Virus record (IMG/VR): IMGVR_UViG_3300049432_000025
Span: 1-40,450 of that record
DNA from: a virus
Length of the DNA stretch: 40,450 nt
Reading direction: 5' to 3' (one strand)
The translations under genes and the position numbers were made by a program. Every line of letters begins with the position of its first letter. Position 1 is the stretch's first letter. Positions 1-40,450 of this stretch are shown here, piece by piece. Below the pieces are notes generated by a model. The model had not been told where the DNA came from and searched no databases. It worked only from the letters and a program-made list of their open reading frames with translations.

Positions 1-127
1 CAGCTCGCGGAAGCCGACGACCTGATCGTGGGTGACTTCAAGGCGCTCAAGCTCTACTTCGGAGCGTCGTATCGCGTCGATACCAGCACCGAAGCCGGAG
101 ATCGCTGGGACAAGAACCTCATCGGCT
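1..127. repeat. Terminal direct repeat, left copy
   Basis: Bases 1-127 are identical to bases 40324-40450. The repeat lies inside the major capsid gene and the frame continues across it, so it marks overlap of a circular or circularly permuted assembly, not a non-coding virion end. A length of exactly 127 matches a common maximum k-mer of short-read assemblers, which is an inference about its origin. Removing one copy leaves a 40,323 bp unit. Confidence 0.95.
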
Positions 128-213
128 ACCGCGGTGAGGAGGAGATGGGCCTCGATGCCCGTCCGGCTGTGTATGCCGGTGCGTTCCAGCGAGTAGATGA
201 CGTAACCGTCTGA
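1..213 (+). CDS. Major capsid protein, C-terminal end (gene begins at 39190)
   Basis: This is the last part of the HK97-type capsid gene that starts at 39190 and runs through the right edge. Base 1 corresponds to base 40324 in the same frame, and the stop TGA is at 211-213. The joined gene is 1,347 nt and encodes 448 residues. The visible tail (ESYRVDTSTE-like beta-rich stretch, then EEEMGLDARPAVYAGAFQRV) is typical of the end of HK97-fold capsid proteins, where a strand of the P-domain closes the subunit. The gene is followed by a strong hairpin at 258-297. Confidence 0.93.
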   Translation, partial: QLAEADDLIVGDFKALKLYFGASYRVDTSTEAGDRWDKNLIGYRGEEEMGLDARPAVYAGAFQRVDDVTV

Positions 214-257
214 GCTGACTGAGGTGGGCTGACCGCAAGGTCAAATCCAGTTCGTCA

Positions 258-308
258 GTGGCCGGATGTGGGGAGCCCACCTCCGGCATCCGGCCACACC
301 CTTTTCCT
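258..308 (+). terminator. Rho-independent terminator after the capsid gene
   Basis: GTGGCCGGATG (258-268) and CATCCGGCCAC (287-297) form a perfect 11-bp stem. The 18-nt loop can itself fold further (GGAG/CTCC), and a T-rich tract (CTTTTCCTT) follows from 301. It sits in the 109-nt gap between the capsid gene and the next start at 323. It would let capsid mRNA be more abundant than downstream connector and tail mRNA. The 11-bp match is far beyond chance in this gap. Confidence 0.85.
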
Positions 309-322
309 TGAGAGGAGTACCC

Positions 323-676
323 ATGCCGACTAAGGCTGAACTGCTCAAGCAGGCCAAAAAGGCCGGCGTGGACGTTCCATCGAGCGCCACCAAGGCCGAC
401 ATCGAGGCTGCCCTGGCAGACGGCGAGGCCAAGCCCGTCAAGCGTCCTGAGCGCACCACGGCTGATCGTGCCAACGGCAACTTCACCGATGGCCCGATCG
501 CCCCGCCGCACGAGGTCAACAGCTCGCTCGCTTCTGACCGGATGCGGGCGCTGAACGAGGACCACATCGCAATGGGCGCTCGGCCGGAGACGACCGAGTC
601 CGACGCATCCAAGGCCAAGAGCGCCGAGCCTCCCCGCGAGGAGGGACCGATTCACTTCCGGGATAGCCGCCCGTAG
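323..676 (+). CDS. Small head-region protein with N-terminal HeH/SAP-like motif
   Basis: A 117-residue protein starting at ATG 323 with the ribosome site GAGAGGAG at 311-317. Residues 2-31 (PTKAELLKQAKKAGVDVPSS, then TKADIEAAL) resemble the helix-extended-helix or SAP-like motif that phages often place at the start of small head or tail-associated proteins. The remainder is charged, low in hydrophobics and probably disordered, ending PIHFRDSRP. Position directly after the capsid gene suggests a head accessory or connector-associated role, but no family is firmly recognised. This function is inference from position. Confidence 0.7.
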   Translation: MPTKAELLKQAKKAGVDVPSSATKADIEAALADGEAKPVKRPERTTADRANGNFTDGPIAPPHEVNSSLASDRMRALNEDHIAMGARPETTESDASKAKSAEPPREEGPIHFRDSRP

Positions 677-695
677 TGAGTAACAGGAGGTGGGC

Positions 696-1397
696 ATGAC
701 AGTACAGATCACCGTTCGATCCCCCGGCAACCGCGAAGTGCGCTACGAGGTGCGCGAGGACACCAACGACGCAGCTCTCATCATCGGCATCCTCGGTTCT
801 GACGAGTACCAGCTCGCCGGGATGGGGGAACTGAGCGGCTGGGCGCTGGACATCGGCGCTCACGTCGGAACAGTGGGACTGGCGCTGGCAATCGACAACC
901 CCGGCCTGTCGGTGGTGTGCGTCGAACCCGTTCCGGGCAACGCTGACCTCATCCGGCACTCGATCCAGATGAACAACCTCGCTGACCGGGTATTCATGGA
1001 GGAGGCCAGCGCCGCCGCCCTGGGGACCTCTACAGTCCCGTGCCACTTCGACTACACGTCGCACACCATCCCTGACCAGGGATACGTGATCCAGAACCGC
1101 TTCATCGGCAACCTGTGGCGCGAGGGTGGCGAGGGCACGGTCATCGACGCCCCTGCGGTGAGTCTCAAGTCCCTGGCCGACAAGTACGGGGCTGACGAGT
1201 GGCGGCTGGTCAAGACCGACTGCGAAGGCTGCGAGTGGCAAGTCTTTACCACTGACGCCAGCCTGTGCGCCGAGATCATCGGCGAATGGCACGACGGCCC
1301 GTTCTCGCGGATCGAGACACTACTGAAAAAGACCCACAAGACCACCCTGCTGACCGACTACGGCGGCTCGGGCATCTTCCGGGCGGTGCGCAAGTGA
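696..1397 (+). CDS. FkbM-family SAM-dependent methyltransferase
   Basis: A 233-residue protein. ATG 696 is chosen over GTG 690 because GGAGG (686-690) is correctly spaced from it. Residues about 50-62 (LDIGAHVGTVGLAL) are the SAM-binding glycine loop, followed by VCVEPVPGNADLI. Residues about 171-183 (VKTDCEGCEWQVF) are the FkbM signature with its acidic pair. FkbM enzymes typically O-methylate sugars or polyketides. The gene overlaps the next glycosyltransferase by 4 nt (GTGA), so methylation of a phage-added sugar is the likely job. The acceptor cannot be told from the sequence. Confidence 0.85.
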   Translation: MTVQITVRSPGNREVRYEVREDTNDAALIIGILGSDEYQLAGMGELSGWALDIGAHVGTVGLALAIDNPGLSVVCVEPVPGNADLIRHSIQMNNLADRVFMEEASAAALGTSTVPCHFDYTSHTIPDQGYVIQNRFIGNLWREGGEGTVIDAPAVSLKSLADKYGADEWRLVKTDCEGCEWQVFTTDASLCAEIIGEWHDGPFSRIETLLKKTHKTTLLTDYGGSGIFRAVRK

Positions 1398-2227
1398 AGG
1401 TCCTCACTGATCTACACCACGGGGTCCTGTTCGAGTCGCTGGCCATGCTATTCGTGGACCGCGCCATCCTCGGCCCTGCTGAACTTCTGGTGTGGGTGGA
1501 CGGCTACTACGTCACCAACCCTGGGATCATCCACGCGGACTTCCCACCACGGGAAGTGAGAGCGGTGACAACCGAATATCTCAAAGACCATCGCCCCGAG
1601 TACGTCATCGCCACGGCAGGCACAAACCGTCACCCGATGCGGGACCTCGCTGAGAGGCTTGGAGCGCGGTACGTCGATCATCTCGGCAACCAGGACGACC
1701 AGCCCATCGGGGATCTTGTCTTACGGGCAATGCTGGGAGATAGGGAACAGGGACTCACCTATCACCCCGAGTTCCACCGTCTCCGATGGAGCAAGCCCGA
1801 GGGCCGAAGGGTCGGGGCGTTCCACGCCTCGTTCCTCACTCTCCCTTGTCGTAGTGATTGGGACCGCGTTGCTTCCGACGAATGGGTCATGTACGGCACT
1901 CCCGAAACGGCGCTTGAGCCGTGGCAGGTGGCCAAGGCTCGCAAGGACTGCATTGCCGCCTGGGTCTGCAAGGACGCTGACGGCTACGGCTTCGCGGTGC
2001 ATGAAGCCTTCGCCTCTGGCAGAGCAGTCATCGGTCACGCCTCGCACTACGAAGGCAAGATGGCCGAGCTGCTGTTCGTTCGGGGCGAGACCTACCTAGA
2101 ACCCGGCGATGACCTCGGCCCCATGCTGGCTGACCCGGTACCGATGGGCCGTGCTGCCTTCGACCGCTTCGATGAGCTGGTCAACTTCGACGCCGAGGCC
2201 GCGGCGATCGCGGACTACCTCTCGTGA
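1394..2227 (+). CDS. Glycosyltransferase-like protein (GT-B type), paralogue of the gene at 4045
   Basis: A 277-residue protein starting at GTG 1394, which overlaps the upstream stop. The N-terminus VLTDLHHGVLFESLAMLFVDR matches the start of the protein at 4045 (VLTDFHHADLFESFGLTLEDR), so the two are paralogues. Residues about 195-215 (DGYGFAVHEAFASGRAVIGH) form the C-terminal nucleotide-sugar site typical of GT-B enzymes. It lacks a full GT4 E-x7-E motif, so donor and activity are uncertain. It belongs to the cassette inserted between head and connector genes and probably acts in the host cytoplasm on virion or surface glycans. Confidence 0.7.
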   Translation: MKVLTDLHHGVLFESLAMLFVDRAILGPAELLVWVDGYYVTNPGIIHADFPPREVRAVTTEYLKDHRPEYVIATAGTNRHPMRDLAERLGARYVDHLGNQDDQPIGDLVLRAMLGDREQGLTYHPEFHRLRWSKPEGRRVGAFHASFLTLPCRSDWDRVASDEWVMYGTPETALEPWQVAKARKDCIAAWVCKDADGYGFAVHEAFASGRAVIGHASHYEGKMAELLFVRGETYLEPGDDLGPMLADPVPMGRAAFDRFDELVNFDAEAAAIADYLS

Positions 2228-2715
2228 AAACTAGCGGTGAGCAGCGTGCTCGGTCCCGCAAGTACTACAGGGAGCACCGTGACGAGAGGCTGATAAAGAA
2301 CGCCGCCAGAAAGGAACTCAACAAGGAGCGCTACGAGGTAGCTGCCAAGCGCTGGCGTGAGGCAAACAAGGCTCATCTCCGCGAGTACATGGCAGAGTGG
2401 CGCGCAGCCAATCGCCAGAAACTGCGTGATTGGCATGCCAACTATCGGGCCACCCACCCTAAGAGTTGGCGAGACCGGGTTCTACGAAAGAAGTACGGCT
2501 TCGGGGTGCGGGAATACAACGATATGGTCATCGGTCAAGCTGGCCGGTGCCTCATCTGCTTCCGGGTTCCTCCAGAGGACCTAGTTGTAGATCACGACCA
2601 CCAGACGGGCAAGGTGCGTGGGCTGCTCTGCCAGCGATGCAATCGGATGCTCGGGCATGTAGACGACAACCCTCGCACTCTCCGTCACGCCATGAATTAC
2701 CTGGAGGCGGCGTGA
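2224..2715 (+). CDS. Recombination endonuclease VII-type HNH nuclease
   Basis: A 163-residue protein with GTG start overlapping the upstream stop. The N-terminal 85 residues are highly basic, with repeated W-R/K and YR..H patterns, and probably bind DNA. From residue 90 (YGFGVREYNDMV) the endonuclease VII fold is clear: zinc pair CLIC, catalytic DHDHQTGKVRGLLC, zinc pair CQRC, then N-R-M-LGH and a C-terminal helix. Members cut branched DNA or act as homing-type nucleases. Sitting between glycosyltransferase genes, it looks like a selfish insertion into the cassette and not a packaging resolvase, although either is possible. Confidence 0.9.
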   Translation: MKTSGEQRARSRKYYREHRDERLIKNAARKELNKERYEVAAKRWREANKAHLREYMAEWRAANRQKLRDWHANYRATHPKSWRDRVLRKKYGFGVREYNDMVIGQAGRCLICFRVPPEDLVVDHDHQTGKVRGLLCQRCNRMLGHVDDNPRTLRHAMNYLEAA

Positions 2716-3734
2716 TGCGTATTGCTCTCTTGGCAAGTCACGAAGTAGCCGAATACGACGACGTGCGCATGTTCACCCAGATGGGCCACGAGGTGTTTTG
2801 TCCGGGCGGCTACCAGAACCCCCGCGAACATACAGGCATCCGTCCCGCAATCCCAGATGCCCCGGTGTTCCCCGAGCTGATCGAAGCCTGCGAGCGGGTA
2901 AGACGCGAGAAGGGCGACCCCGGCCCGATGATCGACTGGGCCAAAGCCGCTCTCCCTGACGAGGTGATCGACTGGGCCGACATCATCATCGCCCACCACT
3001 TCGTTGACCGCTGGCTCGGCGGTCAGTGGGGGAGGATCAAACACAAAAGGGTTGTTTGGCGGACGTGCGGCCAGTCCAATGCCGACCTAGAAGCCTTCAT
3101 GGCCGGCGGCCGGGCCGAGGGATTGCAGATCGTCCGCTACTCCCCGAAGGAGCGGAACCTCCCCAACTACGCGGGTGAGGATGCTGTAATCCGCTTTGGC
3201 AAGGACCCCGCCGAGTGGTACGGATGGACTGGCGAGAACGAAGCCGTGGGCAACATCACCCAGAACATGCGTCAACGCGGCGACGCTTGTGGCTACGGGT
3301 TCTGGCAGGCCGCCACGGAAGGTCTCAAGGTCCGACCGGCTGGCCCTGGGTCCTTGTCCATGCGGGGCGGGTTCGGCGAACTCTCATACGAGGCGATGCA
3401 GCTATATCTGCGCCTCATTCGCTGCTACCTCTACACCGGCACTCAGCCCGCGTCCTACACCCTCGGCCTGATCGAAGCGATGATGACGGGTGTCCCGGTG
3501 GTGAGCATCGGTCCCAAGGCGTTCGGCGGCGACTCCTACGTCGCAGAGCTGTTCGAGGGGCACGAGATCACGATGCGGTTCAGCGACGATCCACAGGATG
3601 CTCAGCGTGCGCTCCGGGTCGCTCTGGATAACATCGACTCGGCGCAGTTCATTAGTGCCAAGACACGCCAGACGGCCATCGGCCTGTTCGGCCTCGACAA
3701 GATCAAGGCCGAGTGGGCGGAGTTCCTGCGATGA
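2715..3734 (+). CDS. Glycosyltransferase-like protein (GT-B type)
   Basis: A 339-residue protein from ATG 2715, overlapping the preceding stop by one base. The start MRIALLASHEVAEYDDVRMF is a Rossmann-like strand. Residues about 246-262 (SYTLGLIEAMMTGVPVVSIG) form the GT-B donor-binding helix: an acidic residue followed by A-x-x-x-G-x-PVV. Residues 85-110 (DWADIIIAHHFVDRW) resemble the acceptor-side core. Donor and acceptor are unknown. It is the second of four such enzymes and is co-transcribed with them, so stepwise assembly of a short glycan is a reasonable reading. Confidence 0.75.
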   Translation: MRIALLASHEVAEYDDVRMFTQMGHEVFCPGGYQNPREHTGIRPAIPDAPVFPELIEACERVRREKGDPGPMIDWAKAALPDEVIDWADIIIAHHFVDRWLGGQWGRIKHKRVVWRTCGQSNADLEAFMAGGRAEGLQIVRYSPKERNLPNYAGEDAVIRFGKDPAEWYGWTGENEAVGNITQNMRQRGDACGYGFWQAATEGLKVRPAGPGSLSMRGGFGELSYEAMQLYLRLIRCYLYTGTQPASYTLGLIEAMMTGVPVVSIGPKAFGGDSYVAELFEGHEITMRFSDDPQDAQRALRVALDNIDSAQFISAKTRQTAIGLFGLDKIKAEWAEFLR

Positions 3735-4048
3735 CAGGACACCGTGGCTGTGGCGTGTGCCGTCAATACATTGCGTGGATGCGATGGGCTCGAAGTGAAC
3801 CCTCGGCACTCCGCGCATTTCTTAGCGAACAGTGGCACGTTCATAGAGCGTCTACCGCTGCCGCTACTGCTTCGGACCTAGATGTAGAACGGCTGGCGGA
3901 AGCGATCTTTCGTGTCGCGATTGGACGACGAGTGGGCATGGTTGCTCTGCCGTGGGCCTTAGAAAATCAGCAGTCGTTTGCCCAATGGTGTAGCCAGCCC
4001 TCCATTGCCGCCGAGTACAGCCGTCTCGGCGCAAACAAGATCTCGTGA
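3731..4048 (+). CDS. Unrecognised small protein in the glycosylation cassette
   Basis: A 105-residue protein starting at ATG 3731 with a 4-nt ATGA overlap with the upstream gene, and overlapping the next gene by 4 nt. It begins GHRGCGVCRQYIAWMRW, with a CxxC pair near the N-terminus and a second cysteine only at QWCSQ, so a complete zinc site is not evident. The middle is helical (LDVERLAEAIFRVAIG). Base composition is less GC-skewed at third positions than in flanking genes, which may mean recent acquisition. No function is assigned. Confidence 0.6.
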   Translation: MTGHRGCGVCRQYIAWMRWARSEPSALRAFLSEQWHVHRASTAAATASDLDVERLAEAIFRVAIGRRVGMVALPWALENQQSFAQWCSQPSIAAEYSRLGANKIS

Positions 4049-5112
4049 GAGTCCTCACCGACTTCCACCACGCCGACCTGTTTGAGTCCTTCGGCCTCAC
4101 CCTCGAAGATCGGCTCGGCTACGAGCTCTACGCCCCGATGGGCATGGACTGGTATCTCCAGGATTACTGGGAGTTCGAGAAGCGCGTCCACGGCGACGCG
4201 GTGGCGCGGCAGTACCTCGAAGGCATCTGGCCCGACCCGGTGGACAAGGGAACCCACTTCGAGCAGGCCGACAAGACTCATCCCGGCCGCATCATCAAGG
4301 GGCTGACCGTCGAGCAGGCCCACGCACTTCGACCGGATGTGGTGATAGCCACGGTGACTCACAACGAGGCGGGGCTGCATCGCTTCGCCACCGAAGCCAA
4401 CGCGACCTTCGGGGTCCAGCTCGGCAACGTGGGGCAGGCGATGGAGGTCAACTGGAACAACGCCCGCTTCGCCCTGTGCTCAACGACCATGCTCGGCTTC
4501 GAGCCGGTGGTGCCGTGGCTGATCTATCGCCAGGAGTTCTCGATGCAGGACTTCCGGTATGAATATCCGCCGGTCGAGACGAACAGCGTCTCGTCGTTTG
4601 TTCAGTGCTTCGCTGAGAACCGCGGCATGGAGCGGGGCGGGTTCTACGACCAGTACGTCGCGTTCGCCGAGGAGCTGCGCGACGAGTTCGACTTCCGGGT
4701 CTACGGCTCCTACGGAACTCAACCGGAAGATCATCTGGCCTGCGGCAACCTTCCCACGACGCCCGACGTAGCGGAGAACATGCGACGGGCGCGGATCATC
4801 TGGCACGCCAAGTTCTGGAGCGACGGCTACGGCCACGTGATCCACAACGCCCACGCTGTCGGCCGGCCGGTCCTTAGCTTCCACAACTACTACGCTGACA
4901 AGCTCGCCGCGCCACTCATGGAGCATGGGGTGACAGGGTTCGATCTGAACCGCATGAGCGCCGACGAGATCACGGCAACCCTTCGACGGCTCAGGGACGA
5001 CCACGAGTACCACGAGACCATCAGCCGCGCTACCGCCAAGCGGTTCCGCGAGGTCGTGGACTTCGATCAGGACGCCGAGAACGTGCGGGCACTGCTGGAG
5101 TCGGTGGCATGA
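4045..5112 (+). CDS. Glycosyltransferase-like protein (GT-B type), paralogue of the gene at 1394
   Basis: A 355-residue protein with GTG start overlapping the upstream stop. It shares its first 20 residues with the protein at 1394 and has the same C-terminal pattern at about 257-278 (WSDGYGHVIHNAHAVGRPVLS), followed by YADKLAAPLMEHGVTGFDL, a layout usual for GT-B sugar transferases. Compared with its paralogue it has an extra central stretch of about 75 residues. A duplicated enzyme flanking two other genes suggests the cassette grew by duplication. Substrates are unknown. Confidence 0.75.
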   Translation: MRVLTDFHHADLFESFGLTLEDRLGYELYAPMGMDWYLQDYWEFEKRVHGDAVARQYLEGIWPDPVDKGTHFEQADKTHPGRIIKGLTVEQAHALRPDVVIATVTHNEAGLHRFATEANATFGVQLGNVGQAMEVNWNNARFALCSTTMLGFEPVVPWLIYRQEFSMQDFRYEYPPVETNSVSSFVQCFAENRGMERGGFYDQYVAFAEELRDEFDFRVYGSYGTQPEDHLACGNLPTTPDVAENMRRARIIWHAKFWSDGYGHVIHNAHAVGRPVLSFHNYYADKLAAPLMEHGVTGFDLNRMSADEITATLRRLRDDHEYHETISRATAKRFREVVDFDQDAENVRALLESVA

Positions 5113-6443
5113 GGCTCATCTTCTTCGGGGACAACAGTTCAACTGGATTCGGTACCGTCACCCTCGACCTCGGACGCCGCTTGGTCGAGCTCGGCGAGGA
5201 CGTGCGCTTCGTATCGCAGAACCCCACGAGCGATGATCTGCCCGAGCCGTTCCGGTCCCGCACCTACGACATCCTGTCCCTGGATCGCGCTACCAATGAG
5301 GTGACTGGCCAGAGTGGGGTATCCGAGGGGTCTCCGTTGATTCCCTCCCTGCTGGATGGGACGTTCGCTGGAACCTTGCACAACGGGGAACCGGCGGGGG
5401 ACTGGGCACCCGAGGTGGCCATCCTGCTCGGTGATTACCGCGCCGTGCAGATGATGATCGACCGCGCACCGGAGGCCTTCGAGGGCCTGCCGTGCTATCA
5501 CTACATCCCCGTCGAGGGCGTCAACCTCCCTCCGAGTTGGGGCAAGCTGTGGCGCGTCTGCACCCCGGTTGCGATGAGCAACTTCGGCGCCGACGAGATC
5601 GCCATCGTGACCGGCGAACGTCCGCCGATGGTCTACCACGGGGTTGATACCGAAGTCTTTCACCCGGTCACTTCCAAGACGCCGGTCAGCATCAAGCCCA
5701 CCGATCACCCCGAACTGACGCTCTCCAGCAAGAACGACTGCAAGCTGCTGTGGGCGCGCTTCTTCGATCTTCCGACACCGAAGAAGTGGGTCCTCAGAAC
5801 AGACAGACATATGCCGCGTAAGCGGTACAACTCGTTCCTTCGTTCGATGGCGCCGGTGCTGCAGCGCCAGCCGGACACGCTGCTGGTGATCCACTGCCAG
5901 CCGATGGACTTCGGCGGCTACCTGCCAGACTCGATCAGCAAAATCCCCGGCGCGCAACTCCTCAATCCGTCAGACGAGACGCGGCCGGAAGGGTATGGGC
6001 TGTTCGGACGGCCCTACCCCCAGATCATCCTCACCAACCTGGTTGGCATCGAGCGCGATGCGCTGGTCAGCCTGTACAACGCGGCCGATGTCTACGCCTC
6101 GCCTTCCGCTGAGGGATTCGGGCTGACCCTCGCTGAGTCGATCGCCTGCGGTGTGCCCGCGGTCGGGATTCGCTACTCCGCTGTCCCCGAGGTCATCGGT
6201 CAAGCCGGCATCACGGTCGAGATCAGCCACCTGGTCGAGAACGAGTACGACCACTTCTGGGCGGCCGTCGATGAGCAAGCGTTCGGTCGAGCGGTGGAGT
6301 TCCTGCTGACCCACCAGACCCGCCGCGAGGACATGGGGCGCAAGGGTCCGGTCCACGTCCGTGCCAACTTCGACTGGGATAACGCCGCCCGCGAGTTCGT
6401 CAGTCTCATCCATTCGTCTGCTCCTGTGGAGGTCGCCGCCTGA
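5109..6443 (+). CDS. Glycosyltransferase family 4-like protein
   Basis: A 444-residue protein from ATG 5109 with ATGA overlap. The N-terminus MRLIFFGDNSSTGFGTVT is the glycine-containing acceptor-domain loop of GT4 enzymes. Residues about 321-350 (SLYNAADVYASPSAEGFGLT, then LAESIACGVPAVG) carry the retaining GT4 E-x7-E signature, and AVPEVIGQAG follows. This is the best-supported glycosyltransferase of the four. It ends one base into the head-tail connector gene, so expression of the sugar enzymes is tied to structural genes. The likely target is a virion protein or host envelope glycan. Confidence 0.9.
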   Translation: MRLIFFGDNSSTGFGTVTLDLGRRLVELGEDVRFVSQNPTSDDLPEPFRSRTYDILSLDRATNEVTGQSGVSEGSPLIPSLLDGTFAGTLHNGEPAGDWAPEVAILLGDYRAVQMMIDRAPEAFEGLPCYHYIPVEGVNLPPSWGKLWRVCTPVAMSNFGADEIAIVTGERPPMVYHGVDTEVFHPVTSKTPVSIKPTDHPELTLSSKNDCKLLWARFFDLPTPKKWVLRTDRHMPRKRYNSFLRSMAPVLQRQPDTLLVIHCQPMDFGGYLPDSISKIPGAQLLNPSDETRPEGYGLFGRPYPQIILTNLVGIERDALVSLYNAADVYASPSAEGFGLTLAESIACGVPAVGIRYSAVPEVIGQAGITVEISHLVENEYDHFWAAVDEQAFGRAVEFLLTHQTRREDMGRKGPVHVRANFDWDNAAREFVSLIHSSAPVEVAA

Positions 6444-7102
6444 TGCCAGCCTTTGTCTCGGTCGCGGCGGTACGGGACTACCTCGTCACCACTGACACCA
6501 CCGGCCAGTGGTCGGACGGCCTGATTGGTTCCAACATCCGAGTGGCGAGTGCCTTCCTGCAGCGTGCCACCAGTCGTCAGTTCGAGGCGCAGTCCAACAC
6601 CACCAAAGTGTTCAGCACCTTGGGGCGAGCGGCGATCACCATCCCGGATCTGCGCTCTACCACCGCCGTGACCCTGAACGGCAACACCGTGGATGTTGAT
6701 GAGTCGTACTTCCTGACGCCAGACCGCTTCACCTCGTCGATGTTCGTCGGCCTTGAGTTTCCGTCACTTCGGAACCCGATGGACTATCGAAGTTACCCCG
6801 ACTGGTTCGACCGCAACTACGACAACCCGCTGACCCAGTACCACCTCGGGCTGCGAAACGGCGGGATGCCGAACAACGTGAGGGTAGGACCTGCGGACTG
6901 GGGCTATCTCGTCATCCCCGACGAGGTTCAGCATGCCACCAAGGTGCTGGCCGCGTGGTACACGCTCCGACCGGATGCTCTCCTGTCAGGGGCACGTCAG
7001 ACGCCCGAGGGCAACGTGTTCGACCTTTCCCGCCTTCCGGTGGAGGTGACGCAGTTCATCCAGACCTGGAAGCTGCACGACCTTGCGGTTGTCTCAGGAT
7101 GA
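6443..7102 (+). CDS. Head-tail connector (gp6-like adaptor)
   Basis: A 219-residue protein whose ATG overlaps the preceding TGA. The start VAAVRDYLVTTDTTGQWSD is followed by helices with IGSNIRVASAFLQRATSRQF, the usual alpha-helical opening of HK97 gp6 or SPP1 gp15-like adaptors that form a ring under the portal. A longer beta-rich middle (about 60-160) is present, making it larger than the minimal adaptor of roughly 100-110 residues. Order (adaptor, gp10-like, tail terminator, tail tube) is the standard siphovirus order and supports the call. Confidence 0.75.
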   Translation: MPAFVSVAAVRDYLVTTDTTGQWSDGLIGSNIRVASAFLQRATSRQFEAQSNTTKVFSTLGRAAITIPDLRSTTAVTLNGNTVDVDESYFLTPDRFTSSMFVGLEFPSLRNPMDYRSYPDWFDRNYDNPLTQYHLGLRNGGMPNNVRVGPADWGYLVIPDEVQHATKVLAAWYTLRPDALLSGARQTPEGNVFDLSRLPVEVTQFIQTWKLHDLAVVSG

Positions 7103-7554
7103 GTGTCGAGACCAAGGGCATGAGACAACTGAATGCCCGCATCGAAGCCCTGCGTAAGATCCCGCGCACGCTGAGTGCGGAGTGGCAGGTTCGGACCATC
7201 GCCGGAGCCAAGACGCTGGTCAGGCGCAAGACGGGCCATACCGGGCGCACCATCGGGGCAGGTCCGATCACTGATAGGGGAGCGACCGTCACCGCGGCCG
7301 GCGCGGCGGTCTTTCTGGAGAAGGGCACCAAGCCGCACGTCATCCGTCCTAAGAAGGGCAAGTTCCTGCGCTTCGCTCCGGGTGCCGGGTCAACCCTCGG
7401 CGGGAGACCTAGAGCCGGGGCGTCTGTCGTGTTCGCGCGCAAGGTCAATCATCCGGGCACCAAGGCGTACCCGTTTCTGCTGCCCTCCGGACGCGAGGCG
7501 CTGCGGCAGGTCTCGCTGGAGACACCTATCAAGCTCTGGAACTCGGCGGCCTGA
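7099..7554 (+). CDS. HK97 gp10-like neck / tail-completion protein
   Basis: A 151-residue basic protein from ATG 7099 (4-nt overlap). The stretch FLEKGTKPHVIRPKKGKFLR, then VFARKVNHPGTKAYPFLLPS, is the recognisable gp10/gpG-like core: a G-T-x-P-H-x-I loop followed by the H-P-G-x-x-A-x-P-F motif. Proteins of this family sit at the head-tail interface and complete the neck. Its position between the connector and the tail terminator agrees. The stop overlaps the next ATG (TGATG). Confidence 0.85.
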   Translation: MSVETKGMRQLNARIEALRKIPRTLSAEWQVRTIAGAKTLVRRKTGHTGRTIGAGPITDRGATVTAAGAAVFLEKGTKPHVIRPKKGKFLRFAPGAGSTLGGRPRAGASVVFARKVNHPGTKAYPFLLPSGREALRQVSLETPIKLWNSAA

Positions 7555-7997
7555 TGGCGATCACCAACTATCGCCAGCAGCTCCGCGCGGCAGGGCTGGC
7601 GATCCTGACTCGCTACAAGGCCGATGTCACTCAGGTCGGCACGCTGGCGCACGTCTACAACCACAAACCGCCGTCGCCACGAGTGCCGTGCGCGTACCTG
7701 GAGAAGCACATTCCTGAACCGGGCATCCGCTTTGATGCGCAGCTCCGACAACGTGAACTGATCCTCGGAGTGGTCGTCCTGCTGCGAGCCACCAACGTCA
7801 AGGAATCCACCGAGGAGACCGACGTGATCGCCGAGGAATTGATCGACTACTTCACCCGTTACAACCGCGAAGTCCCCGAGGCGCGGATGGTGCCCGAATC
7901 GCTCGACGATCCGATCGAAGAGCAGTTCGGAACCGCCACCTATCTCGGGTTCCGGTTGAACGTGCGCGGCTCCATTCAGCAGGGCCGCAACTTCTAG
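7554..7997 (+). CDS. Tail terminator protein
   Basis: A 147-residue protein starting at ATG 7554, one base into the upstream stop. It has the alternating alpha/beta pattern of tail terminators (lambda gpU/SPP1 gp17 type): an N-terminal helix (YRQQLRAAGLAILTRYKADV), a strand-rich middle with RELILGVVVLLRATN, then ETDVIAEELIDYFTRYNRE. Such proteins form a hexameric ring that stops tube polymerisation and joins tail to head. Sequence similarity in this family is weak, so the call leans on gene order and length. Confidence 0.7.
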   Translation: MAITNYRQQLRAAGLAILTRYKADVTQVGTLAHVYNHKPPSPRVPCAYLEKHIPEPGIRFDAQLRQRELILGVVVLLRATNVKESTEETDVIAEELIDYFTRYNREVPEARMVPESLDDPIEEQFGTATYLGFRLNVRGSIQQGRNF

Positions 7998-8092
7998 CTA
8001 CGGGCGCGTGGGCCGTCCATCTCGGAGCTTCGAGCTCCAAGTCCTTGTCGCCGGACTGTAGGCGGTTATCCCCATGAAAGGGTGTCCACGCA
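7998..8092 (+). other. Short intergenic region with hairpin
   Basis: A 95-nt gap before the major tail gene. It contains the perfect stem GGAGCT (8024-8029), loop TCG, AGCTCC (8033-8038), with no T-tract after it, so it is better read as an mRNA 5' stabiliser or processing element than a terminator. No clear promoter hexamers are seen. The ribosome site before ATG 8093 is weak (GAAAGGG at about 8076). Confidence 0.45.
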
Positions 8093-9166
8093 ATGCCTGT
8101 CGTGATCCAAGGCTTCGTCAAGAACCGCAAGCGCCAGTGGGGCCACCAGGGCTCCAACGTCTCCCTCATCCATACCGCCGTAGCCGCTACTCGCGTCCTG
8201 CCGTGGCGCGGTGTCCCGACCATCAACCCCAACTGGACGTTCGAGGACGTGGACGACGGCACCCTGATCGGAGTGCAGGCTCCCTCCCAGCGTCGGTGGG
8301 ACATCACCTCACCGCCGGCCGGTCCGCTGGCCTATGACGACATCCCGGACCTGCTGAACCCGTCCCTGCACGGTGGCGTTACGCCAACTGGTGGTGGTGC
8401 GGCCAAGACGTGGACCTATGAGCCCGACTACGAGGTGCCCGCTAATACCCCGCTGGGCATGGTCACCGAGCAGTACGGCGACGACGTGCTGACCGACTGG
8501 GCGCAGCTCATCGGTGGCGTGTTCGAGACGGTCGAGATCAGCGGCGAAGTCGGAGCTGGTCCGGTCCAGATCAGCTCGACCATGCGCTTCGCCAAGGCCA
8601 ACGGAACGGGATACACCGATCACCCGGTCTCGGGGACCGTCCCAACCACCCCACTGACCCTCGACGACACGCCGGCATGGGTGTACGCCGACGACCTCGA
8701 ACTGTTCCTCGACAACGCCGCCGCTGGCATCGGTGGCACCAAGATCGAGAACGCGCTGCACACCTTCAACCTGCGCATCACCAACGAGTTCGACCTCAAG
8801 AGCTTCGCCAACGGCTCGAACACCCGGTTCCAGATCCAGGGCTATGGCCGTGGTCCGGTGAGCATCGAGCTGGTGGCGCAGTACGCCAAGACCTCGCAGA
8901 CCGTGGGCCTTCTGTCGGAAGCCGACAAATGGCTGCTCAACGCACCCACCAAGCGGTTCGCGGAGATGCGCTTCACGTCTCCCGAGATCATCACCGGCAC
9001 GACTCCGTACTCATGGGTCAACCGGCTGGCGGGCTTCTATTCCGTCAGAGACGACGGAGAGATCGGGAACAACACGACGCTGACCCTGACGTTGCAGGCG
9101 AAGCTCGATGCGACCCTCGGCTACGGCATCTGGAGCCGTGTCGTCAATGCCCGCGCGACCCTCTGA
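8093..9166 (+). CDS. Major tail (tube) protein
   Basis: A 357-residue protein, the second most prominent structural gene by position, sitting after the tail terminator and before the frameshifting chaperones. It is beta-rich: SPPAGPLAYDDIPDLLNPSL, ETVEISGEVGAGPVQISSTM, FNLRITNEFDLKSFANGSN, and NNTTLTLTLQAKLDATLGYG near the end, consistent with a tube-forming beta-sandwich. It has a run of threonines in exposed-looking turns. It is longer than a minimal tube protein (about 200 residues), so an added surface domain is likely. The call is by context and composition. Confidence 0.8.
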   Translation: MPVVIQGFVKNRKRQWGHQGSNVSLIHTAVAATRVLPWRGVPTINPNWTFEDVDDGTLIGVQAPSQRRWDITSPPAGPLAYDDIPDLLNPSLHGGVTPTGGGAAKTWTYEPDYEVPANTPLGMVTEQYGDDVLTDWAQLIGGVFETVEISGEVGAGPVQISSTMRFAKANGTGYTDHPVSGTVPTTPLTLDDTPAWVYADDLELFLDNAAAGIGGTKIENALHTFNLRITNEFDLKSFANGSNTRFQIQGYGRGPVSIELVAQYAKTSQTVGLLSEADKWLLNAPTKRFAEMRFTSPEIITGTTPYSWVNRLAGFYSVRDDGEIGNNTTLTLTLQAKLDATLGYGIWSRVVNARATL

Positions 9167-9207
9167 TCCAGAGGGGACCGGGTTCGTACAGTAGGAGGTG
9201 GGCTTAG

Positions 9208-9669
9208 ATGTCCGATGCCTTGGTCCCCGTCCCCGTGGGTGCGTGTCGCTGTGACGGCACGCCCCACTCGGACGGGGACGTTGTCTTTCTCCAGCCGTCT
9301 TTGAGCATGAACGGCGGGCTGGCCGCGCAGGCTGCCATGTGGATCGACGATCCCGTCCAAAGAGGTGTTGCTCTGTACGGGGCCATGATCGACAACGGCG
9401 TAGCGGACTGGACGTTCTGCGATGCCAAGGGCGTCAAGTTCGAGATCACCCCCGATCGCATCCGTGACTTCCTGCCGTGGGGCAATGGCGGGGCCGAGGT
9501 CAGCCAGAAGGCCGCTGCCCTGTACGGCGGATCGGTAGCCACCCCTTTCGCGCGGCTGATGGCGAAAGTCCAACAGACCCGAACTGGCAGCTCATCGCCG
9601 ACTGGGCAGACGGACGCATCGACATCTCCGAACCGCGCTACCAGACGCAAGCGCCGCGCGGCCTCCTAG
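9208..9669 (+). CDS. Tail assembly chaperone, short (G-like) form
   Basis: A 153-residue protein with strong site TAGGAGG (9192-9198) before ATG 9208. It carries WIDDPVQRGVALYGAMIDNG and DRIRDFLPWGNGGAEV and ends TSPNRATRRKRRAAS, a basic tail common in G-type chaperones of actinophages. In lambda-type tails, G binds the tape measure and the frameshifted G-T form recruits tube subunits. A slippery heptamer at 9543-9549 lets a fraction of ribosomes enter the -1 frame. The zero-frame stop is at 9667-9669. Confidence 0.85.
   Translation: MSDALVPVPVGACRCDGTPHSDGDVVFLQPSLSMNGGLAAQAAMWIDDPVQRGVALYGAMIDNGVADWTFCDAKGVKFEITPDRIRDFLPWGNGGAEVSQKAAALYGGSVATPFARLMAKVQQTRTGSSSPTGQTDASTSPNRATRRKRRAAS
9543..9549 (+). 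promoter_or_regulatory. Programmed -1 ribosomal frameshift heptamer
   Basis: CCCTTTC fits X-XXY-YYZ exactly when read in the zero frame (ac|C CCT TTC). After a -1 slip, tRNA-Pro re-pairs on CCC and tRNA-Phe on TTT. It lies where the zero and -1 frames are both open and just before the only conserved-looking part of the -1 frame. GC-rich sequence downstream could supply a stimulatory structure, not traced here. Confidence 0.7.
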
Positions 9670-9848
9670 CGATCGTCCGCTACGAGTTCCGCCAAGACCC
9701 CCATTCATGGCCCTACGACGAGTTCCTGGATGCTCTCCAGGTCATCGGTGAAGTGCAAGTGGGCGCACCCATCCGACGCCAGCAACGCGGTGAAGATGCC
9801 GCGTTTTCGCGTCTCATGAGGAACCCCAATGCCCGGTCTCGCCGCTGA
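9549..9848 (+). CDS. Tail assembly chaperone, -1 frameshift extension (T-like)
   Basis: The -1 frame relative to the gene at 9208 is open from 9468 to the stop at 9846-9848. It encodes GESPTDPNWQLIADWADGRI, then APRGLLAIVRYEFRQDPHSW, PYDEFLDALQV, and NPNARSRR at the end, a natural-looking protein with no good start or ribosome site of its own. Entry by -1 slippage at CCCTTTC gives a 213-residue fusion: 114 residues of the short form plus 99. It overlaps the start of the tape measure gene by 20 nt, the standard arrangement. Confidence 0.8.
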   Translation, partial: RAADGESPTDPNWQLIADWADGRIDISEPRYQTQAPRGLLAIVRYEFRQDPHSWPYDEFLDALQVIGEVQVGAPIRRQQRGEDAAFSRLMRNPNARSRR

Positions 9849-12063
9849 GGTAGCGAACCTGATCGTCGCCCTGAAACTGGATGACTCCGGTTTCAGCGGA
9901 AAGATGAATCGAATCGCGGGCCAGCTCAAGGGCATGGACCGCGGCCTGTCTCAGATCGGTCGAGGCACCGGGCAAGTGGCGGGTGGGATCGGCAAGATCG
10001 CCACCGTTGCCACCGTCGCTGCGGCGGGTGGGCTGACCTATGCCATCGGCAAGGCGGTGTCTTTCGAGCAGGCATGGGCCGGCGTTACCAAGACGGTCGA
10101 GGGCGCCAACGAGGAGCTGCGCACCGACTTCGAGGACCTGAGTCGCCAGATTCCGCTGTCCTTCGAGGAACTGGCAGCGATTGGTGCCGAAGGTGGTGCG
10201 CTTGGCATCGCCACCAAGGACCTGCTCGACTTCACCGACATCGTTGCCCGACTGGCGGTTTCCACTGACCTGACTGCTGAGCAGGCGTCATCGTCGCTCG
10301 GGCAGCTCGCCAACGTCCTCCATCTGCGGGACGCTGACCTGCGTGACTTCGGCGACTCGCTGGTCGCTCTTGGTAACGACGGAGCATCAACCGAGTCGCA
10401 GATCCTCGACATGACCGCCCGCTTCGGCGCCGCGGGCAAGCAAGCTGGACTGTCGAACGAAGCCATCCTGGCCCTCGCCTCAACCACTGCCTCAATGGGC
10501 ATCGAGGCTGAGGCTGGCGGCGGGGCACTCTCCAGAATCTTCAACGGCATCACGCTCGACATTGGTACGGCCACCGACGAGTCGCAAGTCTTGGCCGACT
10601 CGATGGGTATGTCACTGGCCGAACTGCGCACGGCGTGGGACCAGGATGCCGGCAAGGTGTTCGGGGAACTCCTCGGCTACATCAACGAGCTCGACAAGTT
10701 CGAGCAGGCTGAGTTTCTGTCCAACCTTGGCATCACCAACACCCGAGACATCAACGCCATCAGCCTGCTGGCTGCAGGAGTGGATGAGTACGGCCGCCAG
10801 CTCGGAGTGGCCGAGGGCCAGACCGACGAGCTGAACCGCGAGTCGCAGGCCTTCTTCGACACCACCCAGGGCCGTTGGGAGATCTTCAAGAACAACGTCG
10901 ATCTGGTGGCCGCAGGCTTTGGTGACCAGCTCCTGCCGATCATCAACGAGACGATGAGCGACCTGATCGACTGGATGAACCGGCCCGAGGTCAAGACCGG
11001 CATGGCCAACCTCGCGACGGATATCGCCGATGGGGTCAGGGACCTGCTGGCAGCGATCAAGGGTGCGGACTTCTCCTCGACCATTGCGGTGCTCAAGGGC
11101 GCGGCAGATGTGGCCAAGGCGGGCTTCGACGCCTTCCGCAGCCTGCCACCCGAGGTCCAGTCGCTGGCTCTCGCGGCGTTTGGTATCAACAAGCTGACCG
11201 GCGGGGCGCTGACCGATATCGCCAAGGGCTTCGGCAACATCTTCGCGGGTGCGGTGAAGCTGGCCATCCCACTGTTCAACCGGGGCTCAACTCCCGCCAA
11301 CCCGCTGTTCGTTCAGCAGGTCGGTGGAGGTCTAGGTGGACCGGGTAGTGGTGGTAAGCCCGGCGGTAAGCCGCCATTTGTGCCACCTATCTGGGCGGGA
11401 CCAGCCGCGGCATTGGTCGTTGTTGCGGCCGCGACTCAGGGTGGCTCCGACAACCCAGAAGCCGATCCTGTTGCTCGGCAGCAGCTCGAACTCCAGCGGA
11501 TGCTGGATCAGGGGTTGCTAAAGACCGAAGAGTTTCAGTTGCTGTGGAAGCTGGCCTTCGAAGGCGTGGATATCAGTGACCAACTGAAGTCGTTCCTCAA
11601 AGACAATCCTGTCTTCGGGCCGCCGATCCCCAAGGGACTGTTCCCGTCGGGCTTCTCAAAGACCGGGGCTTTCACGCTGCCCGACACCGCCGTCCACCAC
11701 AAGGACTCGGGAGTTGTTCTACCCGACACCGCCTTGTTGCCAGTCACCGATGCCATCGGCGGGCTGACCGCCTACGTCTCACCAATTGCACCGATTCTGA
11801 CCCGTGAGGAAACTGTCGCGCGCGAGGCGCTGGGAGCCGACCGCGCCCTGTTCACCGTCGCTGCCACCGCCAACGCCTACAACTCACGCACCGCTGCAGC
11901 GTCCGAGGCGACCAGTCGCAAGAACTGGAACCCGCAGCTCGACTTCCACAACTACATCAACATCCCGGTCTCGGTGAACACCTCGGTTGTTCAGAACCAG
12001 ATCTACTCCGAGGAGATCATCCGGCGTGGCGTGACTCCCACTGGACCCACGGAGATCCGATGA
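9829..12063 (+). CDS. Tape measure protein
   Basis: A 744-residue protein beginning ATG 9829. The N-terminal third contains the TP901/PhageMin-type core: LIVALKLDDSGFSGKMNRIA, AVSFEQAWAGVTKTVEG, then alanine-rich helices with FGAAGKQAGLSNEAILALAS and TASMGIEAEAGGGALSRIFN. Hydrophobic segments lie at about 60-78 and 520-540. A Gly/Pro-rich hinge is at about 497-520. The C-terminus (HNYINIPVSVNTSVVQNQIY) is beta-like. At roughly 0.15 nm per residue the tail would be about 110 nm, an estimate from the family rule. Its stop overlaps the next ATG. Confidence 0.93.
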   Translation: MPGLAAEVANLIVALKLDDSGFSGKMNRIAGQLKGMDRGLSQIGRGTGQVAGGIGKIATVATVAAAGGLTYAIGKAVSFEQAWAGVTKTVEGANEELRTDFEDLSRQIPLSFEELAAIGAEGGALGIATKDLLDFTDIVARLAVSTDLTAEQASSSLGQLANVLHLRDADLRDFGDSLVALGNDGASTESQILDMTARFGAAGKQAGLSNEAILALASTTASMGIEAEAGGGALSRIFNGITLDIGTATDESQVLADSMGMSLAELRTAWDQDAGKVFGELLGYINELDKFEQAEFLSNLGITNTRDINAISLLAAGVDEYGRQLGVAEGQTDELNRESQAFFDTTQGRWEIFKNNVDLVAAGFGDQLLPIINETMSDLIDWMNRPEVKTGMANLATDIADGVRDLLAAIKGADFSSTIAVLKGAADVAKAGFDAFRSLPPEVQSLALAAFGINKLTGGALTDIAKGFGNIFAGAVKLAIPLFNRGSTPANPLFVQQVGGGLGGPGSGGKPGGKPPFVPPIWAGPAAALVVVAAATQGGSDNPEADPVARQQLELQRMLDQGLLKTEEFQLLWKLAFEGVDISDQLKSFLKDNPVFGPPIPKGLFPSGFSKTGAFTLPDTAVHHKDSGVVLPDTALLPVTDAIGGLTAYVSPIAPILTREETVAREALGADRALFTVAATANAYNSRTAAASEATSRKNWNPQLDFHNYINIPVSVNTSVVQNQIYSEEIIRRGVTPTGPTEIR

Positions 12064-14867
12064 CGACTCGTGCCCTCAAGGTCTACCAGGGAGAGGATCG
12101 CTCGCCGGTCTTTGACTACACCGACGAGGTGGTGTGGGATCAGGTCGAGGCCGGCCATGCTGCGTTCCAGGGACAGAGCACTTCGTCAAGGTTCCTGATC
12201 CGCGATCCCGAAGGTGAGACGGGCAACGTCAGTAATCTCCCCGCGGGACTCACCTACAAGGGATTGGCTGTTCGCAACCTGCTGGAATGGCAGCAGGGCT
12301 CCAACGTCATGTTCCACGGCCGCATCGGCATCAAGGGCTACGGTCGTGGTGTGCAAATCGCCGACCGCTATCGGCAGGTCGATCTGACGGCGGTGGACAT
12401 CAACGGCGACCTGCGCGGTATCGCGATCATCGAGGAAGATCGACCGGAGGAGACCGATGTTGATCGGGTGGACTTCTTCGCGGCCAAATATCTGGCCGGT
12501 GGCGCTGCGGGCCGGCCGACCACCAACCTCAATCGCACCACCTACGTGTCGGGCTCGAACACCGTCATCCTCGGCTCGAACGTCTACCGACAGACCGACG
12601 TTGCGACCGTCCTTTCCGAGATCGCGCTGGGCGCCGACAAGGATCACTTCGTCATCCCGCGCTTTCTCACTTCGCAGGCAACCGATGGCTTCCTGTTCTA
12701 CGACGGTCATGACTCGACGGCCTTCAACTGCCCGTACTACGCCACCGATCGCCCCAATGAGCTAGCGGCTGATCCGACCCACGCCCTGTCCATCGTGTGG
12801 GACGCCGGCGCCGCATCAACCGAGGACGGGCTGGAGCAACTGTCGGGCATCTACCTCGTCTATGGCCAAGGGCCGAACGAGTGGGTCTATGTCACCAATC
12901 CAACCGTGGCCACCCAGTACGGCAAGTTCGAGGAGGTCGTCTTTGACGACTCGGTGGACAACCACGCAGACGCTATCAGGAACGCCTACGCCATCCTCAA
13001 CGGCCGTCAGTACGAGGACCGTACCTACTCGCTGTCGCTGAGGAACTGGGAAGGGCTGCCGCTCGACGATAGCCAGTACGGCTCGATCCACGCGGGCCAG
13101 AACTTCCGCATCAAGGCACGGGCCATCTCCGATGCCGATGACCAGTACGTCACTCGACGCATCGCGGATCTCCACTGGAAAACCCCCTCACCGGGCCAGT
13201 ACATCCCGTACATCAAGCTCGAACGCCCGATCAAGGGACGGCCGCGCGGCAAAGGCACCAAGCCTGGACTCAAGCATGGCTGCAGTGGGGTGTGCGCCGA
13301 GACGTTCACCCGCAACGTCACCGCTTCATGGGGGACCTCGGAGTTTGGACCGGAGTGGGAGCAGTCCAACGCCGCCACCCAGAACGAGCGGGCCTACGTC
13401 CTCAATGAAGATGAAGGCGTCCTGACCTGGAACATCGACACGGCTGGGGCCATAGGGACGTGGCCGACCTCGATGACGGCCGATCTACCCCTGACCCTGC
13501 CGACCGAGGTGCGCGTCAAGTGGCGCTGGCATGACGGCGGGTATCTCGATGAGCTGGAGACGTTCGATCCGGTTCTGGCCGACGATCACTTCTTGGTGGG
13601 CTGGGTTGCGCTGGTCGGTGCGGCTCGCATCACGGTCGGCCTGAACTGGGACGAGCCGAGCGGTGGTAGCACCGAGCTGCAGGTCTATCTCAACGACGGA
13701 ACCACCGATTCAGTCATCCACACCGAGGTCTTTCCCAACCTGTCGAAAGACCTCCAGTACGCATGGCTGGCGCTGCGCGTGGAGTCCGGCGCGATCAAGG
13801 GCAAGTTCTGGTTCGAGGGTGAAGCGGAGCCTGCCTGGGATTCCGTCACCCCTGATCCCAACCCGGCTCCGGCTCCCACCGCCCTGCAACTGACAGGACT
13901 CCAAGTGGCCGGTGGCACATCGGCCGGTGATACCCGCTTCGACTACGTGGAGTTCACCCAAGGGCTGGAGTGCCAGTGTGCCGAACCTTCTCCGATCGGT
14001 GGAGATGGTGAAGCGGCCAACGGACCCAACGACGGCACTTACGTCGGAGCCCGTCACGTCCACGAGCACGGCGACCAGTCGGTCAAGACCGGCTCACTGC
14101 ACGAGGTCAGCCAGCTCCGCACCGCCGAGACAGACGTTGACCTTCGACTGGCTCCTGACGGTGCGGGTGGAGTGGAGTGGGGCGTTGATGCCACTGGCGG
14201 CGGCGGGTCGCTGTCGGTGGATGACTACAACGGCAATATCATCACTGATGTCACGGTCGTCACCGTTGCGGACAATCTGACCGAGGAGATCAACCCCGGC
14301 GAGGTCTACGTCTTCACGCCGGGACCGATGCCCTACGTCTACCCGATCGGCGGGGGACCGCAGGACGTTCCAACCACGGCACTGGCCCTACCGGCAGCGG
14401 GCGGGTCCTACGCCTTCCCCTTCTACCTTGCCTCGCCGATGGAGCTCACCAGCGTCACGGTGAGAAACACGGATGCCGCTACCGCGCGGACGTGGGAGTG
14501 GGCCGTCTACCGCCAGAACTACGACACGTTCAGCGCCGGCGAGGAGGATTTGGTCAAGGTCACCAACTCATCGGGGACGCAGACCTTCACGCCGGGTGCT
14601 GCGTCGAACCGGACGCTCGGTGATACGAACGACCCGACCCACCTGGTCCCCGGCCTGTACTGGTGCGTCATCAGGAATGCCCACGCCACCAACACCTTCG
14701 GTCTCGGGACTCAGGCGGCGGGCACGATGGCGCTCAACACCGCGCAGACCAAGACCCTTGCCTCGCTTGCGAACCCGCTGGACTTCACCGCGGCCACGTG
14801 GACAAAGGTCACGTCCATTCCGGGCGTGCGGCTGAACGGCTACCACTTCGGCGGGAACGTGCTCTAG
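12060..14867 (+). CDS. Large tail-tip / receptor-binding protein
   Basis: A 935-residue protein with ATGA overlap with the tape measure. It is the only gene after the tape measure on this strand, so it probably combines distal-tail, hub and adhesin roles that other phages spread over several genes. The first 400 residues (MFHGRIGIKGYGRGVQIADR, QVDLTAVDINGDL) look like a baseplate hub. Residues about 405-650 after GCSGVCAETF look like a lectin-like beta-sandwich (KWRWHDGGYLDELE, GAIKGKFWFEGEAEP). CQCAEPSPIGG and ARHVHEHGDQSV mark a linker, then a beta-rich C-terminal domain. Domain limits are by eye. Confidence 0.75.
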   Translation: MTTRALKVYQGEDRSPVFDYTDEVVWDQVEAGHAAFQGQSTSSRFLIRDPEGETGNVSNLPAGLTYKGLAVRNLLEWQQGSNVMFHGRIGIKGYGRGVQIADRYRQVDLTAVDINGDLRGIAIIEEDRPEETDVDRVDFFAAKYLAGGAAGRPTTNLNRTTYVSGSNTVILGSNVYRQTDVATVLSEIALGADKDHFVIPRFLTSQATDGFLFYDGHDSTAFNCPYYATDRPNELAADPTHALSIVWDAGAASTEDGLEQLSGIYLVYGQGPNEWVYVTNPTVATQYGKFEEVVFDDSVDNHADAIRNAYAILNGRQYEDRTYSLSLRNWEGLPLDDSQYGSIHAGQNFRIKARAISDADDQYVTRRIADLHWKTPSPGQYIPYIKLERPIKGRPRGKGTKPGLKHGCSGVCAETFTRNVTASWGTSEFGPEWEQSNAATQNERAYVLNEDEGVLTWNIDTAGAIGTWPTSMTADLPLTLPTEVRVKWRWHDGGYLDELETFDPVLADDHFLVGWVALVGAARITVGLNWDEPSGGSTELQVYLNDGTTDSVIHTEVFPNLSKDLQYAWLALRVESGAIKGKFWFEGEAEPAWDSVTPDPNPAPAPTALQLTGLQVAGGTSAGDTRFDYVEFTQGLECQCAEPSPIGGDGEAANGPNDGTYVGARHVHEHGDQSVKTGSLHEVSQLRTAETDVDLRLAPDGAGGVEWGVDATGGGGSLSVDDYNGNIITDVTVVTVADNLTEEINPGEVYVFTPGPMPYVYPIGGGPQDVPTTALALPAAGGSYAFPFYLASPMELTSVTVRNTDAATARTWEWAVYRQNYDTFSAGEEDLVKVTNSSGTQTFTPGAASNRTLGDTNDPTHLVPGLYWCVIRNAHATNTFGLGTQAAGTMALNTAQTKTLASLANPLDFTAATWTKVTSIPGVRLNGYHFGGNVL

Positions 14868-14950
14868 CGCGACACCAGCCAGAAGATCACCGCTGTCCCG
14901 AGCAGGATGACGACGATGCCGGTCAACGATTCTCGGAGCTTCGGGTTCAC
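14864..14950 (-). CDS. 28-residue single-span membrane micro-peptide
   Basis: Leftward frame starting GTG at 14950-14948, overlapping the stop of the upstream leftward gene as GTGA and ending TAG at 14866-14864. It encodes NPKLRESLTGIVVILLGTAV then IFWLVSR, a clean single transmembrane helix with positive ends. Its stop overlaps the stop of the convergent tail gene by two to three bases. The coupling to the zinc-ribbon membrane protein suggests the two act together in the host membrane. Because of its size the call stays tentative. Confidence 0.45.
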   Translation of the reverse strand: MNPKLRESLTGIVVILLGTAVIFWLVSR

Positions 14951-15516
14951 TCCGTCGCCGTCACGCTTCCCGCCGCCAGTACGTTGCCGCCGATGTCAGT
15001 GACCTCGTAGCGCCACTCACCGGGTTCGAATAGTGGTCCGAGACTCCAGCCCCAGGCATCGCCGCTACCCTCCGCATCAGCAGCGCTGGTGTTCACAAGA
15101 GCACCGTCGAAGTACACGCGCAGGGCCATCTCGCTGCCATTGACCGACTGACGGAGGCTCGCCACCATCGCGAAGGCTTCATTGGTTCCGACGCTGCTGG
15201 TGCGATTGGCGAGCGCGAGCGTGTCGGCATCGAAGGTCGAGCCGAACCAAATCGTTCCCGCTGGTGGCAGGCTTGATCCGGTACGGGAGCCATCGAGAGC
15301 CGGTATGGATGCTTGGCCGGTCACGTACAGGAACCCGATGACCGCAACGAGGACGATGAGGCCGGCGAGTGTCTTTTCACCGCCGCTCCATTGACGTTTG
15401 GTCTTGCCTTCGATGGCGGCGCGGTAGTCGAAGCCACAGCTCGGGCAGAACCGCGCCGAGTCGTGATGTTGCGTCGAGCAACGAGGACAGATGACGTTAG
15501 GTCGCTGCTCGGTCAT
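14947..15516 (-). CDS. Zinc-ribbon membrane protein with extracytoplasmic domain (moron-like)
   Basis: A 189-residue leftward protein with strong ribosome site GGGAGGAG before its ATG. Order: cytoplasmic zinc ribbon (C10xxC13, C24xxC27), basic linker, one transmembrane helix (about 49-66, LAGLIVLVAVIGFLYVTG), then a 120-residue outside domain with a beta-sandwich look (EMALRVYFDGALVN, FEPGEWRYEVTDIGGNV). This layout is familiar from bacterial membrane proteins, not virions. Strand opposite to the structural genes and position at the tail/control boundary are typical of lysogenic-conversion morons, for example superinfection exclusion. The function is inference. Confidence 0.8.
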   Translation of the reverse strand: MTEQRPNVICPRCSTQHHDSARFCPSCGFDYRAAIEGKTKRQWSGGEKTLAGLIVLVAVIGFLYVTGQASIPALDGSRTGSSLPPAGTIWFGSTFDADTLALANRTSSVGTNEAFAMVASLRQSVNGSEMALRVYFDGALVNTSAADAEGSGDAWGWSLGPLFEPGEWRYEVTDIGGNVLAAGSVTATE

Positions 15517-15537
15517 CGGCTCCTCCCGCTGTAACTC

Positions 15538-15575
15538 TGTGGACGGTCCTTCCGGCTATCCACACCCCATCCACA
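15538..15575. promoter_or_regulatory. Cluster of three DnaA-box-like sites
   Basis: CCGTCCACA (minus strand, 15538-15546), CTATCCACA (15556-15564) and CCATCCACA (15567-15575) all fit YYNTCCACA, close to the actinobacterial box TTGTCCACA. The last two are direct repeats 11 bp apart, one helical turn. They sit in the 153-bp non-coding gap between the leftward zinc-ribbon gene and a rightward promoter. They could recruit host DnaA for replication or as a transcription regulator. Confidence 0.5.
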
Positions 15576-15614
15576 GTCAGACGAAATTCCTGTTGCCGCC
15601 TCGTCAACTGCGGA

Positions 15615-15651
15615 TTGTCTTAGTCCTAGCCGATCAGTACGATCCGCCTAG
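15615..15651 (+). promoter_or_regulatory. Promoter with overlapping operator-like dyad
   Basis: TTGTCT (15615-15620), 17-bp spacer, TACGAT (15638-15643) is a good sigma-70-type promoter. An imperfect 26-bp dyad, 15626-15651, runs from CTAG to CTAG and is centred on GTAC. It covers the -10 element, so a bound repressor would block it. It leads to GAGGGG (15655-15660) and ATG 15670. Confidence 0.6.
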
Positions 15652-15669
15652 TTCGAGGGGACGCTGCCA

Positions 15670-15879
15670 ATGGCCTCAATCGACCTTCTCATCATGGAAC
15701 TGGCCGAGCGCATCATGGCGCTGGGGCTGGCGACGGTCCCTTCGAGCCTTGCCCTTGACCCGGATTTCCGCCGCGCTCTGCGTCGGCATGCTGTTGAGAA
15801 AGCTGCTGACGAGATCGCTCAGCAACACGCTCCGCGATTGCCTCAATCAAATCAGCCCGTCCCTCACCGATGGCAGTGA
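15670..15879 (+). CDS. Small helical protein in the control region, antisense to the repressor-like gene
   Basis: A 69-residue protein with its own promoter (15615-15643) and ribosome site GAGGGG nine bases before ATG. It reads as a natural helical protein (LLIMELAERIMALGLATVPS, DPDFRRALRRHAVEKAADEI) with a proline-rich tail. No family is recognised. From 15713 onward it lies over the 3' end of the leftward gene at 15713-16159, so the two transcripts would be complementary for 167 nt. If real, mutual interference between them could be part of the genetic switch. The alternative is that only one of the pair is translated. Confidence 0.5.
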   Translation: MASIDLLIMELAERIMALGLATVPSSLALDPDFRRALRRHAVEKAADEIAQQHAPRLPQSNQPVPHRWQ

Positions 15880-16159
15880 GTACGCGCGTCTGAATAGCAT
15901 CCACCATCTGCGCCACCTCATCGCGGTTCAGTTGGTTGTTGATCGCGTCTAGTAGCTCCCTCGCCCAATCGGGCGGGGGTTCTTTTGCTATGTCCGCTTG
16001 GAGTAGCGCGGTCACAAACAGCCGGGCGCCTTCCGGCGCGGAGTCGTTCTTGATCCAATCGCGCAAGGTGCGTTCGGCGGGCAGGTCTGGGTACTTGGCT
16101 TCCTGCAATGCCTTGTAGAGCCGCCCGGACGAGAACAGATCGAATCTCACGACCACCAA
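15713..16159 (-). CDS. Putative repressor-like DNA-binding protein
   Basis: A leftward frame of up to 148 residues. Possible starts are TTG 16159, GTG 16156 and GTG 16150, none with a clear ribosome site. Residues about 10-50 (FSSGRLYKALQEAKYPDLPA, ERTLRDWIKNDSAPEGARL) look like a small helix-turn-helix. A long amphipathic helix follows (VAQMVDAIQTRVLTAIGEGR, ADLIEAIAERVAERSRQQ), and a low-complexity end. It faces away from the Fis-like early gene across an 81-bp gap, the arrangement of a phage repressor and its early promoter. Regulatory role is inferred from this layout. Confidence 0.6.
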   Translation of the reverse strand: MVVVRFDLFSSGRLYKALQEAKYPDLPAERTLRDWIKNDSAPEGARLFVTALLQADIAKEPPPDWARELLDAINNQLNRDEVAQMVDAIQTRVLTAIGEGRADLIEAIAERVAERSRQQLSQQHADAERGGNPGQGQGSKGPSPAPAP

Positions 16160-16204
16160 GGCTAACGCTCACACGTGCCAATACGGTGATCTAGTGGCAG
16201 GGTA

Positions 16205-16241
16205 TTGACATAATCCGCCGCATCCGGCAGTATTCGCCATA
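16205..16241 (+). promoter_or_regulatory. Consensus early promoter giving a leaderless transcript
   Basis: TTGACA (16205-16210), a 17-bp spacer and CAGTAT (16228-16233) end seven bases before ATG 16241. Transcription would start at or next to the A of the start codon, and there is no ribosome site upstream of it. Leaderless genes with this geometry are common in actinobacteria. This is the main candidate promoter for the 16.2-31.0 kb early operon. Confidence 0.65.
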
Positions 16242-16432
16242 TGAGGCACCGCACCCCCGTCACCGCAGAGCAGCTCCTAGCCGCCCTAGAGCACACGAAC
16301 GGCGACGTTGAGGCCGCGGCTGAGTACCTGCGATCCGTTGGCATCACGGTCAGCGGACGGACTTTCTACCGCCGCATGGCGGAGTACGGCATCAAGCCGC
16401 GCGTTCAGTACGAAGTGGCCGACGCCGCCTAG
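16241..16432 (+). CDS. Fis-like helix-turn-helix protein (Cro-like position)
   Basis: A 63-residue protein expressed from a leaderless-type promoter. Residues about 8-50 (EQLLAALEHTNGDVEAAAEY, LRSVGITVSGRTFYRRMAEY) match the Fis/NtrC C-terminal helix-turn-helix: a helix, N-G-D-V-x-x-A-A, a second helix, then R-T-F-Y-R-R as recognition helix. As the first rightward gene opposite a repressor-like gene it holds the position of Cro in lambda. It probably binds the shared control region, which is inference. A 66-nt gap with GATAGGAG leads to the next gene. Confidence 0.7.
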   Translation: MRHRTPVTAEQLLAALEHTNGDVEAAAEYLRSVGITVSGRTFYRRMAEYGIKPRVQYEVADAA

Positions 16433-16498
16433 ACACACCAGACCGCCGCCCCTCCCGGTCAAGGAAAGAGGCGACGGTCCAGATAGGAGACATCTTAG

Positions 16499-16870
16499 AT
16501 GAGCCTCGCAACCCGTATCACTGACCACCGCCGAGCCGGTGCCTCACGCGCCGCCCGCCGACACAAGGAAGCCGCCGGCAAGCGGGTCGATGAGATCGGA
16601 GCCGTCAAGGACATCGCCCCGATCTACGCCGCCGTGGACCGGGCGGGCGACTTGGCGATGGAGGACGAGTTCCGCCGGTTGTACGCCCTTGCCACGGACG
16701 AGGAGCAGAAGACCGCCGTGGCCCGCACCTACGCGGTGTGGATGGCTGCCGAACGTCGAGAGGACATGGCCGTCACCGGATCGGTGGACGACGCCGTGAC
16801 CCTGCTCAAGCACAACAACGACTTCTGGCTTGGCTGCGTGGTGCCTTCGGGATCGGATGACGCGGCATGA
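16499..16870 (+). CDS. Unrecognised early protein
   Basis: A 123-residue protein with good ribosome site ATAGGAG before ATG 16499. The N-terminus is strongly basic (TDHRRAGASRAARRHKEAAG), followed by helical acidic segments (MEDEFRRLYALATDEEQKTA, YAVWMAAERREDMAV) and ending VVPSGSDDAA. The basic start could contact nucleic acid. No family is recognised. It begins the chain of overlapping small genes: its stop overlaps the next start as ATGA. Confidence 0.75.
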   Translation: MSLATRITDHRRAGASRAARRHKEAAGKRVDEIGAVKDIAPIYAAVDRAGDLAMEDEFRRLYALATDEEQKTAVARTYAVWMAAERREDMAVTGSVDDAVTLLKHNNDFWLGCVVPSGSDDAA

Positions 16871-17262
16871 CCGTCGAGACAGAGGACTACACCCGACAGG
16901 ACGCGATACGTGTGCTCGGCATCGCTTGGAACCGGGCCACCTATGACATGGACGTGGGCGACCTTCCATCGAATGGCACCGAAGGCGATATCGCGATGGA
17001 CAACGCTGTCGCATGGATGTATCGGTCGCCCGGTCTGCGCGTCGTCTTGGAAGCCGGACTCCGGTCGCTCCAGAATGACGGCCCTTTCTCTGACTGGCTG
17101 ATGACGCTCTACTCGGGCGCACGAGAGGACTGCCGTCGCATCGAGCGCGAGATGGCAGCGCACTTTCCGCCGGACGCCGAGCCGGAAGGCATGACACCGG
17201 ACGAGGTGGCCGACGCCATGATCGCCGACCTCCATGCGCGATATCCGGACGCCGACCGATGA
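16867..17262 (+). CDS. Unrecognised early protein
   Basis: A 131-residue acidic, helical protein linked to both neighbours by 4-nt overlaps. Features: VLGIAWNRATYDMDVGDLPS, MDNAVAWMYRSPGLRVVLEA, and a C-terminal acidic helix after PDAEPEGMTPDEVADAM. There are no cysteine pairs and no membrane segment. It is likely a cytoplasmic early protein and no function is assigned. Confidence 0.75.
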   Translation: MTVETEDYTRQDAIRVLGIAWNRATYDMDVGDLPSNGTEGDIAMDNAVAWMYRSPGLRVVLEAGLRSLQNDGPFSDWLMTLYSGAREDCRRIEREMAAHFPPDAEPEGMTPDEVADAMIADLHARYPDADR

Positions 17263-17435
17263 CAGACAAAGCCGTCTGGAGCAAGGCCGTCCTCAACCTC
17301 CGCAAGGCCGAACGTCGCCAAGCCACCCGCCGCGCCCCTGAGACAACAGAGCCCCACTTCCTGGTCCTACTGGCCGTGGCCCTCATCTGTTCCGTGGCTG
17401 TAGGTGCGGCGATGGTCGCAGCGTGGACGCTGTGA
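17259..17435 (+). CDS. Small single-span membrane protein
   Basis: A 58-residue protein, ATG overlapping the upstream stop. The first 30 residues are basic (KAVLNLRKAERRQATRRAPE), followed by one transmembrane helix (HFLVLLAVALICSVAVGAAM then VAAWTL) up to the C-terminus. The charge pattern predicts N-inside topology. Early-expressed small membrane proteins of phages often alter the host envelope or exclude other phages. That role is inference. Confidence 0.7.
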   Translation: MTDKAVWSKAVLNLRKAERRQATRRAPETTEPHFLVLLAVALICSVAVGAAMVAAWTL

Positions 17436-17629
17436 GCCGCCACGTCGAAGAAGGAGCCGGGGCCGAGTACGCCGATCCCCGCGACTACACCTGCGACTAC
17501 TGCGCCCGCATGACTTACCGCGGCCTGCTCCATCAGGTCAACCTCGGCGGCTCTATCTCGATGCTCTGCGACTCATGTTTTCAGCGCCAACAGGACGAGT
17601 ACGAGCGGCTGACTCGGGGTGCGGCATGA
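17432..17629 (+). CDS. Zinc-finger mini-protein
   Basis: A 65-residue protein starting at GTG 17432, chosen because it overlaps the upstream TGA as GTGA. Two cysteine pairs (CDYC near residue 24 and CDSC near residue 50) are spaced like a treble-clef or zinc ribbon, with MTYRGLLHQVNLGGSISM between. It is probably a small nucleic-acid or protein-binding module, one of about ten such mini-proteins in this region. No specific family is assigned. Confidence 0.7.
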   Translation: MSRHVEEGAGAEYADPRDYTCDYCARMTYRGLLHQVNLGGSISMLCDSCFQRQQDEYERLTRGAA

Positions 17630-17829
17630 CGACTTCGATCGAGAAGGTTCACACCCGAGCGGAAGACTTGCTCCTCTGCCCCAAGTGCGGCAGCCACGGC
17701 TCACTTCGCCGCATCGGTGGCGGAAAACTGGCATCCCGATTCCGATGCCAAGCCCGCACCTATCCGACCTACTGCCGATTCAGCTTCGTCGTCAATGACA
17801 AGGTGCTCGTTGGAGCGATGCCCCGATGA
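17626..17829 (+). CDS. Zinc-ribbon mini-protein
   Basis: A 67-residue protein from ATG 17626. It has CPKCGSHGSLRRIGGG, then FRCQARTYPTYCRFSFVV, a four-cysteine ribbon with basic turns between the pairs, the shape of transcription-factor-like zinc ribbons. It overlaps both neighbours by 4 nt. It might bind nucleic acid or host RNA polymerase, which is a guess from fold type. Confidence 0.7.
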   Translation: MTTSIEKVHTRAEDLLLCPKCGSHGSLRRIGGGKLASRFRCQARTYPTYCRFSFVVNDKVLVGAMPR

Positions 17830-18392
17830 CTGTCTCGCTATACCAACTAGTCGAGCACCCGATCCCGATGGACAAGCCGGCTGAAGACCTCGCTGCCCGC
17901 GCCCTTCGACAGATGAACGGTGAGGAGAAGCAGGACATGCTCCTCCAGCTCGTCACTGAATGGGTGTCTGGCCGCCAGCGTGAGGAAACCCGGCGCATCG
18001 AACGGCAAGCTATCTACGAGTCGCAGCGTGACGACCGTCGTGAGCGCCGACAGTGGCGGAAGCGATTGGACGACCTCCGTGAGAACGATCCTGACGAGTA
18101 TCGCCGCCGCTACACCTTCGCAGGCGTCACCGAACAACTGGAGGAGATGCGTCGCGACATCAAGCTAGAAGTCACCGCTGAACTCCTGGCCTCGTCGTTC
18201 GCCGTAGGCGATGGCCGGACGGTGACATGGGGTGAGGCAACCGCAGACGATCACCGAGAGCGGGCCGTCCTCCTCGGAAAGAACGTCATCGGCAATCTGA
18301 CGACGATGCTCCTCCACGAGCAGGCCGCGGAGATGATCGAGTCGGCAGGCGTTGCCAGTCTCGGCCAGACCCGTCAGGCGGTGGCGGCGTGA
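17826..18392 (+). CDS. Coiled-coil early protein
   Basis: A 188-residue protein. Residues about 45-110 are a long charged helix (REETRRIERQAIYESQRDDR, RERRQWRKRLDDLRENDPDE), and 110-130 continue with EQLEEMRRDIKLEVTAELL. The C-terminal part (AVLLGKNVIGNLTTMLLHEQ) is also helical. Such proteins often form dimers or scaffolds. No enzyme motif is visible and no family is assigned. Confidence 0.75.
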   Translation: MTVSLYQLVEHPIPMDKPAEDLAARALRQMNGEEKQDMLLQLVTEWVSGRQREETRRIERQAIYESQRDDRRERRQWRKRLDDLRENDPDEYRRRYTFAGVTEQLEEMRRDIKLEVTAELLASSFAVGDGRTVTWGEATADDHRERAVLLGKNVIGNLTTMLLHEQAAEMIESAGVASLGQTRQAVAA

Positions 18393-18628
18393 CCACTCAA
18401 ACCGTGACGGAGTTCACGTGTGACCGATGCGGTCACGAGACAAAGGGATACCTGCGAGACGAGTCGATCGTTGGCCTCCCATTCCGCTGGGTATCTCTAG
18501 TCCGTACCCAATCCTTTGGGCTGGCGGAAGTTGATAACGGCGGTAGCCGGGACGATACGATGGACCTATGTCCCGACTGCGCCGAGTCCTTTGAGGTCTG
18601 GCGCGTCCAGTCGGCGGTCCCGGCATGA
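18389..18628 (+). CDS. Zinc-ribbon mini-protein
   Basis: A 79-residue protein with GTG start in GTGA overlap. The pairs CDRCGHETKG near the start and CPDCAESFEVW near the end bracket a beta-rich middle with an exposed GLAEVDNGGSRDD loop, giving a typical ribbon or rubredoxin-like knuckle pair. Function is unknown; it is one of a run of similar small zinc proteins. Confidence 0.7.
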   Translation: MTTQTVTEFTCDRCGHETKGYLRDESIVGLPFRWVSLVRTQSFGLAEVDNGGSRDDTMDLCPDCAESFEVWRVQSAVPA

Positions 18629-18801
18629 CCATTGAAGCCCTACTCGACCGCCTAGACGTGATGCAGGCCACCATCGAAGCCCATCCGGGCGAACCGCTGT
18701 TCGACCTCGGCTCCCACGCAGCCATCGAGGCGATCCGGGGCTGGGCCATCGAGCTACGGGATGCACCGACGCTGGCTCAGATTGAGCGAGGCGCGGTATG
18801 A
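18625..18801 (+). CDS. Unrecognised small acidic protein
   Basis: A 58-residue helical protein joined to both neighbours by ATGA overlaps. It reads TIEALLDRLDVMQATIEAHP, then LGSHAAIEAIRGWAIELRDA, with two or three amphipathic helices and no cysteine. Codon usage and overlaps support that it is translated. Confidence 0.65.
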   Translation: MTIEALLDRLDVMQATIEAHPGEPLFDLGSHAAIEAIRGWAIELRDAPTLAQIERGAV

Positions 18802-19562
18802 GCGGCCTCGCAACGACCCGCGCCATCGAGCGCACCAACGGCCACCTGTACACCTACGTCGATGCGGAGGGCCGCCACGGTCCCTACCCCGGTGCGACGG
18901 CCATCACGGGCCTCCAGGACTCTCTCGGAGGCGTTGACGGGCTGATGACGTGGGGAGTGAATCTCGCCCTCGATGAAGTGGAGCGACACAAGGACTTCTC
19001 ACAAGAGGAATGGGCCGGCATCCGCTCGTTGGCCCTCGCCGCCAAGAACAAGCCCCGCGACCTCGGCACGGCCATCCATGCCGTCTGCGACCAGATCAAC
19101 CGGGGCATCCCACCAAACATGTTCACCGATGGCGTAGCGCCCTACATCGCCCAGTACGGGGCCGCTCTGTTCCAGAAGGGCATCCGCGTCCTTGCTTCTG
19201 AGCGATTCGTGGTGAACACCGACATCGGTTTCGGAGGGACCTACGACTCCATCGTGGAGATCGACGGCGAGACCGGACCGCTGGACGTGAAGTCGGGCAA
19301 GGAGAAGCCCTCGCAACGGCTCCAGCTCACGGCCCTGTCGATGGGCCAGTGGCACGGCGAAGCAGGTCTTGAGGCCGAGCCGATGCCGGCCATGAGCGGG
19401 GTCGGATTCATCCTCCTGCTCCGTCCTGACGGCTACGAGCTGGTGCGGCACGAGATCACCGACGCCGACCGCGAGCACGTCATCCACCTGGTCGAGACCT
19501 TCCACCGCATTAGGAACTGGGCGTCGCAGTTCACTCCTACCGCGCTGAGAGAGGTTGCTTGA
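18798..19562 (+). CDS. PD-(D/E)XK exonuclease (Cas4/RecB-like)
   Basis: A 254-residue protein. Motifs in order: conserved helix with KNKPRDLGTAIHAVCDQI (about 83-100, G-T-x-x-H), GFGGTYDSIVEIDGETGPLD (about 144-163) with the first catalytic Asp in TYDS, then the D-V-K catalytic triplet in LDVKSGKEKPSQRLQLTALS with the helix QLTALS as motif IV. This matches phage Cas4- or RecB-type 5' exonucleases used for recombination or host DNA turnover. No CxxC cluster for an iron-sulfur centre is seen, so it is closer to the RecB-type nuclease form. Confidence 0.85.
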   Translation: MSGLATTRAIERTNGHLYTYVDAEGRHGPYPGATAITGLQDSLGGVDGLMTWGVNLALDEVERHKDFSQEEWAGIRSLALAAKNKPRDLGTAIHAVCDQINRGIPPNMFTDGVAPYIAQYGAALFQKGIRVLASERFVVNTDIGFGGTYDSIVEIDGETGPLDVKSGKEKPSQRLQLTALSMGQWHGEAGLEAEPMPAMSGVGFILLLRPDGYELVRHEITDADREHVIHLVETFHRIRNWASQFTPTALREVA

Positions 19563-20002
19563 TGGTCGGGAGTATCTACCAGAACGGGCGAACCCCCGAG
19601 GAACGGTTCTGGAATCAAGTGCGCCGAAGTGAGGGCTGCTGGGAGTGGATCGGGATCGCCGACGCGGATGGCTATGGCAAGTTCACCGCCGCGGGTAAGC
19701 GGTCCAAGGCCCATAGGTGGGCGTGGACTCAGACGAACGGCCCCATTCCCGAGGGCCTGAATGTCCTGCATCACTGCGACAACCCGCCGTGCGTTCGACC
19801 GGAGCATTTGTTCCTCGGTACGCAGCGCGACAACTTGCGTGATATGGCGGCGAAGCGTCGCACGCACAAGACCCATTGCAAGCGGGGACACGAGCGATGG
19901 GGCGACAACCTCTACACCGAACCATCGGGCAAGACGCATTGCCGGAAGTGCCTGACGCTCAAATCAAGGCGGCAGGAACAACGAAAGAGAGACGCAGCAT
20001 GA
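19562..20002 (+). CDS. HNH endonuclease (HNH_3 type)
   Basis: A 146-residue protein starting at ATG 19562, one base into the upstream stop. FWNQVRRSEGCWEWIGIADA, GYGKF and KAHRWAWTQTNGPIPEG lead to the catalytic stretch VLHHCDNPPCVRPEHLFLGT with the His-His, Asn and His of the motif. A C-terminal zinc part follows (HCKRGHERWGDN, CRKCL). It is a paralogue of the protein at 21518. Such genes are usually free-standing homing endonucleases. Its codon use is somewhat less GC-skewed than its neighbours. Confidence 0.9.
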   Translation: MVGSIYQNGRTPEERFWNQVRRSEGCWEWIGIADADGYGKFTAAGKRSKAHRWAWTQTNGPIPEGLNVLHHCDNPPCVRPEHLFLGTQRDNLRDMAAKRRTHKTHCKRGHERWGDNLYTEPSGKTHCRKCLTLKSRRQEQRKRDAA

Positions 20003-20355
20003 GCCGCGAACGACTAGCCAACGCCTTCGACGCCGCAGCCGAAGCTCTCGCCCAACTGGCGCTGGAGCTGCGCGGCACTGATTCACCGGTTGCTCGGGCC
20101 GGTGTTGGGTCTGAGGTGGAGGGTGCCACGGCGACCCCCCCGCCGTCCTCTGCCTCGGACCCTCTCACTACCGTTCTAGGCCAGTGCCCCGACCATCAGA
20201 CGGCATGGACCGTCAAGGCCGGTGGCATCAGCAAGAACGGCAAGCCCTACCCGGCATTTTGGCGCTGCAACGAGCGGACCGATGGCGAGTACTGCCAGAA
20301 GCGGCCGACTCCGGCATGGGATAAGTCGCACCCGATCCAGTTGGTTCCGGCGTGA
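19999..20355 (+). CDS. Zinc-binding early protein
   Basis: A 118-residue protein. The N-terminal helix is alanine-rich (RLANAFDAAAEALAQLALEL), then a Ser/Pro/Thr-rich linker (about 40-58), then a zinc module GQCPDHQTAWTVKAGGISKN, PYPAFWRCNERTDGEYCQKR. The CPxH and later Cys residues with aromatic strands resemble small single-strand-DNA or RNA-binding zinc domains in phages. A nucleic-acid-binding role is inference. Confidence 0.65.
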   Translation: MSRERLANAFDAAAEALAQLALELRGTDSPVARAGVGSEVEGATATPPPSSASDPLTTVLGQCPDHQTAWTVKAGGISKNGKPYPAFWRCNERTDGEYCQKRPTPAWDKSHPIQLVPA

Positions 20356-20759
20356 TCGTAGGCTCCCTGCATGACGGCGACTGCCGCGGGCCGGGACCGG
20401 ACTGCCGCTGTACGCCCATGTACATCGCCAAGCCGAAGAAGGCAGCGAAGCGTCGCGGCCACCGCGACCCGGTAAGCCCCGAAGTCGCTGAGTTCGTGGC
20501 CGAGCAGGACGGCATGTGCGTCATGGCGATCCTCGACTCGAACCACACCTGCCGCGATCGCTGGGGGAACGAGATTCACCCGGCGGGGGAGTACGAGCTA
20601 GACCACATCTACACGCTGGGTATCGGTCGAAGAGGTCCTTCGACTCCTGAGAACCTGGTCCGGCTGTGTCCGTGGGGACATCGGGAAAAGACCGATAACG
20701 CTCGCCGCTGGCGGCCTGCTCTCGGAGCATGGGCGGCGGGACGGACGCAGAGACTATGA
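20352..20759 (+). CDS. HNH endonuclease
   Basis: A 135-residue protein with GTG start in GTGA overlap. The N-terminus has DGDCRGPGPDCRCTP and a basic stretch KPKKAAKRRGHRDP. The catalytic part is YELDHIYTLGIGRRGPSTPE, NLVRLCPWGHREKTDNAR: the D-H pair, the N of PENLV and the final H of GHR. The zinc cysteines (C56, C67, C111 by position) fit the McrA-like layout. It may be a host-DNA nickase or a homing nuclease. Confidence 0.85.
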   Translation: MIVGSLHDGDCRGPGPDCRCTPMYIAKPKKAAKRRGHRDPVSPEVAEFVAEQDGMCVMAILDSNHTCRDRWGNEIHPAGEYELDHIYTLGIGRRGPSTPENLVRLCPWGHREKTDNARRWRPALGAWAAGRTQRL

Positions 20760-20977
20760 AACCGTCCACCAAGCGCGTCCTAGCCCGTCTCAGAGCCTCC
20801 GACGGGGGCTGGGTGAGGGGCAACGACCTCGCCGAAGTGGGCGGGTTCCGGTTCGGCGGCCGCATCCACGAGCTGCGCCATGACTACGGGCTGACCATCG
20901 AGCGCCGGTCTGATCCGCGCAGCGCGGTTGACCAGTACCGATTGGTCGAGGAACTGACTCTGGGGCTGACGGCATGA
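20756..20977 (+). CDS. Winged-helix DNA-binding mini-protein
   Basis: A 73-residue protein, ATGA overlap. STKRVLARLRASDGGWVRGN, DLAEVGGFRFGGRIHELRHD, YGLTIERRSDPRSAVDQYRL is a complete small winged helix: helix, turn, recognition helix (RFGGRIHELR) and a two-stranded wing ending in Y-R-L. Phages use such proteins as early regulators. The target is unknown. Confidence 0.75.
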   Translation: MKPSTKRVLARLRASDGGWVRGNDLAEVGGFRFGGRIHELRHDYGLTIERRSDPRSAVDQYRLVEELTLGLTA

Positions 20978-21180
20978 CTCGCCTCAAGGACTTCCCGAAC
21001 GCACCAGCCGGCTCGTGGGTTTGTAGCGAGGGCTGGCTGATCGTCGGCGACGAGGCATGGACTGTCGCTGAGTGGAATGGCGAGCCGATCCATCGAAGCA
21101 AGTACGCGACTGCGGAGGAACGCCGGGCGGCTCTGCGCCGTTCGTGGCGTGAGTCCAAGCGAAGGGCGAGGGCCGCGTGA
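20974..21180 (+). CDS. Unrecognised small early protein
   Basis: A 68-residue protein with ATGA overlap. A strand-rich first part (AGSWVCSEGWLIVGDEAWTV, AEWNGEPIHRSKY) is followed by a very basic helix (TAEERRAALRRSWRESKRRA). The fold looks like a small beta domain with a nucleic-acid-binding tail. No family is recognised. Confidence 0.65.
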   Translation: MTRLKDFPNAPAGSWVCSEGWLIVGDEAWTVAEWNGEPIHRSKYATAEERRAALRRSWRESKRRARAA

Positions 21181-21446
21181 TGGCCCGCCCCAAGAGCTGC
21201 CCGGTGATTACTCCGGCCGACGTGCTGCCCTTCCTGAGCCGCACCGCCCACATCGAAGGCAACGTGGTGGTGACGAGCCACGACACGGCCTACACGCTCG
21301 GTGCCTACCTCAGTCTGCGCCGCTACCGGACCAGCCAGAAGCGAAAGGCATACGACGCCCGCCGTCACCAGGATTGGGTCGAGCGCAACCGCGAGCACGT
21401 CCGCGAATACAACCGTGAGTGGAAGCGTCGGAGCCGTGCCGCATGA
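21180..21446 (+). CDS. Unrecognised basic early protein
   Basis: An 88-residue protein. ATG 21180 is preferred; GTG 21177 is in frame just upstream. It begins ARPKSCPVITPADVLPFLSR and ends in a basic helix (RHQDWVERNREHVREYNREW, KRRSRAA). That tail resembles the N-terminal arm repeats of the endonuclease VII protein at 2224 (REYMAEWRAANRQ), perhaps a shared DNA-binding arm. It is otherwise unassigned. Confidence 0.65.
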   Translation: MARPKSCPVITPADVLPFLSRTAHIEGNVVVTSHDTAYTLGAYLSLRRYRTSQKRKAYDARRHQDWVERNREHVREYNREWKRRSRAA

Positions 21447-21517
21447 CGGTCAGTGAAGGTGAAGCCCGAGTCTCTGGGCCTTTTCCGCTACCTACGCATT
21501 TGCGGGGGATGCGCTAG
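21443..21517 (+). CDS. Possible 24-residue leader peptide with internal hairpin
   Basis: ATG 21443 overlaps the upstream TGA and TAG 21515-21517 abuts the HNH ATG at 21518. It encodes TVSEGEARVSGPFPLPTHLR then GMR. GCCC (21464-21467) pairs with GGGC (21476-21479), followed by TTTT (21481-21484), a weak terminator-like hairpin inside the frame. It may be a leader or attenuator before the HNH gene, or only untranslated spacer. Confidence 0.35.
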   Translation: MTVSEGEARVSGPFPLPTHLRGMR

Positions 21518-22090
21518 ATGATCCCAACGACGAAGGCATGCGCTCACTGCGGCGCGGCATTTTCTAAGCCTCACTCCAGCTGGCGACAGTGGGCCGGGCG
21601 AAAGTTCTGTAGCGATCCATGCGCTCGTGAAGCTAGGTGGGGCGATCGCTCCACGCGATTCTGGTCGATGGTTGCGAAGGGCGAGGGATGCTGGCTATGG
21701 ACCGGCGAGGTTCTGCACAACGGATACGGCAGGATCTATCACGCCGATGGTCACAAAGAGGCGGCGCATCGGGTTGCATGGCGACTAGTCAATGGTCCCA
21801 TCCCGGCTGATCTCTCCGTCTGCCATCACTGTGACAACCCTCCGTGTGTCCGGCCGGATCATCTGTTCCTGGGCACTCACGCCGACAACATGCGTGACAA
21901 GGTGTCGAAGGGTCGGCAGGCGAGAGGGGAGCGGTCAGGCACTGCCGTCCTTACAACCGCCCAGGTTGTAGCAATCCGAGTCCGCCATGCGGGCGGCGAC
22001 TCCCCGGAGCAGCTCAGCACGGAATACGGGGTCGCACCTTCGACTATTCGAAACATCACGAGTCGTCGTCGGTGGCGTCATGTGGCGTGA
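21518..22090 (+). CDS. HNH endonuclease (HNH_3 type) with zinc finger and HTH tail
   Basis: A 190-residue protein. Order: N-terminal four-cysteine finger (CAHCGAAFSKPHSSWRQW, FCSDPCA), HNH_3 domain about 50-130 (GCWLWTGEVLHNGYGRIYHA, AHRVAWRLVNGPIPADLSV, CHHCDNPPCVRPDHLFLGTH), then a helix-turn-helix at about 145-188 (LTTAQVVAIRVRHAGGDSPE, QLSTEYGVAPSTIRNIT). Extra DNA-binding modules at both ends are usual for homing endonucleases. It is a paralogue of the gene at 19562, and codon usage is less GC-skewed than in its neighbours. Confidence 0.9.
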   Translation: MIPTTKACAHCGAAFSKPHSSWRQWAGRKFCSDPCAREARWGDRSTRFWSMVAKGEGCWLWTGEVLHNGYGRIYHADGHKEAAHRVAWRLVNGPIPADLSVCHHCDNPPCVRPDHLFLGTHADNMRDKVSKGRQARGERSGTAVLTTAQVVAIRVRHAGGDSPEQLSTEYGVAPSTIRNITSRRRWRHVA

Positions 22091-22166
22091 GCGTTTGATT
22101 GGTCATCTCATCGCAGTAACCGCCCTCCTGGCCGTGTGCTTCGTAGCCCAGAAGGGGATGCGATGA
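22080..22166 (+). CDS. 28-residue membrane micro-peptide, possible gene remnant
   Basis: ATG 22080 overlaps the end of the HNH gene by 11 nt; its TGA (22164-22166) overlaps the methyltransferase ATG. It encodes WRERLIGHLIAVTALLAVCF then VAQKGMR, a single transmembrane helix. Its core LLAVCFV is coded by 17 bases (22128-22144) identical to 22873-22889 in the signal peptide of the secreted gene at 22828. It is either a small membrane peptide or a leftover 5' end of that gene separated by insertion of the methyltransferase. Confidence 0.45.
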   Translation: MWRERLIGHLIAVTALLAVCFVAQKGMR

Positions 22167-22831
22167 AGCCGTACTACTCCGACGATGCGGTGACGATTTA
22201 CCACGGCGATGCACGCGAGATTGTGCCGATGCTCGGTCCTGTGGACGTGGTGCTAACCGATCCCCCTTACGGCATCGAAGGATCATCGGGCCCGGTCAAT
22301 CTGGCACGCGGCAAAGGTAACTACGGTGCGGCCTTCCATGATGGGCCTGCCTACATCCGTGACGTGATTGTCCCGATCGTGTCCGGACTGATTCGGTCCG
22401 TTCCGTGCGTGGTGCTTACTCCAGGCAACCGTTGTCTCTCCTCGTATCCCCAGCCGGACTCATTCGGCGCGTTCTATCAGCCGGCCTCGTCGGGCCTTCA
22501 GGTGTTCGGGAACGCCGACGCGCAACCGATCTTTTACTACGGCAAGAATGCGCTGGGCCGAAACATGGGCGTGCCCTGCTCCTACGTCCTCACCGAAGCA
22601 CCCCAGGCTAATGGCCATCCGTGTCCGAAGCCTCTGCGCGCGTGGCGAATGCTGCTTAGCAACATCTCCAGGGAAGGCCAGACCGTCCTCGACCCATTCA
22701 TGGGCAGCGGCACGACGCTTCGTGTAGCCAAGGACCTCGGCCGCAAGTCGATCGGCATTGACATCGAGGAACGGTACTGCGAGATCGCAGCTCGTCAGTG
22801 CGCCCAGGAAGTGCTCGGGCTTTCCGCATGA
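22163..22831 (+). CDS. DNA methyltransferase (N6-adenine/N4-cytosine, beta-type order)
   Basis: A 222-residue protein starting at ATG 22163. Motif IV lies near the N-terminus (DVVLTDPPYGIEGSSG, DPPY catalytic) and the SAM-binding motif near the C-terminus (TVLDPFMGSGTTLRVAKDLG, RKSIGIDIEERYCEIAARQ). This order is that of beta-class enzymes. The target-recognition part between them is short, so it is probably a compact orphan methylase with no restriction partner in the window. It may protect phage DNA from host restriction. Overlaps both neighbours. Confidence 0.9.
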   Translation: MKPYYSDDAVTIYHGDAREIVPMLGPVDVVLTDPPYGIEGSSGPVNLARGKGNYGAAFHDGPAYIRDVIVPIVSGLIRSVPCVVLTPGNRCLSSYPQPDSFGAFYQPASSGLQVFGNADAQPIFYYGKNALGRNMGVPCSYVLTEAPQANGHPCPKPLRAWRMLLSNISREGQTVLDPFMGSGTTLRVAKDLGRKSIGIDIEERYCEIAARQCAQEVLGLSA

Positions 22832-23295
22832 GCCCGCGCTACCTCACCCACGCCTTCGTAGTCGCTTCTTTGCTGGCCGTGTGCTTCGTCTGTCTCGTCA
22901 CCTCCGCTAAAGCAGGGGACGAAACGTGCGAGTTCTATCCGGCCGACCAGTGGGCTCCGGAAGGGACCAAGGGCTGCACGTTGGACGGGCCGACCGAAGG
23001 CGTTGCTTCGACATGGCCGGGTCCGGTCGCTGCGGCCCAATGGTGCGTCTGGCCGTGGACCGATTGCACGCCCGTCACGGTGCAGAGCCACGTCACCGGA
23101 GTGACGATCGTGATTACTCCGCAACAGTTCTGCCACTGCTATTGGGAAACTGATCGGCGGCTGATTGACCTGTCGCCCGGACAGGTGGCGGCCCTTGGAT
23201 TGGACCCGGCGGCCGGACTCTTTGACGTGACCGTCACACCCTTCCGAGAAGGTCTGGTCGAGCCGGTACTGCCGGATACGGCGGTGGGGCGATGA
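22828..23295 (+). CDS. Secreted RlpA-like double-psi beta-barrel protein
   Basis: A 155-residue protein. Residues 1-29 are a signal peptide (SPRYLTHAFVVASLLAVCFV, then CLVTSAKA with a signal-peptidase I site A27-K-A29). The mature part has GVASTWPGPVAAAQWC, WPWTDCTPVTVQSHVTGVTI, CHCYWETDRRLIDLSPGQVA, ALGLDPAAGLFDVTVTP. This follows the RlpA/barwin double-psi barrel: A-S-x-x-G start, V-T-V strand, R-x-I-D-L-S loop, G-L-x-x-V-x-V end. RlpA-type proteins act on peptidoglycan. An early-expressed secreted one could modify the host wall. The catalytic Asp is plausible (D of IDLS) but unproven. Confidence 0.7.
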   Translation: MSPRYLTHAFVVASLLAVCFVCLVTSAKAGDETCEFYPADQWAPEGTKGCTLDGPTEGVASTWPGPVAAAQWCVWPWTDCTPVTVQSHVTGVTIVITPQQFCHCYWETDRRLIDLSPGQVAALGLDPAAGLFDVTVTPFREGLVEPVLPDTAVGR

Positions 23296-23516
23296 CTGAG
23301 CCGCGGATCACGCTCACCGACATCATGGAGGCGCGCCGCCTGATGCTGGAGGACAGCCCTAAGACGCCTCGCTACATCCTGTCGAGCGTTGAGGCTTTGC
23401 GGTGGTGCCATCTCACCGACCACAACCTCAAGGTGTGCGTCTCGTGCCGCAATGACGAGGCCGGAATCCGAGGCATTCTGGCCGCCGCTCCTCCCTCAAA
23501 GAAGGTCACTCCATGA
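23292..23516 (+). CDS. Unrecognised small early protein
   Basis: A 74-residue protein, ATGA overlap. It has EPRITLTDIMEARRLMLEDS, VEALRWCHLTDHNLKVCVSC, RNDEAGIRGILAA. Cysteines at WCHLTD and VCVSC with an intervening His could hold one metal ion. No family is recognised. Confidence 0.65.
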   Translation: MTEPRITLTDIMEARRLMLEDSPKTPRYILSSVEALRWCHLTDHNLKVCVSCRNDEAGIRGILAAAPPSKKVTP

Positions 23517-23695
23517 TGGGCTACGCCGGGATGCGGGAAAGGACGACCCAACCGTTGAATACCGCTGCGGCGGTCGGCCTGACGGCCTATACTGAGCGTG
23601 ACACCGAGGGTGATTCGGTTCATGCAATAATGCGCGGCGGCTCGGAGTCCGGGATCACCCCCTGGCTCCGGGCCGTTACCGCGTCATCGAGGTGA
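23513..23695 (+). CDS. Small protein of doubtful status
   Basis: A 60-residue frame from ATG 23513 (ATG 23516 also possible), overlapping the upstream stop and ending 4 nt before the initiator gene. Sequence MGYAGMRERTTQPLNTAAAV, TERDTEGDSVHAIMRGGSES lacks clear structure. Overlap geometry supports it; composition does not strongly. Confidence 0.45.
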   Translation: MMGYAGMRERTTQPLNTAAAVGLTAYTERDTEGDSVHAIMRGGSESGITPWLRAVTASSR

Positions 23696-23699
23696 TTCG

Positions 23700-24491
23700 A
23701 TGACCAAGCGACGTGCTATCTATGGCACCGCTGCTACCAGCCTTTCGCTGGCCCGCTGCTGCCCAGAAGCGCAGCTCCTCTTTGACCGGCTTGTCTCGCA
23801 GGCCGATGACCAGGGACGGCTCCAAGGCGATCCGATGCTGGTCAAGGCATCGTGCATGCCGCTGATCGACCGAGCAACCACCAAAGCCGTTGACCGCTGG
23901 CTCGGAGAGTTGACCGATCAGGGCATGATCCTGCGTTACGAATCGGCCGGCCAACCGCTACTCCAGATCGTCCGATGGTGGGGACACCAAGACTGGCTGC
24001 GCCACGTCTACGCCTCTCGATGGGCACCGCCCGAAGGCTGGGATCAGGACCGCACCAAGGGCAACGGAGCCAAGGAGGATGCCGACAATCTGCCGCCAGA
24101 TGACGGCAAAGTGCCGCCAAGTGGCGGACAGGATGCGGCAGATAGTCGGCAAGTTGCCCCCCTAAGTGGTGGTGGAGTGCGTGGTGAAAGTGGAGACGTG
24201 AGTGAACTAGAGGCGAGTCCGAGTCGTGGTGGAGACGCGCGCGAGGCGGACCCACCACGGCCACCGCCCACCGAGCTTTCTGAACACTCACTTTCACGGC
24301 TCACCACGACCCACTTCGACCTCACCGGCAAACGCTGTAGTCCAGGGGGTGAGGTCATGTACCGCGACCTTCTTCGAATCTATGGGTTCGAGGTGGTCAA
24401 CCGGGCTCAATGGAACGTCGGGGCAACCGATAAGGCCGACCGAGGATTCATTGGTCGGGTCAAGACTCAGTGCAAGAAGGTGGCGGCATGA
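23700..24491 (+). CDS. Replication initiator / replisome organiser-like protein
   Basis: A 263-residue protein from ATG 23700. Residues 1-115 form the winged-helix start common in phage replication organisers: AATSLSLARCCPEAQLLFDR, LVSQADDQGRLQGDPMLVKA, a WLGELTDQGMILRYESAGQP helix-strand unit, then LQIVRWWGHQDWLRHVYASR. Residues 116-200 are an acidic/Pro/Gly-rich linker containing the inverted repeats at 24080-24151. The C-terminal part (YRDLLRIYGFEVVNRAQWNV) would bind a helicase or loader. With no helicase or polymerase in the genome, it presumably recruits host enzymes. The family role is known; the assignment is by pattern. Confidence 0.7.
   Translation: MTKRRAIYGTAATSLSLARCCPEAQLLFDRLVSQADDQGRLQGDPMLVKASCMPLIDRATTKAVDRWLGELTDQGMILRYESAGQPLLQIVRWWGHQDWLRHVYASRWAPPEGWDQDRTKGNGAKEDADNLPPDDGKVPPSGGQDAADSRQVAPLSGGGVRGESGDVSELEASPSRGGDAREADPPRPPPTELSEHSLSRLTTTHFDLTGKRCSPGGEVMYRDLLRIYGFEVVNRAQWNVGATDKADRGFIGRVKTQCKKVAA
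24080..24151. repeat. Nested inverted repeats, candidate replication origin
   Basis: A 17-nt arm at 24080-24096 (TGCCGACAATCTGCCGC) is mirrored at 24135-24151 with one mismatch. Between them lies a second palindrome CCGCCA-AG-TGGCGG (24114-24127), plus further TGCCGCC/GACGGCA copies. All lie in the linker-coding part of the initiator gene, as iterons do in lambda gene O. The linker codons alone do not require this symmetry. Confidence 0.6.
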
Positions 24492-24868
24492 GGCGCATCC
24501 AACGTCAACGATCCAAGGGCTGGCGGATGCCCGAGAACGCGGTCTATGTCGGCCGGCCGTCCTTGTGGGGCAATCCCTACACCATCCGTGACATCTCAGC
24601 GATGTTCCCCGAGATTGAGCCGTCTAACCGAGCCGCGGCAGCCGTTCGCATGTACCGCGGCCAGTTGGAGCATTGGGGGCTGATGTCGGACTACGGCATG
24701 TACGTCACCGATGCTCGGTGGGACGCGACCGACCGCATCATCCAAGAAACCGGGGCCAAGAACATGCGCGAGTACGCGCCCTTTGCCCTCAAAGGCAAGG
24801 ACCTCGTGTGCTGGTGCCCGCTCGACCAGCCCTGCCATGCCGACGTACTCCTGGAGCTGGCCGCATGA
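24488..24868 (+). CDS. DUF4326-family protein
   Basis: A 126-residue protein, ATG 24488. The start RQRSKGWRMPENAVYVGRPS, LWGNPYTIRD and the end LKGKDLVCWCPLDQPCHADV, LLELA are the two hallmarks of the DUF4326 family, widespread in phages and bacteria and with no proven biochemical role. The conserved W-G-N-P-Y and C-W-C-P-x-x-x-P-C-H-A-D could form a metal or catalytic site. The middle (MYRGQLEHWGLMSDYGMYVT) is family-variable. Confidence 0.85.
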   Translation: MRRIQRQRSKGWRMPENAVYVGRPSLWGNPYTIRDISAMFPEIEPSNRAAAAVRMYRGQLEHWGLMSDYGMYVTDARWDATDRIIQETGAKNMREYAPFALKGKDLVCWCPLDQPCHADVLLELAA

Positions 24869-24897
24869 GCTGGACCACCGACAACCCCGGACCCCAC
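24865..24897 (+). repeat. 33-bp gene-start cassette, copy A
   Basis: Identical over 33 bases to 26027-26059 and 26795-26827, each beginning exactly at an ATG that overlaps the upstream stop codon. It codes for MSWTTDNPGPH. There are no synonymous differences between the three copies. Confidence 0.95.
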
Positions 24898-24942
24898 GAA
24901 GGGCATTGGGAAACGATTACTCCGAGAGAGGTGGCGGCATGA
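24865..24942 (+). CDS. 25-residue peptide carrying the MSWTTDNPGPH cassette
   Basis: ATG 24865 to TGA 24940-24942, overlapping both neighbours by 4 nt. It encodes SWTTDNPGPHEGHWETITPR then EVAA. The first 33 bases are identical to the starts of the genes at 26027 and 26795. This is the shortest carrier of the repeated N-terminus. No function is known. Confidence 0.6.
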   Translation: MSWTTDNPGPHEGHWETITPREVAA

Positions 24943-25379
24943 GCGAAACGCTATTGAGTCCTGAGGAAATCGCGCGCCGACTGCGCCAATACCTCCGCGA
25001 GTTCGACATGGCCTATCAAGGCCCCCTGGAGTTGATCGATGCGTTGGAAAAATGGGCGAACGGGTCCTATCCCCGTCGCGGGCAAGTGCTGCCACTTCGT
25101 TCTGAGCTAGGCCCGCCACCGTGGTCGCCGGACGATCCCGCCTTGCAGCGTTGGGAGGCGGCTCACGGTCATGACGTGCGTCTGGAGTGCGATGCCGTCG
25201 ATGGTTGTGGAGCGGCGGATGCGGAACCACCGGAGCATCGCGCCCTAGAGGGACTACGCACGCTGCTCGACGCTATCGAAACGATGGACCAGAAGGTCAC
25301 GCCTTACGGTGACGACCGCCCGGACGGAGGAGAAGGTCGCCGAGAAGGTGAAGGCCGAAGCCGACCGCAAGGAAACTGA
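24939..25379 (+). CDS. Unrecognised acidic early protein
   Basis: A 146-residue protein from ATG 24939. Helical N-terminus (SPEEIARRLRQYLREFDMAY, PLELIDALEKWANGSYPRRG), a proline-rich middle, then ALEGLRTLLDAIETMDQKV. The last 25 residues after about 122 are low-complexity (GEGRREGEGRSRPQ) and lie over the start of the next gene in another frame, so a natural stop may once have been earlier. No family is recognised. Confidence 0.65.
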   Translation: MSETLLSPEEIARRLRQYLREFDMAYQGPLELIDALEKWANGSYPRRGQVLPLRSELGPPPWSPDDPALQRWEAAHGHDVRLECDAVDGCGAADAEPPEHRALEGLRTLLDAIETMDQKVTPYGDDRPDGGEGRREGEGRSRPQGN

Positions 25380-25551
25380 ACGGCTCCGACTCAAGGCCGA
25401 GAATGCGACCGATGAGGAGAAGCGCCGCGCCTCGATCACCCGTCGAGCGATCGGCCTATGGATCAAGCAACGGCCGGCCGATCCGGTTCCGACGAGCTTC
25501 GATGAGCTGGAAGCGTGGCTAATCGCAAACGAAGGACAGGCAGCAGCATGA
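25309..25551 (+). CDS. Charged helical protein
   Basis: An 80-residue frame with GTG start 25309, overlapping the previous gene by 71 nt, and ATGA overlap with the next. The N-terminal half is a Lys/Glu-rich helix (TEEKVAEKVKAEADRKETER, LRLKAENATDEEKRRA) that may form a coiled coil. Then RAIGLWIKQRPADPVPTSFD, ELEAWLIANEGQ. AGAAGG-like sequence before the start is a possible ribosome site. Confidence 0.6.
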   Translation: MTTARTEEKVAEKVKAEADRKETERLRLKAENATDEEKRRASITRRAIGLWIKQRPADPVPTSFDELEAWLIANEGQAAA

Positions 25552-26030
25552 CTCGATACGCAGCCCAAACCGAGGTGAGCAGCGACCGCTCACGCAACGA
25601 GATCGAAAAGACGTTGGCCCGGTACGGAGCCGATCAGTTTTTCTATGGCTGGCAGGACACGGCGGCCACTATCGGCTTTCGGATGCACGGCCGCCGTATT
25701 CAGTTCCTGGTGCCGCTGCCCGATCGACAGTCCGACGAGTTCACTCTGACGCCATCGCGGAAGTACGAGCGCAACATGATCGACGCGAACCGCGCCTACG
25801 AGCAGGCCGTCCGTCAGAAGTGGCGCGCGCTGTCGCTCGTGGTCAAGGCGAAGCTCGAAGCGGTCGAGTCGGGGATTACCACCTTCGAGGAAGAGTTCCT
25901 TGCTCACATGGTCCTGCCTAACGGCCAGCGCGTCGGTGACTTCATGATCCCGCAGGTCGAGAAGGCATACCTCAGCGGAAAGATGCCGCCGATGCTACCG
26001 CTCCTCGAAATGAAAGACGCCGAGTCATGA
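25548..26030 (+). CDS. Conserved phage protein of unknown function
   Basis: A 160-residue protein. The opening TRYAAQTEVSSDRSRNEIEK, TLARYGADQFFYGWQDTAAT and the later QKWRALSLVVKAKLEAVESG, ITTFEEEFLAHMVLPNGQRV pattern is one I recognise from many uncultured and actinobacterial phages, always unassigned. It looks like a soluble alpha/beta protein with a beta-sheet core (GFRMHGRRIQFLVPLPD). Position shortly after the initiator suggests a replication or recombination role, which is inference. Confidence 0.8.
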   Translation: MTRYAAQTEVSSDRSRNEIEKTLARYGADQFFYGWQDTAATIGFRMHGRRIQFLVPLPDRQSDEFTLTPSRKYERNMIDANRAYEQAVRQKWRALSLVVKAKLEAVESGITTFEEEFLAHMVLPNGQRVGDFMIPQVEKAYLSGKMPPMLPLLEMKDAES

Positions 26031-26059
26031 GCTGGACCACCGACAACCCCGGACCCCAC
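26027..26059 (+). repeat. 33-bp gene-start cassette, copy B
   Basis: Second exact copy of the MSWTTDNPGPH-coding segment. It continues CCGAA, matching the longer PGPHP form found at 26307 and 27012. Confidence 0.95.
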
Positions 26060-26551
26060 CCGAACCGGCCGATGCCCGACGTTCAGCGTATCTCGCCACC
26101 TTGGACGAACCGCGCCCAGGAGTTGGTTCAGGCATTCCGTGAGGCCGTATCTCTGGCTCATCACAACGGTGCTCGATATGCTGCGGAGTTCCCGAATCCA
26201 CTCGTGAGCAAGCCCCATCGTGACGTGGAGGACGCCGACTACAACTGCGACAACGAATGGTGCCTTCGGTTCTGGGCGATGGTCCGTGAGGCCGAGTCGA
26301 TGAGCGACCCCGGACCCCACCCGAAAGAGGCGGGCGCCGAGTTGATCCTGCTAGACCTCGCCTTGCAGGAAGCCGCCGCAATCGAGCGCCGCCGCGTGGT
26401 GGACACGCTCAATCTCCTAGAGCGCACGGCAAGTAAGTTCATTGTCCGCTTCCGGTTCGCCCCGAAGAAGGAGCGCGAGGACCGACTGCTCGAACTGGAG
26501 ATTGCAGCGAATCACGCCCGCACCATTCTCGATGAGGTCACTACCCCATGA
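26027..26551 (+). CDS. Helical early protein with two PGPHP motifs
   Basis: A 174-residue protein whose first 11 residues are the MSWTTDNPGPH cassette. A helical domain follows (NRAQELVQAFREAVSLAHHN), then CDNEWCLRFWAMVREAES. At about residue 91 there is a second copy, MSDPGPHPKEA (25-bp repeat 26307-26331), then another helical domain (LILLDLALQEAAAIERRRVV, DTLNLLERTASKFIVRFRF). It looks like two once-separate small genes, each with its own cassette, fused into one. Confidence 0.7.
   Translation: MSWTTDNPGPHPNRPMPDVQRISPPWTNRAQELVQAFREAVSLAHHNGARYAAEFPNPLVSKPHRDVEDADYNCDNEWCLRFWAMVREAESMSDPGPHPKEAGAELILLDLALQEAAAIERRRVVDTLNLLERTASKFIVRFRFAPKKEREDRLLELEIAANHARTILDEVTTP
26307..26331 (+). repeat. 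25-bp PGPHPKEA repeat, copy D
   Basis: Identical over 25 bases (ACCCCGGACCCCACCCGAAA then GAGGC) to 27012-27036, and sharing its first 19 bases with copy B. Here it is internal to the gene at 26027, next to an in-frame ATG (26300). Confidence 0.9.
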
Positions 26552-26625
26552 CCCTCTCTGACCCGAAGCCCCGTTGTCCGGTGTGCGGTCATCGGTCGCC
26601 CTGCCGCATCTGCGGGTGTCGATGA
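26548..26625 (+). CDS. 25-residue zinc-finger micro-protein
   Basis: ATG 26548 overlaps the upstream stop as ATGA; TGA at 26623-26625 overlaps the next ATG. It encodes TLSDPKPRCPVCGHRSPCRI then CGCR. Four to five cysteines in CPVCG and CRICGC give a minimal zinc knuckle. Confidence 0.6.
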   Translation: MTLSDPKPRCPVCGHRSPCRICGCR

Positions 26626-26795
26626 TGCGCGACCGCTCAGTCTTCGAAGTGGTGCGCGCTATCGAAGTCATGCACCGGCAGCCGAACTACCACGACTGGA
26701 GCGCCTACGACATGGCCCGCTTCCTTGTGGAGCGATACCACTGGCCGCTGAGCGATAGCGGGCGTCGGCAGACGCCTTCCGAGAAGGTCCCCTGA
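26622..26795 (+). CDS. Unrecognised small early protein
   Basis: A 57-residue protein (ATG 26622 or 26625). It reads MRDRSVFEVVRAIEVMHRQP, NYHDWSAYDMARFLVERYHW, PLSDSGRRQTPSEKV. It is helical with conserved-looking aromatic residues. The stop overlaps the next cassette ATG. Confidence 0.6.
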   Translation: MMRDRSVFEVVRAIEVMHRQPNYHDWSAYDMARFLVERYHWPLSDSGRRQTPSEKVP

Positions 26796-26827
26796 TGAGC
26801 TGGACCACCGACAACCCCGGACCCCAC
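26795..26827 (+). repeat. 33-bp gene-start cassette, copy C
   Basis: Third exact copy of the 33-bp start cassette. Divergence begins directly after the CAC codon (CCCGAACTGG here). Confidence 0.95.
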
Positions 26828-27046
26828 CCCGAACTGGAATGGGAATGCACTCCTCAGAAGGGATTGCAGGCTAGGCCCTGTGCCAACCGGCGGCTACCCC
26901 TCAAAGAGATGCCGGGTATTCCGATGCCCTATCAGCCCCACCGTCGCATCGGCCTTCATTCCTACGAGCCGGGCCGAGCACACGAGGCGTTCTTTGACCT
27001 GGTTCGGGCCAACCCCGGACCCCACCCGAAAGAGGCTGTGGCATGA
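26795..27046 (+). CDS. Early protein with cassette at both ends
   Basis: An 83-residue protein that begins MSWTTDNPGPHPELEWE and ends LVRANPGPHPKEAVA, so a PGPHP motif stands at both termini. The middle (TPQKGLQARPCANRRLPLKE, YQPHRRIGLHSYEPGRAHEA) has no recognisable fold. The C-terminal copy is the 25-bp repeat 27012-27036. It may be a product of recombination between cassettes. Confidence 0.6.
   Translation: MSWTTDNPGPHPELEWECTPQKGLQARPCANRRLPLKEMPGIPMPYQPHRRIGLHSYEPGRAHEAFFDLVRANPGPHPKEAVA
27012..27036 (+). repeat. 25-bp PGPHPKEA repeat, copy E
   Basis: Exact copy of 26307-26331. It codes for the C-terminal end of the gene at 26795, ten bases before its stop. Confidence 0.9.
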
Positions 27047-27378
27047 GCCCCGAATCCAACGCCGAACGCAGCCTCGCTACCCTCATTGACTGGGAAGGGT
27101 TGGCCCGGCCCGAACGGGAAGTGACCTTCTACCCCTCCAGGAAATGGCGGTTCGATTTCGCGTGGCCGGCCCACAAGTTGGCCGTCGAGGTCGAAGGCGG
27201 GTCATGGGTCAACGGCGCGCACACCAGGGGCAGCCACTTTGAGTCCGACGCCGAAAAGTACAACGCCGCGGCTGAGCTCGGCTGGACCGTCCTGCGCTAC
27301 ACGCCGCGCATGATCGACTCCGGGCAGGCGCTCTACCAGATCCGCCGCATCATCGAAGCAAGGAAGGCAGCAGCATGA
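27043..27378 (+). CDS. DUF559/VSR-like PD-(D/E)XK endonuclease
   Basis: A 111-residue protein. After a helix (SPESNAERSLATLIDWEGL) come the catalytic strands REVTFYPSRKWRFDFAWPAH, KLAVEVEGGSWVNGAHTRGS, with D in RFDFAW and E-x-E in AVEVEGG. Then a helix DAEKYNAAAELGWTVLRYTP. This is the minimal VSR/DUF559 nuclease fold. Roles known for relatives include mismatch nicking and junction processing. The specific role here is unknown. Confidence 0.8.
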   Translation: MSPESNAERSLATLIDWEGLARPEREVTFYPSRKWRFDFAWPAHKLAVEVEGGSWVNGAHTRGSHFESDAEKYNAAAELGWTVLRYTPRMIDSGQALYQIRRIIEARKAAA

Positions 27379-27602
27379 CGACCGAAACCGCGACTCCCGT
27401 TTCACCGGAACGCCTGTTCACCGTGGGCCAGAAGCACCCGCAGCGGTACACATGCCCCGGTTGTGGGGAAAGCGGCCTTGCCCGAACAGCTCTGGTCGAA
27501 CTCGCCTACGTGTTCACCGCCTGCGACTGCCCGAAGGTCGATTACCGCCACCTCTACGAGCAGTTGTGGCATCAGCGTTGTTTTCGTGGCGCGGCCGCAT
27601 GA
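27375..27602 (+). CDS. Zinc-finger mini-protein
   Basis: A 75-residue protein. The pair CPGCGESGLA and a later CDCPKVDYRH with HQRC near the end make a compact zinc site. VELAYVFTACDC forms the strand between them. It overlaps both neighbours by 4 nt. No specific function is assigned. Confidence 0.65.
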   Translation: MTTETATPVSPERLFTVGQKHPQRYTCPGCGESGLARTALVELAYVFTACDCPKVDYRHLYEQLWHQRCFRGAAA

Positions 27603-27895
27603 CACACCATAGCGCGCAGGACGGCCTGCGAGAGAGGGAAGGCATGAGCAGCGAGGACGCAAATGCTCGCGCGCGAGGTTTGGCGCACAGGTCGGCCGCG
27701 ATCAAGCCGACCGCCGATGCAGATGCGATGGCAGCCCTGGAGCACCTGTTCTTCATCATCGAACGGCTGGACCGCACTCAGGGCTCCGAGACAGACCTGA
27801 GCCACAACGTGACCGTGACGCTCCAGACGTGGAAGCAGTTGGTTAGTCCGGCCGTGGCGACCGTTCGTCGGGCTCTTGATGAGCGTTCCCGATGA
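27599..27895 (+). CDS. Unrecognised helical early protein
   Basis: A 98-residue protein from ATG 27599; ATG 27644 with GGGAAGG upstream is an alternative start that would give 83 residues. Helices: DADAMAALEHLFFIIERLDR, VTVTLQTWKQLVSPAVATVR, RALDE. No cysteine pairs or membrane segments. Function unknown. Confidence 0.6.
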   Translation: MTHHSAQDGLREREGMSSEDANARARGLAHRSAAIKPTADADAMAALEHLFFIIERLDRTQGSETDLSHNVTVTLQTWKQLVSPAVATVRRALDERSR

Positions 27896-28230
27896 CCCCG
27901 CCTGACCCCTCATCCGGGCGTGAGCCGGACCGAGGCGCAGGCCGTCCCACATCAGCGTGGAAGCGGGCGATGCTCAGACAGCGATGGAGCCGAATCCAAG
28001 GTCATCTCGACCACATGAGCGCCGACGAGTTTGAGGACTTTGCTGAGGTCTTGGATGCTGCGGCCGAGGAAAAGGTACGCCGCCTCACTCCCTCAAAGTC
28101 TCCGGTTCCTGAGCAAGTAGGGGACTGTCGGTCATCGTGCCCTCTTTGGACGGAAGCACTCGGACGATTCGCCGCGCTGGCTGACGACATTGACCCAGTT
28201 AGTCGCCCGCCTGAGCAAGTAGGGGACTAG
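27892..28230 (+). CDS. Early protein with duplicated PEQVGD segment
   Basis: A 112-residue protein with ATGA overlap. Basic N-terminus (GAGRPTSAWKRAMLRQRWSR), an acidic helix (SADEFEDFAEVLDAAAEEKV), then PVPEQVGDCRSSCP and at the very end RPPEQVGD. The two PEQVGD copies come from a 19-bp direct repeat 102 bp (34 codons) apart. No family is recognised. Confidence 0.6.
   Translation: MTPPDPSSGREPDRGAGRPTSAWKRAMLRQRWSRIQGHLDHMSADEFEDFAEVLDAAAEEKVRRLTPSKSPVPEQVGDCRSSCPLWTEALGRFAALADDIDPVSRPPEQVGD
28108..28228 (+). repeat. 19-bp direct repeats 102 bp apart
   Basis: CCTGAGCAAGTAGGGGACT occurs at 28108-28126 and 28210-28228. The frame is kept, and the second copy supplies the gene's stop codon region (GGGGACTAG). 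It also places AGTAGGGGA upstream of the next ATG at 28233 as a possible ribosome site. Confidence 0.9.
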
Positions 28231-28232
28231 CA

Positions 28233-28532
28233 ATGCCCCGCCCCGCCGTGACGTGTCCATCCTGCGGCCAAGTACTGCCCGGTACGCATGGCAAGCCACT
28301 GACGCCGGCCGAACTCGACGCGCTATCCGCCTGGTGGCACACCGGCAACATGAAGCGGGCCGCCGACCTGCTGAGCCGTTCGGAGCGGACGGTCATCAAC
28401 CAGCTCGCATCCGCCCGAATCCGCAACGGTGTCCACACTACGCTGGAACTGCTCCAGCTCCACATCGGAGAACTACGCTCGATGAGCGACCTGCTTACGT
28501 CACATAAAGTTGCGACGCGGAAGGCGGCCTGA
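28233..28532 (+). CDS. LuxR/GerE-like HTH protein with zinc knuckle
   Basis: A 99-residue protein. CPSCGQVLPG near the start is half a zinc knuckle. Residues about 26-70 (PAELDALSAWWHTGNMKRAA, DLLSRSERTVINQLASARIR) resemble the GerE helix-turn-helix, with A-A-D-L-L and S-x-R-T-V-I-N as turn and recognition helix. It is probably an early transcription regulator. The targets are unknown; the dyad at 28570-28586 just downstream is one candidate. Confidence 0.7.
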   Translation: MPRPAVTCPSCGQVLPGTHGKPLTPAELDALSAWWHTGNMKRAADLLSRSERTVINQLASARIRNGVHTTLELLQLHIGELRSMSDLLTSHKVATRKAA

Positions 28533-28569
28533 CCATGTTCTGCGGAATCGGTGTTAGTACTGAGCGTGG

Positions 28570-28586
28570 TATGTCTACCAGACATA
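28570..28586. promoter_or_regulatory. Perfect 7-bp dyad, operator-like
   Basis: TATGTCT-ACC-AGACATA is a perfect inverted repeat in a stretch with lower GC than its surroundings. It lies in the non-coding gap after the HTH gene and is not followed by a T-tract in either direction, so a protein-binding site is more likely than a terminator. Confidence 0.6.
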
Positions 28587-28605
28587 ACGTACACACAAGG
28601 CTAGT

Positions 28606-28624
28606 ACGGGACGTGGTATCCCGT
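28606..28624. terminator. Hairpin at the end of convergent genes
   Basis: ACGGGA (28606-28611) pairs with TCCCGT (28619-28624) across a 7-nt loop. It begins directly after the stop of the leftward gene at 28625. A weak T-tract only, so it is a possible bidirectional terminator or RNA end stabiliser. Confidence 0.5.
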
Positions 28625-28852
28625 TCAGTCTCGCCGCCAGCGCCTCGCAAATGGGGCCTCGCGGATCACAGAACTTCGACCCCGGAACCGTGGCAGCCCT
28701 TCCCCTGGCTCGTCCCGCACCCGCACGCAGCGGAGCCCGTCACGCTCCATCGCCTCGACCTCTTGCGGAGTCAGCAGCGCATTGGTGATGAGCTGGTCCT
28801 GGTCGAAGATGGCATAGTCGAACCGGGTCACGTCTGCTTCGGTCGCCTGCAC
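28625..28852 (-). CDS. Leftward small acidic protein in the early region
   Basis: A 75-residue protein starting GTG at 28852. It reads QATEADVTRFDYAIFDQDQL, ITNALLTPQEVEAMERDGLR, CVRVRDEPGEGLPRFRGR: acidic, well balanced and more protein-like than the rightward frame over the same bases (28535-28882), which is rich in His, Pro and Arg. It is the only leftward gene in the 15-kb early region. A TACACT hexamer upstream (minus strand, about 28869) could be its -10. No function is assigned. Confidence 0.55.
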   Translation of the reverse strand: MQATEADVTRFDYAIFDQDQLITNALLTPQEVEAMERDGLRCVRVRDEPGEGLPRFRGRSSVIREAPFARRWRRD

Positions 28853-28878
28853 TCGCTGATGCCGGGGAGTGTACGCCC

Positions 28879-29070
28879 ATGAGCCCCAAGAAGATGCCGT
28901 GGCGTGGATCGTCGTCAGGACCGTCAGGGAATGTCGATATCGACATAGCCCGCATGGAGTTGGCGAGCATCAAGGTCTGCGGGTGGTGCGGCCGCGACTA
29001 CGACGCTTGGATGGACCTCGATGAATGGGTCTGCTACGGCTGCGCCATGCACCCGGAGCGCCTGCCATGA
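28879..29070 (+). CDS. Zinc-finger mini-protein
   Basis: A 63-residue protein from ATG 28879. N-terminal basic patch (PKKMPWRG), then ASIKVCGWCGRDYDAWMDLD, EWVCYGCAMHPE: two CxxC pairs 18 residues apart, a standard zinc ribbon. It restarts the rightward chain of overlapping genes after the leftward gene and overlaps the next gene by 4 nt. Confidence 0.7.
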   Translation: MSPKKMPWRGSSSGPSGNVDIDIARMELASIKVCGWCGRDYDAWMDLDEWVCYGCAMHPERLP

Positions 29071-29663
29071 GCAACATCGCCCGCTCCGATTCGCAGCTCG
29101 ACGCCGAAGCCGTAGCACCCGCCCTGCGCCCACTGATCCTCGAACTCCGACGGGCGTTCCACTACGAGATTCAGCCCGGCCTCCATCAGCGCCAAACCTC
29201 GACCAGTCTCGATGAGCTCGACGCCAGGGGCTGGCCGAAGGACACCGACGAGGGGGGAGTCGGCCCGCCATTCTCGGGCTGGTTACACCGCTACCTCCGA
29301 ACAGGAGCCGGCCCCTCTTCCAAGAAGGTCTGGGACCGCGGCCCTGATCCAAGGGTTCGTCCAGCGATGGAGTCCATCTACGTCGCCAGTGAGTGGTGCC
29401 ATGCCGTCCACACCGATCATCAGCGACCGGGATATACGCTGTCGCTCTGCGGAGAGCTTCTATCCCAGGTCGCCCGGTTCGGCCAGGAACCGCAGGACTT
29501 GGCGTGGCACTTCGACCTCGACGTAGCCGACGTGGAGAAGATGCTGCTCCATGCCCTACGTCGTGCCAGAACCCACAGGATCGACTCTGAGGCCCGTCTG
29601 AGCCGTGAACCGGGCAGCGAGGCTCCGCTACCTGAGCGGCGACCGTATAGGCCGGCGGCTTAA
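29067..29663 (+). CDS. Unrecognised early protein, possible HTH
   Basis: A 198-residue protein, among the longest unassigned ones. Features: APALRPLILELRRAFHYEIQ, PPFSGWLHRYLRTGAGPSS, a middle with SIYVASEWCHAVHTDHQRPG, and GELLSQVARFGQEPQDLAWH, FDLDVADVEKMLLHALRRAR, which reads as a helix-turn-helix (DLAWHFDLDVADVEKML). The C-terminus is basic and disordered. A DNA-binding role is possible. Confidence 0.65.
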   Translation: MSNIARSDSQLDAEAVAPALRPLILELRRAFHYEIQPGLHQRQTSTSLDELDARGWPKDTDEGGVGPPFSGWLHRYLRTGAGPSSKKVWDRGPDPRVRPAMESIYVASEWCHAVHTDHQRPGYTLSLCGELLSQVARFGQEPQDLAWHFDLDVADVEKMLLHALRRARTHRIDSEARLSREPGSEAPLPERRPYRPAA

Positions 29664-29666
29664 GCG

Positions 29667-29948
29667 ATGCCTAGGACCACTCCCGTCGCAGCACTGCCCC
29701 GAACCGAAGCGGGCCGCGCGTTGCTCGCCTACCTGCAAGACAACCGTATGGCTCGTACCCCGCAATCCAAAGCCTATCTCGGCATCCTCGCTATCGAAGC
29801 CGAGTCCAGGGCGATAGCCGTCGAGGATCTGGCCCGCTCCTACCACGCTGAGCGCCATCACGGTAGCTATGAGATGTGCCGCGACGATGACTACGGGCTA
29901 GCCCACGGAATCCTCCACAACCTCTCCTGGAAAGGGACCAACCGATGA
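29667..29948 (+). CDS. Unrecognised early protein
   Basis: A 93-residue protein from ATG 29667. RTEAGRALLAYLQDNRMART, PQSKAYLGILAIEAESRAIA, VEDLARSYHAERHHGSYEMC, RDDDYGLAHGILHNLSW. Helical, with a His-rich segment that might bind metal. The stop overlaps the next ATG. Confidence 0.65.
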   Translation: MPRTTPVAALPRTEAGRALLAYLQDNRMARTPQSKAYLGILAIEAESRAIAVEDLARSYHAERHHGSYEMCRDDDYGLAHGILHNLSWKGTNR

Positions 29949-30043
29949 ACCGCCTGACTTCCTACGACCTCCCGATGGGTAGCGCCCTCGCTGTGGCTGC
30001 TGCCTGCCTAATCGTCGGCTTCATTGTTGGGAGGCTGGCATGA
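29945..30043 (+). CDS. 32-residue membrane micro-peptide
   Basis: ATG 29945 to TGA 30041-30043, overlapping both neighbours by 4 nt. It encodes NRLTSYDLPMGSALAVAAAC then LIVGFIVGRLA, one transmembrane helix with a GxxxG-like glycine pattern that favours helix pairing. It is one of several membrane micro-peptides of this phage. Confidence 0.55.
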   Translation: MNRLTSYDLPMGSALAVAAACLIVGFIVGRLA

Positions 30044-30210
30044 CTCGCCGCCGCTGCGACCTATGCCATCGACCGTTCGGCATCATGCCAGCACTGCGGA
30101 GTGAGCGATGGTCGGTTCACCTTTTGTGCGGCTGGAATGCCGTCCGATCTTTGCCTTTGCCATCTAGCGTCGAATCTGTGACGGCTGATCTGATAGGAGC
30201 AACACGATGA
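30040..30210 (+). CDS. Small zinc-finger frame, possibly frameshifted
   Basis: A 56-residue frame from ATG 30040: TRRRCDLCHRPFGIMPALRS, then ERWSVHLLCGWNAVRS, ending at 30210 in ATGA overlap with the next gene. After CDLCHRPFG, another frame reads CQHCGVSDGRFTFCAAGMPS, DLCLCHLASNL to a stop at 30179-30181, which would finish a proper multi-cysteine zinc protein. Either a one-base indel has altered the gene or the assembly has an error here. Confidence 0.45.
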   Translation: MTRRRCDLCHRPFGIMPALRSERWSVHLLCGWNAVRSLPLPSSVESVTADLIGATR

Positions 30211-30659
30211 TCATTCCGATGCACCTCGCCATCGCGGACGCGATGGAAGCCGAGCGCCACGGGTGGGAAATGCCTAGCACCCACACCGATTGGGTGAATT
30301 GGGGCAGCCGCGTCGAACAATGGTTGCTGGCGAAGGGCCATCGACTGGTCACTTCTCCAAGGACATCATCTTCGGTGCGCAACACGCTTGACCGACCACG
30401 AACCGACGCTGGCAAAGCTATGGTTGAGTGGGCCAGTCGCGCCTACCCGAACCAGATCGACGTATGGCGCGAGCACGCCGTACTCATCGAGGTCGAGGCT
30501 GCCGAACCCCACAGATGGATCATTGAGCCCGATGGGGCCGTGGGGTCGATACCCGATCCGTTCATCAATCATCGCGCCGAGTGCTGTTCCGAGAAGGGCT
30601 GTCACAACATCTGCTCGCACCTATGCGGGACCGCGGACGAGATTGTGCCGTCGTCATGA
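30207..30659 (+). CDS. Unrecognised early protein
   Basis: A 150-residue protein with ribosome site TAGGAG (30194-30199) before ATG 30207. IPMHLAIADAMEAERHGWEM, WVNWGSRVEQWLLAKGHRLV, a middle TDAGKAMVEWASRAYPNQID, and a cysteine-rich end AECCSEKGCHNICSHLCGTA that may bind zinc. No family is recognised. Confidence 0.65.
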   Translation: MIIPMHLAIADAMEAERHGWEMPSTHTDWVNWGSRVEQWLLAKGHRLVTSPRTSSSVRNTLDRPRTDAGKAMVEWASRAYPNQIDVWREHAVLIEVEAAEPHRWIIEPDGAVGSIPDPFINHRAECCSEKGCHNICSHLCGTADEIVPSS

Positions 30660-31015
30660 CCACAACTAATGAGGCTGCCGAAGCTCGTGTGGCGGGAAGT
30701 GACGGGACCGGCTGTGGCGATCGCGAGATGAGCGAGCGAATGGCCTTCGTTGAAGCCAACCCCAACTTCCCTAGCGACGAATGGCGCCGGCGATTCCAGG
30801 CGAACATCGAGCGCGAAGCCGCCACGGCCTTCGTTGCCATGCAGTTGCTTGACACGATGCTGCTGAACCCTCCCTCCGAGGGGAGCGACCAACCCCGCCG
30901 ATGCGTTGTCGAATGGTGCAAGGACGACGCGACAAAGGGCCGCTATTGCGGCTTCCATGGCAGGGATGGGCAACCGATACCTACTCGGCCCGATCCGGTG
31001 TCGCCGTGGGACTGA
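30656..31015 (+). CDS. Last early protein, with zinc knuckle
   Basis: A 119-residue protein from ATG 30656. FVEANPNFPSDEWRRRFQAN, IEREAATAFVAMQLLDTMLL, then RRCVVEWCKDDATKGRYCGF, HGRDGQPIPTRPD. The C-x4-C-x8-C-x2-H pattern is a zinc knuckle usually seen at protein ends in phages. It closes the early gene array, followed by the 299-bp gap. Confidence 0.7.
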   Translation: MTTTNEAAEARVAGSDGTGCGDREMSERMAFVEANPNFPSDEWRRRFQANIEREAATAFVAMQLLDTMLLNPPSEGSDQPRRCVVEWCKDDATKGRYCGFHGRDGQPIPTRPDPVSPWD

Positions 31016-31314
31016 CTGAACCGCCTCTCCGTCTTTAGAAGGGTGCCGCTTGACCCGATGTACTACGATGTATGACGCGGGACGTAATGCTCGCACGTAG
31101 TCGAAGTCGCTGACCCTGCGGCGGGACTCGGAAGTACTCCCGCTCAGTCGCGCTCTAGCGTGCTTCGCCGTCTCCGTTCTCAGGCCGCTTCCTCTGCGAA
31201 GCGGTGCCCCCGTAAACTCCTCCCGGCCCTCCATTCGTGGACTGGTCGGGCTCCCCCTTTGCCTTCCCCCTGCGCCCGCTTCGTCGGGCCGCCCCGTGCC
31301 CTCGGAGTAGCCCC
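31016..31314. other. 299-bp non-coding junction between early and late genes
   Basis: No gene is supported here. It holds TTGACC (31050-31055) with TATGAC (31071-31076) as a sub-optimal promoter (15-bp spacer), direct repeats CGATGTA at 31056 and 31066 (10-bp period), and two strong hairpins: GCGGGA/TCCCGC (31121-31143) and CCGCTTC/GAAGCGG (31185-31204). Pyrimidine-rich tracts follow. Placement just before the lysis-packaging genes fits a late promoter and possibly the DNA packaging site (cos or pac). The packaging site is inference. Confidence 0.55.
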
Positions 31315-31878
31315 GTGACCGACGACGCCCTTGCCCGGCTGCATGATGAGAAGCACGCCGCCCACGACGAGCTCGCTCGTGAACGCTGGCAGGCTCACGA
31401 CGAAAAGCACACCACCGAGAACAGCGCACTAGAAACCGCCCTCGACGCTGACCGTCACCGTCTGTCGGATCATCGTGTCTCGCATGAGCAGGCTCACGCC
31501 GGTCACGAGAAGTTGCACGAAGCCTTTGCGGATGCCCACAAGCAGCAGCACGCCTCCGAGAACGACGCCGTAAAGGCGGCCACCACCGCCCTGGATCGAC
31601 GGCTCGACGGCATGAACGAGTTCCGGGCCGCTTTGACTGAACAGTCGCAGACCTTTGCCCGCAAGGACGCCCTCGATGCCCTCGACGTACAGGCCGGTCG
31701 TCAGTACGAGGAGCTGCGAGCCCTGATCCAGACCGAGCGCGAGGAGCGCCGCGCCAACGAGGGCGTCAAGCGGGGCATGTCCCAGACCACCGGCATCATC
31801 GTCGGCGCGATCGGTGTGGCGGCGACGCTCATCAGCATCCTCGTCATCTTCGCCAACTTCGCTACTGGCACGCCCTAG
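31315..31878 (+). CDS. Coiled-coil membrane protein of the lysis cassette
   Basis: A 187-residue protein from GTG 31315 with GGAG upstream (31304-31307). A long His/Glu/Ala-rich coiled coil (HDEKHAAHDELARERWQAHD, HRVSHEQAHAGHEKLHEAFA), then RLDGMNEFRAALTEQSQTFA and EELRALIQTEREERR, and a C-terminal transmembrane helix (GIIVGAIGVAATLISILVIF). Similar coil-plus-anchor proteins with an LDGMNEFR segment stand beside endolysins in many phages. It may help holin timing or bridge envelope layers. Confidence 0.75.
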   Translation: MTDDALARLHDEKHAAHDELARERWQAHDEKHTTENSALETALDADRHRLSDHRVSHEQAHAGHEKLHEAFADAHKQQHASENDAVKAATTALDRRLDGMNEFRAALTEQSQTFARKDALDALDVQAGRQYEELRALIQTEREERRANEGVKRGMSQTTGIIVGAIGVAATLISILVIFANFATGTP

Positions 31879-31886
31879 GAGGCTCG

Positions 31887-32771
31887 ATGGTCTACACAAC
31901 CGCCATCGCGGCCCCTCCGCGCTTCCAATGGGAAACCTCGTCCCAGTACTCGCAAGCTCACAACTGCGGGCCGACGTCGGTCACGAGAATCGCCTGCTTC
32001 TACCGCGACACGTATCTCGGGATCGAGGCGACCCGCAAGACCATCGCCGGGATGGGTCCGTACAACGTCAACGGCCTCTCGTACTACGGCGCTCCTCCGG
32101 GAACTGCCACCAATGCATGGCAGCAGAAGGACATGCTCGAAAAGCGCGGAGTCCCGGCCAGCGTGCGCCAGATCGACAGCCTTGCCGAAATGCACGGCCT
32201 CGTGGACTCGGGACGTAGGCCGATTCTGGTGGGCATTGAGATGTCCCGCGTGGACTCGCAGGTGCGCGGCCACAACTTCGGTGGCTGGCACGCGGTGGTC
32301 ATCGTCGGCCCCGCCTTCGTCAACGGCCTACGCGGGGTCTACATCAACGATCCCAACTTCAACGTCCCCGGCTCTTGGGGCGCCGACCCCACCAAAGGCC
32401 GCCGCTTCTACTCCGACGCGATCTTGCAGGGCGCATGGATCAGCAACTCACCCCGGTACTGCGTGGTGCCCGATCAGCCCAAGGTCATCGCCAGTCCGCC
32501 CCTTCCATCAGGAGAGCTTCCCGTGGACTTCACCTCGCGCTACGGCTGGGAGGCAACCATCATCGCCGGCAAGCCCCGCAGGGCTGGACGGTCGCTGACC
32601 AATACCGACTTCGGCGCCTCGCCCACCGATCAGGCGTTCCACATCATCGCCGAGGTGGTGGGTCAGAACTTCGGCTCGGGTTCGCGCTGGTTCGTGGGTG
32701 CCCAGTACATCAAGAGCAAGTGGCGCTGGGTGTTCTGTCCCCTCGTGGACCTCAAGGGCCGGAACTTCTGA
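31887..32771 (+). CDS. Endolysin with C39-like cysteine peptidase domain
   Basis: A 294-residue protein with very strong site TAGGAGG before ATG 31887. The catalytic domain (1-195) shows Q20 and C27 in SSQYSQAHNCGPTSVTR, H135 in GGWHAVVIVG, and the acidic/Asn partner in YINDPNF, the C39 papain-like triad. A C-terminal part (about 210-294, RYGWEATIIAGKPRRAGRSL, KWRWVFCPLVD) is beta-rich and likely binds cell wall. It has no signal peptide, so it depends on the holin. The call as lysin rests on fold plus neighbours. Confidence 0.8.
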   Translation: MVYTTAIAAPPRFQWETSSQYSQAHNCGPTSVTRIACFYRDTYLGIEATRKTIAGMGPYNVNGLSYYGAPPGTATNAWQQKDMLEKRGVPASVRQIDSLAEMHGLVDSGRRPILVGIEMSRVDSQVRGHNFGGWHAVVIVGPAFVNGLRGVYINDPNFNVPGSWGADPTKGRRFYSDAILQGAWISNSPRYCVVPDQPKVIASPPLPSGELPVDFTSRYGWEATIIAGKPRRAGRSLTNTDFGASPTDQAFHIIAEVVGQNFGSGSRWFVGAQYIKSKWRWVFCPLVDLKGRNF

Positions 32772-32893
32772 TGAGCGTCGATCCGCAGGACCTTCCCGAA
32801 GTGTCCCAAGAGGACGCCGAGAAGCTGGTCGATGAGCCTGTCCCCGAGCCCGAATCAGACGGCTACGGCCAGCCCCAGGACGAGCAGGGATGA
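32771..32893 (+). CDS. 40-residue acidic peptide
   Basis: ATG 32771 shares one base with the endolysin stop; TGA at 32891-32893. It encodes SVDPQDLPEVSQEDAEKLVD, EPVPEPESDGYGQPQDEQG, strongly acidic and proline-rich, with no fold expected. Coupled translation with the endolysin suggests a role in lysis control, but nothing more can be said. Confidence 0.55.
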   Translation: MSVDPQDLPEVSQEDAEKLVDEPVPEPESDGYGQPQDEQG

Positions 32894-32894
32894 C

Positions 32895-33083
32895 GTGTGC
32901 CAGCTCTGCACCTCCACGCCCCGTGACCGTCCCAAGGTAGGCACCTGCTCCGCCTGCCTTCGATGGGGGACCGTCTGGACGATTCAGACCCGCCCGATAC
33001 CGCCTCAGTCACCGTGGCCCGCATGGCGTCGCCGGAATATCTGCGAAGCCTGTTTGACCGCTGCTATTTCAGCCGCCGCATAG
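32895..33083 (+). CDS. Zinc-finger mini-protein in the lysis cassette
   Basis: A 62-residue protein from GTG 32895, one base after the preceding stop. CQLCTSTPRDRPKVGTCSAC is a four-cysteine zinc site, and a third pair CEAC lies near residue 53. It ends just before the holin's ribosome site. Small HNH-remnant or zinc proteins like this are common in actinophages. Confidence 0.55.
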   Translation: MCQLCTSTPRDRPKVGTCSACLRWGTVWTIQTRPIPPQSPWPAWRRRNICEACLTAAISAAA

Positions 33084-33094
33084 GAGACGCCCAA

Positions 33095-33457
33095 ATGTCT
33101 ATCGAAGCCTTCCTCAATGACCCCGCCGGCCTCGCCTTCAAGGGCTTGCTAGTGGCCGCTTTCCTCGACTTCGCCACCGGCTCCTACGCGGCCCTCAAGG
33201 ATGGGACGTTCGCTCTTGACGCTCTGGCGGCATGGGTTCGCAAGCATCTCCTGGGACGGGTCGCGCCGATCGCCACCCTGCTGGTCATCACCTACATCAG
33301 TGGTGACACGATCACCCTCGCCGCTGCGGTCGCTGCGGGCGCGGCCTACACCGCCGAGACGCTGGCCTCGATTGTGGGGAACCTCAATCCTCCGAAGGCC
33401 GGTGACGTTCAGGTGGACGAGGTCGCCGTCGAAGTGAATCCGGTTCCGCAGGACTGA
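33095..33457 (+). CDS. Holin
   Basis: A 120-residue protein with TAGGAGA before ATG 33095. Three hydrophobic segments: FKGLLVAAFLDFATGSYAAL, VAPIATLLVITYISGDTITL, AAAVAAGAAYTAETLASIVG, then a charged acidic tail. The pattern, with LDFATGSYAALKDGTFALDA between segments, resembles the Phage_holin_5_2 type. Directly downstream of the endolysin, it would form the membrane lesion that lets the lysin out. Confidence 0.8.
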   Translation: MSIEAFLNDPAGLAFKGLLVAAFLDFATGSYAALKDGTFALDALAAWVRKHLLGRVAPIATLLVITYISGDTITLAAAVAAGAAYTAETLASIVGNLNPPKAGDVQVDEVAVEVNPVPQD

Positions 33458-33460
33458 CCC

Positions 33461-33661
33461 GTGGAGATCGGGTACTACTCCAGCGTCCCTAAGCCGATTC
33501 AGTATCCGGTAGTGATCGTTGAGTATCACGCGCGGTGGTATGGGCGAGTGCTTCTCCGAGTGGCCGACTGGTTGCGGGATGCTGCGTATTGGCGGGCCGT
33601 CCGAGTGGAAGCCACGATTCCAGACCCGGCCGATCCTAGTTCGATCTGGACGTGGCCGTGA
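33461..33661 (+). CDS. Unrecognised small protein
   Basis: A 66-residue protein from GTG 33461, three bases after the holin stop. EIGYYSSVPKPIQYPVVIVE, YHARWYGRVLLRVADWLRDA, AYWRAVRVEATIPDP. It has an amphipathic helix with many Arg and Trp residues that could lie on a membrane. It overlaps the next gene by 4 nt (GTGA). Confidence 0.6.
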   Translation: MEIGYYSSVPKPIQYPVVIVEYHARWYGRVLLRVADWLRDAAYWRAVRVEATIPDPADPSSIWTWP

Positions 33662-33879
33662 TCCTCGCCATCAACTGGACCCCCTTCTCCTGGTTCCTAT
33701 TGGTCCTTGCCATCCTCCTCGCCTTGGCGGCCCTATTCCTGCCAGAGGACCCCATGACCGCTAACAAGCTGCTGGCTATCGCTGCGCTAATCCTCGCCAT
33801 CGTGTCGGTACTGGCCGTGACTGGCCTACCGCTGCTGGCTATCGCTGTGGTGTGCATCGCGCTGGCGCTGCTGCTCTGA
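33658..33879 (+). CDS. Three-helix small membrane protein
   Basis: A 73-residue protein; GTG 33658 is chosen for its GTGA overlap with the upstream stop. It is almost wholly hydrophobic: WFLLVLAILLALAALFL, LLAIAALILAIVSVLAV, LPLLAIAVVCIALALLL, with one short polar loop (PEDPMTANK). It could be a second holin or an antiholin. Its stop shares a base with the terminase small subunit start. Confidence 0.65.
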   Translation: MILAINWTPFSWFLLVLAILLALAALFLPEDPMTANKLLAIAALILAIVSVLAVTGLPLLAIAVVCIALALLL

Positions 33880-34343
33880 TGGGTCACCGTCGCTACACCG
33901 CAGATCAGAAGGCACAGGCAGTAGCCGACGCCGAAGTCAATGGTGTGGTGCAGGCGGCCGACGCTAATGGCGTGCCCGAATCCACGCTGCGCTACTGGAT
34001 CGACGACCCCAAGTTCGCGGAGATTCGTGTGAAAACACGCGAGGAGCGACGAGACGGCTATCGCATCCTCGTGGCCCTCGCTCAGAAGCGATTGGTGGAG
34101 CTCATCCCGTCGATGGAGCCGCGGGACCTGACCATTTTGCTCGGGGTTGGCCAGGACAAGGATCTGCTGCTGAGTGGCGAGGCAACCGGGCGCACTGAGA
34201 CAAGGACGTGGACCGATGACCTCGGCGATGATGAGAAGCAACGGCTCCGCGACTGGATCGACTCGCTCGACGATCCCGCCACCCCTCCAAGCCAAGGAGC
34301 ATCGACAGAGCCTGCGGTCGAAGCTGGGACCGAGGTTCGCTAA
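33879..34343 (+). CDS. terS: Terminase small subunit
   Basis: A 154-residue protein from ATG 33879, overlapping the upstream TGA by one base. The N-terminal 45 residues are a helix-turn-helix (RYTADQKAQAVADAEVNGVV, QAADANGVPESTLRYWIDDP) that would recognise the packaging site. Central helices (LVALAQKRLVELIPSMEPRD) suit oligomerisation. An acidic tail follows. It is directly followed, with a 128-nt overlap, by the large terminase. The HTH is close to transposase-type repeats, as is usual for this family. Confidence 0.8.
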   Translation: MGHRRYTADQKAQAVADAEVNGVVQAADANGVPESTLRYWIDDPKFAEIRVKTREERRDGYRILVALAQKRLVELIPSMEPRDLTILLGVGQDKDLLLSGEATGRTETRTWTDDLGDDEKQRLRDWIDSLDDPATPPSQGASTEPAVEAGTEVR

Positions 34344-35565
34344 CGAGCAACAGCGGGAGTTCTACGACTCCCGAGCCCGCGAGATCCTGTACTCCGGGGC
34401 CTTCGGTGCCGGTAAGAGCCGCATTCTGTGTGAGAAGGCATTCCACCTCGCTCAACGCTACGACGGTGTGCCGATCGCTATCGTGCGCAAGGTGGCCCGT
34501 AGCCTTCCGGCGACCACCAAAACGACATTCATCCGCGACGTACTCCGTCCTGCAGGCGTGCCGTATCGGGAGAACAAGTCAGAAGGCTGGATCGAGTTCC
34601 CCAATGGGAGCCGCATCACCTTCTTTGGCCTCGACCCAGACCCCGAGACGGGGATGCCGTCCAAGGTCGGATCATTCGATGCCGGGTTCATCTTCGTGGA
34701 TGAGGCGGTGGAGCTAGCAGAGGCCGACTGGGTGATGCTGCAGGGCCGCCTGCGGTCCACCGTGGCTCCCTATCGCCAGATCGCTGCAGCCACCAACCCC
34801 TCGCATCCTGAGCACTGGCTCAAGAAGCGATTCGATGCACCACATCCACATCGCCTGTACCTCCACGCCAGCAGCTTCGATAACCGTCTGCTTCCCCAGG
34901 ACTACTTGGAGCAGCAGGGCGAGCTCACCGGGCTGTACCGGATGCGATACGCCGAAGGGCTGTGGGTTGCCGTCGAGGGTGTGCTGTGGAAGCAGGGCAT
35001 GTTCGGCTATCGCGACGCCCCGCTGCATCGGGTCAACGGCGAGTATGTCCCCGATTACGTCCGTATCGTGGTTGCAGTGGACCCAGCGGTGACGCATGGT
35101 CCCGACTCCGACGAAACCGGGATCATCGTTGCAGCCAGGGGTGCCGATGGTCGTGGCTATGTGCTTGACGACCTATCAGGGACCTACTCACCTGGTCAGT
35201 GGGGCCGCCGCGCAGGGCTGGAAGCCTACGACGAGTGGAAGGCTGATGCAGTCGTCGGCGAGGTCAATAACGGTGGAGACCTCATCGAGTCCAACCTGCG
35301 CAACTGTGGCTTCCGCGGTCGCTATCGGAAGGTCACCGCATCCAAGGGCAAGCGTAAGCGTGCCGAGCCCGTGGTGGCTCTGTACGAGCAGGGGCTCATC
35401 AGCCACGTTCGCACCTTCCCCCAGCTCGAAGCACAGATGTTCTCGTTCGACCCGGAGAACATGAAGTCGTCGCCTGACCGATGCGATGCGCTGGTGTGGG
35501 CGCTGACCGAGCTATTCGAGACACAGACCAGTGGGCGCCCCGAATCATTCTCCGTCGCCGCCTAG
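34216..35565 (+). CDS. terL: Terminase large subunit
   Basis: A 449-residue protein. ATG 34216 is chosen because AAGGA (34202-34206) is well spaced; the start lies within the small subunit gene. ATPase motifs: Walker A GAFGAGKS (about 60-67), Walker B GFIFVDEAVE (about 157-166), and coupling motif AATNPSHP. Nuclease residues: VVAVDPAVT (about 284-292), GEVNNGGD (about 348), and SPDRCDALVWAL (about 418-429). Length and motifs fit terminase_6/terminase_3-type enzymes that cut and pump DNA into the prohead. Confidence 0.95.
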   Translation: MTSAMMRSNGSATGSTRSTIPPPLQAKEHRQSLRSKLGPRFANEQQREFYDSRAREILYSGAFGAGKSRILCEKAFHLAQRYDGVPIAIVRKVARSLPATTKTTFIRDVLRPAGVPYRENKSEGWIEFPNGSRITFFGLDPDPETGMPSKVGSFDAGFIFVDEAVELAEADWVMLQGRLRSTVAPYRQIAAATNPSHPEHWLKKRFDAPHPHRLYLHASSFDNRLLPQDYLEQQGELTGLYRMRYAEGLWVAVEGVLWKQGMFGYRDAPLHRVNGEYVPDYVRIVVAVDPAVTHGPDSDETGIIVAARGADGRGYVLDDLSGTYSPGQWGRRAGLEAYDEWKADAVVGEVNNGGDLIESNLRNCGFRGRYRKVTASKGKRKRAEPVVALYEQGLISHVRTFPQLEAQMFSFDPENMKSSPDRCDALVWALTELFETQTSGRPESFSVAA

Positions 35566-35574
35566 GAGGCGCCA

Positions 35575-37731
35575 GTGGCTTCACTAATCAGCCGCCTGAC
35601 TGACGCCGTGCGTGGTGTAGACCGGTTGCTTCTTCCCGAGCCCTCTACTGCCCTTGCGGTGGTGGAGCCCCAAGAGGTTCAGGCTAAAGCAGCCACCGGT
35701 CCGGGCGTCATCATGATGGAGCACGGTGCCCCGCTGCACTCGTGGGCCAACAGCGTCCACAAGCGCATGTACGAGATGCAGAGCCTGTTTCGGGCCAACA
35801 TCTGGGTCAATGCCGCTGAGAGCGCGGTGGCTGGTAGGTTCGCGCGGGTTGGCTACCACCTGGAGCTGGACGACGGCGAGACGCTGGACCGCGGCATGTC
35901 TCCAGTGGGCGATGCGTTGCTGGACCTGATCGACTGGCCCAACCAGGACCAGGGGCGCGCCAAGACGCGAAGAGCGCTGTGGAAGCTGACCCGCAGGCAT
36001 GCAGGTCTGTGCGGCAACGCGCTGTGGTTCCTCGACCAAGCCGAGCTGCTTGGTGGAACACCTCTCTCGATCCTGTACGTCAACCCGGTGCGTCTGACGC
36101 CGGCCGAGGATGACTCCGGCAACCTGATCGGCTGGGTCGTCGATCACCCCGAGAACCAGGTCACCGGTAGACGTGACTTCGCGGGCCTGCCGCTGCAGTT
36201 GAGCGAGGTCATCCACTTCACCCTCGACGACCCGGACTTCGGGCATTTCGGTATCGGCAAGGTCGAAGCGGCCATGAGCAAGATCGAACTCTCCCGACTG
36301 GCGGATCACCACACCGCCGGAGTCCTTGCCACTGGAGGACGACTGGCGGGCATCCTGTCTCCCAAGGAGCGCGATGCGGTCAACGAGACCGAATGGGACG
36401 CGGTAGTTCGTTCGTGGAGGACCATTGCCGCCGACCCTGACTCGGCCAAGAGGCTGCATATCGTCAAGGGCGCGGTGGAGTTCAACCGCACCTCTGCCAC
36501 TCCGTCTGAGCTGGAACTGCCATCCATCATGGAAGGTGCCCGCGACGACATCCTCGCCGCATGGGGTGTGCCGCCGTCGCAGATCGGGATCATGAAGGCT
36601 CGGGGTCTCAACTCCGGAGCCACCATCGAGTTCGAGGAAGCGGCACTCTGGCAGGGCGGGATCGAGGACTGGGCCACCGGCTTCGCCGAGATGGTGCAGC
36701 ACTCCTTGGTCGATAAGTTCGCTGACCTTGGGCTCAAGGCGCGGTTGGTCCTGGAGATGCCGACCTTCGACGACGACGCTCCGCGCTACGAGAACGCCCA
36801 GAAGGCGCGCTACGTGCCGATGTCAGTGAACCAGCGGCTGGAGATCCTCGGCAAAGACCCGCTGGACGAGGACACCTACGGCAAGCTGGGCTCGACCATC
36901 CTGATCGACAAGAGCATGGTCACCCTCGATACCGTCATCTCTCCTCCGACCCCCGCGCCTAACCCGTTCCAGCCTGACGAGCCGGAGCGCGAGGACGACG
37001 GCACCGACACTGACGATGCCGCTACGGCGATGGGCAAGGCTGATCTACGGGAACCGTTGATGGGTCTGAGGTCACGGGTGGAGACGACCTTCACCCCTGC
37101 GCTGCGTAAGACAGTCGATGACTTCCTCGGCCGCCAGAGAACCATGATCGCCGAGCGGGTACGGACGCATCACGAGGCCATCATCCGCAACCCGCGGGAT
37201 GCCACGGTGTGGTGGGTCGGAGATCCGAATCGTGCCCTGGCTCTGGCCATCGATGCTCCGTTGGAGGAGCTGGCGTCGATGGTCTCGGCGCAGATCAACG
37301 CCACTCTCAAGCGGGATGTGCAGGGCAAGGCAACGCTGCTGGAAACAGTCCTTGCTGTTCTCCGTGCCTCGGTAGGACAGCGGATCACCGGCATCAACCA
37401 GACCACGCGCAACGAGGTCGGCAAGGCCATCGAGACTGGCGTGGCCGAAGGACTTACCGCTTCGGAGCTTGCTAGTCGCATCGAGGATGCCTCGACCTTC
37501 AACGCGGCACGGGCCGAGATGATCGCCCGTACCGAGACGGCTCTCGCCTACAACGACGCGGCTCTTGGGACCTACCGCGAACTCCAGGTCGAACGGGTTC
37601 AAGTCATCGACGGGGACGGGGACGCGGAGTGCTCGCACGTCAACGGTGCCACCTGGTCGCTTGACGAGGCCAATGCCAATCCAATCGGACACCCCCATTG
37701 CGTGCGGGACTTCATCCCGTTGCTGAACTAG
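35575..37731 (+). CDS. Portal protein fused to MuF (SPP1 gp7-like) domain
   Basis: A 718-residue protein from GTG 35575 with TAGGAGG (35563-35569). Residues about 40-440 are an HK97-type portal: ANIWVNAAESAVAGRFARVG, GNALWFLDQAELLGG, VIHFTLDDPDFGHFGIGKVE, AWGVPPSQIGIMKARGLNSG. A Pro/Asp-rich linker (about 455-490) leads to a MuF domain ending with ARTETALAYNDAALG, DGDGDAECSHVNGATW and GHPHCVRDFIPLL. These are usually two genes. The fusion fixes twelve MuF copies inside the portal ring. No stop or slippery site separates the parts. Confidence 0.92.
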   Translation: MASLISRLTDAVRGVDRLLLPEPSTALAVVEPQEVQAKAATGPGVIMMEHGAPLHSWANSVHKRMYEMQSLFRANIWVNAAESAVAGRFARVGYHLELDDGETLDRGMSPVGDALLDLIDWPNQDQGRAKTRRALWKLTRRHAGLCGNALWFLDQAELLGGTPLSILYVNPVRLTPAEDDSGNLIGWVVDHPENQVTGRRDFAGLPLQLSEVIHFTLDDPDFGHFGIGKVEAAMSKIELSRLADHHTAGVLATGGRLAGILSPKERDAVNETEWDAVVRSWRTIAADPDSAKRLHIVKGAVEFNRTSATPSELELPSIMEGARDDILAAWGVPPSQIGIMKARGLNSGATIEFEEAALWQGGIEDWATGFAEMVQHSLVDKFADLGLKARLVLEMPTFDDDAPRYENAQKARYVPMSVNQRLEILGKDPLDEDTYGKLGSTILIDKSMVTLDTVISPPTPAPNPFQPDEPEREDDGTDTDDAATAMGKADLREPLMGLRSRVETTFTPALRKTVDDFLGRQRTMIAERVRTHHEAIIRNPRDATVWWVGDPNRALALAIDAPLEELASMVSAQINATLKRDVQGKATLLETVLAVLRASVGQRITGINQTTRNEVGKAIETGVAEGLTASELASRIEDASTFNAARAEMIARTETALAYNDAALGTYRELQVERVQVIDGDGDAECSHVNGATWSLDEANANPIGHPHCVRDFIPLLN

Positions 37732-37740
37732 GAGAACCTA

Positions 37741-38370
37741 ATGCCCAGTTGGATAGGCCGCAACGATGCGGGCGAGATCGTCGATTTCGAGACGACCGGC
37801 GACAACAGTGATCCGGTTTCTGTGGGCTCGGGTGCTGGCGCGGGCCTGATCGTCAACGACGGGGACACCGAGGAAACCGTCGTGAAGTTGATTGCACCGG
37901 GAGCGGACCTGTCTACACCGGGAGAGGCGGACCTGTCTACGGCCGAGGGTCTACAGCGGATTCGATTGTTGGGACCGTTCCCGGTGGACTTCGATGATGC
38001 CGCTGCTGTCGCAACCCACGGTGTCGCATTGGTGGAACTAGAGGCCGAGACGGTCGTGCTGGTGGCATGGCCGATCATCCGCATCGACTTTGACGGGGCG
38101 TCGGGTGTGACCGGCCAGATGCGGATTGGCACAGGAGCGTCGTCGTTCCCAATCGTGGCCGATTACGACCTGTACGACCAGTCGGCTGCTCCGAGAGGGG
38201 ACCGCGCCCGTGCCCCTGGTCACACTGCTGGCAGTGGATTCGCCGCCAATGCCCACCATCCGACCTTTGCGGGCGCTGGCGACTCATTGCGCTTCCAGCT
38301 CACCGTTGACGGGACAGCGACTGCGGGACAGGTGGACTGCTACGCCCTCGTCGCTGAGGCTGCTCCGTGA
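37741..38370 (+). CDS. Unrecognised head-region protein
   Basis: A 209-residue protein with TAGGAGA before ATG 37741. It is Gly/Ala/Asp-rich and beta-type (VSVGSGAGAGLIVNDGDTEE, VALVELEAETVVLVAWPIIR), with a small tandem repeat GADLSTPGEADLST. Placement between portal and protease is where decoration, stabilising or injected proteins often occur. No family is recognised. The stop overlaps the protease start by 4 nt (GTGA). Confidence 0.75.
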   Translation: MPSWIGRNDAGEIVDFETTGDNSDPVSVGSGAGAGLIVNDGDTEETVVKLIAPGADLSTPGEADLSTAEGLQRIRLLGPFPVDFDDAAAVATHGVALVELEAETVVLVAWPIIRIDFDGASGVTGQMRIGTGASSFPIVADYDLYDQSAAPRGDRARAPGHTAGSGFAANAHHPTFAGAGDSLRFQLTVDGTATAGQVDCYALVAEAAP

Positions 38371-39173
38371 TCCCCCTCGACCCCATCGGCTACTCGGTGA
38401 ACCACAAGGCGCTCATGCCCGTTCGCAGCAAGGCGCTGCTGCCCGACGAGCTGGACGCTTTCATGGACGGCAAGGTGCCGTGGCGCATCCTGGCCATTCC
38501 ATTCGGCGGCCCGATTCCGTCACGGGTGGCACCCAAGGGTGCTGACCTCGATGGACAGTGGTTCAGCGAGCGCACCGACATCTATGCGGGCTACTCGGCG
38601 CTGCGAACCTCCAACGAGCGCATCGTGGACTGGCACCACTCGCTGTACCCCGCGCAGTCTCGGGATGGGGGAGACCCACGCAAGCTGATGAACGGCGTGG
38701 CACTGGGCAAGGCCATGCTCGACCCCGAGCCGGACGAGGAAGGCCACTGGGTGGACTTCTGGGCGGCTAAGGGCCAGGAGCGCCTGAGCCTCGTCAAGCG
38801 CCTCATCGAGCGCGGCGTGCAGTTGTTCGGCTCGGCACACCCCATCGTGGCCGGCAAGGCTGACCGGGAGACGGGCGAAATCCTGACCTTCCCATACATC
38901 CTGCAGACCATCACTACTCATCCGCAGAACACCCTGAGCGTGGTGCGCCCCAAGGCGGCGCTGCACGCGCTCGATTCAGCAGAGATCTCGGTCAGTCCGG
39001 CGCTGCGCACGCTGCTGACCGAACTCGACGACCTCGGCGCCGAGCTTCCACGCAGCTTCCCCTCGGGCGGTGACGTGGCGGTGAAGGCTGATGGCGTGTT
39101 GTCGGCTCTAGGAGCCGCAAATGACGCGCTGGGCGACTGGGAGGTCCTTCGGGACCGACTGCGCTCCAGCTAA
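38367..39173 (+). CDS. Prohead maturation protease
   Basis: A 268-residue protein with GTG start at 38367 in GTGA overlap. The herpes/HK97-type protease layout is seen: His pair in VDWHHSL (H90-H91), then catalytic Ser in QLFGSAHPIV (S156) at the start of a helix-strand unit, followed by LTFPYILQTITTHPQNTLSV, a segment typical of these phage proteases. The last 60 residues are helical and may act as scaffold. It would remove the capsid delta domain. Directly upstream of the capsid gene, as expected. Confidence 0.8.
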   Translation: MIPLDPIGYSVNHKALMPVRSKALLPDELDAFMDGKVPWRILAIPFGGPIPSRVAPKGADLDGQWFSERTDIYAGYSALRTSNERIVDWHHSLYPAQSRDGGDPRKLMNGVALGKAMLDPEPDEEGHWVDFWAAKGQERLSLVKRLIERGVQLFGSAHPIVAGKADRETGEILTFPYILQTITTHPQNTLSVVRPKAALHALDSAEISVSPALRTLLTELDDLGAELPRSFPSGGDVAVKADGVLSALGAANDALGDWEVLRDRLRSS

Positions 39174-39189
39174 CACCCAAGGAGAAACC

Positions 39190-40450
39190 ATGACGCTGGA
39201 CCTTCGAGAGATCGAGGATCAGCTCGGGAAGCACGCTGCCCGCGTGAAGGCCATCGGCGAGGAGATTACCGAAGCGGTGAACTCCAAGGCAGCCGATGCC
39301 GAATCACGCGCCAAGGAGCTGCGCACCGAGCAGGAGCGGATCACCGCCGCGGTTGAACCACTCCTCAAGGACAAGGAGCTGGCCGAGATGAAGGCCACGC
39401 TCGACACCAACCAGGACGCCCTCACGAAGCTCATGTCGAGCGCGCGGGCGCAGTCCAAGGCCGACCTGATCGGCGGCGGGATTCCCAATCCTGCCGGAAC
39501 GCCCTCCGGCGACTTCCTCGGCTCGATCACCGACATGCATCTCGGGTTCCGTGATCCCGACACGTATGCGCGAGCCAAGGCCACCCTGGAGGGCATGGGC
39601 ACTCTGCGCGAGGAAGCGTGGGGCAAGGCCACCCTCGGCACCACCGACGCCCTCGGCGGTTGGGTTATCCCCAACGCCCAGGTCGAGGAGTTCATCAAGC
39701 CCGCTCAGTTCCAGAACTTCTACCGTGACATCTGCACGGTCGTGTCTGGGGTGACGGGTGCCACCATCGACCTGCCGTTCCGTTCCGGTTCTCCCAGCCG
39801 TGCGGTGATCGCACCGTTCGGCGAGACCAAGCAGAACCAGAACCTCGGCTACAACGGCTATACCGCCACGATGTACACGCTGGCCAAGATCCACGACATC
39901 GGCGTGCAGTTCGCCCGCCAGAGCCGTGGGGCCGCCGAACGTGACGTTCTCCAGGAGCTGGCAACCGCCTTCGCTCTCGGTGAGCGGTACTACATCGTCA
40001 ACGGCTCGGGTTCCTCGGAGCCCTATGGCCTGCAGACGGCGATCACCAACGCCCCCGCGACGTTCGTCACCACGCACACCCCGGCTGCCACGCTGGCAGG
40101 GTCGATCGCGGCCGGTATCGCCAAGGCGGCTGGTGCGCTGGCCGATCGTGACCGTGAGCCGAACGCGGCCGTGGTCAAGGCATCGGTGCGCTGGGCGATG
40201 TTGGCCGAAGGCACCGACGAGGCAGGCTTCTTCCTGAACCCGTCCGGTGGCCCGACCGCCATCCGCGGTGTGCCGTCTGGCACGCTCATCAGCCCGTGGG
40301 GCATCCCGGTCTACGGCGACTCGCAGCTCGCGGAAGCCGACGACCTGATCGTGGGTGACTTCAAGGCGCTCAAGCTCTACTTCGGAGCGTCGTATCGCGT
40401 CGATACCAGCACCGAAGCCGGAGATCGCTGGGACAAGAACCTCATCGGCT
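39190..40450 (+). CDS. HK97-type major capsid protein (runs off the right edge, continues at 1)
   Basis: ATG 39190 with AAGGAG upstream (39179-39184). The full protein is 448 residues when joined to 1-213. Residues 1-about 105 are a charged helical delta/scaffold domain (LREIEDQLGKHAARVKAIGE, AESRAKELRTEQERITAAVE). The capsid fold begins near 145 with TLGTTDALGGWVIPNAQVEE, followed by SGSPSRAVIAPFGETKQNQN and SGSSEPYGLQTAITNAP. The protease next door would cut somewhere between about 105 and 145. This is the most confident structural gene after the terminase. Confidence 0.95.
   Translation, partial: MTLDLREIEDQLGKHAARVKAIGEEITEAVNSKAADAESRAKELRTEQERITAAVEPLLKDKELAEMKATLDTNQDALTKLMSSARAQSKADLIGGGIPNPAGTPSGDFLGSITDMHLGFRDPDTYARAKATLEGMGTLREEAWGKATLGTTDALGGWVIPNAQVEEFIKPAQFQNFYRDICTVVSGVTGATIDLPFRSGSPSRAVIAPFGETKQNQNLGYNGYTATMYTLAKIHDIGVQFARQSRGAAERDVLQELATAFALGERYYIVNGSGSSEPYGLQTAITNAPATFVTTHTPAATLAGSIAAGIAKAAGALADRDREPNAAVVKASVRWAMLAEGTDEAGFFLNPSGGPTAIRGVPSGTLISPWGIPVYGDSQLAEADDLIVGDFKALKLYFGASYRVDTSTEAGDRWDKNLIG
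40324..40450. repeat. Terminal direct repeat, right copy
   Basis: Exact copy of bases 1-127, in the same codon phase of the capsid gene. It shows that the window closes into a circle. Confidence 0.95.

Follow-up and report, generated by a model that had tools for sequence, protein, structure and literature searches.

The virus record and its small-gene cluster

The window, by which the whole analysed stretch of 40,450 bases is meant, is a record of an uncultured virus whose ends carry a 127-nt repeat, like those of circularly assembled contigs. Its genes are those of a tailed phage and include ones for a terminase (34300-35565), a C39-like peptidase, a tape measure protein, an exonuclease (phrog_298-type, 18798-19562), HNH proteins and a DNA methyltransferase. 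The phage is isolated: relatives of its terminase reach about 37% at best across most of their length, 56% being confined to short segments, and close kin sought by way of the terminase turned out to be distant relatives only. At 690-6443, flanked by the capsid gene and the tail genes, lie FkbM-type methyltransferase and glycosyltransferase-like genes; no match to a defence family was obtained. A pair of small genes at 22111-22144 and 22856-22889 shares a 34-nt stretch (76% similar) that encodes a hydrophobic LLAVCFV segment near the N-termini.

The cluster under study (24.5-27.9 kb; Table 1) consists of small genes, each of which starts on the stop of the preceding gene. Stop and start overlap at all 12 junctions from 24488 to 27892, and the repeated gene start described below (the cassette) is present at only three of these; the overlap is a rule of the whole cluster and not a special property of the cassette. 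The phrog_17260 gene directly before the second cassette copy is very widespread, with 500 confirmed relatives among the IMG/VR candidates and others in a Leptospira phage and mycobacteriophages, at 53-56% identity across great host distance. A mini-ORF of 25 aa (26548-26625, MTLSDPKPRCPVCGHRSPCRICGCR), coupled on both sides and without family match, has a CxxC...CxxC pattern. Exact 15-nt repeats are centred on gene junctions of the cluster, namely AGGTGGCGGCATGAG (24478-24492 and 24929-24943) and AGGCAGCAGCATGAC (25538-25552 and 27365-27379).

Table 1. Positions of genes and repeat copies in the small-gene cluster
Feature	Position	Strand	Remarks
DUF4326 gene, upstream of copy 1	24488..24868	+	Pfam PF14216, E=9.7e-21; its TGA overlaps the cassette ATG
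Gene 1, 25-codon mini-ORF MSWTTDNPGPHEGHWETITPREVAA	24865..24942	+	No family match; ambiguous coding bias past the cassette
Cassette copy 1 (33 bp, MSWTTDNPGPH)	24865..24897	+	Exact match
phrog_17260 gene, function unknown, directly before copy 2	25548..26030	+	E=8.2e-65
Gene 2, 174-aa ORF	26027..26551	+	In-frame coding bias in both parts
Cassette copy 2 (33 bp)	26027..26059	+	Exact match; same as copy 3 over 35 bp
Degenerate start copy in gene 2	26289..26331	+	Upstream GAGGCCGAGTC, in-frame ATG at 26300, MSDPGPHPKEA, exact 25-bp core 26307-26331
Gene 3, 83-aa ORF with cassette start and end NPGPHPKEAVA*	26795..27046	+	Weak in-frame coding bias
Cassette copy 3 (33 bp)	26795..26827	+	Exact match
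25-bp PGPHPKEA copy, 3' end of gene 3	27012..27036	+	Exact match with 26307-26331

Copies of the cassette and the genes that carry them

The cassette is a 33-mer, ATGAGCTGGACCACCGACAACCCCGGACCCCAC, which forms codons 1-11 (MSWTTDNPGPH) of three ORFs and is exact in all three copies, as the preliminary description had reported, beginning at 24865, 26027 and 26795; the next-best place for it anywhere in the 40,450 bases has 12 mismatches. Identity between the full copies begins at the A of the ATG, with only 0-1 nt of identity upstream. Each cassette start overlaps the previous stop (ATGA at 24865 and 26027, TGATG at 26795), which had also been described correctly, though all 12 junctions of the cluster do so. 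The repeats of 33-35 bp are spaced by 1162 and 768 bp, and all exact repeats are confined to 2.2 kb of the 40.4-kb genome.

Two further 25-bp copies encoding PGPHPKEA, likewise reported before, were found to be exact (26307-26331 and 27012-27036), and the codon phase is the same in all five cores. The former of these follows an in-frame ATG of its own at 26300, so that gene 2 contains a fourth, altered gene start. With one inserted base allowed, 10 of the 11 nt before this ATG agree with the sequence preceding the 26027 copy, a level reached at no more than about 6 of 40,303 positions in the rest of the window. Gene 2 thus reads like two fused parts, the first started by the cassette and the second by MSDPGPHPKEA. 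When the five cores were exchanged pairwise in silico, all 10 products were open ORFs ending in an overlapping start; the open frames of these recombinants, like the identity, register and common nucleotide descent of the copies, are direct observations.

None of the products of genes 1-3 matches a family, and for gene 2 no family, PDB or phage match was obtained. Past the cassette, genes 1 and 3 are faintly alike (EGHWETITPRE and PELEWECTPQK, a likeness equalled by 0.05-0.2% of peptide windows from the phage itself), and this continuation (E..WE.TP) has diverged by indels and changed codons. The inserts of genes 2 and 3 have no homology to each other beyond chance. Structures predicted for genes 2 and 3 are of low confidence (mean pLDDT 51 and 58, respectively). 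The NPGP tetrapeptide suggested eukaryotic 2A skipping, which was rejected since the upstream 2A consensus is absent; moreover, no response of bacterial ribosomes to 2A is known.

Searches for relatives

The first 23 bases of the cassette and three degenerate codings of its peptide were absent from IMG/VR, and two codings of the peptide were absent from 84,980 genomes. The 174-aa protein of gene 2 had no true relative among viral contigs, and GenBank phages (DNA and protein) and plasmids gave nothing significant, in searches from which records very near the window may have been left out. Among 80 loci fetched around relatives of the phrog_17260 gene, no PGPHP gene start was found. Phage DNA not infrequently contains direct repeats of at least 24 nt within 3 kb, which were present in 11 of 165 loci (1.66 Mb). 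Among 170 other loci (1.67 Mb), tandem repeats aside, the cassette had no clean start-anchored counterpart of its length. The nearest case of a start-anchored repeat was that of two genes (L075:2346 and L075:2684) sharing ATGAAAGGAGATTGCTATACC, 21 nt, at their apparent start, where ATGAAAGGAGATTGCTATACC includes a second start and, upstream of it, a GGAG stretch resembling a ribosome-binding site.

Common origin of the copies

A chance origin was excluded by the occurrence of the 33-mer three times in 40 kb. Convergence of codons was also excluded: given the peptide, two independent codings would be identical with a probability of 5e-4 under the codon usage of the phage, and the copies therefore share descent at the nucleotide level. 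Uncommon codons are common to them, namely GGA (14% in the phage) and AAA (10%), the latter in the PKEA pieces. The copies have one nucleotide origin, which is either too recent for a silent change or kept identical. The earlier proposal that they are very recent or held at the nucleotide level was thus right as a disjunction, given the 12 mismatches of the next match and the above probability; because no other record with the sequence or the peptide was found, maintenance and recency are inseparable here.

Alternative explanations

If the identity is maintained, the first 33 nt might act in the mRNA or DNA, for instance by keeping the start open for reinitiation or by binding a regulator, and be held by selection. 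The three copies without silent change and the left edge at the ATG accord with such an element. In each of the three contexts the codons in use exceed about 90% of synonymous versions in openness (7-11% of recodings equal or surpass them), a low degree of structure that gives a weak hint of easy initiation. Against this stand nine of the 12 coupled junctions, which work without the cassette, so that it is not required for coupling, together with the location of two of the five core copies away from main gene starts and the restriction of the sequence to this phage among those searched. When the 33-mer and its three contexts were folded and compared with shuffles, no z-score fell below -0.3, and no Rfam match was obtained; a structured RNA or riboregulator is not supported, neither a conserved fold nor a known family having been found. 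Of the roles suggested in the preliminary description, RNA structure accordingly finds no support, and a reinitiation enhancer is not needed, despite slightly less structure than in most synonymous versions. Selection on the nucleotides themselves is distinctly unlikely. A function of the peptide, MSWTTDNPGPHP, has somewhat better prospects and is still unlikely: it would be a short unstructured N-terminal address that directs a variety of small proteins to a common partner or place, its DNA being identical on account of recent copying. In T4, a capsid targeting sequence of this sort is a short N-terminal peptide on different small internal proteins, and it mediates packaging and is cleaved off by the prohead protease. 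By analogy, the cassette might be a tag of the same type, for its N-terminal peptide too is common to otherwise different proteins, the shared part runs exactly from the start codon with a different remainder, all copies are in frame, and the segment is predicted as coil in single-sequence models of low confidence. Unlike the T4 sequence, the cassette has identical silent sites as well, and further copies of it stand in the interior of gene 2 and at the C-terminal end of gene 3, positions in which an N-terminal tag could not act as such; in gene 1, with its product of 25 aa, there is little room for a cargo, and neither a protease site nor a partner was found.

The cassette could instead be what remains of the first codons of a mobile HNH-type endonuclease gene, left at several junctions after insertion and decay. 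The best gene-start match among GenBank phages is indeed the start of an HNH gene of Gordonia phage Wrigley and its kin (MTWSNDNPGR), an alignment of 26 nt from the ATG onwards reaching 88.5%; the Wrigley start overlaps the preceding stop too, and one family member begins with MTWTNKPGR. However, the E-value of this match is about 1, so that chance is possible, the second half (PGPHP) is not shared, and an HNH domain (phrog_333 type) does not follow the shared start in genes 1-3, which makes such an origin very doubtful. Also very improbable, and slightly more so, is a portable translated start module, that is, a fixed segment from the ATG to codon 11 that fronts new ORFs of the coupled operon and serves as a recombination site for gene birth as well; such a module would supply every new gene with a functional start and with an N-terminal peptide common to all. 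The joining of unrelated reads at the repeat by assembly was also weighed, the record being from an uncultured virus, and is extremely improbable: the 127-nt terminal repeat probably reflects a long assembly k-mer, which would be much larger than 33 nt and should resolve 33-nt repeats, and all copies are situated in open frames whose junctions are coupled.

Copying of a gene start as the proposed explanation

The explanation that we favour, and to which we give about an even chance, is that a gene start has become a short direct repeat, the cassette, recently copied within a coupled and fast-changing array of small genes, where it seeds duplication and fusion of ORFs. The repeat unit would simply happen to be a gene start, copied in one reading frame among ATGA-coupled small genes, and the lack of silent change between the full copies would reflect very recent copying or ongoing homogenisation by recombination. 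As every copy opens with a start codon overlapping the stop before it, exchange at the repeat would swap the sequence after the start while coupling and frame are retained. Such exchange would explain unrelated genes with one start, the fused fourth start of gene 2 and the terminal PGPHPKEA of gene 3. We infer the direction and timing of the copying, and homologous or short-homology recombination as its agent.

Several observations speak for copying. The copy at 26300 brings with it the last 11 nt of the gene preceding copy 2, like a duplicated segment; the repeats are confined to a small part of the genome and share uncommon codons, and the continuation common to genes 1 and 3 has diverged. 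Further junction repeats (AGGTGGCGGCATGAG and AGGCAGCAGCATGAC) occur in the cluster, and the phage has an exonuclease, for which (phrog_298-type) no annealing partner was identified. Precedent is given by the mycobacteriophage LRRHood (PMC3029335), and direct repeats are not rare in the phage loci surveyed above. The suggestion of a recombination seed in the preliminary description therefore fits best, the start being duplicated in register, gene 2 reading like a fused ORF and the products of pairwise exchange being in frame. On the other side, the left edge falls exactly at the ATG in each of the three full copies, a pattern that plain recombination does not predict and that indicates coding or initiation as the property being kept. 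The identity also ends abruptly, genes 2 and 3 being unrelated downstream, and the cassette has stayed unchanged beside a diverged continuation in genes 1 and 3, which calls for its homogenisation or for selection on it. The shuffled arrangement was seen in no relative, none having been found.

Comparison with described systems and significance

In T4-type and lambdoid mosaic phages, boundary sequences and mobile regulatory cassettes are intergenic and regulatory. The cassette resembles boundary sequences (PMC3029335) in being short, shared and placed at gene borders, where it permits exchange of modules; unlike them, it is the coding start of the genes. In LRRHood, a 1.35-kb gene insertion is flanked by 29-bp direct repeats (PMC3029335), which resemble the cassette in being short, exact, situated at the ends of small genes and able to explain gene gain and loss through recombination. 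The cassette shares the features of such repeats (exact, about 20-40 bp, flanking gene-sized blocks), whereas those of LRRHood are two copies that do not lie at start codons, and here three full copies, starting at the ATG and translated in frame, are accompanied by two partial ones. The Start-Associated Sequences (SAS/ESAS) of Cluster K mycobacteriophages, a 13-bp SAS upstream of the start codon of many genes and conserved among phages (PMC3203893), are similar in that a short sequence is repeated at the starts of unrelated small genes in one genome. The cassette differs from SAS in that it begins at the ATG instead of lying 5' of the start, is coding, has three copies and has no relative among the records searched. 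The earlier statement that no system of this kind had been described was thus too strong, in view of gene-gain/loss repeats (PMC3029335) and start-codon-linked repeats (PMC3203893, those being upstream). The principle is known from the LRRHood repeats, and the difference here is that the repeat is the translated start itself.

If shuffling of the cassette is not confirmed, it would represent a local duplication with little wider consequence. If relatives do confirm it, the assembly of new small phage genes would have been caught in the act, and the joint at which they are put together would be the coding start of a gene and not a linker between genes.
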